Origin: Emticicia sp. 21SJ11W-3
Lineage (GTDB): Bacteria; Bacteroidota; Bacteroidia; Cytophagales; Spirosomataceae
Length of the DNA: 64,000 bases
Direction of reading: 5' to 3'
Assembly (NCBI RefSeq): GCF_024138715.1
Contig: NZ_CP092074.1
Location: forward strand, 1 to 64,000
The notes beneath the pieces are model-generated. The model had not been told where the DNA came from and searched no databases. It saw only the letters and a program-made list of their open reading frames with translations. Positions 1-64,000 of this stretch are shown piece after piece; positions within the stretch are counted from its first letter, which is position 1; each line of letters opens with the position of its first letter. Position numbers and translations under genes: made by a program.

Positions 1-1632
1 CGTCTTTTGAGAACGCAAAACCCGGCGCCATACGGCGTTTGGCATACAGCGCTATCAGCTCTTTGGCAATGTCTTTTACCTGCTTTTTGACTCTCGACTT
101 CTTGTTTTCCCACTCAGCTGAGCCTAATTTGCTCATAGTTGGCGGGGCACCTTCTTTGCCAGAGTATTTGGCTATCTTGTGCAGAGAGTGAATATTAACC
201 AGCAGAATGTCGTTATCGCGGTATATAAGTCTTACGGCTTCCTGCTCTTTGTCGCCTACCGTTACCTTCTCCAGGCCGGCAAACCGGCCAATACCGTAAT
301 CAATATGAGTTACAAAATCACCTGTTTGCAGAGACTTTAACTCCTTCATTGTCAGCGCTTTAGTTTTGCTGAACTTGTCGCGGACTTTGAAACGATGGTA
401 ACGGTCGAATATCTGATGGTCGGTATAAACGGCTACTTTGGTTTGTTCATCAATGAAACCACTGCGTAGCGAAATCTGAAGCGATTGAAATTTGGTGAAA
501 GGGTCAATTTCATCAAAAATTGAATTTAGTCTGCTAAGTTGTTTTACTGATTCTGCCGTAATAGCTGTAGTAAAATGGCGCGCCTGGTTTTCTTTGATGT
601 TGTCTGTCAGGCGTTTAAAATCTTTATTAAATGAAGGCTGATTTTTACTCTGAAAAGTTAATTTTTCGGCGTCTTTATAATAACTTTTGGTTCCAAATTC
701 AATTAATTTAAACTTCTTAAATTCGTTCTGCACTCCCCTGCGGGTTTCAAATAATGCCTCGGGTGTTTCTATTACTCGTATGCCACCGCTCTTGGCCAGA
801 ATCTGCTGAAAGTGCTGTTCTACCTGCTGAAAACACTCATCAATTACTTCAAAACAGAACGATGCGTCTTTTGTCCAAATAATACTTGTCTGACGAATAA
901 AGCTAAAGAATGATTCGCGGGTTTCCTGAATCAGTTTGTTCTGTACATCCGGTATTATGTTAATCTGGCTAACGGTTTGAACTGAAAGTTGAGACTCAGG
1001 ATTAAACAAGCGGATGCTGTCTATCTCATCGCCGAAAAGTTCAATACGGCAGGGGTACTCTGAAGCAAAAGAGAAGATATCAACTATACCCCCGCGAACC
1101 GAAAATTGCCCCGGTTCATACACAAAGTCGGCCTTTTCGAAATCATACGAAATGAGTAGCTCGGCAATAAATGTAATGTCAAGGGTATCACCGGTTTTAA
1201 GTTGTAAAGTATTGGCAATGAGCGATTTCTTATTGATTACTTTTTCTGACAGTGCCTCAGGGTAGGTAACAATCAGCAGGTTTGCCTTATCATTATTGAG
1301 TTGATTCAGAATTTCAGCTCTTTGCAGTACATTGGCATTATCTATTTCTTCATATTCATAAGGTTTTTTATATGACATCGGAAAAAGAAACACATTTTCT
1401 TCGCCCAGCAGATTCTGTAAATCATTGTAGAAATAGGCTGCATCTTCTTTATCGTTCAGAATAAAAACATTGTGCTGCGGGTTATTTTGGTAATAAACAG
1501 CTGCAAAAACGGCGTCTAAACTTCCGGAAAGCCCTTTCAGTTGCAGAACATTGTTTGACTTTATGTTTTCAATGGCAGTTTGAATGAAACTGTCTTCACT
1601 ATATATTTTCAGTAACTCTTTTACTTCCACAG
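1..1632 (-). CDS. mfd: Transcription-repair coupling factor Mfd, N-terminal part (truncated by window edge)
   Basis: Reading the minus strand gives an open frame of exactly 544 codons from a GTG at 1632 (MEVKELLKIYSEDS) to the window edge. The last part contains a typical RNA-polymerase-interacting (CarD-like) domain with the pattern YVTHIDYGIGRFAGLEKV, followed by IAKELIALYAKRRMAPGFAF, which in Mfd lies just before the helicase motor. Mfd removes stalled RNA polymerase from DNA lesions and recruits UvrA. Seen here are the UvrB-homology region and the polymerase-binding domain; the helicase and C-terminal domains lie outside the window. No ATG precedes the GTG in frame nearby, so the start is a choice. 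The frame stays open some way upstream without a recognised start. Confidence 0.93.
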
Positions 1633-1825
1633 GGCAATTTTTTGTATATAGTAAACGGACCGAATTTAATTTCCGGATCCTTAATTTCAGTACAAAATTA
1701 TAAAATAAACGCAATACTGATTTTTTGATGTATTAATACTTTCAAAAAACCTGAATTGCTGATAAAATGGGGCATAAAAATGCGCCTTTAGTTAGTATGG
1801 TTATAGTAATACGAAGTGCCTGATT

Positions 1826-2707
1826 CTATTGCGATTGAATGATATCAATCAGTTTTTTAAGTGCCTGTTGTTGAGCCTCAGTTGTATCCGGATAGGCCAT
1901 TTTAAGCTTTTGTAACTCTTTTATTACTATTGAAGCAACAATGAGCCGCATATTTTTTTTATCATCAGCCGGAACCACATACCAGGGGCATTTTTCTGTG
2001 GCTGTGGCGTTGATTAGGTCTTCGTAGGCATGTTGATACGCTTTCCAGAAACCGCGTTCTTTTACATCGGTTTCATCAAATTTCCAGTTTTTTGATGGGT
2101 CTTTTATGCGTTCAATAAGCCTTTGGGCTTGTTCTTCTTTAGAAACGTTAAGAAAAAGTTTTACTACCCGTATCCCATTTCTGTGCAGGTAGGCTTCCAT
2201 ATTTTTAATGTCTTCGTATCTGTTTTTAAAGAGTTTGTCCATGTCGTCGGTTAATTCCTCGGGCAGGCGCTGGTTGTTTTTTATTATTTCAGGGTGAACT
2301 TTGGTTATCAGTACCTCTTCATAATAAGAACGGTTAAAGACCGTAATACTGCCTCTTTCAGGCAATTGCAGGTTGGTTCGCCACAGATAATCATGCTCCA
2401 GCTCTGTTTCAGTAGGTCTTTTAAATGAATGACATTTTAAACCCTGTGGATTAACGCCTGAAAAAACAGCATTAAGGGTGCCGTCTTTCCCTGCGGCATC
2501 CATCGCCTGTAAAATCACAAGCAGACCATATCTGTTGTGGGCATACATTATACTTTGTAACTCATCCATCTGCTTATGCATTTCTGCAAGAGATTTTTCA
2601 TAATCTACTTTGTCTTCGTAAAAGTTCTTACATTTGGTTTTGGTTGCACTGATTGAAAACTTTCCGGGTTTATCAGATAGGAAATCCTGAATATCTATTT
2701 TGTTCAT
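1826..2707 (-). CDS. Polyphosphate kinase 2 family protein (PPK2)
   Basis: A protein of 293 residues with the PPK2 fold. The Walker A motif AAGKDGT is near residues 71-77, followed by the family signature FKRPTETELEHDYLWR and NRSYYEEVL. A Walker-B-like strand RVVKLFLNVS sits in the second half. PPK2 enzymes transfer phosphate between inorganic polyphosphate and nucleotides; this short single-domain form is typical of enzymes that phosphorylate AMP or ADP with polyphosphate, but which nucleotide is used cannot be read from sequence. I chose the ATG at 2707 (MNKIDIQDFL), which fits the family start. An in-frame ATG at 2731 would add eight residues. It is divergent from msrA, with 128 bases between the two starts. 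Confidence 0.9.
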   Translation of the reverse strand: MNKIDIQDFLSDKPGKFSISATKTKCKNFYEDKVDYEKSLAEMHKQMDELQSIMYAHNRYGLLVILQAMDAAGKDGTLNAVFSGVNPQGLKCHSFKRPTETELEHDYLWRTNLQLPERGSITVFNRSYYEEVLITKVHPEIIKNNQRLPEELTDDMDKLFKNRYEDIKNMEAYLHRNGIRVVKLFLNVSKEEQAQRLIERIKDPSKNWKFDETDVKERGFWKAYQHAYEDLINATATEKCPWYVVPADDKKNMRLIVASIVIKELQKLKMAYPDTTEAQQQALKKLIDIIQSQ

Positions 2708-2835
2708 AAAAAGGCAATTAAAGAAATACAATAAGGTATGCTAATATCAGAAATACATTTTCTAAATTAATAAACTGAAATGTTAAATATTTCGTTTATT
2801 AATTAAAACGTTCAATCAAGAAAAACTGTTAAATA

Positions 2836-3486
2836 ATGAGGATACTATCAATAGCAATGCTGGGAGTCATAATTGGAGTTATGGCCCTATCAGGATATAA
2901 AATCAACAAAAAAGAAAAGAAAATGAACGAAGAAGTAGTGCTTGATAAAGCCGTTGCCACCTTTGGTGCCGGATGTTTCTGGTGTGTTGAAGCCGTTTTT
3001 CAGAGGCTTGAAGGTGTTATAAAGGTTGAATCAGGGTATATGGGTGGAACCACCAAAAACCCTACCTATAAAGAGGTTTGTACAGGTACAACAGGCCATG
3101 TAGAGGTTACGCGGATTACTTACGACCCCAAGAAAATATCTTATGAAGAGTTACTTGAGGTTTTCTGGAAAACCCATGACCCAACCACACTTAACCGCCA
3201 GGGCAATGATATCGGTACGCAGTATCGCTCAGTGGTGTTTTATCATGACAATACCCAGAAAGCGCTGGCAGAAAAATACAAAACAGAGTTAAACGCTGCC
3301 GGTATTTTTAAGGCCCCTATTGTAACCGCTATTGAGCCTGAAAAGGATTTTTATGTAGCGGAAGACTACCATCAGAACTATTTCAATGAAAACGGCTCGC
3401 AGCCTTATTGCCAATTGGTGGTAAGACCAAAAGTTGAGAAGTTTGAGAAGGTTTTTAAAGATAAACTGGCCAAGAAAAAACAATAA
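2836..3486 (+). CDS. msrA: Peptide-methionine (S)-S-oxide reductase MsrA, membrane-anchored or exported form
   Basis: The catalytic motif GCFWC is at residues 46-50 (nucleophile Cys47), and the MsrA core follows (TGHVEVTRITYDP, DIGTQYRS, YHQNYF). The enzyme reduces methionine-S-sulfoxide in oxidised proteins. The first 20 or so residues are hydrophobic (ILSIAMLGVIIGVMALSG), so the product is probably a signal-anchored or exported protein. A second ATG at residue 30 would give a cytoplasmic form. The C-terminal extension is Lys-rich. A strong intrinsic terminator follows 17 bases after the stop. The gene stands alone, divergent from the PPK2 gene. Confidence 0.96.
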   Translation: MRILSIAMLGVIIGVMALSGYKINKKEKKMNEEVVLDKAVATFGAGCFWCVEAVFQRLEGVIKVESGYMGGTTKNPTYKEVCTGTTGHVEVTRITYDPKKISYEELLEVFWKTHDPTTLNRQGNDIGTQYRSVVFYHDNTQKALAEKYKTELNAAGIFKAPIVTAIEPEKDFYVAEDYHQNYFNENGSQPYCQLVVRPKVEKFEKVFKDKLAKKKQ

Positions 3487-3503
3487 GAAAACTGGATAGT
3501 GAC

Positions 3504-3541
3504 AGCGCCCTGAATCCAAGCCGATGCAGGGCGCTTTTTTG
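3504..3541 (+). terminator. Intrinsic terminator after msrA
   Basis: A perfect 9-bp stem AGCGCCCTG / CAGGGCGCT (3504-3512 and 3527-3535) with a 14-base loop, followed by a run of T. Confidence 0.9.
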
Positions 3542-3645
3542 TTGTTTAGTATAGTGTTAACAGATTTTTTGTGGTTTTATAGGTAATAAAACCACAGTAA
3601 CTTTTAAAACAGTAGAAAAAAATGGTATTTCTGTTATAAACAAAC

Positions 3646-3653
3646 TAATTTTG
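3646..3653 (+). promoter_or_regulatory. Bacteroidota-type -7 element for the aminotransferase gene
   Basis: TAATTTTG matches the Bacteroidota -7 consensus TAnnTTTG. It lies about 100 bases before the ATG at 3752. The -33 region is weak (TGGT about 20 bases upstream). Confidence 0.55.
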
Positions 3654-3751
3654 CACCCGAATTTTAGTTATAAGTACTTAGCTGTCAATCAAGAAGCTAA
3701 TTACGGTAATTGAAAGATAAAAAATTATTGTACTTTTCATTTCAAAAAATC

Positions 3752-4966
3752 ATGTCTGCATTAGTTGAAACAGCGAGTTTACTCGCTGACAGAATCAATG
3801 CGTTGGAGGAATCGGCCACGCTTGGTATGTCGAAAAAATCGCGCGAATTAGCGGCCCAGGGGCACAAAGTCATTAATTTATCTGTCGGAGAGCCAGATTT
3901 CAAAACTCCAAAACACATTTGTGAAGCTGCCAAGGCAGCTATCGATAATGGTTTCCACCACTACACACCAGTAGCTGGTATTCCTGAACTCCGCAAAGCA
4001 ATTGCAGACAAGCTCAAGCGTGAGAATAATCTGGATTGGAAACCTGAAAATATTGTAATTTCTACAGGAGCAAAACATTCATTAGCAAACGTAATACAAT
4101 GTCTGGTAAATCCGGGCGATGAGGTAGTCATATTAGCCCCCTACTGGGTTAGCTACTCTGAAATGGTAAAACTAGCCGATGGAAAGTCAGTAATTGTTGA
4201 GGGCGCCTTTGAAAACGATTTCAAAGTAACGCCTGAGCAGCTGGAAGCAGCCATTACAGACCGTACAAAAGTGGTTATGTATGCTTCTCCTAACAACCCT
4301 ACGGGGTCTGTTTATAGCGAAGCGGAGCTAAGAGCTTTAGCCAAAGTGATACAATATCATGAAAACGTATTTATTTTGGCTGATGAGATTTATGAGTACA
4401 TTAACTTTACCGACGAAGGCCATTTCAGTATCGGGTCTATTCCGGAAATTAAAGACAGAGTCATTACTGTGAATGGTTTTGCCAAGGGTTTTGCCATGAC
4501 CGGCTGGCGTTTGGGTTACATTGCAGCGGCCAAATGGATTGCTGACGGTGTTGAAAAACTACAAGGGCAGGTTACATCTGGTACCAGCTCAATTTCTCAG
4601 CGTGGTGCTGTAGTAGCATGGGAAGACATGTCGGCACCGAAAATGATGAAGGAGGCGTATCTGCGTCGTAGAGAATTGGTTATTAAGCTTTTAAGAGACA
4701 TACCGGGTCTGAAAGTAAACGTGCCTGATGGTGCATTTTACGCGTTCCCTGACGTAAGTTACTACTTTGGTAAATCTGACGGCAAGGTAACTATTAAGGA
4801 TGCCGACCAGCTTTGTATGTGGTTGCTTGAAACCGCACACGTGGCTATGGTAGGCGGTGGTTCGTTTGGCGCGCCTAAATGTTTGAGAATATCAACTGCA
4901 GCATCAGACGAAGCTCTTACAGAAGCCATGGGAAGAGTTAAGGCGGCTTTAGCTACTTTGAAATAA
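3752..4966 (+). CDS. Pyridoxal-phosphate aspartate aminotransferase (class I/II)
   Basis: A 404-residue aminotransferase of fold type I. Visible motifs are INLSVGEPDF near the N-terminus, SPNNPTGSVYS (cofactor/substrate binding), DEIYEYINF, and the Schiff-base lysine in NGFAKGFAMTGWRLGY. This pattern is typical of the bacterial Ib-type aspartate aminotransferases, which interconvert aspartate and oxaloacetate with 2-oxoglutarate. A related specificity, for example prephenate or aromatic substrates, is possible. I chose ATG 3752 (MSALVETASLL), matching the usual length. An in-frame ATG at 3710 would add 14 residues (MKDKKLLYF) not expected in the family. A terminator and a notable palindrome follow the stop. 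Confidence 0.93.
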   Translation: MSALVETASLLADRINALEESATLGMSKKSRELAAQGHKVINLSVGEPDFKTPKHICEAAKAAIDNGFHHYTPVAGIPELRKAIADKLKRENNLDWKPENIVISTGAKHSLANVIQCLVNPGDEVVILAPYWVSYSEMVKLADGKSVIVEGAFENDFKVTPEQLEAAITDRTKVVMYASPNNPTGSVYSEAELRALAKVIQYHENVFILADEIYEYINFTDEGHFSIGSIPEIKDRVITVNGFAKGFAMTGWRLGYIAAAKWIADGVEKLQGQVTSGTSSISQRGAVVAWEDMSAPKMMKEAYLRRRELVIKLLRDIPGLKVNVPDGAFYAFPDVSYYFGKSDGKVTIKDADQLCMWLLETAHVAMVGGGSFGAPKCLRISTAASDEALTEAMGRVKAALATLK

Positions 4967-4981
4967 TTGTTAATAAAGTAC

Positions 4982-5020
4982 AGGGGTTCTGGCATATCAG
5001 AGCCCCTTATTTTATTTTTC
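4982..5020 (+). terminator. Intrinsic terminator after the aminotransferase gene
   Basis: Stem AGGGGTTCTG / CAGAGCCCCT with one G-T pair (4982-4991, 4998-5007), followed by a T-rich stretch. Confidence 0.8.
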
Positions 5021-5021
5021 A

Positions 5022-5052
5022 ACTATTAAAAAGTATTATACTTTTTAATAGT
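5022..5052. repeat. Perfect 31-bp AT-rich palindrome
   Basis: Two 15-base arms, ACTATTAAAAAGTAT (5022-5036) and its exact complement (5038-5052), separated by a single T. It lies just beyond the aminotransferase terminator and about 240 bases before the next gene, in an otherwise AT-rich gap of 327 bases (4967-5293) with no other gene visible. The centre is too tight for a normal RNA loop, so a protein-binding site or a cruciform-prone site is more likely than a terminator. Confidence 0.7.
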
Positions 5053-5293
5053 GTTTTTAGTACAGTTCGGTTAAAAAAGAAAAAACAGATTGTTTTAACT
5101 GTTACTAATAATGCAATTGGAATGATGCAGAGATAAAGAAAAAATTAAGATTCAATCTTTAGTTTTTTACTTTACAGGTTATTCATAAATTTAAACCAAA
5201 ATAGATAATTGCTGCGTTAATATACTAATCTGTTTTTTAGTTTAAGAGTTGATAAAAAATAGATAAGCAATTATTTTTAAAAGAATACAGATA

Positions 5294-5734
5294 ATGGAAG
5301 TGGCTAAGTATGTATCGGTAATTCTGGCTAGTATGCTCAAGTTCTTTGGGGGCCCATTAACCGGTTGGGCGTTGAAAATTTCCTGGGTAGAAACAGCCGT
5401 CTGTTCGGTTATCGGAATGATGATTACAGTAACGCTGATAACGTTTTTTGGTAATTATATTGGTGAGGTATTTTCAAAGATTTTCCGTAGAAAAACCAAA
5501 AAAAAGGTATTTACCAGGTCTAACAGATTGGCCATAAAAGTACGGCGCAGGTTTGGTCTTATTGGTATATCCTTTCTTACTCCTATATTTTTCAGCCCTA
5601 TTTTAGGCGCCATACTGGCTATTGCTTTCAGATATCAGAAGAAAGAAATTATTCTGAATATGCTTTTAAGCGCCTGCGTATGGGGTATAATCCAGAGTTT
5701 ATTCCTTTATTATCTACGCGATATTTTTACCTGA
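5294..5734 (+). CDS. Small integral membrane protein of unknown function
   Basis: A 146-residue protein with about three hydrophobic segments: roughly residues 33-55 (WVETAVCSVIGMMITVTLIT), 87-110 (FGLIGISFLTPIFFSPILGA) and 120-140. A very basic stretch (RRKTKKK, KVRRRF) lies between the first two. The GISFLTPIFFSPILGAILAI segment is loosely reminiscent of small putative export proteins or DedA-like membrane proteins, but I would not assign a family. It begins with a clear ATG and is alone between the aminotransferase and a convergent secreted-protein gene, whose stop is 25 bases away. Confidence 0.75.
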   Translation: MEVAKYVSVILASMLKFFGGPLTGWALKISWVETAVCSVIGMMITVTLITFFGNYIGEVFSKIFRRKTKKKVFTRSNRLAIKVRRRFGLIGISFLTPIFFSPILGAILAIAFRYQKKEIILNMLLSACVWGIIQSLFLYYLRDIFT

Positions 5735-5758
5735 AAACGCTGTAAATCAGGTATTTAG

Positions 5759-8083
5759 CTATATCTTTATTACTCTGATACGCTTTATAACCATATCCGG
5801 CTTGCTGACTTCGAGCAGGTAGCTCCCTCCCATTACTCCCATTGCGCCCATATCTATGTAAGCAACTCCGTCTACGTATTGTATGTATTGTTTTGATACG
5901 GGTATCCTTTTACCCGAAGAGCTAATAAGTGTAAAGGCAAGCATATCAAAAGACTCTTCTGCCGGTAGTTTTATATTGCACACGTCCAGAAAAGGATTAG
6001 GATAAACAACCCAGTCAGGCAGTGTCTTTTTAGATGCGTCTAGAGAATATTTTACAGTAAAATGAATGCTTTTTGAAGTGATAAGGGAGTCGTTTCGATA
6101 GACTTTTGCCGTGAGAGAATACCTGCCAAGCGGGAATTTCATGCCTCTGATTTCGCCTTCACCAAACAAATTATGTGGCACCCGTTCAGAAATTCGTTCA
6201 AATTTATATGGACCGTTGAGTTCGAACTTAAAAATCACCGAATTTAGATTGCACCGGGCTAAAATATTCAATTTATCAGGCAGATTTTCAGCATACAAAA
6301 TGGTATTATTGTCAATCCATCCCCGGCTCTCAATCGGATTCTCAAAATAAGTGGCTTTTATGAGCTCAAAATTAATATTAGGCAAAGCGCAATCAAAATA
6401 AACTACAGATTCAATGCTTGCCCCCATGTTATCATAGACACGTAACTTCACAGGTGTTTTGCCGGCAGCGGTAGGCCTTCCATAAAAGCTGAATTCAAAT
6501 TGGTTGAATTTTAACCAGCCCGGGGGATTAATTAACTCAATGTAAGCAATGTATCCGTCAGGGTCAACGAAAAGATTATTGGGGATACGCAGTACAAAAG
6601 ACTCGTCGAGTACAACATTGAATGTATAAGCATTTGTATTGGCTGTAGGAATATCATTTGGCCCTTCCTGAACCGGAGGTTTGGTTGGTTCATTAGGGTT
6701 ACCAGATACAATATCTGGCAACGGGTTGTCAATTACATGTTTTTCGTTAATGATATCTTCATCATAATTGAATTTTATCTTTTTTTTGCCGTTTTCCGAG
6801 CGCTTTTTCCAATCATCTACTACTGCTTCTCGATTGTCAATAAATTGCGAGAGCCTGTAATTCATGGTATCTGCAAAAACAATTGGTGGCGTTGGCCTGT
6901 TAATCCACTTTACCCCTTCAAATACAGCGGGCAAAATTTTCTCTATATCCTTCCCGTTGTCGTAGTCGGCGCCAAGCATTATAAAATTACAACCATATTC
7001 AGCCGCCCGTGTTACGTAGTTTCTCAAAGCCTCAGGCGTGGGCAAATCAAAGTGCGCAACCTCGGTATAAAACTTCTGATTAGGCTTTAAATTACTGATA
7101 ACCAGATCTCCCTGCATGCCGTCTCCTCTAAATGCATCGGTTGAGGTTTTAATTATATCAACATTTTCTGACAAATCCTTAAATCCAAACGTACCCCTGA
7201 GCAAGGTTAAATCATCACTTATCCCGCCATACTCGCAAGCCACATTATAACCCGGGTCAACACTTTTTATGGTTCGGGTCATATAATCAATATAATTCTT
7301 TAACATTAAATGGCGGAAATAATACCAGTCTTTTCCTCGTTGCCCATTAAAAGAGTCTTTTATATTCCCCCAGTTTACATAAGGTTCAACTTCGTCGAAA
7401 GTTTTATAACTGGTTCTCCAGTAGGTATTTAGTGTTCTAATGGTTTTGTATTTAGACTTTGTCCATTCAATCCATTTAATCATTGCCCATTTGGAGTGGT
7501 CAAAAACCGCCGGATACGGCGCAGCAGGATATTGTTGATTATCATAGTTATAGCCTATTTCCTGAGTGGGGGTATTGACAACCGAAATAAATATGATATG
7601 CCCTTGTTGTTGTAATTTTTTATATCTCTCGCACACTTCCTTTACGAAACTACCGGCTTTTTCAACTGAGGGCTGGTGCGCAAAGCTAAAGTGGTTATTA
7701 TCATAATACATGGTTAGTGGCTTGCCTTTAAAATCAGTTACGGCGTCTTCCAGAGTATAAAACCCATTTATGCTTGCTATGTGCCTGCCTAAATGTATTC
7801 TGATGGCTACTTTTATCTTCAGATTATTTACAGCATGGTTTATCTGGTTATCTAATTGAGCCCAATCTGGGGTAGAGTTTGGTTTTGGATACACCCTGTC
7901 CCACCAGACTGTCAGTAATGTTGAATTACAACCAGCTCCAACCATTTTATTCATCACATTCAACCCATGATTAACATCTCTCTCAAGATTACCTAATCCG
8001 TGGCATAAATACCTTTGCGCGTCAGAGTTATAAGGAAAAACACATGCTAACCATATAATAATTGCAAATACAGATAATCTCAT
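5759..8083 (-). CDS. Secreted glycoside-hydrolase-like protein (GH42-type TIM barrel) with T9SS C-terminal sorting domain
   Basis: A 774-residue multidomain protein. Residues 1-22 form a signal peptide ending SDAQ. About residues 25-400 resemble a beta-galactosidase/GH42-like barrel: TVWWDRVYPKP, then the catalytic-candidate region VNTPTQEIGYNYD, and IRTLNTYWRTSYKTFDEV, which is the type of helix seen in GH42 enzymes. Residues about 485-570 form an Ig-like/cadherin-like domain (FVDPDGYIAYIELINPPGWL). A further beta domain follows. The last 85 or so residues (WVVYPNPFLDVCNI to KRIRVIKI) are a type A T9SS sorting domain, so the product should be exported through the porin-like T9SS and attached at the surface or released. 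The substrate is unknown and loss of activity cannot be excluded. Confidence 0.78.
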   Translation of the reverse strand: MRLSVFAIIIWLACVFPYNSDAQRYLCHGLGNLERDVNHGLNVMNKMVGAGCNSTLLTVWWDRVYPKPNSTPDWAQLDNQINHAVNNLKIKVAIRIHLGRHIASINGFYTLEDAVTDFKGKPLTMYYDNNHFSFAHQPSVEKAGSFVKEVCERYKKLQQQGHIIFISVVNTPTQEIGYNYDNQQYPAAPYPAVFDHSKWAMIKWIEWTKSKYKTIRTLNTYWRTSYKTFDEVEPYVNWGNIKDSFNGQRGKDWYYFRHLMLKNYIDYMTRTIKSVDPGYNVACEYGGISDDLTLLRGTFGFKDLSENVDIIKTSTDAFRGDGMQGDLVISNLKPNQKFYTEVAHFDLPTPEALRNYVTRAAEYGCNFIMLGADYDNGKDIEKILPAVFEGVKWINRPTPPIVFADTMNYRLSQFIDNREAVVDDWKKRSENGKKKIKFNYDEDIINEKHVIDNPLPDIVSGNPNEPTKPPVQEGPNDIPTANTNAYTFNVVLDESFVLRIPNNLFVDPDGYIAYIELINPPGWLKFNQFEFSFYGRPTAAGKTPVKLRVYDNMGASIESVVYFDCALPNINFELIKATYFENPIESRGWIDNNTILYAENLPDKLNILARCNLNSVIFKFELNGPYKFERISERVPHNLFGEGEIRGMKFPLGRYSLTAKVYRNDSLITSKSIHFTVKYSLDASKKTLPDWVVYPNPFLDVCNIKLPAEESFDMLAFTLISSSGKRIPVSKQYIQYVDGVAYIDMGAMGVMGGSYLLEVSKPDMVIKRIRVIKI

Positions 8084-8401
8084 TTCGAAATGGTTGTTAT
8101 TTATCTTGCTCGAAAAAATGAATCTTCAGACTTCTTAAAATTAATGATTCTCAGAAAAATACAATAATGGCAGGCATCAACTAAATTAATTAAAATTTAG
8201 AAATATTAAGTGAGAAAATCGAAAAAAGCGTAAGGTTATTGATTCAAATAGATACAAATCTGGTAAATAACATGGCCAAGCGAATAAATGCGATGAAGTA
8301 ATTGAAAGACCAATCGTGTTTAGTGGGGTTTTTAATGACTTTATGAAGTATAATAAACCATAATACCCCTATCGCTTATTTGGCCTGCGAATGCTAATTT
8401 A
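8084..8401. other. Intergenic region without a visible gene
   Basis: 318 AT-rich bases upstream of the T9SS protein gene and downstream of the minus-strand membrane protein. I see no ORF of note, RNA gene or strong hairpin. A minus-strand TAATTTTA near 8140 resembles a -7 element with one mismatch. Confidence 0.5.
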
Positions 8402-10045
8402 CTAAAGGACAAGTGCCTTACTATTAACAATTTTGTGTGTTTTGGCATCAAATATTAACTGGCTGTCAGTAAAGACAAAGGCGTTTTTTTTCCAGGCGGC
8501 TACTGCAACTTTATAAGTACCTTCAGGAAGGCAGTTTTTAAGAATTACCATTCTGAAACCATTGAAAAAGGTTCGGTTTGTTAACAAAGAAGCTTTATCA
8601 GTGTTCCGCAGACTCATTACTGGCACTAGCAATGCGTTTTTGTTTGCTGAGTTAAGTAAAAGAATAAAGAGGTTTCCGTCATTTGTAAGAATACTGTTTT
8701 CTGATGCCATATAAAGTGTTTCAGAATTAAGAGTCATGGCATTCAACTTAAAAATACCGGGTAATTCTTTTAATTTATTCAAACTATACACTGGCTCTGG
8801 TAAATGGAAAATGTTTCTTTCTGCTAAAGTATGTAGGGTCTGATCGAAATAATTACGGTAATAACAACCACATGAGGTTGTATTAGAATAATGGTAGTTT
8901 ACCGAAATCAGCTGTTTCTGATGGTAAAAAAACAGGGCCTTAGAGCGTGCAGCAAAAAAAGAATGGCAAAAATAAAGCATGCCCCCCAGTAAAGCGACAC
9001 TAAACATATATTTCCGGGTTCTTAACTGAACCAGAAAAGGAATCAGATACAGGTACAGGGTAATCCAGAGCAATTGCGTATAGGTTCTGTACCTATCCGG
9101 AAAATCGGAGGAAATAATATTTCTGAAAGTTGATAATCCTAAAAATGTACCTAAAGCGAAAAGGCAAATCCCACTGGTAAGGAGGTAATACAATCGTTTT
9201 TCGCGATCCAATCGGGCAAAGAAGCTATAAATTAAGAAAATTAGCAGTAAGGCAATTACAAACCCGCCCAGTAAATAGATAATAAATAACTTGCTTGAGG
9301 TTTGAACTATAGAGCCGGTTAAAATAAGTAAAGATTTAAGTATATCTTTTATAGGAAACGGCTCATGAAAGGGCAGCCGGTTAAGAATCCAAAATTTAGT
9401 GATTAATAGCGCAAAGCCAATAATTGCAGCACTTTTGAAACGTTTTTCAGAAATCAGTATAATAAAAACCGTAATAAAGCCCAGAATGCCGTTACCACTG
9501 CTGAAACTGGCACAAATCAGTAAAACCAGGCCTGCATAAAACCTGCCTGAGGTTTCGGTATAGAAAAAACAAAAATAAAACCCCCATAAAAAGAAGCTTA
9601 TTATGGCAGTATGCTGAAAAGAACACAAAGCCCACAGGGCGTTTTCGTAAGCGTATAGTGATAATAGAATATAAGGAATTGGGATTAACCAAAGCCAAGA
9701 AATCTTTAAAATTTTGAGTTGTCGGAAAAAAAAGCCAAATGAAGTTAAAAATATAAGGTTGCCAATAAAATTGATGTGTTTGATGTTGACATTACCCAAT
9801 AAATGGTAATATGCCCAGATGGCAAATTTGAAAATAGCCACTGGATGTTCATTCTGCGGAATAAAAAATATCCGGACTTTATCTTTTATACCATTTAAAG
9901 CAGGTAAGTCTATTAACACAGAACGGAGAAGCCCGATATCGTCTTCAAACGGGATATTAAGGCCGTATCTGATAAAAATCACCAGGAAAGCAAAAAAGGG
10001 TAAAAGCAGCAGCAACAAATAAAAAACAAGCCTTGTGTTTCGCAT
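8402..10045 (-). CDS. Polytopic membrane protein, possibly GT-C-fold glycosyltransferase-like
   Basis: A 547-residue protein with about ten hydrophobic segments across residues 1-370 and a soluble C-terminal part of about 170 residues. After the first membrane segment comes an acidic loop (NIPFEDDIGLLRS), then QNEHPVAIFKFAIW. An acidic pair in the first extracytoplasmic loop followed by such a helix is the arrangement of many GT-C glycosyltransferases that use polyprenyl-linked sugars, so this is my best guess, not an assignment. Its role is not visible from neighbours, which are unrelated. The start ATG at 10045 directly precedes a hydrophobic segment and looks sound. Confidence 0.7.
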   Translation of the reverse strand: MRNTRLVFYLLLLLLPFFAFLVIFIRYGLNIPFEDDIGLLRSVLIDLPALNGIKDKVRIFFIPQNEHPVAIFKFAIWAYYHLLGNVNIKHINFIGNLIFLTSFGFFFRQLKILKISWLWLIPIPYILLSLYAYENALWALCSFQHTAIISFFLWGFYFCFFYTETSGRFYAGLVLLICASFSSGNGILGFITVFIILISEKRFKSAAIIGFALLITKFWILNRLPFHEPFPIKDILKSLLILTGSIVQTSSKLFIIYLLGGFVIALLLIFLIYSFFARLDREKRLYYLLTSGICLFALGTFLGLSTFRNIISSDFPDRYRTYTQLLWITLYLYLIPFLVQLRTRKYMFSVALLGGMLYFCHSFFAARSKALFFYHQKQLISVNYHYSNTTSCGCYYRNYFDQTLHTLAERNIFHLPEPVYSLNKLKELPGIFKLNAMTLNSETLYMASENSILTNDGNLFILLLNSANKNALLVPVMSLRNTDKASLLTNRTFFNGFRMVILKNCLPEGTYKVAVAAWKKNAFVFTDSQLIFDAKTHKIVNSKALVL

Positions 10046-10379
10046 AGGTTAAATTTAATAGACCAGGCAGCAACGTTTAAAAGATAAAAACAATATGCAG
10101 CCAGCAGTGCAGGTAATGATTAACCATGGTACCTCAACTGTCTGGCGTTATGGCTACTGGTGCCGTCACAGATTTTATTATAAACAATCAAAGAAACAGC
10201 TACAAATGCTCAATGATACTGAGCATCATGATGTTTGCAAAATTACGAAAACAATTGAGTAAATAAACTAAATAACAAACCTAAGAAATAAGATAAAGCA
10301 AGAGGTAGGTTATAGCTTAAAAATGAAAAAAAGGTCGTTCCATTGTGGTAGAACGACCCTTTTTATAGCAAAACGATGC
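10046..10379. other. Intergenic region without a visible gene
   Basis: 334 bases between two minus-strand genes. The distal part holds the amino-acid permease terminator (10325-10365). The rest shows no ORF or RNA gene that I can support and presumably contains the promoter of the 8402-10045 gene. Confidence 0.5.
10325..10365 (-). terminator. Intrinsic terminator of the amino-acid permease gene
   Basis: Stem GGTCGTTC / GAACGACC (10333-10340, 10351-10358) with a 10-base loop, flanked by A-runs and T-runs so that it works on the minus strand and perhaps on both. Confidence 0.88.
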
Positions 10380-11858
10380 TTATAATTTATTCAGATTGCT
10401 TTTATTCCGGCTGTATAAGAAATAAACAATTAAGCCTAGTAGCATCCAGATAACAGCAAACTGCTGCGCTTTACTGTCTAAAAGAAGCATCAAGGCAAAG
10501 TTTGTCACGATACCTAATGGCCCTATTATATACACCATTGGTGTTTTGAAAGGTCTGTCTCTGTTTGGTTCTCTGAAGCGCAGTATTAAAACGGCCAGAC
10601 AAACCATAGCAAAAGCAAACAAGGTACCAAAGCTTGTCATGTCGCTCAGAATACCGATAGGAGTAAATGAGGCCACTAACGAAACTAAAAGACCTACAAG
10701 AATGGTGCTTTTCCATGGTGTTTTCCATGTGGTATGCACTTGCTTAAAGAAATCAGGTAATAACCCGTCTTTTGCCATACCTAAGAAAACCCGGGTTTGA
10801 CCCAACATCATCACCAACATTACCGAGATTAAACCTGCGGTGGCCGCAGCGGTAATTATGAAAACAGCCCAGGGTTGACCTACCTTATCGAAAGCAAAGG
10901 CCACCGGAGCTTTAAGCGCATCACCCACAATGTCGTTATAATTAAGCATACCGGTTAACACCAACGAAACCAATATGTATAATACTGTACAGATTAACAA
11001 CGATGCGATGATAGCAAACGGAATGTCTTTTTTAGGATTAATGGCTTCACCGGCTGAGGTAGAAACTACGTCGAAACCGATATAAGCAAAGAAAATAGCC
11101 GCAGCGCCACTAAATATACCTTTCCAGCCATAGGCTTCTTTTGCTATACCGTCTTCATGCATTACCATAGTTGGCTCAGGAATGAATGGCTCCCAGTTTG
11201 AATAATTGATAAAGAAAGCGCCGGCAATAATTACGAAAATAACCGCACCTAACTTTAAAATTACAATCAGGTTATTGGTATTAGTTGCTTCTTTAATACC
11301 TTTTACGAGAATCCAGGTTACTACCCAGGTAATAATAAAAGCAGGTAAATTGAATGCAAAACCAACCGGCTCCAGACCGTTCGCCTGTGCATAAGATGCT
11401 GCAGACCAGGGGTCGTTACGTAAATAGTAAGGAATATCAACACCAAATAAATGAACCAGCTTATTGAAGTAACCAGACCAGCTTACAGCCACAGTCATGG
11501 CCCCCATGGCATATTCCAAAATCAATCCCCATCCGATAATCCATGCAAATAGCTCACCGATAGTACCATAGGCATAAGCATAAGCTGAGCCTTCAACCGG
11601 AAGCATAGAAGCAAATTCAGAATAGCAAAGCGCAGCAAAAACGCAACCAATACCCGCTATAATGAACGAAAGTGCTAATGCCGGCCCGGCATGGTAATGA
11701 GCAGCAGTACCTGTTAATACAAATATACCCCCTCCAATAATACCCCCGATTCCAATTGCGGTAAGACTCCACTTACCCATTATCTTCTTGAGTTGGTTAT
11801 TTTTAATATCTGCCTCATATGCAGACATTGGCTTTTTACGCCAAATACTGTGTTTCAT
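10380..11858 (-). CDS. APC-family amino acid permease (cationic amino acid transporter type)
   Basis: A 492-residue transporter with twelve or more membrane segments. The N-terminal motif LKKIMGKWSLTAIGIGGIIGGGIFVLTG is the classical TM1 region of the APC superfamily, with the GIGGIIGGGIF substrate-binding loop. CYSEFASMLPVEGSAYAYAY is TM3. These features place it with the YfnA/CAT group that takes up basic or small neutral amino acids across the inner membrane; the substrate cannot be told. I start at ATG 11858 (MKHSIWRKKPMSAYEAD), which fits family members; an in-frame ATG at 11933 adds 25 unlikely residues. A terminator lies 15 bases past the stop. Confidence 0.92.
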   Translation of the reverse strand: MKHSIWRKKPMSAYEADIKNNQLKKIMGKWSLTAIGIGGIIGGGIFVLTGTAAHYHAGPALALSFIIAGIGCVFAALCYSEFASMLPVEGSAYAYAYGTIGELFAWIIGWGLILEYAMGAMTVAVSWSGYFNKLVHLFGVDIPYYLRNDPWSAASYAQANGLEPVGFAFNLPAFIITWVVTWILVKGIKEATNTNNLIVILKLGAVIFVIIAGAFFINYSNWEPFIPEPTMVMHEDGIAKEAYGWKGIFSGAAAIFFAYIGFDVVSTSAGEAINPKKDIPFAIIASLLICTVLYILVSLVLTGMLNYNDIVGDALKAPVAFAFDKVGQPWAVFIITAAATAGLISVMLVMMLGQTRVFLGMAKDGLLPDFFKQVHTTWKTPWKSTILVGLLVSLVASFTPIGILSDMTSFGTLFAFAMVCLAVLILRFREPNRDRPFKTPMVYIIGPLGIVTNFALMLLLDSKAQQFAVIWMLLGLIVYFLYSRNKSNLNKL

Positions 11859-12187
11859 AAGATGTTTAGAGTTGTTTTTGGTTTGTTTTAGAAATATAGT
11901 GCAATATAATGTAAAATTGGGTTGAAAAGCCAAACTGTTTGTCCAAAAAACGAAATATTCTTTTAATTTTTAGCTTTTTACTTAGAAAAACAGGCTTGTA
12001 TTAATGAAGAATTGAAATTTTAATCGGAAAGAATAAAACGGGCATTTAGTTATGCTTTTGGCAGCCGCCAAATTAGTATCTGAAAAGCCTCAGTTAAAGC
12101 CCAATATACCGTATTTAAAGTTTGTGGTTATTATTCTAATAAACCAGCTATTGGCAGCGCTTTGGCCAATGCCAGATGCTTTAAGTA
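11859..12187. other. Intergenic region without a visible gene
   Basis: 329 bases carrying the upstream region of the permease and the downstream region of the PorP-type gene, both on the minus strand. A weak inverted repeat ATTGGC/GCCAAT near 12150-12172 could be the porP-type terminator but lacks a clear T-run. Nothing else is supportable. Confidence 0.4.
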
Positions 12188-13237
12188 TTAAAATTTAGGA
12201 CACGCCAGCGACTTTTTATTTCTTTTATAACGTGTTAGTTTTTTAATAACGGGTTCAAACTGATAAGCCAGCGATATTTCATGCGAACCACCGGAAGAGG
12301 CACCCAGGCTAGAGATCGTTACGTCATAACTATAGCCGATAGAAAAGCTGTCTTGCCTTACGCCTATCAAAAAAACCAGGGCATCATGATTAGTAGGGGT
12401 GATGTTCCTCTTTTTTATCGGAATCCCCCTATACCAGACCCCAACCGTAAGCGGAGTATAGGTGGCATACAGCCCTAAATCGAGCTGGTTAAATTTGCCT
12501 TGCCGTTTAATCAAAAACGCCGGTGATACCGAAAACTCTTTGTCTGAATAGGCCGCACCTGAGTAAGGATTAGCAATGGGTATTTTTACACCTCCGCTGA
12601 TGCTCAGTTTCATGGGTAAAAAAGCGCTCTTGGGGGCATCAGAAGCAAAAAACGTGTAAGAGGGCTGGTTGATATGGTGTGCCGTAACGCCTAACCATGA
12701 TGTACTGTTGTAGTACAATGCCCCGGCGCTGAAGTCGGCCATATTGATATTCGGTAAATTGCTTCCATTGGGGCCGAAGGGGTCATTTGTGGGGTTTCCG
12801 GTAAGGCCTTTGTCATCATACTGGTCGCCAAAAGTAAGCCCCAGATAGTTCATACTTTTGTTTGAGTAAGTCCCTTGCAGGCCAAGCCTTAGAAAATTAT
12901 CTTCGTCTATCTTTAACTGATACGCATAAATGGCGCTTATATCGGTGCTGGTAAGCCTGTTGGGCCCTTGTGAGTCGTTGGTAACAATTAAACCGATACC
13001 GCTATTCAGGCTTTGCAGGTGGTGGTCTATAGAAAAAGAACTCGTAACAAAATTGGCTGTTATTGAGGGCCATTGGTTACGGTAATTGGCTATTAACCTG
13101 GTAGCGAAAGCGCTACCGGCAAAGGCCGGATTCTGATATAAAGGGGCCGCGTAAAACTGCGAAAACTGCGGATCTTGTGCCTGCCCACTGTAACAAACCA
13201 GGCACAAGAGAACTATTCGTAAATAAAATTTTTTCAT
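12188..13237 (-). CDS. PorP/SprF-family type IX secretion system outer-membrane protein
   Basis: A 349-residue outer-membrane protein with a signal peptide (KFYLRIVLLCLVCYSGQAQ). The family hallmark right after cleavage is DPQFSQFYAAPLYQNPAFAG, followed by RLIANYRNQWP. The rest is beta-strand rich and ends in strands typical of a barrel (IGYSYDVTISSLG, HEISLAYQF). PorP/SprF proteins assist secretion or surface attachment of T9SS type B substrates and are usually encoded next to their substrate. Here the divergent neighbour is exactly such a protein, with PKD repeats and a CHU_C domain. I start at ATG 13237; the in-frame ATG at 13285 adds 16 residues that spoil the signal peptide. Confidence 0.93.
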   Translation of the reverse strand: MKKFYLRIVLLCLVCYSGQAQDPQFSQFYAAPLYQNPAFAGSAFATRLIANYRNQWPSITANFVTSSFSIDHHLQSLNSGIGLIVTNDSQGPNRLTSTDISAIYAYQLKIDEDNFLRLGLQGTYSNKSMNYLGLTFGDQYDDKGLTGNPTNDPFGPNGSNLPNINMADFSAGALYYNSTSWLGVTAHHINQPSYTFFASDAPKSAFLPMKLSISGGVKIPIANPYSGAAYSDKEFSVSPAFLIKRQGKFNQLDLGLYATYTPLTVGVWYRGIPIKKRNITPTNHDALVFLIGVRQDSFSIGYSYDVTISSLGASSGGSHEISLAYQFEPVIKKLTRYKRNKKSLACPKF

Positions 13238-13526
13238 AGCCTGTTCCGTTAGGAGATAATGGTGTATTTCCAAGCAAATATCCATACTACAGCAAAATCC
13301 CGGTTTTTACGAAAAGGGTACAGGGCGAAATTACTAATTTTTTAATATTAATATATAAAGTAACGAGCATGCCCTATTGTTTGGTGTAAAGAACAAAAAA
13401 AAACTCAATTTTGCTATTAATCTTTATTGAGGGTATCAAATAAATACGGGTTGGCTATCGTTAAAATTCTGGAATTAAACCGTAACTTTCTGTTTTAATC
13501 AGTACTTACAAAATGTATAATGAATT

Positions 13527-16223
13527 ATGTGGGCAGGTACAGGTACTAATCTAAGGATTTATTTTTTGGCAGCCACATTAGCATGTATATCAACTATCGC
13601 CTTTGGTCAGAATCCGTTTTACGTAGGGGGGAAGCTATGTAAAAGTATGCCTGCTTCTTCTACCGGGCCAGGAGGAACCCCTACAACCGCTGACTGTAAC
13701 GAACCCACTATTTTTTTTGATGAAGACCCGCTTTCTACTGCCTGGCTTTGGGATTTTGGTGACGGCAAAACGTCTGACTTGCGTAATCCGAATCATCTTT
13801 ATGCCCAAGCAGGTACCTATACGGTAACTCTTACCCGAACAAAAGGAGGGGTACAACAAGCACCTGTAACCCGCACGATTACCATCAGCCAGCCACCCAC
13901 TCAACCCACATTTAAAGGCCAAATCAGTAAAGACTCTACCGTTTGTGATGGCAAAACCATAACCTTAAACCCATATAACGTTTTAGAAAAAGGCTCGCCT
14001 GAACCCCCGGGTGTTAAGTATTTATGGTATCCCAATGGCGAAACAACGAAAACCATTGATGTTACCAAATCTGGCTGTTATTCTGTTGAGGTTTTTGATG
14101 CAAGTGGACAATGCTCAAGAACAGCCAAAATCAATGTAAAATTCTGTATGCAATCTGCCGGTGGAGGGGGTGCTGAAAAGTGGTATTTCGGCAAAGGGGC
14201 AACGCTTGAGTTTGGTATTAACCCAACGTCGGTAGTACCCAGAGACCCGCTGGCTGATAATGGTGACCTATTTGAACCTCCAAACCAGGACAACCCTCTT
14301 TACATACCTGTTCAGTCAACCCAAAGTAATCCGATTGACTCCCCCGAAGGTGTAGCTATGGTTTTTGACCCCAAAGGAGATCTGGTATTGTATACCGATG
14401 GCGTAAAAATATACAGCAAAGACGACCAACCCGTACCTTTTCAGCTGCCACCACCGGCTACAGCTACTTCATTGCCGGGTACTAATACGTCTACACAGTC
14501 GTCTCTAATTGTTCCTAAAAGCAATTGCAATGAGTGTCCGCATCATCTTTATTATGTGTACACCATGAACGAAACCACAGGCAGGCTGTCTTACAGTATT
14601 GTAGATATGCGCCGTAATGGTGGGCAGGGGGCAATTGTTGAAACCGATATTCCTGTTAGTCTGGCATCAACAGAACAAATCGTAACAAAAAGTATTGAAG
14701 ATGATAAAAAGAACATGGTGTTCTTTGTGTATTCGCAGGATAAAACTACCGGACAATTTAAAGTACTGAAAATTGATTCCACTGGCTCTAATCTGGTTAA
14801 TCAACCCCCAATTACTAATAAAATACCTGATGAAAGCGGATATATGAAAATATCTCCGAATGGACGTAAGCTGGCTACAGCATATATAAAAGACGGCAAA
14901 AATTATATAGAAGTATATGGCATTAATGCTACCACAGGCGTATTAACACTTGTGCATACCATTGAGTTGGGCAATGCGCCCCCAAAAATATATGGTGTAG
15001 AGTTTTCGCAGGATGGCGAAAAACTTTATTATACCCTCAGAGGAGCTCCATCCTCAACAGTAAAATCTTATTTGTATCAGTTAAATCTTAATTTAAGTTC
15101 AGATGCCCAGATAAGCCAGCAGAAAAAACAGATAGCAGAGTCGTCTACTCATGTTTTTGGGGCTTTGCAAATGGGGCCTACCAATGCAGGTACGGGTGGG
15201 TTTATTTACATGGCAGTAGATGGCAGCACAGAAATTGCCTATATAACACAACCCGATGCATTGATAACAAGCAATGTGGCAGTAGTTAATTATATTTCTT
15301 TTAATCAGGCTACGGCTCCTAATGTGGTAGGTACCAGTAAGTTGGGGCTTCCGAATGTAGTACATGCCAAGCCACAGCAGGATGGAGACGGCCTAAGTGC
15401 TACCTACAAAGGAACCTGCCAGAACCAACCTACTATTTTTGAAACAAAAGGCATTTGCAGCCCCATGAAAAATGAAGTAAGCTGGGACTTTGGCGATGGT
15501 ACAAAAGGTAAAGGAACGCAAGTGTCTCATATTTATACAAAACCCGGGCGATACACCATTACTATGACGGTAGAAGTTTATGCCGAGACAGCAATTAGCA
15601 AGGTGGTGAATATACCTGTATTGGGTAATTCGTTAAGAGAGAAATGTGATGTGTTTACGGTAATAGATGAAATAAACATTAAGCCCTCACCAATAATTAA
15701 TCTGGCAGATTCTACTTATGCGTGTTTTCGGGAAGGGGCTACGCTTTTATTAGACCCCAAAGCCCAAAATACCGTTGACCCAACCTATTTATGGAGGCCA
15801 AGGAATGAAACAACACCAACCATAACCGTTGATGTGCAAAGCACATACACTACATTTGTTACCAATAACTTTACATCTCAAAGCGGAGAACTTTACACCT
15901 GCACCACAGACGATAAAATTGTTGTAGAAGACAAATGTGACCCCCGCCTTTTTATTCCGGAGGCCTTTTCACCCAATGGCGATGGTGTGAATGATGTATT
16001 GGAAACACCTAACAAATATATCACAGATTACGACCTGAAAATTTATAACCGCTGGGGTGAGATTATATTTCAGTCTCTAGACCCATTTGATAAATGGGAT
16101 GGCTCTTACAAAGGGCAGATAATGGCTCCAATGCTGTATGCCTTTGTAGTAAGCTATAAAAGTGAGTACTTCCCAAAGCGACCTAAAATTACTAAATCTG
16201 GGGGGATACTTTTAATCAGATAA
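13527..16223 (+). CDS. Large secreted PKD-domain protein with T9SS type B (CHU_C/gliding-motility) C-terminal domain
   Basis: An 898-residue protein. Signal peptide about residues 1-28 (ending TIAFGQ). A PKD domain is at about 60-120 (WLWDFGDGKTSDLRNPNH), and a propeller-like stretch at about 220-620 contains repeated surface strands (GDLVLYTDGVKIYS, NGRKLATAYI, DGEKLYYTLRG). A second PKD domain is at about 640-700 (SWDFGDGTKGKGTQVSHIY). The last 90 or so residues, PEAFSPNGDGVNDVLE through YNRWGEIIF, form the CHU_C / type B T9SS sorting domain. The protein is expected at the cell surface, perhaps as an adhesin or motility factor, working with the divergent PorP-type partner. Exact function is unknown. 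Confidence 0.9.
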   Translation: MWAGTGTNLRIYFLAATLACISTIAFGQNPFYVGGKLCKSMPASSTGPGGTPTTADCNEPTIFFDEDPLSTAWLWDFGDGKTSDLRNPNHLYAQAGTYTVTLTRTKGGVQQAPVTRTITISQPPTQPTFKGQISKDSTVCDGKTITLNPYNVLEKGSPEPPGVKYLWYPNGETTKTIDVTKSGCYSVEVFDASGQCSRTAKINVKFCMQSAGGGGAEKWYFGKGATLEFGINPTSVVPRDPLADNGDLFEPPNQDNPLYIPVQSTQSNPIDSPEGVAMVFDPKGDLVLYTDGVKIYSKDDQPVPFQLPPPATATSLPGTNTSTQSSLIVPKSNCNECPHHLYYVYTMNETTGRLSYSIVDMRRNGGQGAIVETDIPVSLASTEQIVTKSIEDDKKNMVFFVYSQDKTTGQFKVLKIDSTGSNLVNQPPITNKIPDESGYMKISPNGRKLATAYIKDGKNYIEVYGINATTGVLTLVHTIELGNAPPKIYGVEFSQDGEKLYYTLRGAPSSTVKSYLYQLNLNLSSDAQISQQKKQIAESSTHVFGALQMGPTNAGTGGFIYMAVDGSTEIAYITQPDALITSNVAVVNYISFNQATAPNVVGTSKLGLPNVVHAKPQQDGDGLSATYKGTCQNQPTIFETKGICSPMKNEVSWDFGDGTKGKGTQVSHIYTKPGRYTITMTVEVYAETAISKVVNIPVLGNSLREKCDVFTVIDEINIKPSPIINLADSTYACFREGATLLLDPKAQNTVDPTYLWRPRNETTPTITVDVQSTYTTFVTNNFTSQSGELYTCTTDDKIVVEDKCDPRLFIPEAFSPNGDGVNDVLETPNKYITDYDLKIYNRWGEIIFQSLDPFDKWDGSYKGQIMAPMLYAFVVSYKSEYFPKRPKITKSGGILLIR

Positions 16224-16264
16224 CATTTTATAAGATTTACATTCTTCATTACGGCCGCTCTTTA

Positions 16265-16272
16265 TACCTTTG
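16265..16272 (+). promoter_or_regulatory. Candidate -7 element (distal) upstream of ruvB
   Basis: TACCTTTG matches TAnnTTTG, 114 bases before the ruvB ATG. The -33 region is not convincing. Confidence 0.4.
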
Positions 16273-16306
16273 GGCAGGTAATTACAAAAAGATACTTCAC
16301 AGATAC

Positions 16307-16339
16307 TTTCAGGGGGTTTCTATTATAAACCCCCTGAAA
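16307..16339. repeat. Perfect 13-bp inverted repeat upstream of ruvB
   Basis: Arms TTTCAGGGGGTTT (16307-16319) and AAACCCCCTGAAA (16327-16339) with a 7-base loop. It lies between two candidate -7 elements. No T-run follows, so it is a poor intrinsic terminator; it may still end transcription of the upstream 898-residue gene or act in the ruvB leader. Confidence 0.75.
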
Positions 16340-16344
16340 TATCG

Positions 16345-16352
16345 TATATTTG
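16345..16352 (+). promoter_or_regulatory. Candidate -7 element (proximal) of ruvB
   Basis: TATATTTG matches TAnnTTTG and lies 34 bases before the ruvB ATG, a good distance. Its -33 position would fall inside the inverted repeat at 16307-16339. Confidence 0.55.
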
Positions 16353-16385
16353 GTTGTATAAAAGAGAGCATTTCTCAGAGATTTC

Positions 16386-17411
16386 ATGCGAAAAGATTAT
16401 ATAAAAGGCGAGAGCGAGGGGCTTTCGCCGGTTGAAAAGGAAATAGAAAAAGCGCTGCGGCCTCTTTCGTTTGATGATTTTACGGGGCAGGATAAAATTC
16501 TTGAGAACTTAAAAGTCTTTGTTCTGGCTGCCAAACAAAGAAAAGAAGCGCTCGACCACGTGTTGCTGCACGGCCCTCCGGGGTTGGGTAAAACCACGTT
16601 ATCGTACATTATCTCTAATGAGCTGGGTACTAATATTAAAATAACCTCAGGCCCGGTGCTTGACAAACCAAGTGACCTGGCTGGCCTGCTGACCAACCTT
16701 GAGCCATTTGATGTGCTTTTCATTGATGAAATCCACCGGCTTAATCCCGTTGTGGAAGAGTATCTATATTCAGCAATGGAAGATTACCGCATTGACATCA
16801 TGCTTGATACCGGCCCCAATGCCCGCAGCGTGCAGATTGGCCTGAATCCGTTTACCTTGATAGGCGCTACCACCAGAGCCGGATTGCTCACCTCGCCACT
16901 CCGCGCCAGGTTTGGTATCAATTCAAGGCTGGAATACTACGACTCTCAGTTACTTTGTAAGATTATCAAGCGTTCGTCGTATATATTAAAAACGCCAATC
17001 AGTGAAGATGGCGCATTTGAGATTGCCCGCAGAAGCAGGGGAACCCCGCGTATTGCCAATAATTTGTTGAGACGCACCCGTGATTTTGCTCAGGTAAAAG
17101 GCGATGGCAAAATAAACCTTGCCATTGCAGAAATGGCTTTAACAGCCTTGGATGTAGACCAGGATGGTTTGGATGAAATGGATAACAGAATCTTGCAGAC
17201 AATCATAGATAAATTTAAAGGCGGGCCGGTTGGTTTATCGACCATTGCAACAGCAGTAGGAGATGAGGCCGAAACTATTGAAGAAGTTTATGAGCCTTTC
17301 CTGATTCAGGAAGGATACCTGAAACGCACCGCTAGGGGCAGAGAGGCAACAGAAAAAGCCTATAAGCATCTGAATATTCTGCCTAAATACAAAATGGGAG
17401 AGTTGTTTTAA
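16386..17411 (+). CDS. ruvB: Holliday junction branch-migration ATPase RuvB
   Basis: A 341-residue RuvB of normal length. Walker A is GPPGLGKTT near residues 63-71, Walker B is FIDEIHRL, and sensor motif [18 protein letters not shown] and the C-terminal winged-helix ([20 protein letters not shown]) are complete. RuvB forms hexameric rings that, with RuvA, pull DNA through Holliday junctions during recombination repair. ruvA and ruvC are not nearby. The last four bases overlap the end of the convergent yraN gene. The start ATG at 16386 is supported by the family start. Confidence 0.98.
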
Positions 17412-17758
17412 AAGAAAACGTCTTCAAACTGGCGGATTTCGAAGTGCTGCCCGACTATAATAGCAATGATGTCAAACCGTATTTTGCCTCGCCAGTTTTT
17501 TTGGTAAACGTAGTTTTCGGCTGTTTTTATAATGAGCCCAGCTTTGGTTTTTGAAATGGTTTGCTCAGGGTACCCATGCAAAACCTCAGAGCGGGCCCGC
17601 ACTTCAACAAACACCAGCCAGTTGTCTTTGGTTGCAATAATATCTATTTCGCCCTTACCAAATACATAGTTGCGGTCAAGTATCTTATAACCGTTTTTTA
17701 TTAAGAAACCGGCGGCCATTTCTTCTGCTTTGTTACCGGTATCATTGTGTTGAGCCAT
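17408..17758 (-). CDS. YraN-family protein (UPF0102), endonuclease-like fold
   Basis: A 116-residue protein of the YraN/UPF0102 family: [23 protein letters not shown], then [22 protein letters not shown]. The Asp of GEIDII and Glu of FVEVRAR correspond to the PD-(D/E)XK nuclease core; here the final lysine position of the usual EVK is EVR, so activity is uncertain. Function in the family is unsettled (a DNA-processing role is suspected). It lies 30 bases after psd on the same strand, suggesting cotranscription, and converges on ruvB with a 4-base overlap of gene ends. Confidence 0.9.
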
Positions 17759-17788
17759 GCTGGGCAGAAGTTATAGATACAAAATAGG

Positions 17789-18448
17789 TTAAGGCAATTC
17801 AGCAATAACGGTTTCGCCACCTACCGGGCGGTCGTCAATATTTACCAGAATTTTGGCATCTAAAGGCAGAAAAATATCAATTCTTGAACCAAACTTAATA
17901 AACCCGAACTCAGTGCCCTGCTCTACGTTTTTGCCTTCCTGTACATACCAGCACAACCTGCGCGCCAATGCACCGGCTATCTGCCTGAAAAGCACTTCGG
18001 TACCGTTGCTATGTTTTACTACAATGGTAGTTCTTTCGTTTTCAGTACTTGATTTCGGATGCCAGGCAAACAGATATTTGCCGGGATGATACTTGAAATA
18101 AGTTACAATGCCCGAAATAGGGTTAAAGTTAATATGCACGTTGATAGGTGACATAAAAATGGAAACCTGTCGGCGAGGCTCCTTAAAATACTCTGTTTCC
18201 ACCACCTCTTCAATCACCACCACTTTGCCGTCGGCAGGGGCAATTATATGCTTGCTGTTTTTAGTAGTATTGCGTGTAGGCTTACGGAAAAACTGAATAA
18301 TGATAATAAAGAACACCAGACTTACACCCAGCGCTATTTGATGAACAAGAGAATTGTCAGGGGCAAAGTATCTTACTAATCCGTTAAGTATTACGAAAGC
18401 AATTATTGTTAAAGAAATTGTTCCTGTTCCCTCTTTATGCAGTGTCAT
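17789..18448 (-). CDS. psd: Phosphatidylserine decarboxylase family protein
   Basis: A 219-residue short-form enzyme. Two N-terminal membrane-associated segments (residues about 12-30 and 38-56) are followed by HIIAPADGKVVVIEEV, FMSPINVHINFNPISG, VLFRQIAGALARR and, near the C-terminus, EFGFIKFGSRIDIFLP. In the last motif the Gly-Ser pair (Ser about 188) is the self-cleavage site that forms the pyruvoyl cofactor. The enzyme makes phosphatidylethanolamine from phosphatidylserine in the inner membrane. No pssA gene is next to it. I choose ATG 18448 (MTLHKEGTG); the in-frame ATG at 18478 sits on a candidate -7 promoter motif, so it is unlikely to be translated. Confidence 0.93.
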   Translation of the reverse strand: MTLHKEGTGTISLTIIAFVILNGLVRYFAPDNSLVHQIALGVSLVFFIIIIQFFRKPTRNTTKNSKHIIAPADGKVVVIEEVVETEYFKEPRRQVSIFMSPINVHINFNPISGIVTYFKYHPGKYLFAWHPKSSTENERTTIVVKHSNGTEVLFRQIAGALARRLCWYVQEGKNVEQGTEFGFIKFGSRIDIFLPLDAKILVNIDDRPVGGETVIAELP

Positions 18449-18475
18449 GATTAATATCTCGGTTTTTTGGATGCG

Positions 18476-18483
18476 CAAATATA
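18476..18483 (-). promoter_or_regulatory. Candidate -7 element of psd-yraN
   Basis: Minus strand TATATTTG (TAnnTTTG), 28 bases before the psd ATG at 18448. It overlaps the alternative upstream ATG and so helps decide the start. No good -33 seen. Confidence 0.5.
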
Positions 18484-18586
18484 ATCAAACAATGTTTTTG
18501 CGTTATCTTCACAGCGCAAATATTTATCGGTACATGTGAATAACCTGTTGACAAACAGGCCTTCAGGTAGAAAACATTAAGCATTT

Positions 18587-21136
18587 ATGTATCATTGGTT
18601 TTTTTGGCAAAACTGGTCTAAATCTGAGAAAAGTATCTTTTGGGCGATTTTGGTGGTATTGTTTTTTTCTGTAGCGGCAATGGCGTGGTATACCTATTAT
18701 GGTATTGACAACGTAATACACTGGGATATTCTGAGCGAATTGGACGAAGTCGCAAAAATATCAGACAGTTTCTCTGACGGCCAGCTGAAGTTTACAATCA
18801 ACGGCAATGCGTATCTGGTAAAAGAACGCTTTATTGCTTCTATGATGCAAACCAATACCCTGGCGGCTTACGGCTTTATAGGTTTGTATCTTATTGGCCT
18901 CAACTTACTGCTGGCATCGGTATCTGCCATGCCCAAATACTGGTTTTTAGGTGGCATGGTGCTGCTGGCAGGTATATTGGTTACGTTTCATCTTGAAAAC
19001 GTTTTTAATCTCACCAATCAGGCGGCTTTTCTCATTGCCTTTGCCGGCTTTGCAGGTGTGGCTTTTTATTTCAATAATTTTAATAAAAGTCCAGGTTTCT
19101 TAACCAGACTTTCTTCTTTTTTGCTGCTAAGTATTGTAGGGGGGGGGCTTATAACTGGTTTCTCAAAAATAAACCATCCTTGGTTGGCAGTTGCCTCTTA
19201 CGGGCTTGTGTCGGCCATTGTTTTAAGTGTGTTGTTTATTCTCTTGGTATCACATGAAATTGTGGCATCACTGGTGTGGGTTGTTTCCAACGCTGGCGTA
19301 AAGGGTAAGGGTTCTTTGAGCCAATTCCTGATTGTTTCAAGCATTTACCTGCTTAATGTGTTATTGATGTTTTTAGAGCGTAACAGATACATTGACTGGA
19401 ACGTTCTACCCATAAGCCCGATAGTGTTATATGTCAGCTCTTTGCTGTTAGGTATCTGGGGTTTCAGACGTGTAACAGAAGAGTCAGACACTTTTCATTT
19501 TAGAAACATAGGTGCCTGGTTGTATCTGGGCTTAGGTATAATTACCACCGCAACAATTGCCTTTGTGTTCGCTTCGGGCAATGACCCGTTAATGGAAGCC
19601 TTTCAGAAATTTATTGTAGCGGCGCATCTGGTAATGGGCTTGGCCTTTGCATTGTATGTTGTTCTTAATTTTATTCAGGCCATGCAAAAAGGCTTACCTG
19701 TGCATCGTATTCTTTACAAGCCTCAGTTTCTCGAACTTTCGCTTTTTCGTTTAGGGACTATCGTAGGTATGGTTACATTGTTCTCTTTAAAAAACTTTTA
19801 TATTTATTATCAAGCCACGGCCGGTTATTACAATACCATTGCCAATTACTACAAAACCGATAACGATGGCGTATATGCCGAGGCATTTTATAAAGAGGCG
19901 CTTCATGCTGATATCCTGAATCATCAGTCGAACTACGGATTGGCTTCTCTGGCAATGGCAGTGAATGATAAAGAGAATACCGGGGCATTTCTGAAAAGTG
20001 CTTTAGAGAAAAACCCCAGCCCGTATGCATACGCAGGGTTGAGTAAAATTCTGCAAGAGAAAGATATGTTTTTTGATGCACTCTTTACATTGCAGGAAGG
20101 TGTAAGGCGATTTCCGGATAACCAACCATTGCTGACCAACCTGGCATGGTTATATGAAAAAACAAAAGTGACCGACTCAACGCAGCACTACCTGACACTA
20201 GCCAGAGAAAATTGTACTGACTGCGATTTGGCAGAGGCCAACCTGTTGGCGTTTCAGCTGAAATACAAAAAAAACAAGGCTTCTGAGAATCGCATAGATG
20301 CGGGCAAGAGTAAAGACGATGCGCTACAGGCAAATCTCACAGCGTATGAAATAGACAAAAATACACCACCGGGCTCAATACAATTAAGAACAGACTCGGT
20401 GCTGAACCTAAGCCAGTTTGCTTTAATTTACAATTGTACTGCCGGCAAAGATTTGCAAGCCCCATACACTGCCCGGGTTTTAAAAAAGATTCAGCAGAAA
20501 GAGGGCAACCAAAGTTTTTATGAAGATCTTGAGTTTGCCATTGCATCGCAGAATTACTATAGAGAAAATAAACTGGAGGGTTTGAAACAGCTTACCATTC
20601 TGGCTAATGACTCAACAAGCAAAAAGAGGTTGTACAATCAGGTTGCTGGTATGTGGTATTTGCAGCAAGGGATATTTGATAAGGCCGAAAGACATTTATT
20701 AATAGCAGGAGACAGGGCATCGGCAGAGGTATTGCAAAAGCAGGGCTACCGGGCAATACTGGCCGAATATCAGGAAACCCAGGCCGAGGAAGCTTTGAAA
20801 AATGCCAGAACCAAAAATGATTTTGATAAGGCACTTGCTGCTAATCCGCTAAACCCCCTGGTGATAGCCCGGGTTACAGAATTCTACAATATCAGGCTAA
20901 AAAAGCCGGGTGATGCCTACCTGTTTATATTTAACGCACTGCAGCTGAACGACGAAAATGCGGCACTTTGGAAGCTGTATGTACAGCAATCTTTGAAAAT
21001 AGGAGTGGAGAATTACGCCATAGACGGCCTTGAAAAGCTTCGGGCTTTATTGAGCCCTGCCGATTATCAAGCGTTTCTTTCCACCTATCAAGCCCAAAAA
21101 GCATTGATGGAAAAAAACAAGGTTGGTTTTGAATGA
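18587..21136 (+). CDS. Large membrane protein with C-terminal TPR repeats, function unknown
   Basis: An 849-residue protein. The first 415 or so residues contain about eleven hydrophobic segments (for example IFWAILVVLFFSVAAMAW near 18-35, FLIVSSIYLLNVLLMFL near 245-261), with one soluble loop after the first segment. From about residue 430 the protein is soluble with tetratricopeptide-like helix pairs (YAEAFYKEALHADILNHQSNYGLASLA, QPLLTNLAWLYEKTKVTDSTQHYL), and further helical repeats reach the C-terminus. Such TPR-membrane proteins are common in Cytophagales but have no known role. It precedes an ABC ATPase gene by about 77 bases, with a promoter-like motif between them, so coupling is not certain. 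Confidence 0.82.
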   Translation: MYHWFFWQNWSKSEKSIFWAILVVLFFSVAAMAWYTYYGIDNVIHWDILSELDEVAKISDSFSDGQLKFTINGNAYLVKERFIASMMQTNTLAAYGFIGLYLIGLNLLLASVSAMPKYWFLGGMVLLAGILVTFHLENVFNLTNQAAFLIAFAGFAGVAFYFNNFNKSPGFLTRLSSFLLLSIVGGGLITGFSKINHPWLAVASYGLVSAIVLSVLFILLVSHEIVASLVWVVSNAGVKGKGSLSQFLIVSSIYLLNVLLMFLERNRYIDWNVLPISPIVLYVSSLLLGIWGFRRVTEESDTFHFRNIGAWLYLGLGIITTATIAFVFASGNDPLMEAFQKFIVAAHLVMGLAFALYVVLNFIQAMQKGLPVHRILYKPQFLELSLFRLGTIVGMVTLFSLKNFYIYYQATAGYYNTIANYYKTDNDGVYAEAFYKEALHADILNHQSNYGLASLAMAVNDKENTGAFLKSALEKNPSPYAYAGLSKILQEKDMFFDALFTLQEGVRRFPDNQPLLTNLAWLYEKTKVTDSTQHYLTLARENCTDCDLAEANLLAFQLKYKKNKASENRIDAGKSKDDALQANLTAYEIDKNTPPGSIQLRTDSVLNLSQFALIYNCTAGKDLQAPYTARVLKKIQQKEGNQSFYEDLEFAIASQNYYRENKLEGLKQLTILANDSTSKKRLYNQVAGMWYLQQGIFDKAERHLLIAGDRASAEVLQKQGYRAILAEYQETQAEEALKNARTKNDFDKALAANPLNPLVIARVTEFYNIRLKKPGDAYLFIFNALQLNDENAALWKLYVQQSLKIGVENYAIDGLEKLRALLSPADYQAFLSTYQAQKALMEKNKVGFE

Positions 21137-21141
21137 AAGAA

Positions 21142-21149
21142 TATATTTG
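21142..21149 (+). promoter_or_regulatory. Candidate -7 element upstream of the ABC ATPase gene
   Basis: TATATTTG matches TAnnTTTG, 65 bases before the ATG at 21214, just after the stop of the TPR gene. TTG at 21123-21125 could serve as -33 with a 16-base gap, shorter than ideal. Confidence 0.4.
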
Positions 21150-21213
21150 AAATGAAAACGGAGGTTTGCAAACTACCTCTTATTAGCCCGAACTCACTCA
21201 TTCATAATTGCAA

Positions 21214-21951
21214 ATGAAAATAATTGAGACTACCAATATTTCTAAACGCTACATTATGGGTAGCGAAATAATCGATGCCCTGAAGTCGGTTACCATTTCT
21301 GTAGAAAGAGGAGAATATGTAGCGTTTATGGGGCCGTCAGGCTCCGGTAAGTCTACGTTGATGAATATTATAGGTTGTCTCGATTCGCCAACAGCCGGCC
21401 GTTATGTGTTGAATAATCATGATGTAAGCCGCATGAGTGAGAACGAACTGGCCGAGGTCAGAAACAAAGAGATTGGCTTCGTTTTCCAGACGTTCAACCT
21501 TTTGCCTCGTCAATCTGCTTTAGAAAATGTGGCCCTACCGCTGATTTATGCTGGCTATACGAAGTCGCAGCGGACAGAAAAGGCCATGCAGACGTTAAAA
21601 AACGTAGGTCTTGAGAACCGGGCGCACCATAAACCTAATGAGTTGTCTGGTGGGCAGCGCCAGCGTGTGGCCATTGCCCGGGCGCTTGTAAACGACCCCA
21701 GTATATTGCTGGCCGATGAGCCTACCGGTAACCTTGATACCAAGACGTCTTACGAAATTATGGAATTGTTTGACCAACTCTATTCAAAGGGAAACACCAT
21801 TGTAATGGTAACCCACGAAGAAGACATTGCCAAATATGCGCACCGCATTGTGCGTTTAAGAGACGGGCTGGTGGAGTCGGATATAATTAATGCAACACCC
21901 ACAAATCCGCGTGAAATGGCTAAGATATTTGCCGAGAAAACGAAAGAATAA
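21214..21951 (+). CDS. ABC transporter ATP-binding protein, LolD/MacB type
   Basis: A 245-residue ATPase. Walker [11 protein letters not shown]-loop [18 protein letters not shown], signature [15 protein letters not shown], Walker [13 protein letters not shown] and H-loop VTHE are all present. The N-terminal pattern ([21 protein letters not shown]) and FNLLP are typical of the LolD/MacB group that drives lipoprotein release or export of peptides and macrolides. No permease is next to it, so its partner is encoded elsewhere. I start at ATG 21214 (MKIIETTN); a TTG two codons upstream is less likely. Confidence 0.93.
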
Positions 21952-22023
21952 TTTCAAAATATTGTTAAACTAAACCAGGTGTTTTTGCGTTAATACCCAT
22001 ATACCATAACTATTTTATTAACC

Positions 22024-22521
22024 ATGAAAAAATCAGTATTCTTATTATCTTTTTTGTTTAGTATCACCTCTCTTGTTTTTGCTCAGGAAAAAAGAGCCAG
22101 CCCACATGTTACGGCAGAAAGTAAAAATGTAAAAGTTACTTATGGCCAACCATCAAAAAAAGGACGTACCATTTTTGGCGGTCTTGAGAAATTCGGAACA
22201 ATATGGAGAACAGGAGCAGATGAAGCAACCGAGATTACGTTTCATAAAAATGTAAAATTTGGAGGTAAACCAGTAAAAGCAGGAACATATACACTTTTTT
22301 CTAAATTAGGAGAAAAAGAGTGGACAATCATATTGAATAGTGAGTTGAAACAATGGGGTGCTTATGGCTACGACAAAATCAAAGACAAGAACGTAGTAGA
22401 AGTAACAGTACCCGTAAAAGCATTGTCGCAACCGGTAGAAAAGCTAACAATCACTACTGATGATAAGGTTTTAACCATCGCCTGGGATACCACTAGTGTT
22501 AGTGTTCCCATGGAGTTTTAG
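22024..22521 (+). CDS. Secreted DUF2911-domain protein
   Basis: A 165-residue protein with a signal peptide (KKSVFLLSFLFSITSLVFAQ). The mature part has the DUF2911 pattern: ASPHVTAESKNVKVTYGQPSKKGR, IFGGLEKFGTIWRTGADEAT, and KAGTYTLFSKLGEKEWTIIL. DUF2911 proteins are common secreted beta-rich proteins in Bacteroidota without an assigned function. The Trp-Arg-Thr-Gly-Ala-(D/N)-Glu segment is the most conserved part and is intact. A terminator follows 21 bases after the stop. Confidence 0.92.
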   Translation: MKKSVFLLSFLFSITSLVFAQEKRASPHVTAESKNVKVTYGQPSKKGRTIFGGLEKFGTIWRTGADEATEITFHKNVKFGGKPVKAGTYTLFSKLGEKEWTIILNSELKQWGAYGYDKIKDKNVVEVTVPVKALSQPVEKLTITTDDKVLTIAWDTTSVSVPMEF

Positions 22522-22542
22522 GGTTTAGGTAAGTGTAGTGAT

Positions 22543-22575
22543 AAAAAGCAGAGGCATGTGCTTCTGCTTTTTTTT
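22543..22575 (+). terminator. Intrinsic terminator after the DUF2911 gene
   Basis: Stem AAAGCAGAGGC / GCTTCTGCTTT with one G-T pair and a 4-base loop (22545-22570), followed by a long T-run. Confidence 0.88.
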
Positions 22576-22691
22576 GTGTTTTGGTTGAACGCGTTAACAA
22601 ACCTGTTAATTTTACTGTGGCCTTATTAGTGGCAATAAAATTTTTCTTTGAAGCATTCGTTTCTATAAAGAAGTATAAAAGTGTTTATAAA

Positions 22692-23699
22692 ATGAGATTT
22701 CTACCCCTTATTATAGTTTGTGCCGGTATGCTTATGGGTCTTGACGCAGCAGCGCAGACACCCGGTGCTGTACCCACAGCAAAAAGGAGATCGGCAAAAG
22801 ACATAATAAAAGATGCTGTTGAAATAAGCGGCCCTAAGGTTTCCGGAGGTGTATCCGGTTCGGCTGGAGCAACCTCTGCGTTGGGCACCCAGAGTGCAGC
22901 TTTACCAGCTGCCAATTTCAGTATCTCAAATGCTGAAGATGCCCGTAAACTAGCTACCGAAACCTTGCCAGACCTGGGCCTGAAAATATCTAAGGGTGTT
23001 AAAAAGCTTAAAAAAGAACTGAAAAGCTACAGAAGAGAGTTTAACGGCCGCGATTACGAAGGCATAAAAGTGAAGAAGCAGACCATCAGCCAGGGGAGTA
23101 GCAGCTCACCAACTTATATAGAGTTTTATACTTTGCAGGAATATAAACAGCCAGACAATTATAGCCGGCATTTGTATTGGTTTGACCACAAAGCCAATCG
23201 CATAGTGGAGGGTTTAGGTCGTGACAAAACCAAAAACGACCTCATGCACGGGCCTTACAAAAGATACCAGGGCGATTTACTGGTAGAAGAAGGCTGGTAC
23301 TATATGGGTACAAAGCACGGCCGGTGGGAGTTGTATGACAAAAACAATAATCTGGTTAATAAAGAGTATTATGAAAGAGGGTTTGCCCGAGACGCCCGCA
23401 TCAGTTACTATGATGGCTCGCAGCAGAAGATAAAAGAGGTAATACCAGTAAACTACAATAAAGTGAGCGGCGAGTATTTTCTTTTCAATGAAAACGGAAC
23501 ATTGGCTGAACAGGGAATGATGGATGATAGCGTGAAAGTAGGGCAGTGGGTAGAGTATTATCCAACGGGTAATCGTCGTAAAAAGGAAGTACAATATGGT
23601 AGAGACTGTTTCGATACGACGTTTGAATCTTACGTAATCAGAGAATATGACGAACGCGGCAAGGTAGTTTTTGAGTCGCCGAGGTTGAAAAAGAACTAG
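22692..23699 (+). CDS. Secreted protein with YwqK/MORN-like repeats
   Basis: A 335-residue protein starting at ATG 22692 with a signal peptide (RFLPLIIVCAGMLMGLDAAAQ). The region to about residue 110 is Ala/Ser/Gly rich and low in complexity. From about residue 180, short repeated units resemble MORN/YwqK repeats: MHGPYKRYQGDLLVEEGWYYMG, HGRWELYDKNNNLVNKEYYERG and VGQWVEYYPTGNRRKKEVQYG. These units form beta hairpins in proteins of varied and mostly unknown role; homologues are sometimes labelled as antitoxins, but no toxin partner is visible. An in-frame ATG at 22581 adds 37 residues that remove the signal peptide from the N-terminus. Confidence 0.82.
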   Translation: MRFLPLIIVCAGMLMGLDAAAQTPGAVPTAKRRSAKDIIKDAVEISGPKVSGGVSGSAGATSALGTQSAALPAANFSISNAEDARKLATETLPDLGLKISKGVKKLKKELKSYRREFNGRDYEGIKVKKQTISQGSSSSPTYIEFYTLQEYKQPDNYSRHLYWFDHKANRIVEGLGRDKTKNDLMHGPYKRYQGDLLVEEGWYYMGTKHGRWELYDKNNNLVNKEYYERGFARDARISYYDGSQQKIKEVIPVNYNKVSGEYFLFNENGTLAEQGMMDDSVKVGQWVEYYPTGNRRKKEVQYGRDCFDTTFESYVIREYDERGKVVFESPRLKKN

Positions 23700-23705
23700 G
23701 CAAGA

Positions 23706-23774
23706 ATGAAAGCGTTGTTGCTGGTTTCGATTTTGTTTCTATATTTGCTTAGTGTATTTCAAAAAACTCAATGA
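23706..23774 (+). CDS. Possible 22-codon hydrophobic micro-ORF overlapping the aat start
   Basis: ATG at 23706 opens a frame of 22 codons (MKALLLVSILFLYLLSVFQ plus three residues) ending TGA at 23772-23774. The stop overlaps the aat start as ATGA. The peptide is almost entirely a single membrane helix. It begins only 6 bases after the stop of the upstream gene. It may be a leader peptide coupling translation into aat, a tiny membrane protein, or chance; nothing in the family literature that I know settles this. Confidence 0.35.
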   Translation: MKALLLVSILFLYLLSVFQKTQ

Positions 23775-24409
23775 GTCCACTTTCTGCTGACGATCTTATT
23801 TATGGGTATATAAATGGTATTTTTCCGATGGCCGACTCCGACGGCACACTTTACTGGTATTCACCAGACCCTCGGGCCATTATTCCGATAGACACCTATA
23901 AACCCGCTAAATCGCTCAGGCCTTTTCTTAATAAGCAGATTTTTGAGATTCGTATCAACTACAATTTCAGGGCAGTAATGGTGGCTTGCTCTCAGCCGCG
24001 CCGGGATTCTGACGACACCTGGATTTCAGAAGAAATCATCAATGCCTATACAAACCTGCATCAGATGGGCTTTGCCCATAGTGTTGAAGCATATCTGGGT
24101 GAGCAACTGGTAGGGGGCGTATATGGCGTAGCGATAGGTGCTGCTTTTTTTGGTGAATCAATGTTTTATACCGAGCCAAATGCATCAAAGGTTGCTTTTC
24201 ATGCCTTGATGGAGCTACTCAAAAAACAGGATTTCGAATTGCTTGACACACAGTTTATCAACGACAACGTGAAGCGTTTCGGCGCCATAGAAATCAGTAA
24301 GGCAGAATACATGCGAATGCTGAAAAGAGCCATTCGCCACAAGGCTAAATTTGTAGAGGCTGAAGTTGCACATTTGTTCAATGTGCAAACAGATGACCTT
24401 ATTTCTTGA
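23771..24409 (+). CDS. aat: Leucyl/phenylalanyl-tRNA--protein transferase
   Basis: A 212-residue Aat of usual length. Motifs: GIFPMADSDGTLYWYSPDPRAIIP at the N-terminus, DDTWISEEIINAYTNLHQMGFAHSVEAY, then GGVYGVAIGAAFFGESMFYTEPNASK, and LLDTQFINDNVKRFGAIEIS. The enzyme adds Leu or Phe from aminoacyl-tRNA to N-terminal Arg or Lys of proteins, marking them for ClpS/ClpAP degradation (N-end rule). The start codon overlaps the stop of a small hydrophobic ORF. The last 11 bases overlap the end of the convergent DsbD-type gene. Confidence 0.96.
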   Translation: MSPLSADDLIYGYINGIFPMADSDGTLYWYSPDPRAIIPIDTYKPAKSLRPFLNKQIFEIRINYNFRAVMVACSQPRRDSDDTWISEEIINAYTNLHQMGFAHSVEAYLGEQLVGGVYGVAIGAAFFGESMFYTEPNASKVAFHALMELLKKQDFELLDTQFINDNVKRFGAIEISKAEYMRMLKRAIRHKAKFVEAEVAHLFNVQTDDLIS

Positions 24410-25775
24410 AATTGTTAATTCCTTCGTCTAAAAACTTAATGAAGTCTGCAGTAGAACTATAGCCTATCGGTTGTTTCACAATCAGTTTTCCGTTGGTGTC
24501 TTCAATTACATAATACGGCTGCGCATTGTTATTGTATTTCACAATTTCAAGATCCATATTTTTATCACCAATTGTTTCTTTCAGTTCCTCGTCATATTTA
24601 GAGGTATATTGTTTTTCTTTAGGCAGCGCCTTTTTATCGTCTACATATAAAGATGCTATCACAAACTCATTTTTTAGTCTTTCTAATACCTCCGGCTTTG
24701 GCCATACGTTTTCTTCCATCTTACGGCAGTTGGCGCAGGCATAGCCGGTAAAGTCAATAAACAGTGGTTTGTTTACTTCTTTGGCATAGGCTAGGGCATC
24801 GTCATAATCATAGAAGCCCTGTAAGTCATGCGGTAGGGCACGCAGCTTTGAACCATCAATAGGGGCAGTGTTTAACGTTTTAGGAGGCAAAAGGCCAGAC
24901 AACAGGCTTAGTTCTTTTCCTTTTACAACACCAGGCACCATGTAGGCCGCAAATGCAAAAAACAGAATGGCAAAGCCCACACGCTGAAAACTATACTTGC
25001 CAACCTTGCTATCTTTAGGCAAGCGGATAACACCTAATATATAAAGGCCTATGGCAATGAAAATGATAATCCAGACAATAAGGAACAGATTGCGCGATAT
25101 CAGATTGAAATGGTAGGTTAAATCAATATTCGACAGGAATTTCAAGGCCAGTGCAAATTCAAGAATACCGAAAACGGCCTTCATTTCGTTCATCCAGCCG
25201 CCAGACTTCGGCAGGCTTTTCAACCATTGCGGAAACAGCGCCAGAGAAGTAAAGACCAAACCGAAAGGTAAACCAAAAGCCAGCATACCCCACAAAGGGC
25301 GCCACACTTCGCCTTTGGCTGCAAGTATCAATAAAGAACCAACAAACGGAGCTGTACACGAGAAAGAAACCACCACTAGTGTTAAAGCCATAAAGAATAT
25401 ACCCAGCAAACCACCTTTTTCAGACATCCGGTCTATGTTGTTCACCATGCCGTGAGGCAATACAATTTCAAACGCCCCTAATAACGAAATGCCGAAAATA
25501 ACAAATATGACAAAGAATATCAGATTTGGTACCCAGTGTGTGCTAATGAAATTCAGAAACGGGGCGCCAAATAGGGTAGCTACCAGGCCGATAATGGCAA
25601 ATACAAACATGATAGATAAACCATAGAATGTGGCCTTACCAGTACCTTGCGACTGCTTGGTAAAAAAGCTGACGGTCATTGGCATTATTGGATATATACA
25701 CGGCATGAATATTGATGCGAAACCTGCCAGAAAGGCGGTCAGTAGAAATCCAATCAATGTGTTACTTTCTTGCAT
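24399..25775 (-). CDS. DsbD-type thiol:disulfide interchange protein lacking the N-terminal periplasmic domain
   Basis: A 458-residue protein. It starts directly with the CcdA/DsbD-like membrane domain: FMPCIYPIMPMTVSFF (first redox Cys) and VSFSCTAPFVGSLL (second redox Cys), eight or so membrane segments to about residue 285, then a C-terminal thioredoxin domain with the CxxC motif YACANCRKME and YYVIEDTNGK. Such proteins carry electrons from cytoplasmic thioredoxin across the inner membrane to periplasmic disulfide enzymes. The periplasmic alpha domain of full-length DsbD is absent, and no remnant is visible upstream, where the cyclophilin gene ends. A separate partner may replace it. It overlaps the aat end by 11 bases. 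Confidence 0.9.
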   Translation of the reverse strand: MQESNTLIGFLLTAFLAGFASIFMPCIYPIMPMTVSFFTKQSQGTGKATFYGLSIMFVFAIIGLVATLFGAPFLNFISTHWVPNLIFFVIFVIFGISLLGAFEIVLPHGMVNNIDRMSEKGGLLGIFFMALTLVVVSFSCTAPFVGSLLILAAKGEVWRPLWGMLAFGLPFGLVFTSLALFPQWLKSLPKSGGWMNEMKAVFGILEFALALKFLSNIDLTYHFNLISRNLFLIVWIIIFIAIGLYILGVIRLPKDSKVGKYSFQRVGFAILFFAFAAYMVPGVVKGKELSLLSGLLPPKTLNTAPIDGSKLRALPHDLQGFYDYDDALAYAKEVNKPLFIDFTGYACANCRKMEENVWPKPEVLERLKNEFVIASLYVDDKKALPKEKQYTSKYDEELKETIGDKNMDLEIVKYNNNAQPYYVIEDTNGKLIVKQPIGYSSTADFIKFLDEGINNFKK

Positions 25776-25811
25776 AGGGTGTTTGTTGTTGGTACTTGCT
25801 TTGTATGGTAA

Positions 25812-25855
25812 ACAAAAAACTGCCCGGAAATATTACAGAACGAGCAGTTTTTAAC
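25812..25855 (-). terminator. Intrinsic terminator after the cyclophilin gene
   Basis: Stem AAAACTGC / GCAGTTTT flanked by A/T runs, placed just downstream of the minus-strand cyclophilin stop. Confidence 0.75.
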
Positions 25856-25869
25856 AAAAAATTTATAAC

Positions 25870-26313
25870 TTAAGCTTCTGTTTCGGTAATGTTGATTTTC
25901 TGGATTTTATCTCCCTGGCGAATCGCATCAATTACTTCAAGGCCATCAACTACTTTGCCGAAGCAGGTATGGTTACGGTCAAGGTGTTGCGTGTTAGAAC
26001 GGTTGTGGCAAATAAAGAATTGCGAACCGCCCGTGTTACGGCCTCTGTGCGCCATTGAAAGTACGCCTTTGTCGTGATACTGGTTATTACCGGTCAACTC
26101 GCATTGAATGGTATAACCGGGGCCACCTGCACCTGTGCCGGTTGGGTCACCGCCCTGAATCATGAAATCAGGAATAACACGGTGGAATTTCAGACCATCG
26201 TAAAATCCTTTCTTTGCAAGCGTTACAAAATTATTAACTGCAATAGGAGCATCTTCTTCGTAAAATTCGATAAGCATAGTACCCTTATCGGTAATCATTT
26301 CTGCCTTTAACAT
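25870..26313 (-). CDS. Cyclophilin-type peptidyl-prolyl cis-trans isomerase
   Basis: A 147-residue cytoplasmic cyclophilin without signal peptide. Family core: GFYDGLKFHRVIPDFMIQGGDPTGTGAGGPG (active-site Arg and Phe), then LSMAHRGRNTGGSQFFICH and LDRNHTCFGKVVDGLEV. The enzyme speeds proline isomerisation in folding proteins. It is a single-gene unit, 57 bases from the moaA stop, with its own terminator downstream. Confidence 0.95.
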   Translation of the reverse strand: MLKAEMITDKGTMLIEFYEEDAPIAVNNFVTLAKKGFYDGLKFHRVIPDFMIQGGDPTGTGAGGPGYTIQCELTGNNQYHDKGVLSMAHRGRNTGGSQFFICHNRSNTQHLDRNHTCFGKVVDGLEVIDAIRQGDKIQKINITETEA

Positions 26314-26370
26314 AATAGTTATCGTTACGGCGACCCGTTTAAAAAATTAATAATTATAAAACTGAATATT

Positions 26371-27360
26371 TTATCCTCCAATGGTGGTCATTGATTCAGA
26401 CACCAGGCTTTTCCTGTTCTTTTCTGCTTCAAAGCCATCAGCAGCCCGCTTCTGTAGCACTTCACTGATTAATAACTTCATTTCACTGTCAGAAAGTTTC
26501 TGCCGCATCATATCTCGTACGTTAAAAACGCCATCGTCATACAGGCAGGTTTTAAATACCCCGGTAGGAGTTACCCTGATACGATTACAGGTGCCGCAAA
26601 AAGTACGGCTGAAAGCAGCAATAACACCAATGGATCCTTTAAAGTTCGGAATCCGGTAATTGTATGAGGTTGAGTTCGGTTCGTCAGCCATCCGGTATAT
26701 GTCAGGATGTGCCAATCGGATTAAATCCATTATTTTTCCATAACTCCAGAAATCCTGAATCTGTTCAGGGCGCAGCCCGGCTCCATTAAAGGGCATTTCT
26801 TCAATAAACCTGACAGATACACTTTTGTTTCGTGCCAGCTCAACCATTGATAGAATATCCTCATCATTTTTGCCAGACATTACCACTGTATTAATTTTTA
26901 CCGGAATCTCATGCTCCAGAAGAGCCTCCAGCGTCTGCCACACTTTAGTAAATTCGTCGCGGCGTGTAATTTCAAAAAACCGTTGGCGGTCAAGCGAGTC
27001 CAGGCTCAGATTAACCGAATTGACACCCAGTTTTTTTAGTTCAGGTACTAACGGAGCCGTTAGCACACCATTAGTAGTAATATTGATTTTATTGATTCCT
27101 TCAATCTCAGACAACTTCCATAGAAACGGCATAAGGTCTCTTCTCAGAAAAGGTTCACCACCTGTAATACGCACTTTACTGATGCCCATTTCTGCCAGAA
27201 TACCCACCAGCCGTAGCATTTCTTCATAGCTCAACAAATGAGGTTTAGGCAGATACTGTATGCCTTCTTCAGGCATACAATAAAAGCAACGCAGGTTACA
27301 GCGGTCTGTAACTGCCAGCCTCAGATAATTGATAGGCCTGCCGTGGTTATCTATGAGCAT
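26371..27360 (-). CDS. moaA: GTP 3',8-cyclase MoaA (molybdopterin biosynthesis)
   Basis: A 329-residue radical SAM enzyme. The N-terminal iron-sulfur motif CNLRCFYC (CxxxCxxC), the GGEPFLRRDL SAM motif, the C-terminal cluster motif CGTCNRIRVTPTGVFKTC (CxxCx13C) and the catalytic Gly-Gly tail TTIGG are all present. It converts GTP to the cyclic intermediate of molybdenum cofactor synthesis together with MoaC. No other moa or moe genes are in the window. The ATG at 27360 begins MLIDNHGRPINYLR, as expected for the family. Just upstream is an inverted-repeat remnant (27381-27562). Confidence 0.97.
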   Translation of the reverse strand: MLIDNHGRPINYLRLAVTDRCNLRCFYCMPEEGIQYLPKPHLLSYEEMLRLVGILAEMGISKVRITGGEPFLRRDLMPFLWKLSEIEGINKINITTNGVLTAPLVPELKKLGVNSVNLSLDSLDRQRFFEITRRDEFTKVWQTLEALLEHEIPVKINTVVMSGKNDEDILSMVELARNKSVSVRFIEEMPFNGAGLRPEQIQDFWSYGKIMDLIRLAHPDIYRMADEPNSTSYNYRIPNFKGSIGVIAAFSRTFCGTCNRIRVTPTGVFKTCLYDDGVFNVRDMMRQKLSDSEMKLLISEVLQKRAADGFEAEKNRKSLVSESMTTIGG

Positions 27361-27380
27361 ATTGAAGAATTTGGTGAGTG

Positions 27381-27562
27381 AGTGATTTAGTGAATGTATG
27401 ATTACACCACTCTACAGCTATTAACCCCAATCTTTAATAGAAAATAATTGTGCTAAATTTTACACATGCGTGTAATTTTGGCAACCAACACCTAAGATAC
27501 GTATTCTCTGATTCCTGATGTGAGAATGACAAATCACGCAATTGCTCATTTACTAAATCACT
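27381..27562. repeat. Inverted-repeat pair in the moaA upstream region
   Basis: AGTGATTTAGTGAATG (27381-27396) and, inverted, AGTGATTTAGTAAATG (complement of 27547-27562) match at 15 of 16 positions, 150 bases apart. Further outward partial similarity (GTGA) exists. The enclosed sequence has no ORF of note. It may be the trace of a small inserted element. Confidence 0.5.
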
Positions 27563-27594
27563 AAACTTTCACGGTAAAAGTACTCACAATCTGC

Positions 27595-27632
27595 TAAAAA
27601 ACAAAAGAGGCCTGGATGTCCAGGCCTCTTTC
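27595..27632 (-). terminator. Intrinsic terminator of the atpD-atpC operon
   Basis: Perfect 10-bp stem AGAGGCCTGG / CCAGGCCTCT with a 4-base loop (27606-27629), followed on the minus strand by T-rich sequence. Confidence 0.93.
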
Positions 27633-27648
27633 AAGCATATCTGAAAAA

Positions 27649-27891
27649 TTAAGCTACTGCTTCAGCAAGTACCAGAATTTTGTTTTTTACTACTTCTACC
27701 ACGCCACCATCTACCACAAATGTTTCTTTTTTACCATTTGCTTCGATCACCAAATCACCTTTGGCAAGTGTACTGACAAGCGGAGCATGGTCTTTCAAAA
27801 CCTGAAAACGACCTTCGCTACCAGGGAAAGAAACAGCGTTTACTTCGCCAGTATATACTTTTTTATCGGGGGTAATTATTTCTAAGTTCAT
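27649..27891 (-). CDS. atpC: ATP synthase F1 epsilon subunit (short form)
   Basis: An 80-residue subunit: MNLEIITPDKKVYTGEVNAVSFPGSEGRFQVLKDHAPLVSTL then ANGKKETFVVDGGVVEVVKNKILVL. This is the N-terminal beta-sandwich only; the C-terminal helical pair of the longer epsilon subunits is absent, as is common in Bacteroidota. It binds gamma in the rotor stalk. It follows atpD by two bases on the same strand; a strong terminator ends the unit. Confidence 0.97.
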   Translation of the reverse strand: MNLEIITPDKKVYTGEVNAVSFPGSEGRFQVLKDHAPLVSTLAKGDLVIEANGKKETFVVDGGVVEVVKNKILVLAEAVA

Positions 27892-27893
27892 TG

Positions 27894-29402
<1,509 letters not shown>

Positions 29403-29723
29403 TTATGGAGTATTTTAAAATTTAGATAGTTTGAAAGCAAGATGTTGCGCGTAAAAACGATAACATCTCGTTTTGGGACGCAAAATTAATGCTTCTAGTT
29501 TTTAAAAGCAAAATCTTGGGCAATGATTTTGTATTTTTTTTAGATAACATACCGAATCCTAAATGGGTACACTTGCAAATTTAAAAAACGGTTCGTAGTA
29601 AAAATTCAATAATTTGTCTTGTTAAACCCCCCGGGAATCGGTCGCATTGCCCCAAAAACCATACCGGATAGGTCAGATTAAAGCGCAATTAAAATATAAC
29701 GTAAAAAAGTTACAGGCGTATAT
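29403..29723. other. Intergenic region with the atpD promoter and no gene
   Basis: 321 bases between atpD and the MFS gene, both on the minus strand. The atpD-proximal part carries the promoter at 29481-29513. The rest shows no ORF or RNA gene that I can support, and no clear terminator for the MFS gene. Confidence 0.5.
29481..29513 (-). promoter_or_regulatory. Bacteroidota-type promoter of atpD-atpC
   Basis: On the minus strand TTTTG (29509-29513) and TAATTTTG (29481-29488) are separated by 20 bases, matching the TTTG / TAnnTTTG pattern well. It lies 79 bases before the atpD ATG. Confidence 0.75.
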
Positions 29724-31073
29724 TTACTTCCATTTATCTTCAATGTCTTCCAGGCTCATACCTTTGGTTTCAAAAACCACAAACTTGGCAAAAAGCAAGC
29801 CCAGCAGCACTACAATGGTATAAATACCAAATATGCCGCCATTGGTACCCAGCGAAGTAGCCGCCATAATAGGGAAGGTGTAAGCTACACAAAAGTCAAA
29901 AACCCAGTGATTAAAGCTACCCATACTTGATGCAAAGCCTCTGATTTTCAGTGGATAAATCTCGGAAATCAGCAGCCAGCCTAATGGCCCCAGGCTGATA
30001 GCAAAGAAAACAATATAAGTATAAATACCACCTACCAGCATGAATTGCTGCAAGCCTGCATCAAGCGAGTCTTTCATAAAAAAAGCCAGCCCTACCGTAG
30101 ATAAGCAAATAGCCGTGCCTATAAGCCCTGTATAAAGTAATGGTTTACGCCCCCATTTATCAAGAAACATAATAGCAAACACGGTAGCTATTGAGTTGGT
30201 TACACCCACGCCCACTGTGGCCAGTGCTGCTGTGTTGCCCTCCGGAAATACGTTTTTGAAAATATCTGTCGAAAAATAAATGATAGCATTAATACCCGAA
30301 AACTGTTGTATAAAGAAAATACCCACCGCAATAAATAAAGGAATACGCAGGCGCTTGCTGAACAGCATTTTCCAGTCGGCTTTGTTATGTTTTTCGTTTT
30401 CTACTATTCTTTTGGTTTGGGTAAGCTCTTGTGTGGCCTGTTCAGGTTCGCGCAGGCGGTTCAGTACAGCCAGTGCCTCGGCGTCGCGGCCCTTGCTAAT
30501 AAGCCAGCGTGGGCTTTCGGGCACAAAAAGCATGCCCAGAAACAAAATGGCAGCCGGCACAAACCCCGCCCAGAACATATTCCGCCAGCCGTCGGCCTGC
30601 TCGGCAAAAAAGAAACCCACCACATAAGATAACAATATACCCAGGGTAATAGCCAATTGAAAAAACGTTACCAGCTGGCCTCTCATGTGGGTAGGGGCAA
30701 TCTCTGCCAGATACATAGGTACTGTTGAGGCCACAATACCTATGGCAAGCCCCAGAAATAAACGGCCGATAATGAGGAACAGAGTGCTTGGCGCCATGGC
30801 AGTAATAATAGAGCCAACTACGAAAATCAACGATGCCACGATGTTAATCTTTTTTCGGCCCAGTATGTCGGTCAGGGGGCCGCTGAGAAAAGGCCCCAGC
30901 ATACCACCGGCCAGAACTGCGCTCACTATCCGGCTTTCTGTTTCAGGGCTTGGGTTAAATTGTGCCCGCAATGTGGGGAGAGCCACGTTAATAACACCGG
31001 TGTCAAAACCAAAAAGAAGCCCGCCGGTAGCGGCAACAGCAGCAATAAAATACAATAGTAGATTTTTGTTCAT
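29724..31073 (-). CDS. MFS sugar porter family transporter
   Basis: A 449-residue transporter of twelve membrane segments. Sugar-porter signatures: GLLFGFDTGVINVALP in TM1, GPLTDILGRKKINI (loop 2-3), PMYLAEIAPTHMRGQLVTFFQ, PESPRWLISKGRDAEA, QQFSGINAIIYFSTDIF in TM7 and EIYPLKIRG, with WKD/EFET-like end FETKGMSLEDIE. It is likely a proton-linked monosaccharide importer; the sugar is unknown. I start at ATG 31073 (MNKNLLLYFIAAV); an in-frame ATG at 31106 is less likely. It is divergent from recF with a palindromic site between. Confidence 0.94.
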   Translation of the reverse strand: MNKNLLLYFIAAVAATGGLLFGFDTGVINVALPTLRAQFNPSPETESRIVSAVLAGGMLGPFLSGPLTDILGRKKINIVASLIFVVGSIITAMAPSTLFLIIGRLFLGLAIGIVASTVPMYLAEIAPTHMRGQLVTFFQLAITLGILLSYVVGFFFAEQADGWRNMFWAGFVPAAILFLGMLFVPESPRWLISKGRDAEALAVLNRLREPEQATQELTQTKRIVENEKHNKADWKMLFSKRLRIPLFIAVGIFFIQQFSGINAIIYFSTDIFKNVFPEGNTAALATVGVGVTNSIATVFAIMFLDKWGRKPLLYTGLIGTAICLSTVGLAFFMKDSLDAGLQQFMLVGGIYTYIVFFAISLGPLGWLLISEIYPLKIRGFASSMGSFNHWVFDFCVAYTFPIMAATSLGTNGGIFGIYTIVVLLGLLFAKFVVFETKGMSLEDIEDKWK

Positions 31074-31128
31074 AAATAGATAGGTTAAATGCAACAACGC
31101 ATACAAATAAACTAAATTTTCAGGAAAT

Positions 31129-31151
31129 ATCTGTAATTTCGTATTACAGAT
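31129..31151. promoter_or_regulatory. Candidate operator palindrome between the MFS gene and recF
   Basis: Arms ATCTGTAAT (31129-31137) and ATTACAGAT (31143-31151), 9 perfect base pairs around a 5-base centre. The left arm and centre overlap TAATTTCG (31134-31141), a one-mismatch -7 element pointing at recF. Confidence 0.5.
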
Positions 31152-31206
31152 TGGTAAGTAGATACCCGTTTTGGGTAGTGAGGATATTGTTATCGAAGTC
31201 AGCAGA

Positions 31207-32310
31207 ATGTTTTTAGAGAAAATCTATCTATCTAATTTTAAGAATTACGAAGAAGCCACATTTACTTTCTCGCCGCAGGTAAATTGTATAGTGGGTGAGA
31301 ACGGGAGTGGGAAAACAAATCTGCTTGATGCTGTTTATTTTCTGGCACTGAGCAAAAGTGCCATGCACCACCAGGATGTGTTCAGCATTAATCATGATGC
31401 CGACTACATGATGATTGACGGTGTTTTTAGTAAAAACAGCCATACTCATCAGATTACCTGTACTATTCAGCGGGGGCAGCGTAAAATAATGATGTATGAA
31501 AAGAAACCCTACGAACGTATTGCCGACCACATAGGTCAGTTTCCGGTAGTATTGATTGCCCCGGATGATACCGAACTTATTAAAGAGGGCAGTGAAGAAA
31601 GACGAAGGTTTTTTGACGGGGTGCTGTCGCAGATGGATAGCGAATACCTGACTGACTACCAGCAGTATAACCGTATTCTTGAGCAAAGAAACAGCTTGTT
31701 GAAAATCTTTGCCGAGCGTAATTATATGGACCATGATTTACTGGATACCTACTCTGACCCACTAGTAAAACTGGCCGTTAGGCTTCATAAACAAAGGAAA
31801 GAGTTTATGGAAACTTTTCTGCCGGTGTTTAAAAAGCATTATGCCTTAATAAGTGAGGGTAGGGAAGAGGTAGAAATAGTGTATGAGTCTGAAGTAGCCG
31901 TTGATAATTTTACGCAGGAGTTCCGCCAGAATCGCCAGACGGACATAAGGGCGCAACGCACTACCAAAGGCATACATAAAGATGATTATGTTTTTGAGAT
32001 AGACACTTACCCCATTAAGAAGTTTGGCTCGCAGGGGCAACAGAAATCTTTTGTAATGGCGCTACGGCTGGCGCAGTTTGAAATGATAGAGATACTGAAA
32101 GAGCTAAAGCCCATACTGCTGCTGGACGATATTTTTGATAAGCTAGACGACCGCCGGATTCACAGCCTGATAGAGAGCATTAATCATGGTATTTTCGGGC
32201 AGGTTTTTATTACGGATGCCCGGCCTGAACGAACCCGGAAAATTCTGGAACAGGTAAATGCCGAGGTAAAGTATTTCAGTATTGACAATCATAAAAATGT
32301 AGCCTCGTAA
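31207..32310 (+). CDS. recF: DNA replication/repair protein RecF
   Basis: A 367-residue SMC-like ATPase. N-terminal MFLEKIYLSNFKNYEEATFTFS, Walker A GENGSGKTN, RecF-specific stretch FPVVLIAPDDTELIKEGSEERRRFFDG, signature KFGSQGQQKSFVMALRLAQ and Walker B PILLLDDIFDKLD are present. RecF loads RecA at gaps with RecO and RecR. I start at ATG 31207 (MFLEKIYL); an in-frame start at 31171 would place the start upstream of the usual N-terminus. It is not next to dnaA/dnaN, as often in this phylum. No terminator is visible after it. Confidence 0.96.
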   Translation: MFLEKIYLSNFKNYEEATFTFSPQVNCIVGENGSGKTNLLDAVYFLALSKSAMHHQDVFSINHDADYMMIDGVFSKNSHTHQITCTIQRGQRKIMMYEKKPYERIADHIGQFPVVLIAPDDTELIKEGSEERRRFFDGVLSQMDSEYLTDYQQYNRILEQRNSLLKIFAERNYMDHDLLDTYSDPLVKLAVRLHKQRKEFMETFLPVFKKHYALISEGREEVEIVYESEVAVDNFTQEFRQNRQTDIRAQRTTKGIHKDDYVFEIDTYPIKKFGSQGQQKSFVMALRLAQFEMIEILKELKPILLLDDIFDKLDDRRIHSLIESINHGIFGQVFITDARPERTRKILEQVNAEVKYFSIDNHKNVAS

Positions 32311-32387
32311 AGTTGGGTTAGGTGGTTTTGCTTCTATGTTTTTTATTAATTTTTCGCTTATAACTTTATAAGTACCAAGTTTTTACG

Positions 32388-32395
32388 TATTTTTG
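32388..32395 (+). promoter_or_regulatory. Bacteroidota-type -7 element of rpsJ
   Basis: TATTTTTG (TAnnTTTG) 90 bases before the rpsJ ATG. The predicted leader of about 80 bases begins with a small palindrome AAAAAAC-GAC-GTTTTTT at 32408-32424. Confidence 0.55.
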
Positions 32396-32484
32396 CACCC
32401 GCGTTGTAAAAAACGACGTTTTTTTATGCCCTTTCTGAAGCAAATGGTTCTTTCGGAGGGGTTCATCTTAAAATTTTTGAACCA

Positions 32485-32790
32485 ATGTCACAAAAAATCA
32501 GAATCAAATTAAAGTCGTTTGACCACAACTTAGTGGACAAATCGGCAGAGAGAATTGTGAAGGCTGTAAAATCTACAGGAGCCGTTGTTAGCGGACCAAT
32601 TCCGTTGCCTACTCGCAAAGAAATCTTCACTGTATTGCGTTCTCCGCACGTTAACAAAAAATCACGTGAGCAATTCCAGTTATGTACTTACAAACGTTTG
32701 ATCGACATTTACTCGGCCAGCCCGAAAACTGTTGACGCGTTGATGAAACTGGAACTACCAAGTGGTGTTGACGTTGAGATTAAAGTATAG
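32485..32790 (+). CDS. rpsJ: 30S ribosomal protein S10
   Basis: A 101-residue S10 of normal length: [54 protein letters not shown] and the C-terminal [18 protein letters not shown] are all typical of the phylum. S10 is part of the 30S head and, as NusE, of antitermination complexes. What is odd is its setting: it stands alone, with its own promoter-like motif and a perfect terminator, between recF and pdhA, and not at the head of the S10 operon with rplC. Whether it is the only copy cannot be told from here. Confidence 0.98.
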
Positions 32791-32812
32791 TTATCTCTTA
32801 GTTGATTGCGAT

Positions 32813-32845
32813 AGGCCTCTGAGTTAACTCAGAGGCTTTTTTGTG
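32813..32845 (+). terminator. Intrinsic terminator after rpsJ
   Basis: A perfect 22-base self-complementary sequence at 32815-32836 (arms GCCTCTGAGTT / AACTCAGAGGC) followed by six T. Confidence 0.92.
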
Positions 32846-32951
32846 TTTTATAAGACATGGGTTGACGGAGAATTAGGTGATAATTCCCCCCGGTTGGCTA
32901 TTTAAATGAACAGATTATCTCAATATTTTTCGTCGATAATGATTTAATTCA

Positions 32952-32959
32952 TAAATTTG
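32952..32959 (+). promoter_or_regulatory. Bacteroidota-type -7 element of pdhA
   Basis: TAAATTTG (TAnnTTTG), 43 bases before the pdhA ATG. A T-rich TTTTTCG about 20 bases upstream is an imperfect -33. Confidence 0.6.
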
Positions 32960-33002
32960 CTTCGTCTAAGCAAAATGACGTTTAATTATAAAAGAATCAG
33001 AG

Positions 33003-34019
33003 ATGGCAGCTACCAAAGAAAAAGCACCAAAAGTAAAGTATTCTAAAGAAACATATATGTATTGGTACGAGTCTATGTTTCTTCAAAGAAAATTTGAAGA
33101 AAAGGCCGGCCAGTTGTATGGGCAGCAAAAGATTCGTGGATTTTGTCATTTATATATAGGCCAGGAGGCTTGTTCTTCAGGAGCTGTTTCGGCATTAACC
33201 AAAGATGACAAATGGATTACCGCCTACAGAGACCACGGCCATCCGTTGGCGCTGGGTACTGACCCCAACAGAATTATGGCAGAGTTGTACGGAAAAGAAA
33301 CCGGTACAACCAAAGGTAAAGGGGGCTCAATGCACATTTTTGATAAAGAAGTAAACTTTATTGGCGGGCATGGTATTGTAGGGGCGCAGATTCCGTTAGG
33401 TGCAGGTATAGCATTTGCCGAAAAATATAAAGGTACGCAAAACCTTTGTATGTGTTATTTTGGCGATGGCGCTGTGCGTCAGGGGGCGTTGCACGAGGCG
33501 TTCAACATGGCAATGACCTGGAAATTACCCGTAATATTTGTAGTTGAAAACAACGGCTATGCCATGGGTACGTCGGTAGAGCGTACCTCAAACGTAAGAG
33601 AACTATACACCATTGGTGAGGCGTATGATATGCCTGCAGAACCGGTAGACGCGATGGATGTTGAAATGGTACACGAAGCAGTAAAACGTGCTGCCGACCG
33701 CGCCAGAGCAGGAGAAGGCCCTACTTTCCTTGAGTTCAAAACCTATCGTTTCCGTGGTCACTCAATGTCAGACCCTCAGAAATACCGTACCAAGGATGAA
33801 GTGGAAGAATGGAAACGCCGCGACCCGTTAGAACTTTGCCGCGACCGTATCTTAACCAACGGTATAGCTACAGAAGCAGAATTGGAAGAAATAGATTTAC
33901 GAGTGAAAGCGAAAGTAGAGGAGTCGGTAAAATTTGCAGAAGAATCGCCGTTCCCTAAAGCAGAAACCGCATTTGATGATATTTACGTACAATCTGATTA
34001 TCCTTTCCTGAGAGAATAG
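33003..34019 (+). CDS. pdhA: Pyruvate dehydrogenase E1 component, alpha subunit
   Basis: A 338-residue E1 alpha subunit. The thiamine diphosphate motif GDGAVRQGALHEAFNMA...VENN is clear, as are YIGQEACSSGA, KGKGGSMHIFDKEVNFIGGHGIVGAQ, and the phosphorylation-loop-like RFRGHSMSDPQKYR. With E1 beta, E2 and E3 it turns pyruvate into acetyl-CoA. The beta subunit is not adjacent, so the complex is encoded in pieces. ATG 33003 fits; the Lys-rich N-terminus (ATKEKAPKVKYSKETY) is a usual extension. A long bidirectional terminator follows. Confidence 0.96.
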   Translation: MAATKEKAPKVKYSKETYMYWYESMFLQRKFEEKAGQLYGQQKIRGFCHLYIGQEACSSGAVSALTKDDKWITAYRDHGHPLALGTDPNRIMAELYGKETGTTKGKGGSMHIFDKEVNFIGGHGIVGAQIPLGAGIAFAEKYKGTQNLCMCYFGDGAVRQGALHEAFNMAMTWKLPVIFVVENNGYAMGTSVERTSNVRELYTIGEAYDMPAEPVDAMDVEMVHEAVKRAADRARAGEGPTFLEFKTYRFRGHSMSDPQKYRTKDEVEEWKRRDPLELCRDRILTNGIATEAELEEIDLRVKAKVEESVKFAEESPFPKAETAFDDIYVQSDYPFLRE

Positions 34020-34040
34020 TCTTTCTGAGTAATTTATAAT

Positions 34041-34079
34041 AACAATAAAGCCGGCCCATTAAAAGCCGGCTTTATTGTT
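34041..34079. terminator. Bidirectional terminator between pdhA and the SDR gene
   Basis: A 15-bp stem AACAATAAAGCCGGC / GCCGGCTTTATTGTT (34041-34055, 34065-34079) with a 9-base loop. The genes on either side converge on it. Confidence 0.9.
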
Positions 34080-34096
34080 TCCTGTAAAAGTGTATT

Positions 34097-34804
34097 TTAC
34101 AAATCGCCCTTTTGTGGGCGCAGTACAATTTCTTCAATCACAGCTCCGTCAGACAGGCTGTAGGCAGTCCAGACGGTCTTGGCTATATCAGCCGGTTGCA
34201 TAAACCTTTCGGCTGGTATGTCTGCACCCGCCCAGCTGTCTGTTAGTACCGCACCAGGCATAATAGATGTTACTTTTACTTGATAGGGTTTCATTTCTTC
34301 GCGCAAGCCTTTGCTGAAACCCAGCAGGGCAAATTTTGAAATACTATAAGACCCACCTTTAGGGTAGGCCATCAGGCTGGCAACCGAACACATATTAAAT
34401 ATATACCCGCTTTTTTGGGCAATCATGCCTTTGATTAGTCCGCGGGTCAGGTAATACGCGCTGTAAAGGTTTGTTTCTATCAGGCTTTCAAGCACGCCAT
34501 CCTGCTCTTCGTGGATATTCCCCGGAATAAAACTCCCTGCATTATTTACAAGCACATCTACCGGCCTGTTGAGCGACTGAATAAACCCCACCAGCCCCGC
34601 TACCTCTTGTTTTATGGCCAGGTCGGCGGCATAAATAAAACAGTTTACTTTATATTGGGTGGTTATATGGTTTTGCAGCTCTTTTAAATCAGCCTCTTTT
34701 CGGGCCGAGGCCAGTACATCAAAGCCGTTTTGGGCGAAGATTTCAATAATGGCCCGACCGATTCCGCGGCTACCGCCTGAAACTACTATCAGTTTTTTGC
34801 TCAT
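34097..34804 (-). CDS. Short-chain dehydrogenase/reductase (SDR)
   Basis: A 235-residue classical SDR. The NAD(P)-binding motif is GGSRGIGRA, NNAG follows in DVLVNNAGSF, and the catalytic Ser-Tyr-Lys set is in CSVASLMAYPKGGSYSISK. The first Arg after the glycine motif favours NADP(H). The substrate is not known; members close to this pattern include 3-oxoacyl-ACP reductase-like and sepiapterin-reductase-like enzymes. It is divergent from the mlaE-type gene and convergent with pdhA. Confidence 0.9.
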   Translation of the reverse strand: MSKKLIVVSGGSRGIGRAIIEIFAQNGFDVLASARKEADLKELQNHITTQYKVNCFIYAADLAIKQEVAGLVGFIQSLNRPVDVLVNNAGSFIPGNIHEEQDGVLESLIETNLYSAYYLTRGLIKGMIAQKSGYIFNMCSVASLMAYPKGGSYSISKFALLGFSKGLREEMKPYQVKVTSIMPGAVLTDSWAGADIPAERFMQPADIAKTVWTAYSLSDGAVIEEIVLRPQKGDL

Positions 34805-34890
34805 GTTCAGCTCTTTTAATTGTTTTATGGTATGGCTCTGGTTTTTGAATATAAACTTTCTTATCTAAAATGCGTTATTAAACTATTCGT

Positions 34891-34898
34891 TATCTTTG
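34891..34898 (+). promoter_or_regulatory. Bacteroidota-type -7 element of the mlaE-mlaF-araC unit
   Basis: TATCTTTG (TAnnTTTG), 18 bases before the ATG at 34917. It overlaps a TTG (34896) that would otherwise be a possible start, so the ATG is preferred. Confidence 0.6.
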
Positions 34899-34916
34899 CA
34901 AATATCGTTAAAAAGC

Positions 34917-35648
34917 ATGTTAAGAACTGTAGGAGAATATTTAATATTTCTGGGGAAACTATTTAGCCGTAGAGAAACTTTCAAAGTTTACTGGAATCGG
35001 TTTATAGACGAGTGTCTGGCTATTGGTGTCAGTTCAGTTCTCATTGTTTCCATTGTGGCTGTATTTATTGGCGCCGTTACCTGCGTGCAGACAAGAGCCA
35101 ACCTGGTAAGCCCTTTAATACCGGTATATGTAGTAAGTAATATTGTGCGCGACATGACCCTCCTGGAGCTCTCATCTACTTTTATGTGTGTGGTGCTTGC
35201 AGGTAAAATAGGGTCTAACATTGCTGGTGAGCTGGGAACCATGAAAATAACCGAGCAGATAGACGCACTGGAGGTAATGGGAATCAACTCTGCGTCTTAC
35301 CTGGTGCTGCCTAAATTACTGGCTTCTATGTTTACGTTTCCGTTGTTGGCTATTCTTTCAGGTTTTCTGGGTATTCTGGGCGGCTACCTTGCCGGAACAC
35401 TAACAGGCATTATTACCCCCGAAGATTATATCTATGGTATCAGATATTCGTTTGTTCCGTTCAATGTTTTTATTGCCATTATTAAAGCCTTTGTTTTTGG
35501 GTTTCTTATTTCTACCATCTCTGCTTTTAAAGGATATTACACCCGGGGCGGGGCTTTAGAAGTAGGGCAGGCAAGTACATCGGCCGTAACCAATAGTTGT
35601 ATAGCTGTTTTAATTGCCGACTACCTGTTGGCTGAATTATTGACCTGA
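34917..35648 (+). CDS. MlaE-family ABC transporter permease
   Basis: A 243-residue membrane protein of the MlaE family: GVSSVLIVSIVAVFIGAVTCVQT, then VVLAGKIGSNIAGELGTMKITEQIDALEVMGINSASYLVLP (the conserved coupling segment), then three further membrane segments ending VLIADYLLAELL. MlaE permeases move phospholipids between inner and outer membranes with an MlaF ATPase and MCE proteins. The ATPase follows 61 bases downstream; no MCE (MlaD) protein is next to them, so it is encoded elsewhere or not used. Start ATG 34917 (MLRTVGEYLIFLG) is chosen over TTG 34896. Confidence 0.93.
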   Translation: MLRTVGEYLIFLGKLFSRRETFKVYWNRFIDECLAIGVSSVLIVSIVAVFIGAVTCVQTRANLVSPLIPVYVVSNIVRDMTLLELSSTFMCVVLAGKIGSNIAGELGTMKITEQIDALEVMGINSASYLVLPKLLASMFTFPLLAILSGFLGILGGYLAGTLTGIITPEDYIYGIRYSFVPFNVFIAIIKAFVFGFLISTISAFKGYYTRGGALEVGQASTSAVTNSCIAVLIADYLLAELLT

Positions 35649-35709
35649 TACCCGGCAAACCCGGTTTTTTCATTACTCTTCACAGCGTTCTTTTCAGGAT
35701 TGAAATTAT

Positions 35710-36468
35710 ATGATAGAAATAAAAAACATTTCGAAGTCTTTCAACGACCGCAAGGTTTTAGATAATGTAAGTGGTGTTTTTAAAAAAGGAAAGATAAGTC
35801 TGGTTATCGGGGCAAGCGGTACAGGAAAAAGCGTATTGTTAAAATGTATGCTAGACCTGGTGCGGCCGGAAGGCGGCTTAACGCTTTATGATGGCCGTGA
35901 TTTTTATCTGGGAGAAGAGGAAGACAAGAAGGATATCCGCCGCGAAATGGGCGTACTTTTTCAGGGTGGGGCGCTTTTTGATTCGCAAACCGTGCATCAG
36001 AACATACAGTTTCCTTTAGATATGCTTACCGAAATGCCGGAAGCAGAGAAAAAAGACCGGGTAGAGTTTTGTTTGCAAAGAGTAGGGCTGGAAGGAACAG
36101 GCAACCGCATGCCATCAGAGATATCGGGCGGGATGAAAAAAAGGGTAGGTATAGCCAGAGCCATTGTAATGAACCCGAAATACCTGTTTTGTGATGAGCC
36201 CAACTCTGGCCTTGACCCACTTACCTCAATCAAGATAGATGAGCTTATTCATGAAATAACTCAGGAATATAACACAACCACAGTTGTTATTACACACGAT
36301 ATGAACTCGGTTCTCTCGATAGGTGACTACATTATGTTTTTGTACCAAGGAAAAAAAATATGGGAGGGCAGCAGCCAGACCATTCTTGATGTGACTACCC
36401 CAGAACTGGAAGAGTTTGTTTTCTCTAATAAAGCCTTACAGAAAATGAGAGGTGATAACAAGAAATAG
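35710..36468 (+). CDS. MlaF-type ABC transporter ATP-binding protein
   Basis: A 252-residue ATPase with Walker A GASGTGKSV, Q-loop VLFQGGALFDSQTVHQNI, signature ISGGMKKRVGIARAI, Walker B YLFCDEPNSGLDP and H-loop ITHDMNSV. The form LFQGGALFDS and SGGMKKRV are specific to the MlaF/Ttg2A group that pairs with MlaE permeases in lipid transport at the inner membrane. It follows the mlaE-type gene and is followed after 3 bases by an AraC-type regulator, so the three genes are probably one transcript. Confidence 0.95.
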   Translation: MIEIKNISKSFNDRKVLDNVSGVFKKGKISLVIGASGTGKSVLLKCMLDLVRPEGGLTLYDGRDFYLGEEEDKKDIRREMGVLFQGGALFDSQTVHQNIQFPLDMLTEMPEAEKKDRVEFCLQRVGLEGTGNRMPSEISGGMKKRVGIARAIVMNPKYLFCDEPNSGLDPLTSIKIDELIHEITQEYNTTTVVITHDMNSVLSIGDYIMFLYQGKKIWEGSSQTILDVTTPELEEFVFSNKALQKMRGDNKK

Positions 36469-36471
36469 GCA

Positions 36472-37314
36472 ATGCTCAGGGTACCGTCTTCCATAAGCGC
36501 CAATGAGTTTGAATTGCTCAAGATTCAGGAAATGACCTTCGTTGCTTATCGTAACAATGTCTATCCGTCGCGCAATGAGATTTTCTTTGAAGAACACGCC
36601 ATTGTGTATGTGCTGGAAGGCGAAAAGAAATTTATTTCTCCCACACAAGACATCCACGTACAAAAAGGGCAGATTCTTTTCTTTCAACGGGGTTGCTACT
36701 CCATGAACGAGTCTATCGACAGCAACTACCGCAGCCTTGTTTTTTTCTTTCCCGAAAACCTGCTGAAAGAGTTTGTAGGGCAAAATCTTTCGCTCTTTGA
36801 AGATTCGCCCGACGGGGCATTTGAACAAATACTGAGCCTTGAAAGCAACGAGAACTTTGATAAGTTTGTCGATTCGCTCATCCCTTTTTTTAGTGCCCGT
36901 ACCAATCTGCTCAATCAGTTTCTGAAACTGAAATTCAATGAGTTGATGTTACACCTGCTTGAATTGGACCAGACGGGTCAGTTCCAGTCAACACTCTTCA
37001 AAATTTATCAGGGTCAGAAAATAGACCTGGCCTATCTGCTCGAAAACTATTATCTTAAACCCCTTTCTATTAGTGAATTAGCGCGGATATCCGGCCGCAG
37101 TCTGTCGGTTTTCAAGCGTGATTTCGAACAACAATTTCATACCTCGCCTGCTGCCTGGATAAAAAACAGGCGCTTAGAATACGCCTCATTTCTTCTTCAA
37201 AATACCCCAAAGAACGTCTCCGAAATCAGCCTCGAAATTGGCTACGAGAGCGTTTCGCATTTCATTAAAGCCTACAAAGAAAAATACGGTTTTACGCCCA
37301 AGAAAAACCAATGA
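36472..37314 (+). CDS. AraC-family transcriptional regulator (ExsA-like arrangement)
   Basis: A 280-residue regulator. The N-terminal part (about 25-130) is a cupin-like sensing domain: EEHAIVYVLEGEKKFISPTQDIHVQKGQILFF. The last 100 or so residues hold two helix-turn-helix units: PLSISELARISGRSLSVFKRDFEQQF and KNVSEISLEIGYESVSHFIKAYKEKYGFTP, the AraC signature. Ligand and targets are not known. The ATG lies 3 bases after the MlaF-type gene, which suggests translation coupling, unusual for a lipid-transport operon in my experience. Confidence 0.9.
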   Translation: MLRVPSSISANEFELLKIQEMTFVAYRNNVYPSRNEIFFEEHAIVYVLEGEKKFISPTQDIHVQKGQILFFQRGCYSMNESIDSNYRSLVFFFPENLLKEFVGQNLSLFEDSPDGAFEQILSLESNENFDKFVDSLIPFFSARTNLLNQFLKLKFNELMLHLLELDQTGQFQSTLFKIYQGQKIDLAYLLENYYLKPLSISELARISGRSLSVFKRDFEQQFHTSPAAWIKNRRLEYASFLLQNTPKNVSEISLEIGYESVSHFIKAYKEKYGFTPKKNQ

Positions 37315-37396
37315 GCCAAAAACATTATTTTTTGGTCGTATTTCGTTAATCCGCATTGAGTTATTATACTCAAATTTGTATTGTTAAATTAGAGAA

Positions 37397-38032
37397 ATGT
37401 CGTCAGATAAGTTTCAGAACAAATATCGTATTCCGTCTGCTCGGCACCCACATTGGGATTACGGGTCTAATGGAATCTATTTTATTACTGTTTGTACTAA
37501 AAATCGTCAGTATTTTCTGGGTGATTGTAAAGAAGGGATAATGAAATTATCTACGGCAGGGGCTATCGTACAAGGTTTTTGGCATGAAATCCCCAAACAT
37601 TTTCCATTCGTTACCTTAGGTGATTTCGTTGTAATGCCCAATCATATTCATGGCATTTTGATTTTTGATAAGACTAATATTAATAGTGAATCCAATATTG
37701 AGGTAGAGACAGGGCATTGCCCTGTCTCTACACAGAACGGTGAATTATCAAATGATAAAACTCATGCCCAATTACGGTTCAGAAATCAGGGTAAAAATAC
37801 AGTTTCATCAATTATTGGTTCTTATAAATCAATTTGCACAAAACATATTCACCCGATTGTACCTGATTTTGAATGGCAAAGCCGTTTCTGGGACAATATC
37901 ATTAGAGACGATAAGGATTTTAACGCGATTAGCCAATATATTATCAATAACCCATTAACCTGGGAAAATGATAAGCTATTTGGAGAGCAAACAGAAAACT
38001 TAATAGACGAGTCAGGAAATCCTGACAAGTGA
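37397..38032 (+). CDS. REP-associated tyrosine transposase (RAYT/TnpA_REP), copy 1, with in-frame palindrome
   Basis: A 211-residue protein related to the Y1 transposases of IS200/IS605. The metal-binding HxH motif is at residues 83-85 in [13 protein letters not shown], the N-terminal [19 protein letters not shown] is typical, and the C-terminal signature is [23 protein letters not shown]. The catalytic tyrosine is probably in the helix [15 protein letters not shown] but I cannot be sure. Codons 103-112 ([10 protein letters not shown]) are encoded by a perfect 29-base palindrome (37703-37731). RAYTs are single-copy domesticated transposases that move short REP hairpins. It sits between the AraC gene and leuC, 29 bases before leuC. 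Confidence 0.85.
37703..37731. repeat. REP-like palindrome inside RAYT copy 1
   Basis: Arms GTAGAGACAGGGCA (37703-37716) and TGCCCTGTCTCTAC (37718-37731) around a single T. It begins exactly on codon 103 in phase 0. GTAG at the foot of the hairpin is the tetranucleotide recognised by TnpA_REP proteins in enterobacteria. Confidence 0.88.
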
Positions 38033-38061
38033 ATCACAGAAATAAAACGCTTAAATATAAA

Positions 38062-39462
38062 ATGTCAACACCAAAATCACTATTCGACAAAGTATGGGAT
38101 GCGCACGTTGTTCGTAAAATCGAAGACGGCCCGGATGTGTTCTTTATCGACCGTCACTTTATTCATGAAGTAACAAGCCCGGTGGCTTTCTTAGGTCTGG
38201 AAACCAGAGGAATCAACGTACTATTCCCGAATCGTACCTTTGCTACTGCCGACCATAATACACCTACCATTAACCAACACCTGCCAGTTTCAGACCCGCT
38301 CTCTGCCAATCAGTTGAAAGCCCTTGAAACAAATACGGCCAAATATGGCATATCACACTGGGGTTTGGGCCATCAGAAGAACGGTATTGTGCACGTAGTA
38401 GGGCCTGAAAATGGTATTACTTTACCGGGTATGACTATCGTTTGTGGCGACTCGCACACGTCTACCCACGGAGCATTTGGTGCCATTGCTTTTGGTATCG
38501 GTACCTCTGAGGTTGAGATGGTGCTTTCTTCGCAATGTATTATGCAGCCTAAACCTAAAAAGATGCGTGTAAACATCAATGGTAAATTGGGGCCTGCCGT
38601 TATGCCTAAAGACGTAACGCTTTATATTATTGCTCAATTAACTGCAGCGGGAGCAACCGGATATTTTGTAGAGTATGCCGGAGATGTTTTCAGAAATATG
38701 AGTATGGAAGGCCGCATGACGGTTTGTAATATGTCTATCGAGATGGGGGCCAGAGGGGGTATCATTGCTCCTGACGAAACTACCTTTGCTTACCTGAAAG
38801 GCAAAGAGATGGCACCAAAAGGAGAAGCATGGGACAAAGCCCTTGCCTACTGGAAAACCCTGCCAACTGACGAAGGCACCGTTTTTGATTTAGAATATAC
38901 ATTTGATGCTGCCGATATTGAGCCGCAGATAACCTACGGTACAAACCCGGGTTTGGGTACAGGTATTTCTCAGAATATCCCAATGGCCAGTCAGGTAAAA
39001 GACGGCGAAGCCAGCTACAAAAAATCATTGGGTTATATGGGCTTTGCAGAAAACGAGCAGATAATAGGCAAACCTATTGACTACGTTTTCTTAGGCAGCT
39101 GTACCAATGGCCGTATTGAAGACTTCCGCGCTTTTGCTTCTATTGTAAAAGGCCGCAAGAAAGCAGACAACGTAACGGCATGGTTGGTGCCTGGCTCTCA
39201 TGTGGTTGAGTCTCAGATCAAGGAAGAGGGTATTCTGGATGTGTTGAATGAAGCCGGGTTCGAATTGCGCCAACCGGGTTGCTCGGCATGTCTGGCCATG
39301 AACGATGACAAGATTCCGGCAGGTAAGTATGCCGTGTCTACCTCTAACCGTAACTTCGAAGGTCGTCAGGGGCCGGGTGCGCGTACACTATTGGCCAGCC
39401 CATTAGTAGCAGCAGCAGCAGCCGTAACCGGAAAAGTAACCGACCCAAGAGAATTAATCTAA
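38062..39462 (+). CDS. leuC: 3-isopropylmalate dehydratase large subunit
   Basis: A 466-residue aconitase-family subunit: [12 protein letters not shown] at the N-terminus, [30 protein letters not shown], and cluster cysteines in [13 protein letters not shown] and [12 protein letters not shown] (CxxC). With LeuD it isomerises 2- to 3-isopropylmalate in leucine synthesis. I chose ATG 38062 ([10 protein letters not shown]), since the in-frame ATG at 38029 overlaps the RAYT stop and adds 11 residues. It heads leuC-leuD-leuA-like-leuB. No clear promoter lies in the 29-base gap after the RAYT gene. Confidence 0.97.
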
Positions 39463-39522
39463 ACAAAAACAAAGGTGTCAGATAAGTCGAACAATTGTCT
39501 GACTTTAAAAATATTACGACAA

Positions 39523-40119
39523 ATGGCTTACGATAAATTTACAGTACTAAAAAGTACCGCTGTACCCATGCCTATCGAGAACGTGGATACTGACCAGATA
39601 ATACCTGCCCGTTTCTTGAAAGCAACCAAGCGCGAAGGCTTTGGCGACAACCTGTTCAGAGACTGGCGCTATAATTCAGACGATTCTCCGAAACCGGATT
39701 TTGTACTCAACAACCCAATTTATTCAGGCAAGATTCTGGTAGGTGGCCGTAACTTTGGTAGTGGCTCCAGTCGCGAACACGCCGCCTGGGCTATTTATGA
39801 CTACGGCTTCCGTTGTGTGGTATCAAGCTTCTTTGCCGATATCTTTAAAGGTAACTCTATCAACGTAGGTATTCTACCTGTACAGGTAAGTCCGGAGTTT
39901 CTGGATAAAATCTTTCTGGCCATCGAGGCCGACCCTGAAGCAGAGCTGGAAGTGAGCCTGCCAGAGCAAACCATTACTATTGTATCAACCGGCGAGAAAG
40001 AAAGTTTTGCCATTAACGGATATAAGAAAGATAACCTGATAAACGGCTACGATGACATTGATTATCTGCAAGCCATGAAAGAGGAAATAAAATCATTTGC
40101 TGAAAAGAGTCTCTATTAA
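39523..40119 (+). CDS. leuD: 3-isopropylmalate dehydratase small subunit
   Basis: A 198-residue swivel-domain subunit: [28 protein letters not shown] at the N-terminus and [23 protein letters not shown] in the centre, both family signatures. It forms the LeuC-LeuD isomerase. I start at ATG 39523 ([11 protein letters not shown]); an in-frame GTG at 39475 would add 16 residues. The gene follows leuC by 60 bases in the same operon. Confidence 0.96.
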
Positions 40120-40173
40120 TCAGCTACCCCTTTTACCGGAGACAACAAAACCACTGCTTTAAGCAACAGCATA

Positions 40174-41691
40174 ATGAACTATATAGAAATAATGGATACA
40201 ACACTCCGCGATGGTGAACAAACCAGCGGAGTGTCTTTTTCTTCTACCGAAAAACTAACCATTGCCCAGTTACTATTAACAGAAGTAAAAGTTGACCGAC
40301 TGGAGGTTGCTTCTGCGAGGGTGTCTGACGGTGAGTTTGAGGCCGTGAAGAAAATTACATCCTGGGCAGCAGAAAACGGGTTTCTCGAAAAAATAGAGGT
40401 ATTGACGTTTGTTGACGGAGAGACATCTGTTAACTGGATGCTTGAAGCCGGAGCCAGAGTGATGAACCTGCTCACCAAAGGCTCTCTGAATCACCTTACC
40501 CATCAGTTAAAGAAAACTCCCGAACAGCATTTCGACGAAATAGCTCAGGTAATTGCGCTGGCGCAATCGAAAGGTATTAAATGTAATGTATACCTGGAAG
40601 ACTGGAGCAACGGCATGAGAAATTCTCGTGAGTATGTGTTTCAATACCTGGATTTTATAACCAGGCAGCCCATCGAAAGAGTGCTACTGCCAGATACCCT
40701 GGGGGTACTAACCCCTAAGGAGTCGTACGACTTTATACATGCCATTGTTGAGCGTTACCCCAATCATCACTTCGATTTTCATGCCCATAACGACTACGAC
40801 CTCAGCGTAGCCAATGTCATGGAAGCCGTGCGTGCAGGAGCCAAAGGCCTGCACCTGACCGTAAACGGTATGGGTGAGCGTGCAGGTAATGCGCCGCTGG
40901 CCAGTACCATTGCAGTGCTGAACGACTTTTTTCCGGATGTAAAAACATCAGTTGTAGAAGAGTCATTGTATTCAGTAAGTAAAATTGTTGAAACGTTTTC
41001 AGGTTTTCTTGTACCAGTCAATAAGCCTGTTGTAGGAGAAAACGTGTTTACGCAAACGGCTGGCATACATGCCGACGGCGACAATAAAAACAATCTGTAT
41101 TTCAACGATCTGATGCCGGAGCGTTTTGGTCGGCAGCGGAAATATGCGCTGGGCAAAACTTCGGGCAAGGCTAATATTGAAAAGAATCTGCAGGAGCTGG
41201 GCATCAAATTGTCGCAGGCTGATTTAAAGAAAGTAACGCAACGTATAATTGAACTGGGGGATAAGAAGGAGGTAGTTACCAGAGAAGACCTACCGTATAT
41301 TATCTCTGATGTTATTGATTCTAATGCTATTGTTGAAAGAGTAGAGGTAATGAATTATGTTTTGACCCATTCAAGAAACCTACGGCCGTCTACCACTTTA
41401 CAGGTTAAAATTGACGGAGTTGTATTTGAGGAAAACGCGCAGGGGGATGGGCAGTATGATGCTTTCATGAATGCTTTAAAGAAGATTTATGATAAAAAGA
41501 AAATATTGCTTCCGATGCTGACGGATTATACCGTTCGGATTCCACCCGGTGGAAAAACAGATGCACTTTGTGAAACAATAATTACCTGGGAACATAACAA
41601 CAAGGAATTTAAAACGCGTGGCCTTGATTCTGACCAGACGGTATCTGCCATTAAAGCAACTCAGAAAATGTTGAATCTGATACAGTTTTAA
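40174..41691 (+). CDS. 2-isopropylmalate synthase family protein (LeuA-like; citramalate synthase possible)
   Basis: A 505-residue enzyme. The N-terminal DRE-TIM barrel has DTTLRDGEQTSGVSF (metal-binding Asp, catalytic Arg), FDFHAHNDYDLSVANVMEAVRAG and GERAGNAPLASTIAVL. The hinge GIHADGDNKNNLYF follows, and a LeuA-type regulatory domain occupies about residues 385-505. It condenses acetyl-CoA with a 2-oxoacid. Position between leuD and leuB argues for the leucine pathway, but the variant EQTSGVSF differs from the classical EQSPGASM and the closely related citramalate synthases cannot be excluded. After its stop comes the inserted GxxExxY element. Confidence 0.9.
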   Translation: MNYIEIMDTTLRDGEQTSGVSFSSTEKLTIAQLLLTEVKVDRLEVASARVSDGEFEAVKKITSWAAENGFLEKIEVLTFVDGETSVNWMLEAGARVMNLLTKGSLNHLTHQLKKTPEQHFDEIAQVIALAQSKGIKCNVYLEDWSNGMRNSREYVFQYLDFITRQPIERVLLPDTLGVLTPKESYDFIHAIVERYPNHHFDFHAHNDYDLSVANVMEAVRAGAKGLHLTVNGMGERAGNAPLASTIAVLNDFFPDVKTSVVEESLYSVSKIVETFSGFLVPVNKPVVGENVFTQTAGIHADGDNKNNLYFNDLMPERFGRQRKYALGKTSGKANIEKNLQELGIKLSQADLKKVTQRIIELGDKKEVVTREDLPYIISDVIDSNAIVERVEVMNYVLTHSRNLRPSTTLQVKIDGVVFEENAQGDGQYDAFMNALKKIYDKKKILLPMLTDYTVRIPPGGKTDALCETIITWEHNNKEFKTRGLDSDQTVSAIKATQKMLNLIQF

Positions 41692-41700
41692 TAAGCATTT

Positions 41701-41740
41701 TTGCCACGATGTACACAATTAAGACACAATGTTTCACAAT
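41701..41740 (+). repeat. Left inverted repeat of the GxxExxY element
   Basis: 40 bases starting TTGCCACGAT. It contains repeated ACACAAT-like words at 41713, 41724 and 41734 (spacing 11 and 10), plus a weaker CCACGAT at 41704. Confidence 0.85.
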
Positions 41741-41744
41741 TTTT

Positions 41745-42140
41745 ATGAAAGAGTACCAGCCACTACCAGCAAGTATTGAAGAAATTGGTAGAAAGATAAT
41801 AAGTGCTGCCTATAAAGTTCATTCTTCGCTTGGCCCAGGCTTATTGGAAAAAATATATGAAATCTGCCTGACTTATGAACTTCAGAAAATGAGATTAAAA
41901 GCAGAGAGACAGGTAATAGTTCCTGTAAAGTATGATGAACTTGTTTTTGAGGAAGGCCTCAGAATAGATATTTTGGTAGAAAATACAATTATAGTAGAAG
42001 TTAAAGCAGTTGATTTAGTTAACCCAATATGGAAAGCACAGGTATTGAGTTATTTAAAAATGACAAATAAACGCTTGGGATTTGTATTAAACTTTAATGT
42101 AATGTCAATGAAAGAGGGTATTCAAAGGGTAATATTGTGA
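41745..42140 (+). CDS. GxxExxY-family protein with PD-(D/E)XK nuclease-like motif
   Basis: A 131-residue protein. The family motif is GLLEKIY (Gly32, Glu35, Tyr38) after the helix IISAAYKVHSSLGP. A nuclease-like core follows: RIDILVENTIIVEVKAV with Asp75, Glu85 and Lys87 arranged as in PD-(D/E)XK enzymes. It ends LGFVLNFNVMSMKEGIQRVIL, also typical. Activity in the family is not established to my knowledge. I start at ATG 41745; an ATG at 41709 lies inside the left inverted repeat and adds 12 odd residues. The stop TGA (42138-42140) lies in the right repeat. Its place inside the leu operon has no metabolic sense and points to insertion. Confidence 0.88.
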   Translation: MKEYQPLPASIEEIGRKIISAAYKVHSSLGPGLLEKIYEICLTYELQKMRLKAERQVIVPVKYDELVFEEGLRIDILVENTIIVEVKAVDLVNPIWKAQVLSYLKMTNKRLGFVLNFNVMSMKEGIQRVIL

Positions 42141-42173
42141 AACATTGTGTCTTAATTGTGTACTTTGTGGCAA
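42134..42173 (-). repeat. Right inverted repeat of the GxxExxY element
   Basis: On the minus strand it reads TTGCCACAAAGTACACAATT and on, differing from the left end only at bases 8 and 10 of 40. Confidence 0.85.
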
Positions 42174-42202
42174 GAGTAACAAGAATAAATAATCAAAAAT
42201 AA

Positions 42203-43273
42203 ATGAAAAAACATATTTTAGTTGTTCCCGGAGACGGAATCGGGCAGGAAGTAACAGCCGTCGGAAAAAAAGTAGTAGAAAAAATAGCGCAGAAATTCGG
42301 TCATGAGTTTACTTATGACGAAGCCCTGATTGGACACGTAGCCATAGAAGCTACCGGAGACCCGCTACCGGAAGAAACCCTTGTGAAAATGCGTGCCTCT
42401 GACGCCGTTCTTTTCGGAGCAGTAGGCCACCCGAAATATGACAACGACCCATCGGCCAAAGTGCGTCCGGAGCAAGGTCTTCTAAAAATGCGTAAGGAGT
42501 TAGGTTTGTATGCCAACCTGCGCCCAATTAAGTTGTTTGATGAACTCTTGGGGGCCTCAAGCATCAAACCGGAGATTCTGAAGGGTTCAGACATCCTGTT
42601 TTTCCGAGAACTGACAGGCGATATTTATTTCGGAGAAAAAGGCCGTAAAAACGATGGCGATACCGCTTATGACATTGCCGAGTATAGCCGTTATGAAGTT
42701 GAGCGCATAGCCCGTAAGGCCTTTGATGCAGCCATGACACGCGGTAAGAAAGTGATGTCTGTTGACAAAGCCAATGTGTTGGAAACCAGCCGTTTGTGGA
42801 GAGAAGTAGTGCAGAAAGTAGCAAAAGAATATCCTGAAGTAACAGTTGAGCACCAGTTTGTAGATTCGGCTGCTATGTTACTAATCAAGAACCCAAGACA
42901 GTTTGACGTAGTAGTTACAGCTAATCTTTTTGGCGATATCCTGACTGACGAAGCCTCACAGATTGCCGGTTCAATGGGAATGTTGGCTTCAGCCTCAATT
43001 GGTGACAGTACCGGTGTTTATGAGCCAATCCACGGTTCGGCGCATGATATTACTGGTAAAGGTCTGGCTAACCCTATGGCCTCTGTTTTGTCGGCAGCTC
43101 TGATGTTAGATATCTCGTTTGGTCTGAAAGCCGAAAGCGAAGCCATCATTTCTGCAGTTGAGCAGACGTTGAAGGCGGGCTTCCGTACCGGAGACATCGC
43201 CGATGCTTCAACACCAAAAGAAATGATTCTGGGAACCGACGCAATAGGAGAGGAGATTCTGAAAAGAATATAA
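42203..43273 (+). CDS. leuB: 3-isopropylmalate dehydrogenase
   Basis: A 356-residue enzyme of the isocitrate/isopropylmalate dehydrogenase family: VVPGDGIGQEV at the N-terminus, LLKMRKELGLYANLRPIKLF, FFRELTGDIYFGEKG, and the metal-binding NLFGDILTDEASQIAGSMGMLASASIG then YEPIHGSAHDI. It oxidises and decarboxylates 3-isopropylmalate with NAD+. The gene is complete and starts 29 bases after the right repeat of the GxxExxY element, so its expression must pass through that element unless a promoter lies in it. Confidence 0.98.
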   Translation: MKKHILVVPGDGIGQEVTAVGKKVVEKIAQKFGHEFTYDEALIGHVAIEATGDPLPEETLVKMRASDAVLFGAVGHPKYDNDPSAKVRPEQGLLKMRKELGLYANLRPIKLFDELLGASSIKPEILKGSDILFFRELTGDIYFGEKGRKNDGDTAYDIAEYSRYEVERIARKAFDAAMTRGKKVMSVDKANVLETSRLWREVVQKVAKEYPEVTVEHQFVDSAAMLLIKNPRQFDVVVTANLFGDILTDEASQIAGSMGMLASASIGDSTGVYEPIHGSAHDITGKGLANPMASVLSAALMLDISFGLKAESEAIISAVEQTLKAGFRTGDIADASTPKEMILGTDAIGEEILKRI

Positions 43274-43295
43274 GCAGAAGTGTTTCTTATAAGCA

Positions 43296-43335
43296 AGTGC
43301 GTCACATAAGCCTTATGTGGCGCACTCTTTTTTTC
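43296..43335 (+). terminator. Intrinsic terminator of the leu operon
   Basis: Stem AGTGCGTCACATAAG / CTTATGTGGCGCACT with one G-T pair (43296-43310, 43312-43326 region), followed by C and seven T. Confidence 0.9.
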
Positions 43336-43350
43336 ATCAGAAATATTAGT

Positions 43351-43358
43351 TAGTTTTG
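43351..43358 (+). promoter_or_regulatory. Bacteroidota-type -7 element of the ompH gene
   Basis: TAGTTTTG (TAnnTTTG), 25 bases before the ATG; the T-run of the leu terminator lies near the -33 position. Confidence 0.55.
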
Positions 43359-43383
43359 ATAAAAAATTACGTAAACACCCCCA

Positions 43384-44004
43384 ATGAAAAAGTTATTTCT
43401 TGTTCTTATTGCTGCTTTGGTTAGTCAGGTATCATTCGCTCAGCTCCCTAAAATTGGTTATGTGTATGATGACTACGTGATGGTAAATCTGAAAGATATA
43501 AAAGATCTGCAGAACGAAGTAGCGGCTAAAAGAGAAGAGTTTTCAAAGCAGTTTGAAGCAAAAGCCAAGGTTTATCAAGAGAAATACGCGCTTTATCAGC
43601 AGTCTTTAAAAGATATAAGCAATGTTACCACTGAATCGTTAAATGCAGCCCTGAAAGAAGTACAGGATCTGAAAAAAGTGGCAGATGAATATCAGTCCAG
43701 TGCTGAAGCAGAATTGCAAAACCTGATTCAGACAAAATACAAAGAGATTCGCGACAAGGTAGATGCTACTACCAAGAAAGTAGCTGCCGAAAAAGGTTAT
43801 AAATTTGTTTTCAGAAGAAATGTAGACGGTTCCAACAGGGAGTCGACACCTATATTGCTTTTTGCTAACGACAACGACCGAGATAACCTGTCTGATGCCA
43901 TTTTGCTAAAACTGGGTTCAACGCCTCCGCCAAAACCGAAGCCGGCAGTTTCTGCACCAAAACCGGCAGCAACCACCAAAAAGCCGGCGCCTAAAAAATC
44001 TTAA
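43384..44004 (+). CDS. OmpH/Skp-family periplasmic chaperone
   Basis: A 206-residue exported protein with a signal peptide (KKLFLVLIAALVSQVSFAQ). The mature N-terminus LPKIGYVYDDYVMVNLKDIK is Skp-like, followed by a long alpha-helical region with coiled-coil spacing (residues about 40-135) and a short beta part (GYKFVFRRNVDGS). A Pro/Lys/Ala-rich tail ends the protein (PPPKPKPAVSAPKPAATTKK). Skp chaperones hold unfolded outer-membrane proteins in the periplasm. The low-complexity tail is unusual for the family. A shared terminator separates it from murE. Confidence 0.92.
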   Translation: MKKLFLVLIAALVSQVSFAQLPKIGYVYDDYVMVNLKDIKDLQNEVAAKREEFSKQFEAKAKVYQEKYALYQQSLKDISNVTTESLNAALKEVQDLKKVADEYQSSAEAELQNLIQTKYKEIRDKVDATTKKVAAEKGYKFVFRRNVDGSNRESTPILLFANDNDRDNLSDAILLKLGSTPPPKPKPAVSAPKPAATTKKPAPKKS

Positions 44005-44050
44005 TATCCTGAAACAGGTTGACTGTTTTTAGATTGACAAAATAGGATAA

Positions 44051-44086
44051 ACGCCCCTAAACCAGGTAAGAATTGTTTAGGGGCGT
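44051..44086. terminator. Bidirectional terminator between the ompH gene and murE
   Basis: Stem ACGCCCCTAAAC / GTTTAGGGGCGT (44051-44062, 44075-44086), 12 perfect pairs with a 12-base loop, between convergent genes. Confidence 0.9.
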
Positions 44087-44090
44087 ATTA

Positions 44091-45557
44091 TTATTGTTTC
44101 TCCCAAATCTCTTTAAAGGCCTCCTGCAGCACTTCTTTGTCATCAAAGTGATGCTTCACGCCCTTAATGTCCTGATACGTTTCATGCCCTTTGCCAGCTA
44201 CTAAGATAATATCCTGCGGACGGGCTATTCTCACGGCTTCAAATATGGCCTCTCTGCGGTCTTCTATGGTTTGTACTTTGTTGACATAAATCACAGGCAC
44301 ACCGCCCTCCATTTGCCCAAGAATAGCAAAAGGGTCTTCATTTCTTGGGTTGTCAGAAGTAAGTATAACTCTATTGCTGAGGCGACTGGCTATTTCGGCC
44401 ATAATGGGGCGCTTGGTAGCATCTCTGTTTCCGCCACAACCCACCACTGTAATAATCTGTTGGTTGCCTTCCTGTAAATCAACAATGGTTTCCAGTACAT
44501 TTTTCAGGGCATCGGGGGTATGAGCGTAATCAACTATACCTACAATATGGTTTTGCGATACTACCTGCTCAAACCTGCCAGAGGGTGGTTTGATGTCTGA
44601 AAGTTGCATCAGTACCTCGTCCGGATTTTCGCCCAGTAAAACAGCTGCGCCAAATACACCCAGCAGATTGTAGGCATTAAATGCACCTATTAACTTAAAC
44701 CATACTTCTCGCCCGTCAATATCCATCTGCAAGCCAAACAACCCGCAAGCCAGAATCTTGCCTTTAAAACTGCCGATATTCTTTAATGAATAAGTCTCCT
44801 TGCGGGCGGCTGTATTCTGAATCATTATTTTGCCGTTCTTGTCGTCGGTATTTACCAAAGCAAAAGCCGACGCCGGAAGCTGATCGAAAAAGCCTTTTTT
44901 GGCTTTTATGTAATTATCAAAAGTTTCGTGGAAATCAAGGTGGTCGTGGGTAATGTTTGTAAATATGCCTCCTGCAAAATGAAGTCCTGCAATACGCTCT
45001 TGCACAACCGAGTGCGAGCTAACCTCCATGAAACAATAGCGCACACCTTTCTGAACCATTTCCAGTAGCAATTCATTGATTTTTACCGAATCGGGCGTGG
45101 TATGGGTAGACGGAATGATATCATCATCTATCTGATTCTGAACGGTAGACAGCAAGCCGCAGCGATACCCCAGTTTACGGAACAAACGGAATAACAATGT
45201 AACTGTTGAGGTTTTACCGTTGGTGCCTGTAACACCCACCAGCTTTAGTTTTTTAGATGGGTTGCCATAAAAATTGGCTGCCACCAGACCCATGGTGCGG
45301 GCTGAATTTTCTACCTGCAGATAGCAGATTTCTTCATTTAAAACCTCTGGCAGGCGCTCACAGATAATGGCAGAAGCCCCCAGTTCAATGGCTTTCTGTA
45401 TGAAATTATGGCCGTCAACCTGTGTGCCACCAATGGCAACAAAAAGGCTTCCGCTTTGTACCTGACGGGAATCAAAGACAATGTTTTTTATTTCAATATC
45501 TGTTTTGCCCGAAACAGCTAACAGAGAAACTTTATATAGGATATCGCTTAATATCAT
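44091..45557 (-). CDS. murE: UDP-N-acetylmuramoyl-L-alanyl-D-glutamate--2,6-diaminopimelate ligase
   Basis: A 488-residue Mur ligase. ATP motif GVTGTNGKTS near residues 108-117, the carbamylated-lysine region and DNPRNEDP near residue 401 are present. The DNPR motif is the marker for meso-diaminopimelate as the third residue of the peptidoglycan stem. It acts in the cytoplasm before MurF, whose gene is about 6 kb away, so both are outside a dcw-type cluster. Its predicted leader contains a REP-like palindrome (45602-45623). Confidence 0.97.
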   Translation of the reverse strand: MILSDILYKVSLLAVSGKTDIEIKNIVFDSRQVQSGSLFVAIGGTQVDGHNFIQKAIELGASAIICERLPEVLNEEICYLQVENSARTMGLVAANFYGNPSKKLKLVGVTGTNGKTSTVTLLFRLFRKLGYRCGLLSTVQNQIDDDIIPSTHTTPDSVKINELLLEMVQKGVRYCFMEVSSHSVVQERIAGLHFAGGIFTNITHDHLDFHETFDNYIKAKKGFFDQLPASAFALVNTDDKNGKIMIQNTAARKETYSLKNIGSFKGKILACGLFGLQMDIDGREVWFKLIGAFNAYNLLGVFGAAVLLGENPDEVLMQLSDIKPPSGRFEQVVSQNHIVGIVDYAHTPDALKNVLETIVDLQEGNQQIITVVGCGGNRDATKRPIMAEIASRLSNRVILTSDNPRNEDPFAILGQMEGGVPVIYVNKVQTIEDRREAIFEAVRIARPQDIILVAGKGHETYQDIKGVKHHFDDKEVLQEAFKEIWEKQ

Positions 45558-45601
45558 AATAACGGCTTGGTTAATTTGTCATAGGGGTGGTTCTTGCGAT
45601 G

Positions 45602-45623
45602 GGGGTTCAAAATTTTGAACCCC
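45602..45623. repeat. REP-like palindrome in the murE leader
   Basis: 22-base perfect palindrome with arms GGGGTTCAAAA / TTTTGAACCCC. It is the same core as the palindrome inside RAYT copy 2 (45884-45911). On the minus strand it is preceded by GTAG, while the far end is degenerate (CCATC in place of CTAC). Confidence 0.88.
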
Positions 45624-45642
45624 TACAGACACATACCTTTTG

Positions 45643-45650
45643 CAAATATA
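45643..45650 (-). promoter_or_regulatory. Candidate -7 element of murE
   Basis: Minus strand TATATTTG (TAnnTTTG) placed directly after the RAYT copy 2 stop. The leader would be about 80 bases and would contain the palindrome at 45602-45623. Confidence 0.55.
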
Positions 45651-46205
45651 TCAGATATAAAATTTATCTGCTTTCCAATTTTTTGGATTATTGTGGATGT
45701 AGTGAGAAATGGTATTATAAGACTCTTCGTTTCGTATGATATGTTCATGATAATTTCTTTGCCAGATTTGATTTTGAGAAAGAGTGGTTTCTCTATACCA
45801 TTTTGTTACGCCGATTTTAAACCCTCTGACAATTGAGCCAATAGAACGTGGTATAATTTTCTGATATTGGTTGATTTTCGGTAGTAGGGGTTCAAAATTT
45901 TGAACCCCTACATTGTCGGATGGTTTTATATAATCAGGTCGTAATTCAATAATGCCATGCATATGATTAGGCATAATGATAAATTCATGCAGAAAGACAT
46001 CAGGAAAATGACCCGGTATGCCCATCCAACATTTATGGGCAACCTTTCCTAATTCATTCAATATCATTTGGTTTTCTCTGATTTCACCAAAGATACAGAG
46101 CCTTTCTTTCGTGCAGATTGTTATGAAATAAAGACCTTCTTTTGAATAATCATAACCCTGTAAACGAATCGAACGACGATGATATATATCAGGATGATAA
46201 GGCAT
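45651..46205 (-). CDS. REP-associated tyrosine transposase (RAYT/TnpA_REP), copy 2, with in-frame palindrome
   Basis: A 184-residue Y1-transposase relative. The N-terminus YSKEGLYFITICTKERLC, the HxH motif at residues 81-83 in IIMPNHMHGIIEL, the helix RSIGSIVRGFKIGVTKWYRE (with a candidate catalytic tyrosine) and the C-terminal IWQRNYHEHIIRNEESYNTISHYIHNNP match copy 1 in order. Codons 99-108 (VGVQNFEPLL) are encoded by a perfect 28-base palindrome (45884-45911), placed as in copy 1. The gene starts one base after the stop of the alpha-rhamnosidase gene, with which it may be cotranscribed. A near-copy of its palindrome follows 28 bases beyond its stop. Confidence 0.85.
   Translation of the reverse strand: MPYHPDIYHRRSIRLQGYDYSKEGLYFITICTKERLCIFGEIRENQMILNELGKVAHKCWMGIPGHFPDVFLHEFIIMPNHMHGIIELRPDYIKPSDNVGVQNFEPLLPKINQYQKIIPRSIGSIVRGFKIGVTKWYRETTLSQNQIWQRNYHEHIIRNEESYNTISHYIHNNPKNWKADKFYI
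45884..45911. repeat. REP-like palindrome inside RAYT copy 2
   Basis: Two perfect arms, GTAGGGGTTCAAAA (45884-45897) and TTTTGAACCCCTAC (45898-45911), with no central base. It begins in phase 0 at codon 99 on the minus strand. GTAG stands at the foot of the hairpin. Confidence 0.9.
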
Positions 46206-46206
46206 G

Positions 46207-48984
46207 TTATTCCACCGTAAACGAATAATCTCCGCTCAAGACTTCAAAAATGGCTTTGTTGTTTTCAACTTTTACAAACGTTATACCGGGTATTTTAATT
46301 TTCGGCGCTTTGTTTCCGGCTAATACCGGTTTGTTGTTTTCTTTTATAATGGCATTGGTTTTACCTGCTAATGGCAATTGTATTTGCGCCGAGGTATTGG
46401 CTGGCACACTTACTTTCAGGGTAAATTTAGTATCCTGTAGATTCCAGCCTGAGGCGATAGACCCATAGCCTGTTACGTATCTGCTTTCAACCCATTTCAG
46501 GTCTCCTGCCGGCATGGGTGCAATAATAAAGTGCTTGAATCCGGCACTTTGCGGGTCAAGTTTGATACCCGCCAGATAAGCGTAGAACCACTCGCCGATT
46601 GAGCCATAAGCAAAATGGTTGCGCGAGTTCATGCCTTCTGGTTTTTCGGTATCAGAGTTCCAAAGCTCCCACATGGTTGTAGCGCCTTTTTCAACCATGT
46701 ATCCCCAGCTTGGGTATGTCTTTTGGGTAGCTACTTTATAGGCCAGTTCGTGTTCTCCGGCATCGCTGAGGGTTGGTAATAACATTTCTGTTGAAAGAAA
46801 TCCGGTGGTCAGGTGGTCGTTCTTCTCTCCCACATTGGCTGCTACATTTTTAGCTACTGCGGCGCGGTCGGCAGGTTTAGTGATTCCCAGACTCAGAGGA
46901 ATCAGATTGGCTCCCTGTGTTTTGCCTTCGTAATTTTTGCTTTGGGCATCAAAATAAAACTCATTGTATTTGTCTGCCGCTTTCTGCGCAACCAACTCAT
47001 ACTTTTGGGCATCAGTGTTTTTTCCTATTATTTGCGCCATTTCGGCCAGTAGTTTGTTTGAGAAAAACTGATAGCTGCCACCAATAGGTTTGGTTGGTGA
47101 CTTCTCAACCGGCACCCAGTCGCCGTAACCATAAAAATCTCCGGCCTGAAAATGATAAAGGCCGTTTTGCTTCGTATTCGGGTGGTTGTTCAGGTATTCT
47201 ACCCAGTTTTTCATGGTTTCGTAGTTTTCTTCAATAATGCCCTTATCGCCATAAAACTGATACATTCTGTAAGGTACAATCACCAGGGCATCGCCCCATG
47301 CGGGTTTAGATGGCCCGCCCACTACAATTTTAGGGTTTACATCATATACATACCCTGTTGAATGTTGAGAATCGGCGATATCGCGTACCCACTTGGCAAA
47401 GAAGCCATTCATTTGCATAATGTAACTGGCGGTGGGGGCAAAAATCTGGGCATCGCCCATCCAGCCCAGACGCTCATCTCTTTGCGGGCAATCAGTAGGC
47501 ACGCTGTGCATGTTACCCCGCTGGCCCCAGGTTATATTCTTGTAAATGCTGTTGAGCAGGTCGTTTGAAGTGTTGAAACTTCCGGTAAAAGGCACATTGT
47601 TATGAATCACTTTTGCCACCAGTGTATTTTCATCCGGCTTTTTGGGTAGCCCCTCTACCTCAACATAGCGGAAACCATGATAGGTAAACTTAGGCTCCCA
47701 TTCTTCTATGCCATAGCCCTTCAATATATACTTATCGGTTGGTCTGATACTCCGTAGGTTGGCCTGGTCTGCCAGACCTTTGTCGGTAAGCAGTTCGGCA
47801 AATTTCATTTCAATTTCTTTACCTGCTTTGCCTTCTACTTTCAGGTGTGTAAAGCCTACCAGGTTCTGGCCGAAATCAAACACATATCGGCCTTTGCGGG
47901 GTTCGGTTATTTTCACGGCTTTTATTTCATGCATTACCTGAATCTGCGGAGCAACAGATGCTATCAGCTTTACATTTTTTGTGCTGAAAGTTTCTGCCTC
48001 GTCGTTCCGGTTGTCTTCGGGTTTAGGGCCAAAGAGCGTTGTTTTGTTTTCGCTATCGTCAAGAACGGTGGCGTTTTCCCAGTCTTTACCATATTCCAGA
48101 CGGCCATCATACACTTCGCCATTGTATAACGAATTAGATACTATGGGCGAAAGCCGGGTTTTCCAGCTGGCATCAGAGATAACAGTCTGGCGCGAGCCAT
48201 CATAAAACTCCATTTCCATCTGGAAGAGCAATCGGTTGGGGCCATCACTATAAGCAAATTTACCGCCGCCCCAGCCCAGTCCGCTACTCCACCAGCCACT
48301 ACCCAGGGTTGCGGTAATAAAGTTGGTACCGATGGTCAGGTCTTCAGCATCTATTTCATAAGTCTGGTAATGAACTGTTTTCAGGTAGTGTGTCCAGCCG
48401 GGAGTGAGGTAGTCTTGCCCTACTTTTTTACCGTTAAAAATGAGGTGATATGCCCCCAGGCCTGTTACATATATTCTTGTTCTTACTGCGCGCTTGTTTA
48501 GCTGAAATTCCTTTTGCAGCTCAACAGATTTCGGGGGTTTTCCCTCAGTTCCTTTTTTGCCTATCCAGTGTGCTGTCCAGTCGGTTTTTTGCAGAAGACC
48601 CATTTCCCACCAGGCAGTATTGCTGAAAGTAGTGGGTTTATTTTTTTCGTTCCAGATTTTCACTTTCCAGAAATATCTCTTGCGCGATTCCAGCGGCTTG
48701 CCTCCATAGCTTATCCACAGCGATTGTGCCGATTTCACCAAACCCGAATTCCAGATATTTCCATTGTCTTTTTTCAGGTTTTCTTCTGTGTCCGCCACCA
48801 GAATCTGGTACGCCGTTTGTTTAGTGCCTCGGGTAGGGGAGGAAATTTGCCACGACAAACGGGGCTTTGGGGTGTCTAATCCCAAAGGGTTTTCAGAATA
48901 TTCGCAACGAAGTTTCTCAATAGACTGAGCATAAGAAATATTAAAAATAAGAACAGAGATAAGTAGAAAAATCTGTTTTTTCAT
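46207..48984 (-). CDS. Secreted alpha-L-rhamnosidase (GH78)
   Basis: A 925-residue enzyme with a signal peptide (KKQIFLLISVLIFNISYAQ). N-terminal beta domains (LRCEYSENPLGLDTPKPRLSWQ; WTAHWIGKKG) are followed by the catalytic (alpha/alpha)6 barrel. The active-site stretches TDCPQRDERLGWMGDAQIFAPTA (acid candidates) and GATTMWELWNS with HFAYGSIGEWFY are clear. GH78 enzymes release rhamnose from plant and microbial polysaccharides or glycosides. No T9SS domain is present, so it is probably periplasmic. No SusCD pair lies beside it. The N-terminal ATG at 48984 is supported by the signal peptide. Confidence 0.95.
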   Translation of the reverse strand: MKKQIFLLISVLIFNISYAQSIEKLRCEYSENPLGLDTPKPRLSWQISSPTRGTKQTAYQILVADTEENLKKDNGNIWNSGLVKSAQSLWISYGGKPLESRKRYFWKVKIWNEKNKPTTFSNTAWWEMGLLQKTDWTAHWIGKKGTEGKPPKSVELQKEFQLNKRAVRTRIYVTGLGAYHLIFNGKKVGQDYLTPGWTHYLKTVHYQTYEIDAEDLTIGTNFITATLGSGWWSSGLGWGGGKFAYSDGPNRLLFQMEMEFYDGSRQTVISDASWKTRLSPIVSNSLYNGEVYDGRLEYGKDWENATVLDDSENKTTLFGPKPEDNRNDEAETFSTKNVKLIASVAPQIQVMHEIKAVKITEPRKGRYVFDFGQNLVGFTHLKVEGKAGKEIEMKFAELLTDKGLADQANLRSIRPTDKYILKGYGIEEWEPKFTYHGFRYVEVEGLPKKPDENTLVAKVIHNNVPFTGSFNTSNDLLNSIYKNITWGQRGNMHSVPTDCPQRDERLGWMGDAQIFAPTASYIMQMNGFFAKWVRDIADSQHSTGYVYDVNPKIVVGGPSKPAWGDALVIVPYRMYQFYGDKGIIEENYETMKNWVEYLNNHPNTKQNGLYHFQAGDFYGYGDWVPVEKSPTKPIGGSYQFFSNKLLAEMAQIIGKNTDAQKYELVAQKAADKYNEFYFDAQSKNYEGKTQGANLIPLSLGITKPADRAAVAKNVAANVGEKNDHLTTGFLSTEMLLPTLSDAGEHELAYKVATQKTYPSWGYMVEKGATTMWELWNSDTEKPEGMNSRNHFAYGSIGEWFYAYLAGIKLDPQSAGFKHFIIAPMPAGDLKWVESRYVTGYGSIASGWNLQDTKFTLKVSVPANTSAQIQLPLAGKTNAIIKENNKPVLAGNKAPKIKIPGITFVKVENNKAIFEVLSGDYSFTVE

Positions 48985-49013
48985 GAGGCTTACAATAGAG
49001 GTATAAAGTAATC

Positions 49014-49778
49014 TTAAAATCTTAACCGGGTTTTGTAATCTTCAAGGCATCTGAATACCTCAAAGGTCAGGTCGTAATCATTGGCAGTAAGTATAAAAGT
49101 ATCGGGCAGGTTACAGTATTTCATAAAGTTTTTTAATTCCTGCCCTTTTAGTTTGGTTACATAAGAAACGTATTCTGCGTTGTAGCGGTATTCAACCAGC
49201 AGTTTTCTCAGGTCTTCCTGTTTCATGGCTTCCAGTTTCCGGCGGGTTTTACCTTCCTTGCTGAAAAGCTGATAAAGGCCGTCTATTGAAATGCCAATGC
49301 CACCATTGGGTAAAGTAGTATTGGTATTAATCAGGTTAGATATATCTTTCCATTTCATTTTATTAGAAGCCTCCGGAGCTGCCAGCAATTCATCAATCTG
49401 CTTCCTGATAATCTCCAGGCGTCGGTCTTTAATGGTTACTTCGGGCAACATTATGGCATCCTGCGGCATTTCTATTACCGGCTCGGTAGTTACGCCGTCC
49501 CATTCTATTCCGGCATTTTTATAACCTACAGATGAAATCTTGATGGAGTCGCCTTTTGATGCCTTTACCAGAAAATTGCCGTTTTCGCCGGTGCGCGTAA
49601 TCTGCCTGGTATTCTTGTTGACAACCGTTGCCGATGGCACCCCTTTTCTGGTTGTTTTATCGATGGCTTTGCCAAGTACGTATGTTTGTTGGGCAAATAC
49701 GTGGGTATTTACTAAGGTTAGAAAGAAAAAAAGACAGGTTAATCTGTTGATGCCAAAGCGGCTATTTAATTTGTCCAT
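49014..49778 (-). CDS. CarboxypepD-regulatory-like domain protein, exported
   Basis: A 254-residue protein with a signal peptide (INRLTCLFFFLTLVNTHVFAQ). A CarboxypepD_reg-like beta domain follows (VLGKAIDKTTRKGVPSATVVNKNTRQ...FLVKASKGDSIKISSVGYKN), the same type of domain seen at the N-terminus of SusC proteins. The rest is helical with no family I recognise. The gene begins 17 bases before the end of the M14 peptidase gene, so the two genes overlap and are likely cotranslated. A role in peptide or envelope processing is a guess from this setting. Confidence 0.85.
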   Translation of the reverse strand: MDKLNSRFGINRLTCLFFFLTLVNTHVFAQQTYVLGKAIDKTTRKGVPSATVVNKNTRQITRTGENGNFLVKASKGDSIKISSVGYKNAGIEWDGVTTEPVIEMPQDAIMLPEVTIKDRRLEIIRKQIDELLAAPEASNKMKWKDISNLINTNTTLPNGGIGISIDGLYQLFSKEGKTRRKLEAMKQEDLRKLLVEYRYNAEYVSYVTKLKGQELKNFMKYCNLPDTFILTANDYDLTFEVFRCLEDYKTRLRF

Positions 49779-51081
49779 TAATAATTACGTATTTAACATC
49801 ATTGCCCTTGGCTAACACAAAGTTGGCTTTTTCGTCCAGGTTCAGGTCTTTGTCCTGAACGTCCTGTTTAGATAATTTATATGTTTTAATTAACTCCGGA
49901 AAATCAGCAAGGGGTTTTACCTGTAAGCCGGTAGCATCAATTTCTTTGATGCCCCAGAAAGTAGACAAATCGCCCAATTCTTCAATAACGCTTCTGATAC
50001 TAAAACCCGTAGCGTTCTTGGTGTTTTTTTCAATCAGGTCAATACCGATATCCTTAATAACTATTTTACCATTATAGTTAAACCCGGCATTGCGTACAAG
50101 CAAATCGTACAGGTAGCGCTCATTATTAGGTAACGCTTCATAAGTAGACAACGTATAATGGGTATAAGATTTCTCTGCTATGGCCTGCAAACCAGTTAGA
50201 ATAGCTACAAAATTTAGTTTTCTGATAAACTGCTTTTCGGTATCATCTTTATAACCACCCGATTCTATCAGTATCAGGCTGCTGCCCCATTTAGATACGT
50301 TATCGCCAAAAGCCCGCGGTTCGTGTTCGTCGTTCCAGCGCCCTAAATGTCCCGGAATAAACTGTTCCAGTGCTTCAATCATGCCACTTATTACCTGCAT
50401 GGCTCTGGTTCTGGTGGGGTTCCAGCTCCGCTCATAATCATAAGCAGTGGCTAAGAAAGAAACGGTAGCCTGTTTATTACTCCGGCCTGCACTGTATCTG
50501 GTGTTTTTATCGTGCAGGTTAAAAGAAAATTCCGGTTTCAGCTCATCCTGCAATTTTTTCAGCAATGCGCCTTCCGGTGTCTGGAAACGCAGCGCATCGC
50601 GGTTCATGTCTATTTCGGTAGCCGTACGCCGCTGGTAGCGTTCGGCTCCGTCAGGGTTTAGCATAGGTACAAAATACAGGGTGGTGTTGGCTAAAATAGA
50701 TTGCCGTAGGTTATCAAAGCCATCGTTTTTACCCTGAAAAAACAAAAATATATCGGCCAGAGCCATTGTAGCTGTGGGTTCATCACCATGCATCTGCGAC
50801 CACAACAATACCTTAACAGGGCCGCTACCGAGTTTTATCTGATACAGGTCTCGCCCCTCAAAAGATTGCCCCACTACCTGTTTTTCAAAAGGCAATTTCT
50901 CAATCAGCGGTACAAGGTCTTTATGTTTGAAACGGCGGTGCTTAAGTGCTGTTTCTTTAAAAACATCGTGTTTTTCGAATAAGGCTTTTGAGTAATCCTG
51001 TGTCTGGGCAATTAACGGCATACTTATAAAAAGGGAATAAACTATAAAGACAAAGTTAAGGCGTTTGTGAGGAAGAACCAT
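49762..51081 (-). CDS. M14-family zinc carboxypeptidase, exported
   Basis: A 439-residue protein with a signal peptide (NFVFIVYSLFISMPLIAQ). The zinc site is HGDEPT (His and Glu) with a second His in FNLHDKNTRYS, and the catalytic Glu is in LILIESGGYKDD. PMLNPDGAERYQRRTATEIDMNRDA is the conserved substrate-binding part. M14 enzymes remove C-terminal residues from peptides or cut peptidoglycan peptides; which one cannot be told. The C-terminal 100 or so residues lack a known domain. The 3' end overlaps the next gene by 17 bases, suggesting translational coupling. Confidence 0.92.
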   Translation of the reverse strand: MVLPHKRLNFVFIVYSLFISMPLIAQTQDYSKALFEKHDVFKETALKHRRFKHKDLVPLIEKLPFEKQVVGQSFEGRDLYQIKLGSGPVKVLLWSQMHGDEPTATMALADIFLFFQGKNDGFDNLRQSILANTTLYFVPMLNPDGAERYQRRTATEIDMNRDALRFQTPEGALLKKLQDELKPEFSFNLHDKNTRYSAGRSNKQATVSFLATAYDYERSWNPTRTRAMQVISGMIEALEQFIPGHLGRWNDEHEPRAFGDNVSKWGSSLILIESGGYKDDTEKQFIRKLNFVAILTGLQAIAEKSYTHYTLSTYEALPNNERYLYDLLVRNAGFNYNGKIVIKDIGIDLIEKNTKNATGFSIRSVIEELGDLSTFWGIKEIDATGLQVKPLADFPELIKTYKLSKQDVQDKDLNLDEKANFVLAKGNDVKYVIINGQIK

Positions 51082-51306
51082 AAAATCGGTATTTTATTGA
51101 GTTTAAAAACAAAAATATCATTTATTTCTAAAACATAAGCCAATGTGCTGGTATTGTGCTATTCACTACCCATAGCGCCCAGTTGTGCCAATGCTATTGT
51201 TTTATGGCCGGGGTATTCATATTTACAGGAGGTATTACAACCACTCTGGTTTAAAAAGAATCATTCAATGAAAGCTAATTTTACAAACCATTTTAAATAA
51301 AGAATT

Positions 51307-51795
51307 ATGAAAGCTATCACACAAGTTTTTGTTAGTCTGTCTCTATTGGTCGCCATAGCCGCTTGTAAACCAGAAGCCAACGAGCCAGCTCCAGATAAAA
51401 GCACTGTTGCCTTTGAAGTAAGCGAAACAAAATATAAGTCAATAATTAATACCCGCACTACAGGCCAGAGCCGACCCTTTGATATAAAAGAAGTAAAGCG
51501 TGAAAACGATTTGCTGAAAATTGCCGTAACGGGTGGCTGCTTAACCAGCAACTATAAGGTGGTATGGGACGGTATCATCCGCAAGTCATATCCGCTTACA
51601 GTAAATCTGGTAGTAACCTTAGAACACGGCACCGGCATTGAATGTGCGGCAGTTCTGGACCATCTGCTGGAGGTAAACCTGAAAGAAAAATTCGGGGACC
51701 TTTACGATGCCAACGCACTTTATGTGCAGGTTTCTAATGGCTCAAAGGTAGATGATAAAATCATTGACCCCAAAGGCGTAGTAAGTAATAAGTAA
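51307..51795 (+). CDS. Putative lipoprotein of unknown function
   Basis: A 162-residue protein with a lipoprotein signal (MKAITQVFVSLSLLVAIAAC; the lipid-bearing Cys is residue 20). The mature part is rich in beta strands and has a pair of Cys (GGCLTSNYKV, GIECAAVLD) that may form a disulfide. I recognise no family. It is a single-gene unit between the M14 peptidase gene and murF, on the strand opposite the former. Confidence 0.8.
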   Translation: MKAITQVFVSLSLLVAIAACKPEANEPAPDKSTVAFEVSETKYKSIINTRTTGQSRPFDIKEVKRENDLLKIAVTGGCLTSNYKVVWDGIIRKSYPLTVNLVVTLEHGTGIECAAVLDHLLEVNLKEKFGDLYDANALYVQVSNGSKVDDKIIDPKGVVSNK

Positions 51796-51969
51796 GTATC
51801 ATGTTTTTTGGTAATAGGCATAAGAGTCTCCTGATTTTGGAGGATTTTTGTTTTTTCAGCAGAATTTATTTAGTACCGACGCTTTCAAAAAGAAATGAAT
51901 TGCGCATTGAACAGTATTTGGCAGTTTAACATTAAATTTACAGGAAATTAAAAACCTGTTTCATTAGTA

Positions 51970-53268
51970 ATGTCAATAGCTGAAATATATGAGAAGTTGA
52001 AAACCTGCAATGGGGTTTCGACAGATACGCGCAAAATAGGAGAAGGGACGATGTTTTTTGCATTGAAAGGCGAAAAATTCAATGCCAATACTTTTGCCAA
52101 AGAGGCACTGGATAAAGGTGCAAAGTATGTGGTGATTGATGAAGAACAATATGCCACCGGCGATGCCTGCATTGTGGTAAATGATGTATTGTACACCCTG
52201 CAGAAACTGGCTAATTATCATCGCCAGCAATTCGGTATTCCGATTCTCGGTCTTACAGGCTCTAACGGTAAAACCACTTCAAAAGAGTTGGTGGCAACCG
52301 TATTGGCAAAGAAGTACATGACGTATTTTACCAAGGGTAACCTTAATAATCACATTGGTGTACCGCTTACATTGTTGGGGCTTGATGAAACGTACGAAAT
52401 AGCTGTTATTGAAATGGGCGCCAACCATCAGGGAGAGATTAGAGACCTCAGTAATATCTGCGAGCCTACGCATGGGTTTATTACCAATGTAGGTAAAGCA
52501 CATCTGGAGGGCTTTGGTGGAGTAGAAGGCGTAAAAAAAGGCAAAGGTGAGCTTTATGATTTTCTTCAGAAATCAGGCGGAACGGTGTTTCTGAATGCCA
52601 GTAATGAAAACCTGACGGGCATGGCTCAAACCCGCACCTTTAAACAAACTATTAATTACCTGCATGACGATACCCTGCTGATGCTGGAAGACTCACCGGT
52701 AGTGGTATTTTCGGTTAACAGTAATAACGCCCCTCGTAAAACCTATACAACTAACCTGCCCGGCCGTTATAACTTTGAAAACATTGCAACGGCTATAGCC
52801 ATTGGCCAATATTTTGGTGTTAGCCTGGAAGATGCCGCTGAAGCAGTAAGCGCGTATAATCCGGACAACAACCGGTCGCAGATTATACAAAAAGGAACCA
52901 ACAGCATATTGTTAGATGCCTACAATGCCAATCCATCGTCTATGTCTGCCGCTATTCAGAACTTCATTAATCTGAAAACAGACAAACAGAAAGTGGTGAT
53001 TCTGGGTGATATGCTTGAACTGGGAGAGGAGGCACCTGCCGAGCACAGAGCCATTGGAGAGCTGGTTGCCAGGGGTGATATTGATCTGGTGATACTGGCA
53101 GGCAAGCTGATGGCGTCAGCACTAGACCCGCTTCCGAAAGCATTTTATTTTCCTGACAAGTTTTCATTACACAACTGGTTGCTGGACAGGCAGATACAAA
53201 ATTCGTTTGTGTTAATTAAAGGTTCGCGCGGAATGGGGCTTGAAAGCACCCTTGCCTGTTTTCAATAG
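51970..53268 (+). CDS. murF: UDP-N-acetylmuramoyl-tripeptide--D-alanyl-D-alanine ligase
   Basis: A 432-residue Mur ligase. Motifs: VSTDTRKIGEGTMFFALKGEKF at the N-terminus, ATP loop GLTGSNGKTTSKE near residues 94-106, EMGANHQGEI, and LLDAYNANPSSMSAAI, the MurF marker. It adds D-Ala-D-Ala to complete the cytoplasmic peptidoglycan precursor. It is close to murE (about 6 kb) but not linked in an operon. Nothing unusual in length. Confidence 0.97.
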   Translation: MSIAEIYEKLKTCNGVSTDTRKIGEGTMFFALKGEKFNANTFAKEALDKGAKYVVIDEEQYATGDACIVVNDVLYTLQKLANYHRQQFGIPILGLTGSNGKTTSKELVATVLAKKYMTYFTKGNLNNHIGVPLTLLGLDETYEIAVIEMGANHQGEIRDLSNICEPTHGFITNVGKAHLEGFGGVEGVKKGKGELYDFLQKSGGTVFLNASNENLTGMAQTRTFKQTINYLHDDTLLMLEDSPVVVFSVNSNNAPRKTYTTNLPGRYNFENIATAIAIGQYFGVSLEDAAEAVSAYNPDNNRSQIIQKGTNSILLDAYNANPSSMSAAIQNFINLKTDKQKVVILGDMLELGEEAPAEHRAIGELVARGDIDLVILAGKLMASALDPLPKAFYFPDKFSLHNWLLDRQIQNSFVLIKGSRGMGLESTLACFQ

Positions 53269-53405
53269 CGCTTATACCTGAAAAAATCCTTTTATCAATT
53301 TTAGATGCCAGACCGAAATTTATTTGGCAGAAATACGTTATATAACATACTGATTTTTAGTCAGTAGTGTTTTAACGAAATTATTTAACCCGAGGAGATT
53401 AACTT

Positions 53406-55523
53406 ATGAGAAAGCAGCGTGTATTGTCTTTATTGCTTTTCGGTGGAATCGTCGGCGCTGTTTTTATGGCAGCCATGCCCTTGCAGAATGATCCGCCTAC
53501 CAAAAACGAAATTATTCTACGCACCGTAGGTGCCATGCTCGAACAAGGGCACTATAGTCCGAAGAGAATTGATGATGCTTTTTCGAAAGAAATCTTTACT
53601 GAGTATCTGAAAAGACTAGACCCAAGCAAAAGGGTTTTACTTGAAAAAGACGTAAGCAGGCTTCGCAAATTTGAAACCAGAATTGACGACGAGATTCACG
53701 GTGCCCCGCTTGATTTCTTTGCCGCTCTTGATGAAATCTACAAAGTAAGGCTGGTAGAGGCTGAGGATATTTACAAACAGCTGATTGAAAAACCGTTTAC
53801 GTTTGACAAAAACGAAACAATAGAATTAGACTGGGATAAAACAGAGTTTGCATCAAACGAAACCGAAAGAAAAGACCGCTGGAGAAAATATCTGAAATTT
53901 CAGACACTGGAGCGTTATAACGACCTGCTTGAGCAGCAGGAAAAGAATAAAACCAAGGCCGATTTTGTAGCCAAAACAAACGAAGCGCTTGAATTAGAAG
54001 CACGCGGCAAGGTGAAAAAAGGAATGGACAAGTACTTTGACCGCCTGAAAAATAAGTTTGATGAAAACGAAAGATTTGCCGTTTTTGTAGGCACCATTAC
54101 CAATGAAATGGACCCACATACAGACTTCTTTCCGCCGGTTGAGAAACGTTCTTTTGATGAAAGGCTAAGTGGCCGTTTCTTTGGTATAGGCGCTTTGTTA
54201 ATGCAGGAAGACGACAAAATAAAAATCAGAAGTGTAACCGCAGGCGGCCCGGCCTGGAAGTCGGGTGAGATACAAGCCAATGATATTATTCTGAAGGTTG
54301 CTCAAGGCACAGGCGAACCCGAAGACTTAACGGGGTCTACCACTGACGATGCCGTAAAAATAATAAGAGGAGCAGAAGGCTCAGAGGTAAGATTGACAAT
54401 TCAGAAGCCCGACGGCACGCAGAAGGTAGTGCCGATTATCCGTGCCGAACTGAAACTGGACGAAACCTTTGCCAGAAGCGCCATTATTAATTCGGGCAAA
54501 AACAAAATAGGAGTTATTGATTTACCCGCTTTCTATGCCGACTTCCAACGTCCGCAGGCTGCACGTTGCTCTAAAGACGTAGCAAAAGAAGTAGAAAAAC
54601 TGAAAGCCGAAGGTGTAGACGGAATCATTATTGATATCAGAGATAACGGTGGCGGAAGCCTGCAAGAGGTGGTAAACATGGTAGGTCTGTTTATTAAGAC
54701 AGGCCCGGTAGTGCAGATTCGTGACCGTGCAGGGCGCCCTTCTCAAATGGGAGACAACGACCCGTCTGTTCTGTATGACGGCCCGTTGGCGGTGTTGGTG
54801 AACGAGCGCAGCGCTTCAGCTTCAGAAATCTTTGCTTCTGCCATTCAGGATTACAAACGAGGTATTGTAATAGGTTCAAGCTCTACTTATGGTAAAGGTA
54901 CAGTGCAAAGGGCGTTCCCGGTTGGTGGTATGGGCAATGGTAGCGGAGCCGGAGACCTGGGTGCTGTGCACTTAACGCTTCAAAAGTATTACCGTGTTAA
55001 TGGCGGAGCCACCCAGTTAAAAGGTGTCGAGTCAGACATCGTTCTGACAGGCGTGTATGAAGCCTACAAAATGCGTGAGAAAGACTCGCCAAACGCATTG
55101 GTTTGGGACGAGATGCCCAAAGCTAATTACCAAACCTGGACGGCCTCTCCGGATGTTGCTCTTTTGCAGCAAAAAAGCAAAGCACGTCTGGCAGGTAATG
55201 ATGTGTTTAAGCAAATAGAAGACAATACAAATATATTGGCCGATAACCGGAAAACTTCTCGCTCGCTAGAGTTGAAAAACTATAAAGTGCAGTTAAAAGA
55301 AATAAAAGATGTGGCCGGAAAAGTGCGCGATTTAACCAAATTGAAAACCGATTTATCAGTAGCCAATCTGGCCGGAGACCTGGAAGTGATTAACTCTGAC
55401 TCACTGAAAAAAGACCGCAATACATTCTGGATTAATTTCCTGAAAAAAGATGTGTACATGAACGAAACCATTAATGTGATGGACGACATGATTCAGCAAA
55501 AAGGAATGGCGGTTAAAAACTAG
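53406..55523 (+). CDS. Carboxy-terminal processing protease (Prc/Tsp, S41 family)
   Basis: A 705-residue periplasmic protease with an N-terminal signal/anchor (VLSLLLFGGIVGAVFMAA). A helical Prc N-terminal part is followed by a PDZ domain (about residues 250-335: FFGIGALLMQEDDKIKIRSVTAGGPAW). The catalytic domain has the Ser in NERSASASEIFASAIQ and the Lys in YGKGTVQ, spaced as in the family. A long C-terminal region follows. Prc trims and degrades periplasmic proteins and regulates peptidoglycan hydrolases. It follows murF on the same strand after 137 bases; a strong terminator ends the unit. Confidence 0.95.
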   Translation: MRKQRVLSLLLFGGIVGAVFMAAMPLQNDPPTKNEIILRTVGAMLEQGHYSPKRIDDAFSKEIFTEYLKRLDPSKRVLLEKDVSRLRKFETRIDDEIHGAPLDFFAALDEIYKVRLVEAEDIYKQLIEKPFTFDKNETIELDWDKTEFASNETERKDRWRKYLKFQTLERYNDLLEQQEKNKTKADFVAKTNEALELEARGKVKKGMDKYFDRLKNKFDENERFAVFVGTITNEMDPHTDFFPPVEKRSFDERLSGRFFGIGALLMQEDDKIKIRSVTAGGPAWKSGEIQANDIILKVAQGTGEPEDLTGSTTDDAVKIIRGAEGSEVRLTIQKPDGTQKVVPIIRAELKLDETFARSAIINSGKNKIGVIDLPAFYADFQRPQAARCSKDVAKEVEKLKAEGVDGIIIDIRDNGGGSLQEVVNMVGLFIKTGPVVQIRDRAGRPSQMGDNDPSVLYDGPLAVLVNERSASASEIFASAIQDYKRGIVIGSSSTYGKGTVQRAFPVGGMGNGSGAGDLGAVHLTLQKYYRVNGGATQLKGVESDIVLTGVYEAYKMREKDSPNALVWDEMPKANYQTWTASPDVALLQQKSKARLAGNDVFKQIEDNTNILADNRKTSRSLELKNYKVQLKEIKDVAGKVRDLTKLKTDLSVANLAGDLEVINSDSLKKDRNTFWINFLKKDVYMNETINVMDDMIQQKGMAVKN

Positions 55524-55552
55524 GCCACTTCCATAACAATAAATTTGCCCTG

Positions 55553-55583
55553 AGAGGCTGCTACACAGGCAGCCTCTTTTTTT
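55553..55583 (+). terminator. Intrinsic terminator after the Prc gene
   Basis: Stem AGAGGCTGC / GCAGCCTCT (55553-55561, 55569-55577) followed by a T-run. Confidence 0.9.
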
Positions 55584-55719
55584 ATTTATATCGGCTCTTG
55601 CTTTACTTCTACTTTAGTCTTTGCGCGCTGTTTGATAACAATTAGATTACATGATGGTGATTTAATGTTAATAATGGCTGGTTTCTTTTGCGGGAAATTT
55701 ATTTTTAAAACCACTCGCA

Positions 55720-58700
55720 ATGAAAAAAAAAGTACTTAAATCAATTCTCACAACGTTAACGTGCCTTGTATTATTTATATGCAATGCAGTACCCGCTGCC
55801 GCACAGGGCAGGCAGGTAAAGGGTAAGGTTACAGAGGCTGCAACAGGGCAGCCGTTGCCTGGCGCTACCGTTCAGGTAAAAGGAACAAAGACAGCGGCAT
55901 TGACCGACGCAAAGGGCGAATTTACACTTGTGGCTTCATCAGAAGCAACATCATTGGTTATTTCATTTATTGGTTTCAAAACAACAGAAGTGCCTGTTAA
56001 CGCTACAGTAACTGTTGCCTTGGAAAACGATATAAATACGTTGCAGGAGGTAGTAGTGGTGGGATATCAGACTATGCGCAAGAGCGACATCACAGGCGCT
56101 ATTGCCAGCGTAAAAGCAAGTGAATTGAACCTCTCTACGCCAACGGTTGGTCAGGCGCTGGTGGGTAAAGTAGCCGGGGTGCAGATATCGCAGGTAAGTG
56201 GTGCCCCTTACAATACTACCAAAATACGGGTGCGTGGCACAAGTTCTATCAACGCCAGTTCAGACCCCCTGTATGTCATAGACGGGTATCCGGCTAACGG
56301 AGACCTTTTCCTTAACATGGAAGACATAGAGTCTGTAGAGGTTTTGAAAGATGCAGCTTCTGCGGCCATCTACGGTTCAAGGGCATCGGGTGGTGTGGTT
56401 CTGATTACCACTAAAAGAGGTAAAGAAGGAAAAACAATGGTAACCTACGATTACCAGTTTGGTATTAACCAGCTTGCGCGTAAAGTGAAAGTGCTGAATG
56501 CCGAACAGTTTTTTGATTTGTTTGTAGATGCACACAACAAAACCTATAAAGACCTGATGGTATCGCAGGGAAAGGTGTGGTCTGATGATTACGTAAAAGA
56601 CAACAATACGGTACGTACAACCCGTACCAATAACGTAAACGCAAACACAATCAGGATACCTGATTATATGTATGATTTTGCTACCGGAACAATCAAAAAG
56701 CCGGAATACGACACCGACTGGCAAAATGAACTTTACCGCAATGCAGCAAATCACCGACACAATTTGTCAATTGCTGGCGGCCGTACCGGAGTGCGTTATG
56801 CCATTTCCGGAGGGTATCAGAGCCAGGATGGTATCATGCTCAATACCGATATGACGAAATATAATCTACGTTCTAATATTGATGTAGATGTTTCTAAAAA
56901 AATAACTTTAGGCGCTAACCTGGCATATACGGATACCAAAAGTAACGAAGTAACCGAAGGGCGTTTTAACCAAAGCCCGGTAATGGCAGCCTTGATTTAC
57001 CTTCCGTTTCTGAAGCCCTACAATGCTGATGGCACACCGGCACAATACGAAATGTCGGCACAGTCAAGCGACTATGCTTTTCAGAGTGACATTGAAAACC
57101 CGATAGCCTACACACAAATGGTTAAAAACTACCGTAAAACAACCAGAGCAACCTACAACGTTTACGGACAGTACAAAATAGTAGAGGCCTTGACAGCTAA
57201 ATTGTCTTTTGGTACTTATAACTTTACAAACAACTGGGAGTACTACCGCCCTACAAGTATCACTTCGGGTGTTAATGCGCCTTACTCTCCACAAGCCATT
57301 ACTGCTGCCAATGCGCAGAACACCCGCACCGACGAAAGAGATTATCTGACTGAGTTTACATTGAACTTCAATAAAAAAGTCAGCAATTTCAATGTAAGTG
57401 GGGTAGTAGGTGCGTCGTCACAATCACACGTGACTGATGTGATTAACGTAACAGCCAATGGCTTTACTGACGACAAAATACCATTTATTACCGGTGGTGG
57501 CTCAGACCCCGCCAACTTTTCAAGAGGTGGTTCAACGGGTATTACTCAATATGCCATGGCTTCGGGTTTCGGGCGTCTTAACGTTAATTACCTGAATCGT
57601 TATCATGTAACGGCTTCTTTCCGTGGCGATGGTTCATCTTTGTTCGGGCCTAAAAACCGTTGGGCTTATTTTCCTTCTATTTCAGGAGGCTGGACAATCT
57701 CTGATGAAATGTTCTACAAAAATCTGGTCGGAGAAAGAACTTCACTGAAGTTCCGTGCCAGTTGGGGTGTGAGTGGTAACAACGGTATTGGCGCCTACAA
57801 CTTCCAGCAGGTAATGGGCAAAACCGGTACGGTTATCGGAGGTGCTGTGCAAACAGCCATGTTCCCGGGTGCCTTCCGCGATGACAAATTAGGTTGGGAG
57901 TCAACATCACAAACCAATATTGGTCTTGATTTGGGTCTGTTCAACAACCGTCTTCAGGTTATTGCTAACTTCTACGACAGCTACACCTATAACCTGTTGT
58001 TCTCTAAATCTATTACAGCCGTATCAGGCTCAACATCGATGTTGACCAACCTGCCTGATTCTAAAATCAATAACCGTGGTTTCGACCTTCAGTTAGACGG
58101 AATTATACTCTCAACAAACGATTTTGAATTGCGTGCCAGCGGAAACATCTCTACTAACCGTAACAAGGTGCTTGATTTGGGTGGAGCCTCTACCATTCTT
58201 ACCAGAGGTGCTGAACGCGGCTATGATACCCACATTACCATGCAAGGCCAACCGGTTGGTATGTTTTACGGCTATAAAGTAATTGGGATGGTGAAAACTC
58301 AGGAACAGGCAAACTCCATTAATAATGCCCCTGATGTGAATGATGATATACCGGCACGTTCAGCTGCGCAAAGTACGAAAATTCAGCCGGGCGACCTGCT
58401 TTTTGAAGACACTAATAAAGATGGGATTGTAAACGACCTTGACAAGACCATCATCGGCAACCCATACCCTGATTTCATTTATGCTTTCAACCTTTCAGGG
58501 CGTTACAAGAAATTTGACCTATCGGTATCTGCCAACGGTACGCACGGCAACAAAGTGCTTGACGGGCAAAACTATTACAACCTGAATATGGAAGGCTCTG
58601 GCAACCAGTATGCTGTTGTCGATGATCGTTTCCGTACGCCTGAAAATCCCGGTGGTGGTGAGATTTATCGCGCGGCCCGTGGTGGTACCCAGAGTAACAG

Positions 58701-58977
58701 TACGCGTTTGTCTACATTCTATCTGAACGATGGTTCGTTCTTCAGAATTACCAACGTAACACTTGGCTACAACTGGAACACCTCAGCGCTTACCAATAAT
58801 GCCATTTCAAATGTACGCATCTATCTATCAACAGATAACCCTTTCACGGCTCAGAAGTACAGAGGTTATAACCCTGAGGTAGATTACAACAATGGCTCTA
58901 ACTTGACTCCGGGTGTAGATTACGGTAAATACCCTTTAATGAGGTCTTTCAATGCCGGATTAAAAGTTCAATTCTAA
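55720..58977 (+). CDS. SusC/RagA-family TonB-linked outer-membrane transporter
   Basis: A 1085-residue outer-membrane protein. Signal peptide to about residue 29, CarboxypepD_reg-like domain (VKGKVTEAATGQPLPGATVQVKG) to about 110, plug domain (VVVGYQTMRKSDITGAIASV; VRGTSSINASSDPLYVIDGYP; SVEVLKDAASAAIYGSRASGGVVLITTKRG), then a large barrel ending NAGLKVQF. It imports a large ligand (glycan or peptide fragments) with TonB energy together with the SusD-type lipoprotein next to it. The ligand is unknown since no sugar-degrading enzyme or regulator is linked. Confidence 0.97.
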   Translation: MKKKVLKSILTTLTCLVLFICNAVPAAAQGRQVKGKVTEAATGQPLPGATVQVKGTKTAALTDAKGEFTLVASSEATSLVISFIGFKTTEVPVNATVTVALENDINTLQEVVVVGYQTMRKSDITGAIASVKASELNLSTPTVGQALVGKVAGVQISQVSGAPYNTTKIRVRGTSSINASSDPLYVIDGYPANGDLFLNMEDIESVEVLKDAASAAIYGSRASGGVVLITTKRGKEGKTMVTYDYQFGINQLARKVKVLNAEQFFDLFVDAHNKTYKDLMVSQGKVWSDDYVKDNNTVRTTRTNNVNANTIRIPDYMYDFATGTIKKPEYDTDWQNELYRNAANHRHNLSIAGGRTGVRYAISGGYQSQDGIMLNTDMTKYNLRSNIDVDVSKKITLGANLAYTDTKSNEVTEGRFNQSPVMAALIYLPFLKPYNADGTPAQYEMSAQSSDYAFQSDIENPIAYTQMVKNYRKTTRATYNVYGQYKIVEALTAKLSFGTYNFTNNWEYYRPTSITSGVNAPYSPQAITAANAQNTRTDERDYLTEFTLNFNKKVSNFNVSGVVGASSQSHVTDVINVTANGFTDDKIPFITGGGSDPANFSRGGSTGITQYAMASGFGRLNVNYLNRYHVTASFRGDGSSLFGPKNRWAYFPSISGGWTISDEMFYKNLVGERTSLKFRASWGVSGNNGIGAYNFQQVMGKTGTVIGGAVQTAMFPGAFRDDKLGWESTSQTNIGLDLGLFNNRLQVIANFYDSYTYNLLFSKSITAVSGSTSMLTNLPDSKINNRGFDLQLDGIILSTNDFELRASGNISTNRNKVLDLGGASTILTRGAERGYDTHITMQGQPVGMFYGYKVIGMVKTQEQANSINNAPDVNDDIPARSAAQSTKIQPGDLLFEDTNKDGIVNDLDKTIIGNPYPDFIYAFNLSGRYKKFDLSVSANGTHGNKVLDGQNYYNLNMEGSGNQYAVVDDRFRTPENPGGGEIYRAARGGTQSNSTRLSTFYLNDGSFFRITNVTLGYNWNTSALTNNAISNVRIYLSTDNPFTAQKYRGYNPEVDYNNGSNLTPGVDYGKYPLMRSFNAGLKVQF

Positions 58978-58991
58978 AACAAATTTGAATC

Positions 58992-60518
58992 ATGAAAAAA
59001 TTAAGCATATTATTAATATTGGTTGCGTTGGTGTCTTCGTCGTGCGAAGATTACCTGGAAATAGAAAACCCCAACGCCATTGCCAGCGACAAGTATTTTT
59101 CTTCTGAAATTGATGTACAGAAAGCCGTGGCAGGTATATATACTGCCATAAGAAGTAATAGTGCGCTTGGCGAAACAAGCGATTTGTATAGCGAAGAGCG
59201 CAGTGATAATGCAGGGCGTACAGATAACCAGTCGTCGGCAGGTACGCCTTTCCAGTTCACAAACTTTACATTAGTGCCTACCAATCCTGAAATGACCGGC
59301 CACTGGAATGCCCTGTATACCATTGTATCGCGTGCCAACTATGTGTTGTCGAACGTTGATAACACCGCAATTAAGTTTACTGATGAAAAGAACCGCGCTA
59401 TCTACAAATCAGAGGCGCTTTTCCTTCGTGCGCTAGCCTATTTTCATTTGGTTCGTAAATGGGGAGACGTGCCTATGGTAACCAAGTTCATGGCGTCTTA
59501 TGACGAAATCGTGGCCAGCACTTTCAGGGTAGAAAAAGGGCTGGTTTATGCACAAATTGTTGATGACCTCACAAAAGCATTAAACGCTGATTTACCGAAT
59601 ATCCAGCCGGCTTCAGGCAAAGGCCGTACTTGCAAAGCAGCTATTAATGGTTTGCTTGGCCAGGTTTACCTTACAATGGGTTCTGTTTTAGCAGATAACA
59701 AAACAGCCAATTTCACTAAAGCCAAGCAGTATCTGGAAGCAGCCTATGCCATGAGAACCTTCGGGCAGTTGTCAGACATCCCCTATGCTGATGTATTTGA
59801 TGTAAATAAAAAGAACACAAACCCGGAGATTATTTTTCAGATTGTGTATAAACAAGGCGACCAGAACTATGCCTCTGGTATTGCGTATCGTAACCAGTCA
59901 ATCGGCGAAACCATCAACTCTAAAAGACCATCAACGGGTCGTGGGTTTTTTGTGAATCCAGATCTGGTTAATGAATATGAAGCAGGAGACATCAGAAAAG
60001 ACTTCTCGGTAAAATGGGCAGACCACGCCAGTGCAAAAGCCTGGTTTGTTACCAAATATCGCGACGTAAGTGAAGCCGCAGCTGCCAATGGTTGGGGTGG
60101 AAATGATTTTATTCTGATGAGATATGCTGACATTGTATTGATGCTTGCCGAAGTAAACGAAAGGCTGGGTAACAATACAGAGGCAATAAGTTATCTGAAT
60201 CAGGCACGTAAACGTGCCGGTTTGCCAGACTACGCAGCCTCTGATGCGGCGTATCATGCCAAGTACCCGACCTTGAAACTTGCTATTCTGCACGAACGCA
60301 GATCAGAGCTGGCTTTTGAAAACCACCGTTTATTTGATTTACTACGTGCCTTTGGAGATAATCCTCAGGGTTTTGTAAATTATTTAAAGAGTAAAAACCC
60401 GGCCGATTACGGTATTTCAGATTTGAAAAACGTATCAACAAAGGATGTTTACTTCCCGATTCCGTTCGATGAAAGCAAACTTGACCCCGTAAAGATGTAT
60501 CAGAACCCAGGTTATTGA
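58992..60518 (+). CDS. SusD/RagB-family nutrient-binding outer-membrane lipoprotein
   Basis: A 508-residue lipoprotein (MKKLSILLILVALVSSSC; lipid-bearing Cys18). The SusD fold is shown by CEDYLEIENPNAIASDKYF, AEALFLRALAYFHLVRKWGDVPMV-like sequence, TPR-like helices and the C-terminal LMLAEVNERLGNNTEAISYLNQARKRAGL and ERRSELAFENHRLFDLLR. It forms the lid over the SusC transporter and binds the ligand outside the cell. It lies 14 bases after susC and is followed by a terminator. Confidence 0.97.
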   Translation: MKKLSILLILVALVSSSCEDYLEIENPNAIASDKYFSSEIDVQKAVAGIYTAIRSNSALGETSDLYSEERSDNAGRTDNQSSAGTPFQFTNFTLVPTNPEMTGHWNALYTIVSRANYVLSNVDNTAIKFTDEKNRAIYKSEALFLRALAYFHLVRKWGDVPMVTKFMASYDEIVASTFRVEKGLVYAQIVDDLTKALNADLPNIQPASGKGRTCKAAINGLLGQVYLTMGSVLADNKTANFTKAKQYLEAAYAMRTFGQLSDIPYADVFDVNKKNTNPEIIFQIVYKQGDQNYASGIAYRNQSIGETINSKRPSTGRGFFVNPDLVNEYEAGDIRKDFSVKWADHASAKAWFVTKYRDVSEAAAANGWGGNDFILMRYADIVLMLAEVNERLGNNTEAISYLNQARKRAGLPDYAASDAAYHAKYPTLKLAILHERRSELAFENHRLFDLLRAFGDNPQGFVNYLKSKNPADYGISDLKNVSTKDVYFPIPFDESKLDPVKMYQNPGY

Positions 60519-60530
60519 TTTTCATATAAA

Positions 60531-60566
60531 AGGGTAATGCGACTTCCGCATTACCCTCTTTACTTT
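60531..60566 (+). terminator. Intrinsic terminator after the SusD-type gene
   Basis: Stem AGGGTAATGCG / CGCATTACCCT (60531-60541, 60547-60557) with a 5-base loop, followed by a T-rich stretch. Confidence 0.88.
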
Positions 60567-60583
60567 TTCAACATTTATACCCT

Positions 60584-61840
60584 ATGAAAACAAAGTTACT
60601 GTACACCCTTTCTATCTCAATACTGTTTATAATAAATGTGGCCGGGCAGGGGTACAATAAAAGCTACCGTCTGCTTTCTTCCGGCGATTTAACCGTCGAT
60701 AAAAACTTTTATCTGATTACGGTAATTGAAAAAACGCCCGAAGTAAAAACGATAGTAAGTAATAATGCAACGCTGAAAAGCCTTCTGCAAAAGAAAGTAG
60801 AGGTTTTAAAAGCACACGTAACAGACACCTGCTCGCACCCGGTATCATTGCTCAGTGACTTCTTCTGGAAACAGGATACCGCCACATTGGCAAAAGAATT
60901 GCAAATGGTTTATGCGGCCAATAAAAAAGCTTTCGATAAAATAATTGATGGGCATTTACGTCCTTCGGGCTATTATCAACGTTTTGTAGGTTTATCGAAC
61001 GAAGTTTTACTGGCTAAAGCCTGGAACCAGTGCTTTTATGGAATGGATTACATCATCAATCAGTTTGGTTTGGGTAAAAAAATGAGATATCCGCATATTG
61101 ACTCAGCCAGTTATGTGGTAACCTCGCGTTCGTACCGCATTATGCTGAAAGACCTGGTGGCGTCGCTCAATGAAAGCAGCAAAAGCTTTGATGTTTTCTA
61201 TAAGCCGTCGTTGGCAGTAGCCATGCAGTTAATGCAGGCAAACGACAGAGACGAACCGGCAAGGCTTGAACCGCTGGAAAAAGGAATAAACAAAGCAGCC
61301 TATGAGCAAATTCAAAAAACCGACTGGAAGAAATACAAATACGCCGTCATTGTGCTTCCGGGTGCAGGCCCTGAACTGCATATACCAATAGGGCATGAAG
61401 GAAAACTACATTGTGATGCCGCTGCCCGTAGTTATCTGGCAGGTGACGCCCCCTTCATTATTCCTACTGGTGGCTATTGCTATCCTTTCAAGACTATTTA
61501 CAATGAAGCGGTAGAAATGAAAAAATACCTGATGGAGAAGTATAACATTCCTGCCTCTGCTATTATTGCAGAGCCGCAGGCAAGGCATACTACCACCAAT
61601 ATCCGTAATTCTGTACGGCTCATGATTCGCTATGGTATACCGGTAGATATGCCATCGTTGTTTGTTACTTCTATGTCGCAAACCAAGTACTCGGCAGCGG
61701 GTAGTTTCGATACGCGCAATATACGCGAGTTGGGATACACACCTTATACCCGTAAAAAGCAATTGTCTAATCACGTAATAGAGTTTTATCCGGTAATGGA
61801 GTGCTTGCACATGGACCCTTACGACCCGCTTGACCCTTAG
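60584..61840 (+). CDS. Exported YdcF-like (DUF218) protein
   Basis: A 418-residue protein with a signal peptide (KTKLLYTLSISILFIINVAGQ). The first 230 or so residues are helical and of unknown family. The C-terminal part has the YdcF/DUF218 pattern: YAVIVLPGAGPELHIPIGHEGKLHCDAAARSYLAGDAPFIIPTGG, then KKYLMEKYNIPASAIIAEPQARHTTTNIRNS. The family binds nucleotide-like ligands in some members, but the reaction is not known. The gene starts 18 bases after the SusD terminator, so it may be read only through leaky termination or by an unseen promoter. Confidence 0.85.
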   Translation: MKTKLLYTLSISILFIINVAGQGYNKSYRLLSSGDLTVDKNFYLITVIEKTPEVKTIVSNNATLKSLLQKKVEVLKAHVTDTCSHPVSLLSDFFWKQDTATLAKELQMVYAANKKAFDKIIDGHLRPSGYYQRFVGLSNEVLLAKAWNQCFYGMDYIINQFGLGKKMRYPHIDSASYVVTSRSYRIMLKDLVASLNESSKSFDVFYKPSLAVAMQLMQANDRDEPARLEPLEKGINKAAYEQIQKTDWKKYKYAVIVLPGAGPELHIPIGHEGKLHCDAAARSYLAGDAPFIIPTGGYCYPFKTIYNEAVEMKKYLMEKYNIPASAIIAEPQARHTTTNIRNSVRLMIRYGIPVDMPSLFVTSMSQTKYSAAGSFDTRNIRELGYTPYTRKKQLSNHVIEFYPVMECLHMDPYDPLDP

Positions 61841-61862
61841 CAGGCCGTTATTAAATAGTTAC

Positions 61863-61896
61863 AAAAACACCATCTGCGCCAACAGTTGGTGTTTTT
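61863..61896 (+). terminator. Intrinsic terminator after the YdcF-like gene
   Basis: Stem AAAAACACCA / TGGTGTTTTT (61863-61872, 61887-61896) ending in T. Confidence 0.85.
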
Positions 61897-62035
61897 GCTT
61901 TAAAAGTGTTGTGTTTATGGCCTGCAAAACTTTTTAAGCCAAAAACCAGATTGCTTTTTAGCGGGCTATTGTTTCAGATAAAACAGGCTTTTGTTGTATA
62001 TTTACGGCAAAAAAACCATCTTTCTTGATTTGAAT

Positions 62036-63235
62036 ATGACCTACGATGTAATTGTTATTGGTGGAGGAATTGTCGGGCTGGCAACTGCTTTGAAAATCAA
62101 ACAGGGCAATCCAACCCTGAAACTGTTGATTATTGAAAAAGAAACCAAAGTTGCCCTACATCAGACAGGCCACAATAGCGGCGTTATACATTCGGGTTTA
62201 TATTACAAGCCTGGTAGTTTAAAAGCTACCAATTGTATACGGGGTTATGAGATGCTTCTTGACTTCTGTCGCAATGAAGACATAAAGCATGACTTATGCG
62301 GCAAGATAGTAGTTGCTACCCGCCCTGAGCAGGTGCCTATTCTGGATGGTCTTTTTGAACGCGGCAAACAGAATGGACTGGATGGGTTTAAGATGCTAAA
62401 CCCTGAGCAACTGAAAGAATACGAACCCCATGTAAAAGGCCTGAAAGGTTTTTTTGTGCCTCAGACCGGCATTATAGATTATACCGAAGTATGTGAGAAA
62501 TACCTGCAAAAAACACGTGAGCTGGGTGGAGAAATAGTTTTTGGGCAAAAGGTAACCGGTATAAATTCTCAGGCGAACACATCGGTGGTTAATACTGACG
62601 GGGGGTCTTACCAAACCAGGCTGGTGGTAAACTGTGCCGGGTTGTATTCTGATAAAGTAGGGCAAATGACCGACCAACGTGCCGAAAGATTAAGAATTAC
62701 ACCCTTTAGAGGTGAATACCTTGAAATAAAACCAGAAAAACAATATCTGGTAAAAAACCTTATCTACCCGGTGCCAGACCCTAACTTCCCGTTTCTGGGT
62801 GTGCATTTTACCCGTATGATTCACGGTGGGGTAGAGGCCGGCCCCAATGCCGTGCTGGCTTTTGCCCGTGAAGGCTACAAAAAAACCGATATTAATCTGG
62901 CCGAGTTGTTCGAGACCCTCACCTGGCGTGGGTTCCGCAAAGTGGCCGCTAAATACTGGCGCACAGGCTTTGGCGAAATGTATCGTTCGTTTTCAAAAGC
63001 CGCTTTTACCAAAGCTTTGCAGGAACTGATACCCGAAATACAGGAAGATGACCTGATACCCGGCGGAGCAGGTGTAAGAGCTCAGGCCTGTGATTATGAC
63101 GGCGGCTTACTAGACGACTTCGCCATCTTTGAAAACGAGCGCGCCGTTAATGTGTGCAATGCACCATCACCTGCGGCCACTTCGTCTCTCTCAATTGGTC
63201 AGACAGTGAGCGAACTGGTTTTGAAGCGGTTCTGA
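62036..63235 (+). CDS. lhgO: L-2-hydroxyglutarate oxidase
   Basis: A 399-residue FAD enzyme: VIVIGGGIVGLATALKIKQ (FAD-binding glycine motif), HQTGHNSGVIHSGLYYKPGSLKA, then VNCAGLYSDKVGQM and the C-terminal PGGAGVRAQACDYDG with CNAPSPAATSSLSIG. It matches LhgO in length and motifs. It oxidises L-2-hydroxyglutarate to 2-oxoglutarate and feeds electrons to the respiratory chain. I start at ATG 62036 (MTYDVIVIGGG); a TTG at 61991 would add 15 residues. A terminator follows. Confidence 0.94.
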   Translation: MTYDVIVIGGGIVGLATALKIKQGNPTLKLLIIEKETKVALHQTGHNSGVIHSGLYYKPGSLKATNCIRGYEMLLDFCRNEDIKHDLCGKIVVATRPEQVPILDGLFERGKQNGLDGFKMLNPEQLKEYEPHVKGLKGFFVPQTGIIDYTEVCEKYLQKTRELGGEIVFGQKVTGINSQANTSVVNTDGGSYQTRLVVNCAGLYSDKVGQMTDQRAERLRITPFRGEYLEIKPEKQYLVKNLIYPVPDPNFPFLGVHFTRMIHGGVEAGPNAVLAFAREGYKKTDINLAELFETLTWRGFRKVAAKYWRTGFGEMYRSFSKAAFTKALQELIPEIQEDDLIPGGAGVRAQACDYDGGLLDDFAIFENERAVNVCNAPSPAATSSLSIGQTVSELVLKRF

Positions 63236-63261
63236 TAAAAAACATTAATTTTTTAAGATTG

Positions 63262-63300
63262 AACAAGCCCGGTTATATATTGTTATAGCCGGGCTTGTTG
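63262..63300 (+). terminator. Intrinsic terminator after lhgO
   Basis: 16-bp stem AACAAGCCCGGTTATA / TATAGCCGGGCTTGTT with one G-T pair (63262-63277, 63284-63299). Confidence 0.88.
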
Positions 63301-63514
63301 TTTGTTTATTTAAAAAATAAGTGGCTATTCCAACCATTTTTAATAATCAGGTATCTATGCTATTGAAAAGGGTACTGAGCCTCAGTCAAAACATTTGTTT
63401 AAGTCAGGGGAAAAACATGCTCGTTTGTTTATTCCCTTGACGGACTGAGTTGTTGGTTCTGGCCGTATTAAAAAACCGGCAACAGTTATATGGAAACAGA
63501 AGATTTTAAATCAG

Positions 63515-63967
63515 ATGAAAAAAGTACTTGTGTTGTTTGTAGCAGCTGCCATAGGATTGGGCGGTTGCAAGGATGAAAAAATAGAAGCCTCATATCCTTC
63601 TTTTGAGGCAATGAGAGGGTCTGATTTACTTGGCCAATGGAAATTTAAAGGGTATTCAGACGGGAAAACGCCAAAGTTTGATGTAACAATGGAGTTAAAG
63701 AATGAGAAAGAGAAAGTTACAATTTACGGGCGTAGTTCAGTGAATTTTTATTTTGCCGAACCGATGGTTGACGAAAACAAAAGAACCTTCAGGATACCGG
63801 CAATTGGCTCAACAAAAATTGCTGGCACTCCTGATGCCAACTCTTTCGAGCTTACCTACTATGAAAGCCTGCGTAATGTTGAAAAATACGACTTGAAAGA
63901 CAGAAACATATTGGTATTGTATGTGTCATCACCGGCAAATGAAGCCTTGTATTTTGAGAAAAAGTAA
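63515..63967 (+). CDS. Lipoprotein, possibly META-domain-like
   Basis: A 150-residue lipoprotein (MKKVLVLFVAAAIGLGGC; lipid-bearing Cys18). The mature part has the flavour of a META/DUF306 domain: LLGQWKFKGYSDGK at the start, FRIPAIGSTKIAGTPDANSFELTYYESLRNVEKYDL and DRNILVLYV near the end, the order seen in HslJ-like proteins. The fit is moderate and the typical cysteines of HslJ are absent. The 280-base gap before it (63236-63514) holds only the lhgO terminator. It is the last gene in the window. Confidence 0.72.
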   Translation: MKKVLVLFVAAAIGLGGCKDEKIEASYPSFEAMRGSDLLGQWKFKGYSDGKTPKFDVTMELKNEKEKVTIYGRSSVNFYFAEPMVDENKRTFRIPAIGSTKIAGTPDANSFELTYYESLRNVEKYDLKDRNILVLYVSSPANEALYFEKK

Positions 63968-64000
63968 AAGAACAACCTAATTATTTAAATCAACCTACAT

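Follow-up and report, generated by a model that had tools for sequence, protein, structure and literature searches.

Two RAYT genes with an internal palindrome

The window, i.e. the whole analysed stretch of 64,000 nucleotides (positions 1 to 64,000 of contig NZ_CP092074.1, Emticicia sp. 21SJ11W-3), contains two genes for REP-associated tyrosine transposases (RAYTs), each with a palindrome in frame (Table 1). The encoded proteins, RAYT1 and RAYT2, are 34% identical over the aligned part. With the Pfam model Y1_Tnp, RAYT2 and RAYT1 scored 22.1 and 21.8 bits, both below the curated cut-off of 23; with NCBIfam REP_Tyr_transpos (REP-associated tyrosine transposase) they scored 65.4 and 58.1 bits, both below the cut-off of 80. 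Two more RAYTs of the same kind (L005 and L006) are encoded in this genome.

Table 1. Features of the two RAYT loci and of one further gene in the window.
Feature	Position	Strand	Description
RAYT1 (TnpA_REP)	37397..38032	+	211 aa; motifs include NHIH, WQ, YIINNP
Internal double-foot REP of RAYT1	37703..37731	.	29 bp, GTAGAGACAGGGCATTGCCCTGTCTCTAC; phase 0, codon 103; core AGGGCATTGCCCT, different from that of RAYT2
Linker and helix αC of RAYT1	37769..37843	+	residues 125-149
PDDEXK_3 gene	41709..42140		PD-(D/E)XK nuclease superfamily
Downstream REP, RAYT2 family	45599..45626	.	just 3' of RAYT2; 22-bp core (45602-45623) identical to that of the internal REP; one foot intact
RAYT2 (TnpA_REP, HuH/Y1 family)	45651..46205	-	184 aa; motifs MPNHMHG, WQRNYHEHIIR, YIHNNP
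Linker and helix αC of RAYT2	45801..45869	-	residues 113-135, QYQKIIPRSIGSIVRGFKIGVTK; proposed REP-specificity segment, from the covariation scan
Internal double-foot REP of RAYT2	45884..45911	.	perfect 28-bp palindrome, GTAGGGGTTCAAAATTTTGAACCCCTAC; phase 0

Judged by their sequence features, RAYT1 and RAYT2 fit TnpA_REP subclass 2.4 of Quentin et al. 2018 (PMC6006769), equated with Bertels group 4 in their Table 1. According to the passages on this subclass, its members have the motifs NH[IFV]H, WQ and YIxNNP, a variable insertion between β3 and αC, and double-foot REPs, which may form part of the reading frame at a place between the HuH motif and αC; the subclass is common in Cyanobacteria and Bacteroidetes, with scattered members in other phyla. 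WQ and YIxNNP are present in both proteins. The HuH motif of RAYT1 (NHIH) lies inside the printed set and that of RAYT2 (NHMH) outside it. In the 84 RAYTs surveyed below, the segment from HuH/β3 to αC, delimited by regular expression, ranged from 13 to 94 residues, with the loop end found in 71 of them, and both genes of the window have a REP of the form GT[AG]G...C[TC]AC within or next to them. Subclass 2.6 has similar motifs (WQ, YIH[QN]NP), and an in-gene REP is not reported for it in the same passages. Since in-frame REPs of subclass 2.4 are in print, the core observation is not new and the window adds two members; the preliminary description, made from the letters of the window, had taken it to be undescribed for RAYTs of Bacteroidota.

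The same description had placed a perfect palindrome of 28 bases at codon 99 of RAYT2, in phase 0 and 13 residues past MPNHMHGI. Its position and letters were verified, and it encodes V99-L107 (VGVQNFEPL). The palindrome of RAYT1 likewise differs inside and has the same phase, as had been stated. The 22-bp core of the RAYT2 palindrome occurs at five exact places in the genome (internally, 3' of the gene and at three more) and at nine when up to two mismatches are allowed. An identical copy of the RAYT1 29-mer lies on the other strand at 3059274, with variants at 3006943 and 3007168; a same-core palindrome outside the gene was not found within about 10 kb of RAYT1. The palindromes of both genes thus recur elsewhere in the genome, as members of a dispersed family do in a REPtron.

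RAYT1 is located directly upstream of a gene named leuC by us, whose product belongs to the aconitase family by Pfam. The PDDEXK_3 gene lies amid genes read as leucine biosynthesis, so that this one biosynthetic cluster holds two accessory genes.

Loop palindromes in related RAYTs

A loop palindrome with an arm score of at least 10 was present in 41 of 84 RAYTs, comprising the four of this genome and 80 relatives, the top of a list of 524 ordered by their similarity to RAYT2. Within the bacterial family of the window, 64 of 150 genomes drawn from the family gave a RAYT match at E <= 1e-15, and 31 of 75 analysable RAYTs carried a loop palindrome; the remaining four of the 79 loci (L154, L161, L169 and L182) had no RAYT frame. 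RAYTs devoid of a loop palindrome at arm score of at least 10 thus numbered 43 of 84 and 44 of 75, respectively, including L005 and L006. In an alignment, L147 shows an in-frame gap of 27 nt in place of the palindrome present in its close relative L131.

Palindrome density was 4.26 per kb in the loop and 0.10 in the remaining RAYT gene (79 of 84 RAYTs with a definable loop), a difference of about 40-fold. The corresponding value was 0.031 for 533 other ORFs of 200 aa or more, excluding palindromes in their first 60 and last 30 bases. The resulting 37 of 79 loops with a palindrome is an undercount: L019, L028, L059, L067 and L073 were omitted, although the loops of L059, L067 and L028 contain one, and the loop palindrome of L039 was placed outside the loop. 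None of 1580 dinucleotide-shuffled loops contained such a palindrome, which together with the densities excludes a chance origin. The phases 0, 1 and 2 were represented 70:10:0 among 80 loop palindromes; at arm 9 the two sets gave 49:7:0 and 31:8:0. Insertion in phase 2 would give an in-frame TAG. As phase 0 is so much commoner than phase 1, descent with turnover in place seems a better account than repeated independent insertion. As shown by comparison of these sequences, the loop between the HuH strand and αC is the favoured site of palindromes in RAYTs of several bacterial phyla, as judged by record titles. A preferred in-frame site after HxH had been proposed for the window, rightly in view of loop enrichment and phases. 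The accompanying test, by which the proposal would fall if most loops lacked a palindrome, had a mixed outcome, about half of the RAYTs having one.

In-frame palindromes within ORFs are also a property of Rickettsia palindromic elements, and Di Nocera et al. 2013 (PMC3733652), in their sections on such repeats, describe REPs located inside many genes in other species. A palindromic coding element of this kind, spreading in frame through many genes, is nevertheless hardly credible as the source of the RAYT palindromes. None of the 15 other pattern matches in this genome lies within an open frame of at least 120 aa (the largest frame has 99 aa), and any palindrome is about 136 times rarer per kb in the 533 control ORFs than in the RAYT loop. 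Moreover, the Rickettsia elements are tagged by CGTC and occur in many unrelated host genes, and CGTC repeats are said to have no dedicated transposase (PMC3733652), whereas the palindromes studied here have GTAG. Insertion into many unrelated genes was not seen among the pattern matches in this genome, and this explanation was rejected; the analogy drawn in the preliminary description is accordingly weak. The intragenic GTAG/CGTC REPs of Di Nocera et al. are similar in that they include GTAG-tagged palindromes in genes and feet that give TAG stops; unlike the REPs studied here, they are mostly located in unrelated genes, a large number of which serve DNA synthesis and repair (PMC3733652). According to the same sections, recB carries a different REP in each of two Xanthomonas species at roughly one place, and GTAG repeats are reported for Proteobacteria, Cyanobacteria, Chloroflexi and the PVC group (PMC3733652).

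Some loops showed peculiarities. That of L197 contains two different palindromes with the cores AGGGCATGCCCT and AACGCATGCGTT, and its relative L195 has tandem half-copies of a palindrome. The peptides GQPQGIAPT and VGAGFTPAHNRATARVA, or close variants identified by eye, recur in the loops of L030, L031, L032, L045, L047, L050, L054, L066 and L077; they look like translated, partly decayed palindromes.

Covariation of the palindrome core with helix αC

Sliding protein windows in an alignment of 159 RAYTs were compared with the similarity of palindrome cores by partial correlation allowing for the remaining protein identity. For internal palindromes (68 RAYTs) covariation peaked at 0.475 in the linker and αC, directly after the loop. 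The peak was at the same place for flanking palindromes (0.354; 72 RAYTs) and for RAYTs with flanking palindromes only (0.453; 36 RAYTs), and in each set 0 of 200 permutation maxima reached it. Its position was kept when the data were thinned to less than 70, 60 and 55% identity, with 0, 0 and 3 of 300 permutations reaching the maximum in the internal set and 0, 1 and 26 of 300 in the flank-only set. Since the peak is also seen in flank-only RAYTs, physical linkage inside the gene is not its whole cause. Smaller signals were found elsewhere: N-terminal columns 130-140 averaged 0.19 in the internal set, and in the flank-only set columns 267-281 averaged 0.23 and the window at 589 reached 0.41. 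For internal palindromes, a Mantel comparison of whole protein halves, which included the broken gene L178, gave no advantage to the C-half (partial correlation 0.403 for N given C vs 0.217 for C given N); it was uninformative as a localiser, and localisation is taken from the sliding window.

In a survey of pairs with N-part and distal identity both of at least 0.6, pairs with the same core (n = 111) had an identity of 0.83 in the linker-αC segment and 0.77 in the N-part. In pairs with different cores (n = 100) identity was 0.43 in the segment, 0.67 in the N-part and 0.66 distally. Clustering by the linker-αC segment yielded a table of helix types and cores with exceptions in every larger cluster. 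Examples are ISPKSGSISTIIRSYK with GTTGCATGCAAC and IPRSIGSIVRGFK with TCAAAATTTTGA; FGPQSKNLGSIVRGFK is listed as first member of one pair and ARGGCATGCCYT as second member of another. The covariation scan, thinning, pair survey and helix-core table omit L178, L168, L183, L067, L028, L073, L177 and L070, which are broken, truncated or doubtful.

In E. coli TnpA_REP, residue K82 on the DNA-binding helix α3 contacts a REP base, the bulge C27 (Corneloup et al. 2021, PMC8266576). We take αC as the counterpart of this helix from the order of elements; in a profile alignment to 4er8 just the end of αC, starting at residue 80, is aligned, and the first part of the helix is not. The RAYTs studied here resemble the REPtrons of E. 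coli, Stenotrophomonas and Marinomonas in being REP-specific HuH nucleases with a DNA-binding helix that co-evolve with their cognate REPs. These REPtrons differ in belonging to groups 2 and 3 and in having REPs that are bulged or have distinctive loops, with a GTAG motif in front; an internal REP is not mentioned in the relevant parts of that paper (PMC8266576).

Joint exchange of core and helix was apparent at the leuC locus. L172 and L117, which lie at this same locus upstream of leuC in the genus of the window, are identical in 89% of their DNA in the N-half and in 90% in the distal part, and differ in the palindrome core, the linker (54%) and the start of αC. There L172 agrees instead with RAYT1 (71%), to which it is less closely related in the rest of the gene. 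Informative sites of the L172/L117/RAYT1 mosaic were distributed 94:17 outside vs 9:27 inside this region (Fisher p = 7e-11). A 126-nt cassette of L117 has 69-76% identity to ISPK-type genes. When the palindrome is left aside, its best matches are short (82% of 51 nt in L088, which is ISPK-type, and 82% of 50 nt in L172), so that the right edge of exchange seems to lie within αC; a donor was not found. This close pair of intact genes thus provides one clear case in which REP core and linker-αC appear to have been exchanged jointly while the rest of the gene was kept. Together with the covariation, the mosaic directly supports the notion of a replaceable substrate cassette put forward in the preliminary description.

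At the same locus and in the same genus, the RAYT1 relatives L178 and L183 lack the C-half from the internal to the 3' palindrome and retain one full palindrome, which looks like a deletion from palindrome to palindrome (REP x REP).

Conservation and possible role of the embedded REP

In 83 orthologous pairs with an N-part identity of at least 70%, the palindrome was 91% identical, as compared to 42% for 4-fold sites of the N-part and 44% for flanking loop DNA; L168, L067, L028, L073, L177, L070 and all RAYTs with two or more loop palindromes are omitted from this comparison. At 4-fold sites, 76 of 80 were identical within the palindrome vs 223 of 469 outside the loop in 16 pairs, which were hand-picked, have shared members and were required to have a palindrome in both partners. 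RAYT2 and its syntenic orthologue L105, located at the same rhamnosidase-murE locus, agree at 28 of 28 palindrome positions and at 6 of 21 4-fold sites outside. In the genus of Algoriphagus iocasae (locus L086) such a RAYT was present in three of 72 genomes. The two other RAYTs are 86% and 69% identical to that of L086 and have the palindrome identical at 28 of 28 positions. In all three genomes a search for the core, allowing up to two mismatches in 18, gave matches in the RAYT gene only.

Nineteen of 41 internal palindromes had a match, at 80% or more, among the palindromes located up to about 10 kb from the gene concerned, as compared to 0.87 expected from other loci. The strict double-foot pattern occurred at 0 to 101 places per genome in 19 genomes, 16 of which had at least one. 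When core patterns were used in 14 genomes, copies of the core were found only within the RAYT gene in seven (two of six and three of three allowing up to two mismatches, two of five by exact match); two of these seven, G005 and G017, hold other double-foot palindromes with different cores, and some of the seven are incomplete drafts. The test by which the cassette would have to match dispersed repeats thus also gave a mixed picture. G236 has two different palindromes, both within its RAYT. A consistent difference between the feet of internal and flanking REPs, as might serve self-protection, was looked for; foot differences followed no steady pattern, and this idea was rejected.

These data bear on why the internal copy persists. 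It might be held identical, without selection, by gene conversion from REPs in the flanks or dispersed in the genome, or by repeated insertion of such REPs. The matches of 19 internal palindromes to flanking ones are in line with this, as are the same-family copies in the genome of the window, the apparent REP x REP deletions in L178 and L183, and the fact that internal and 3' REPs belong to one family in L172 and likewise in L117, where the 3' copy is interrupted. In the three Algoriphagus genomes, however, no conversion donor is visible for the identical 28-mer, which points to selection on the internal copy. G005 and G010 are likewise devoid of further copies of their own core, and G015 and G017 by exact match only, with the reservation that applies to G005 and G017 and to the drafts. 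We therefore regard homogenisation as unlikely. Slightly less likely still is that REPs land widely and persist where an in-frame insertion is tolerated, such as in a peripheral loop, the internal copy having no role. This comes near to the opinion of Quentin et al. 2018, as worded in their passages on subclass 2.4, that in-gene REPs may affect protein activity little (PMC6006769). The loop is indeed variable in length and sequence, and about half of the RAYTs are without a palindrome. Tolerance of the loop, as suggested in the preliminary description, is thus true, but it is insufficient given the conservation at synonymous sites and the genomes in which the sole copy of the core found is the internal one. 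The contrast between palindrome and flanking loop DNA, the covariation of the core with αC and the lack of a detectable source copy in seven of 14 genomes speak against passive insertion as well. A hairpin in the mRNA that acts in cis on translation or transcript stability, without being recognised by the RAYT protein, would agree with the strong predicted RNA hairpins (-18.9 and -23.5 kcal/mol). Compensated changes should be harmless to such a hairpin; in orthologues, however, the sequence of the stem is conserved as such, and it varies together with αC. We consider such a function very improbable.

The palindrome of RAYT2 is, in our judgement, probably the protein's own cognate double-foot REP, lodged in the HuH-αC loop in the manner of subclass 2.4, where it would serve as master copy and self-recognition site. 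As shown by comparison of related genes, core and linker-αC change together, and the nucleotide sequence of the embedded REP is kept also in genomes where no further copy of the core was found. TnpA_REP proteins bind and cut single-stranded REP hairpins. αC would read the hairpin stem, and gene and target would then form one heritable unit. Proteins of subclass 2.4 would thereby recognise the REP in their own gene, retained as a master copy; as the REP is a perfect palindrome, the same hairpin is presented on both strands. As to its use, the protein might most likely keep its own expression or activity in check, either by binding or nicking the hairpin that its gene forms as single-stranded DNA or by binding its mRNA; we put this forward with considerable reserve, as a prediction. 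In genomes with a single copy the target would be the gene itself, and autoregulation or self-targeting is the simplest reading. Alternatively, within the same frame, the internal REP might be a retained seed for the dispersed family, and where REPs are dispersed the unit of gene and target might also seed that family. Stated more generally, the internal REP may be a selected cis element, site and reader helix may form an exchangeable specificity cassette, and a RAYT in a single-copy genome may be a domesticated transposase that targets itself in an autoregulatory or self-mobilising way; this wider proposal is tentative, though a little less so than that of limited expression or activity.

If true, the position of the target beside the reader helix would explain their co-inheritance and a re-specification of the RAYT/REP pair in one step. 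It would bear on the role of RAYTs for their hosts and on how RAYT and REP stay matched while evolving, and the table of helix types and REP cores would represent a set of testable predictions. The printed reading of in-gene REPs would shift from probably of little effect to probably functional. The RAYTs described here share NH-x-H, WQ and YIxNNP, the HuH-αC insertion and double-foot in-frame REPs with subclass 2.4; covariation with αC, cassette exchange, conservation at synonymous sites and only-copy genomes go beyond the account given in the passages on that subclass (PMC6006769). These four points were not found in the open-access literature searched, the supplements (Quentin Fig. S10, Di Nocera Additional file 3) lying outside it.

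Two further observations concern the feet. Inverted symmetry extends past the GTAG/CTAC feet by 10 bases in L040 (10273-10320) and in L122 (on the 5' side of the RAYT), and by about 6-8 bases in L010, L014 and L015, possibly by template switching at the hairpin. In L131, L136, L172 and L180 a palindrome starts at the last coding base, and the GTAG foot supplies the stop codon TAG of the RAYT; a stop derived from GTAG was present in 7 of 159 RAYTs.
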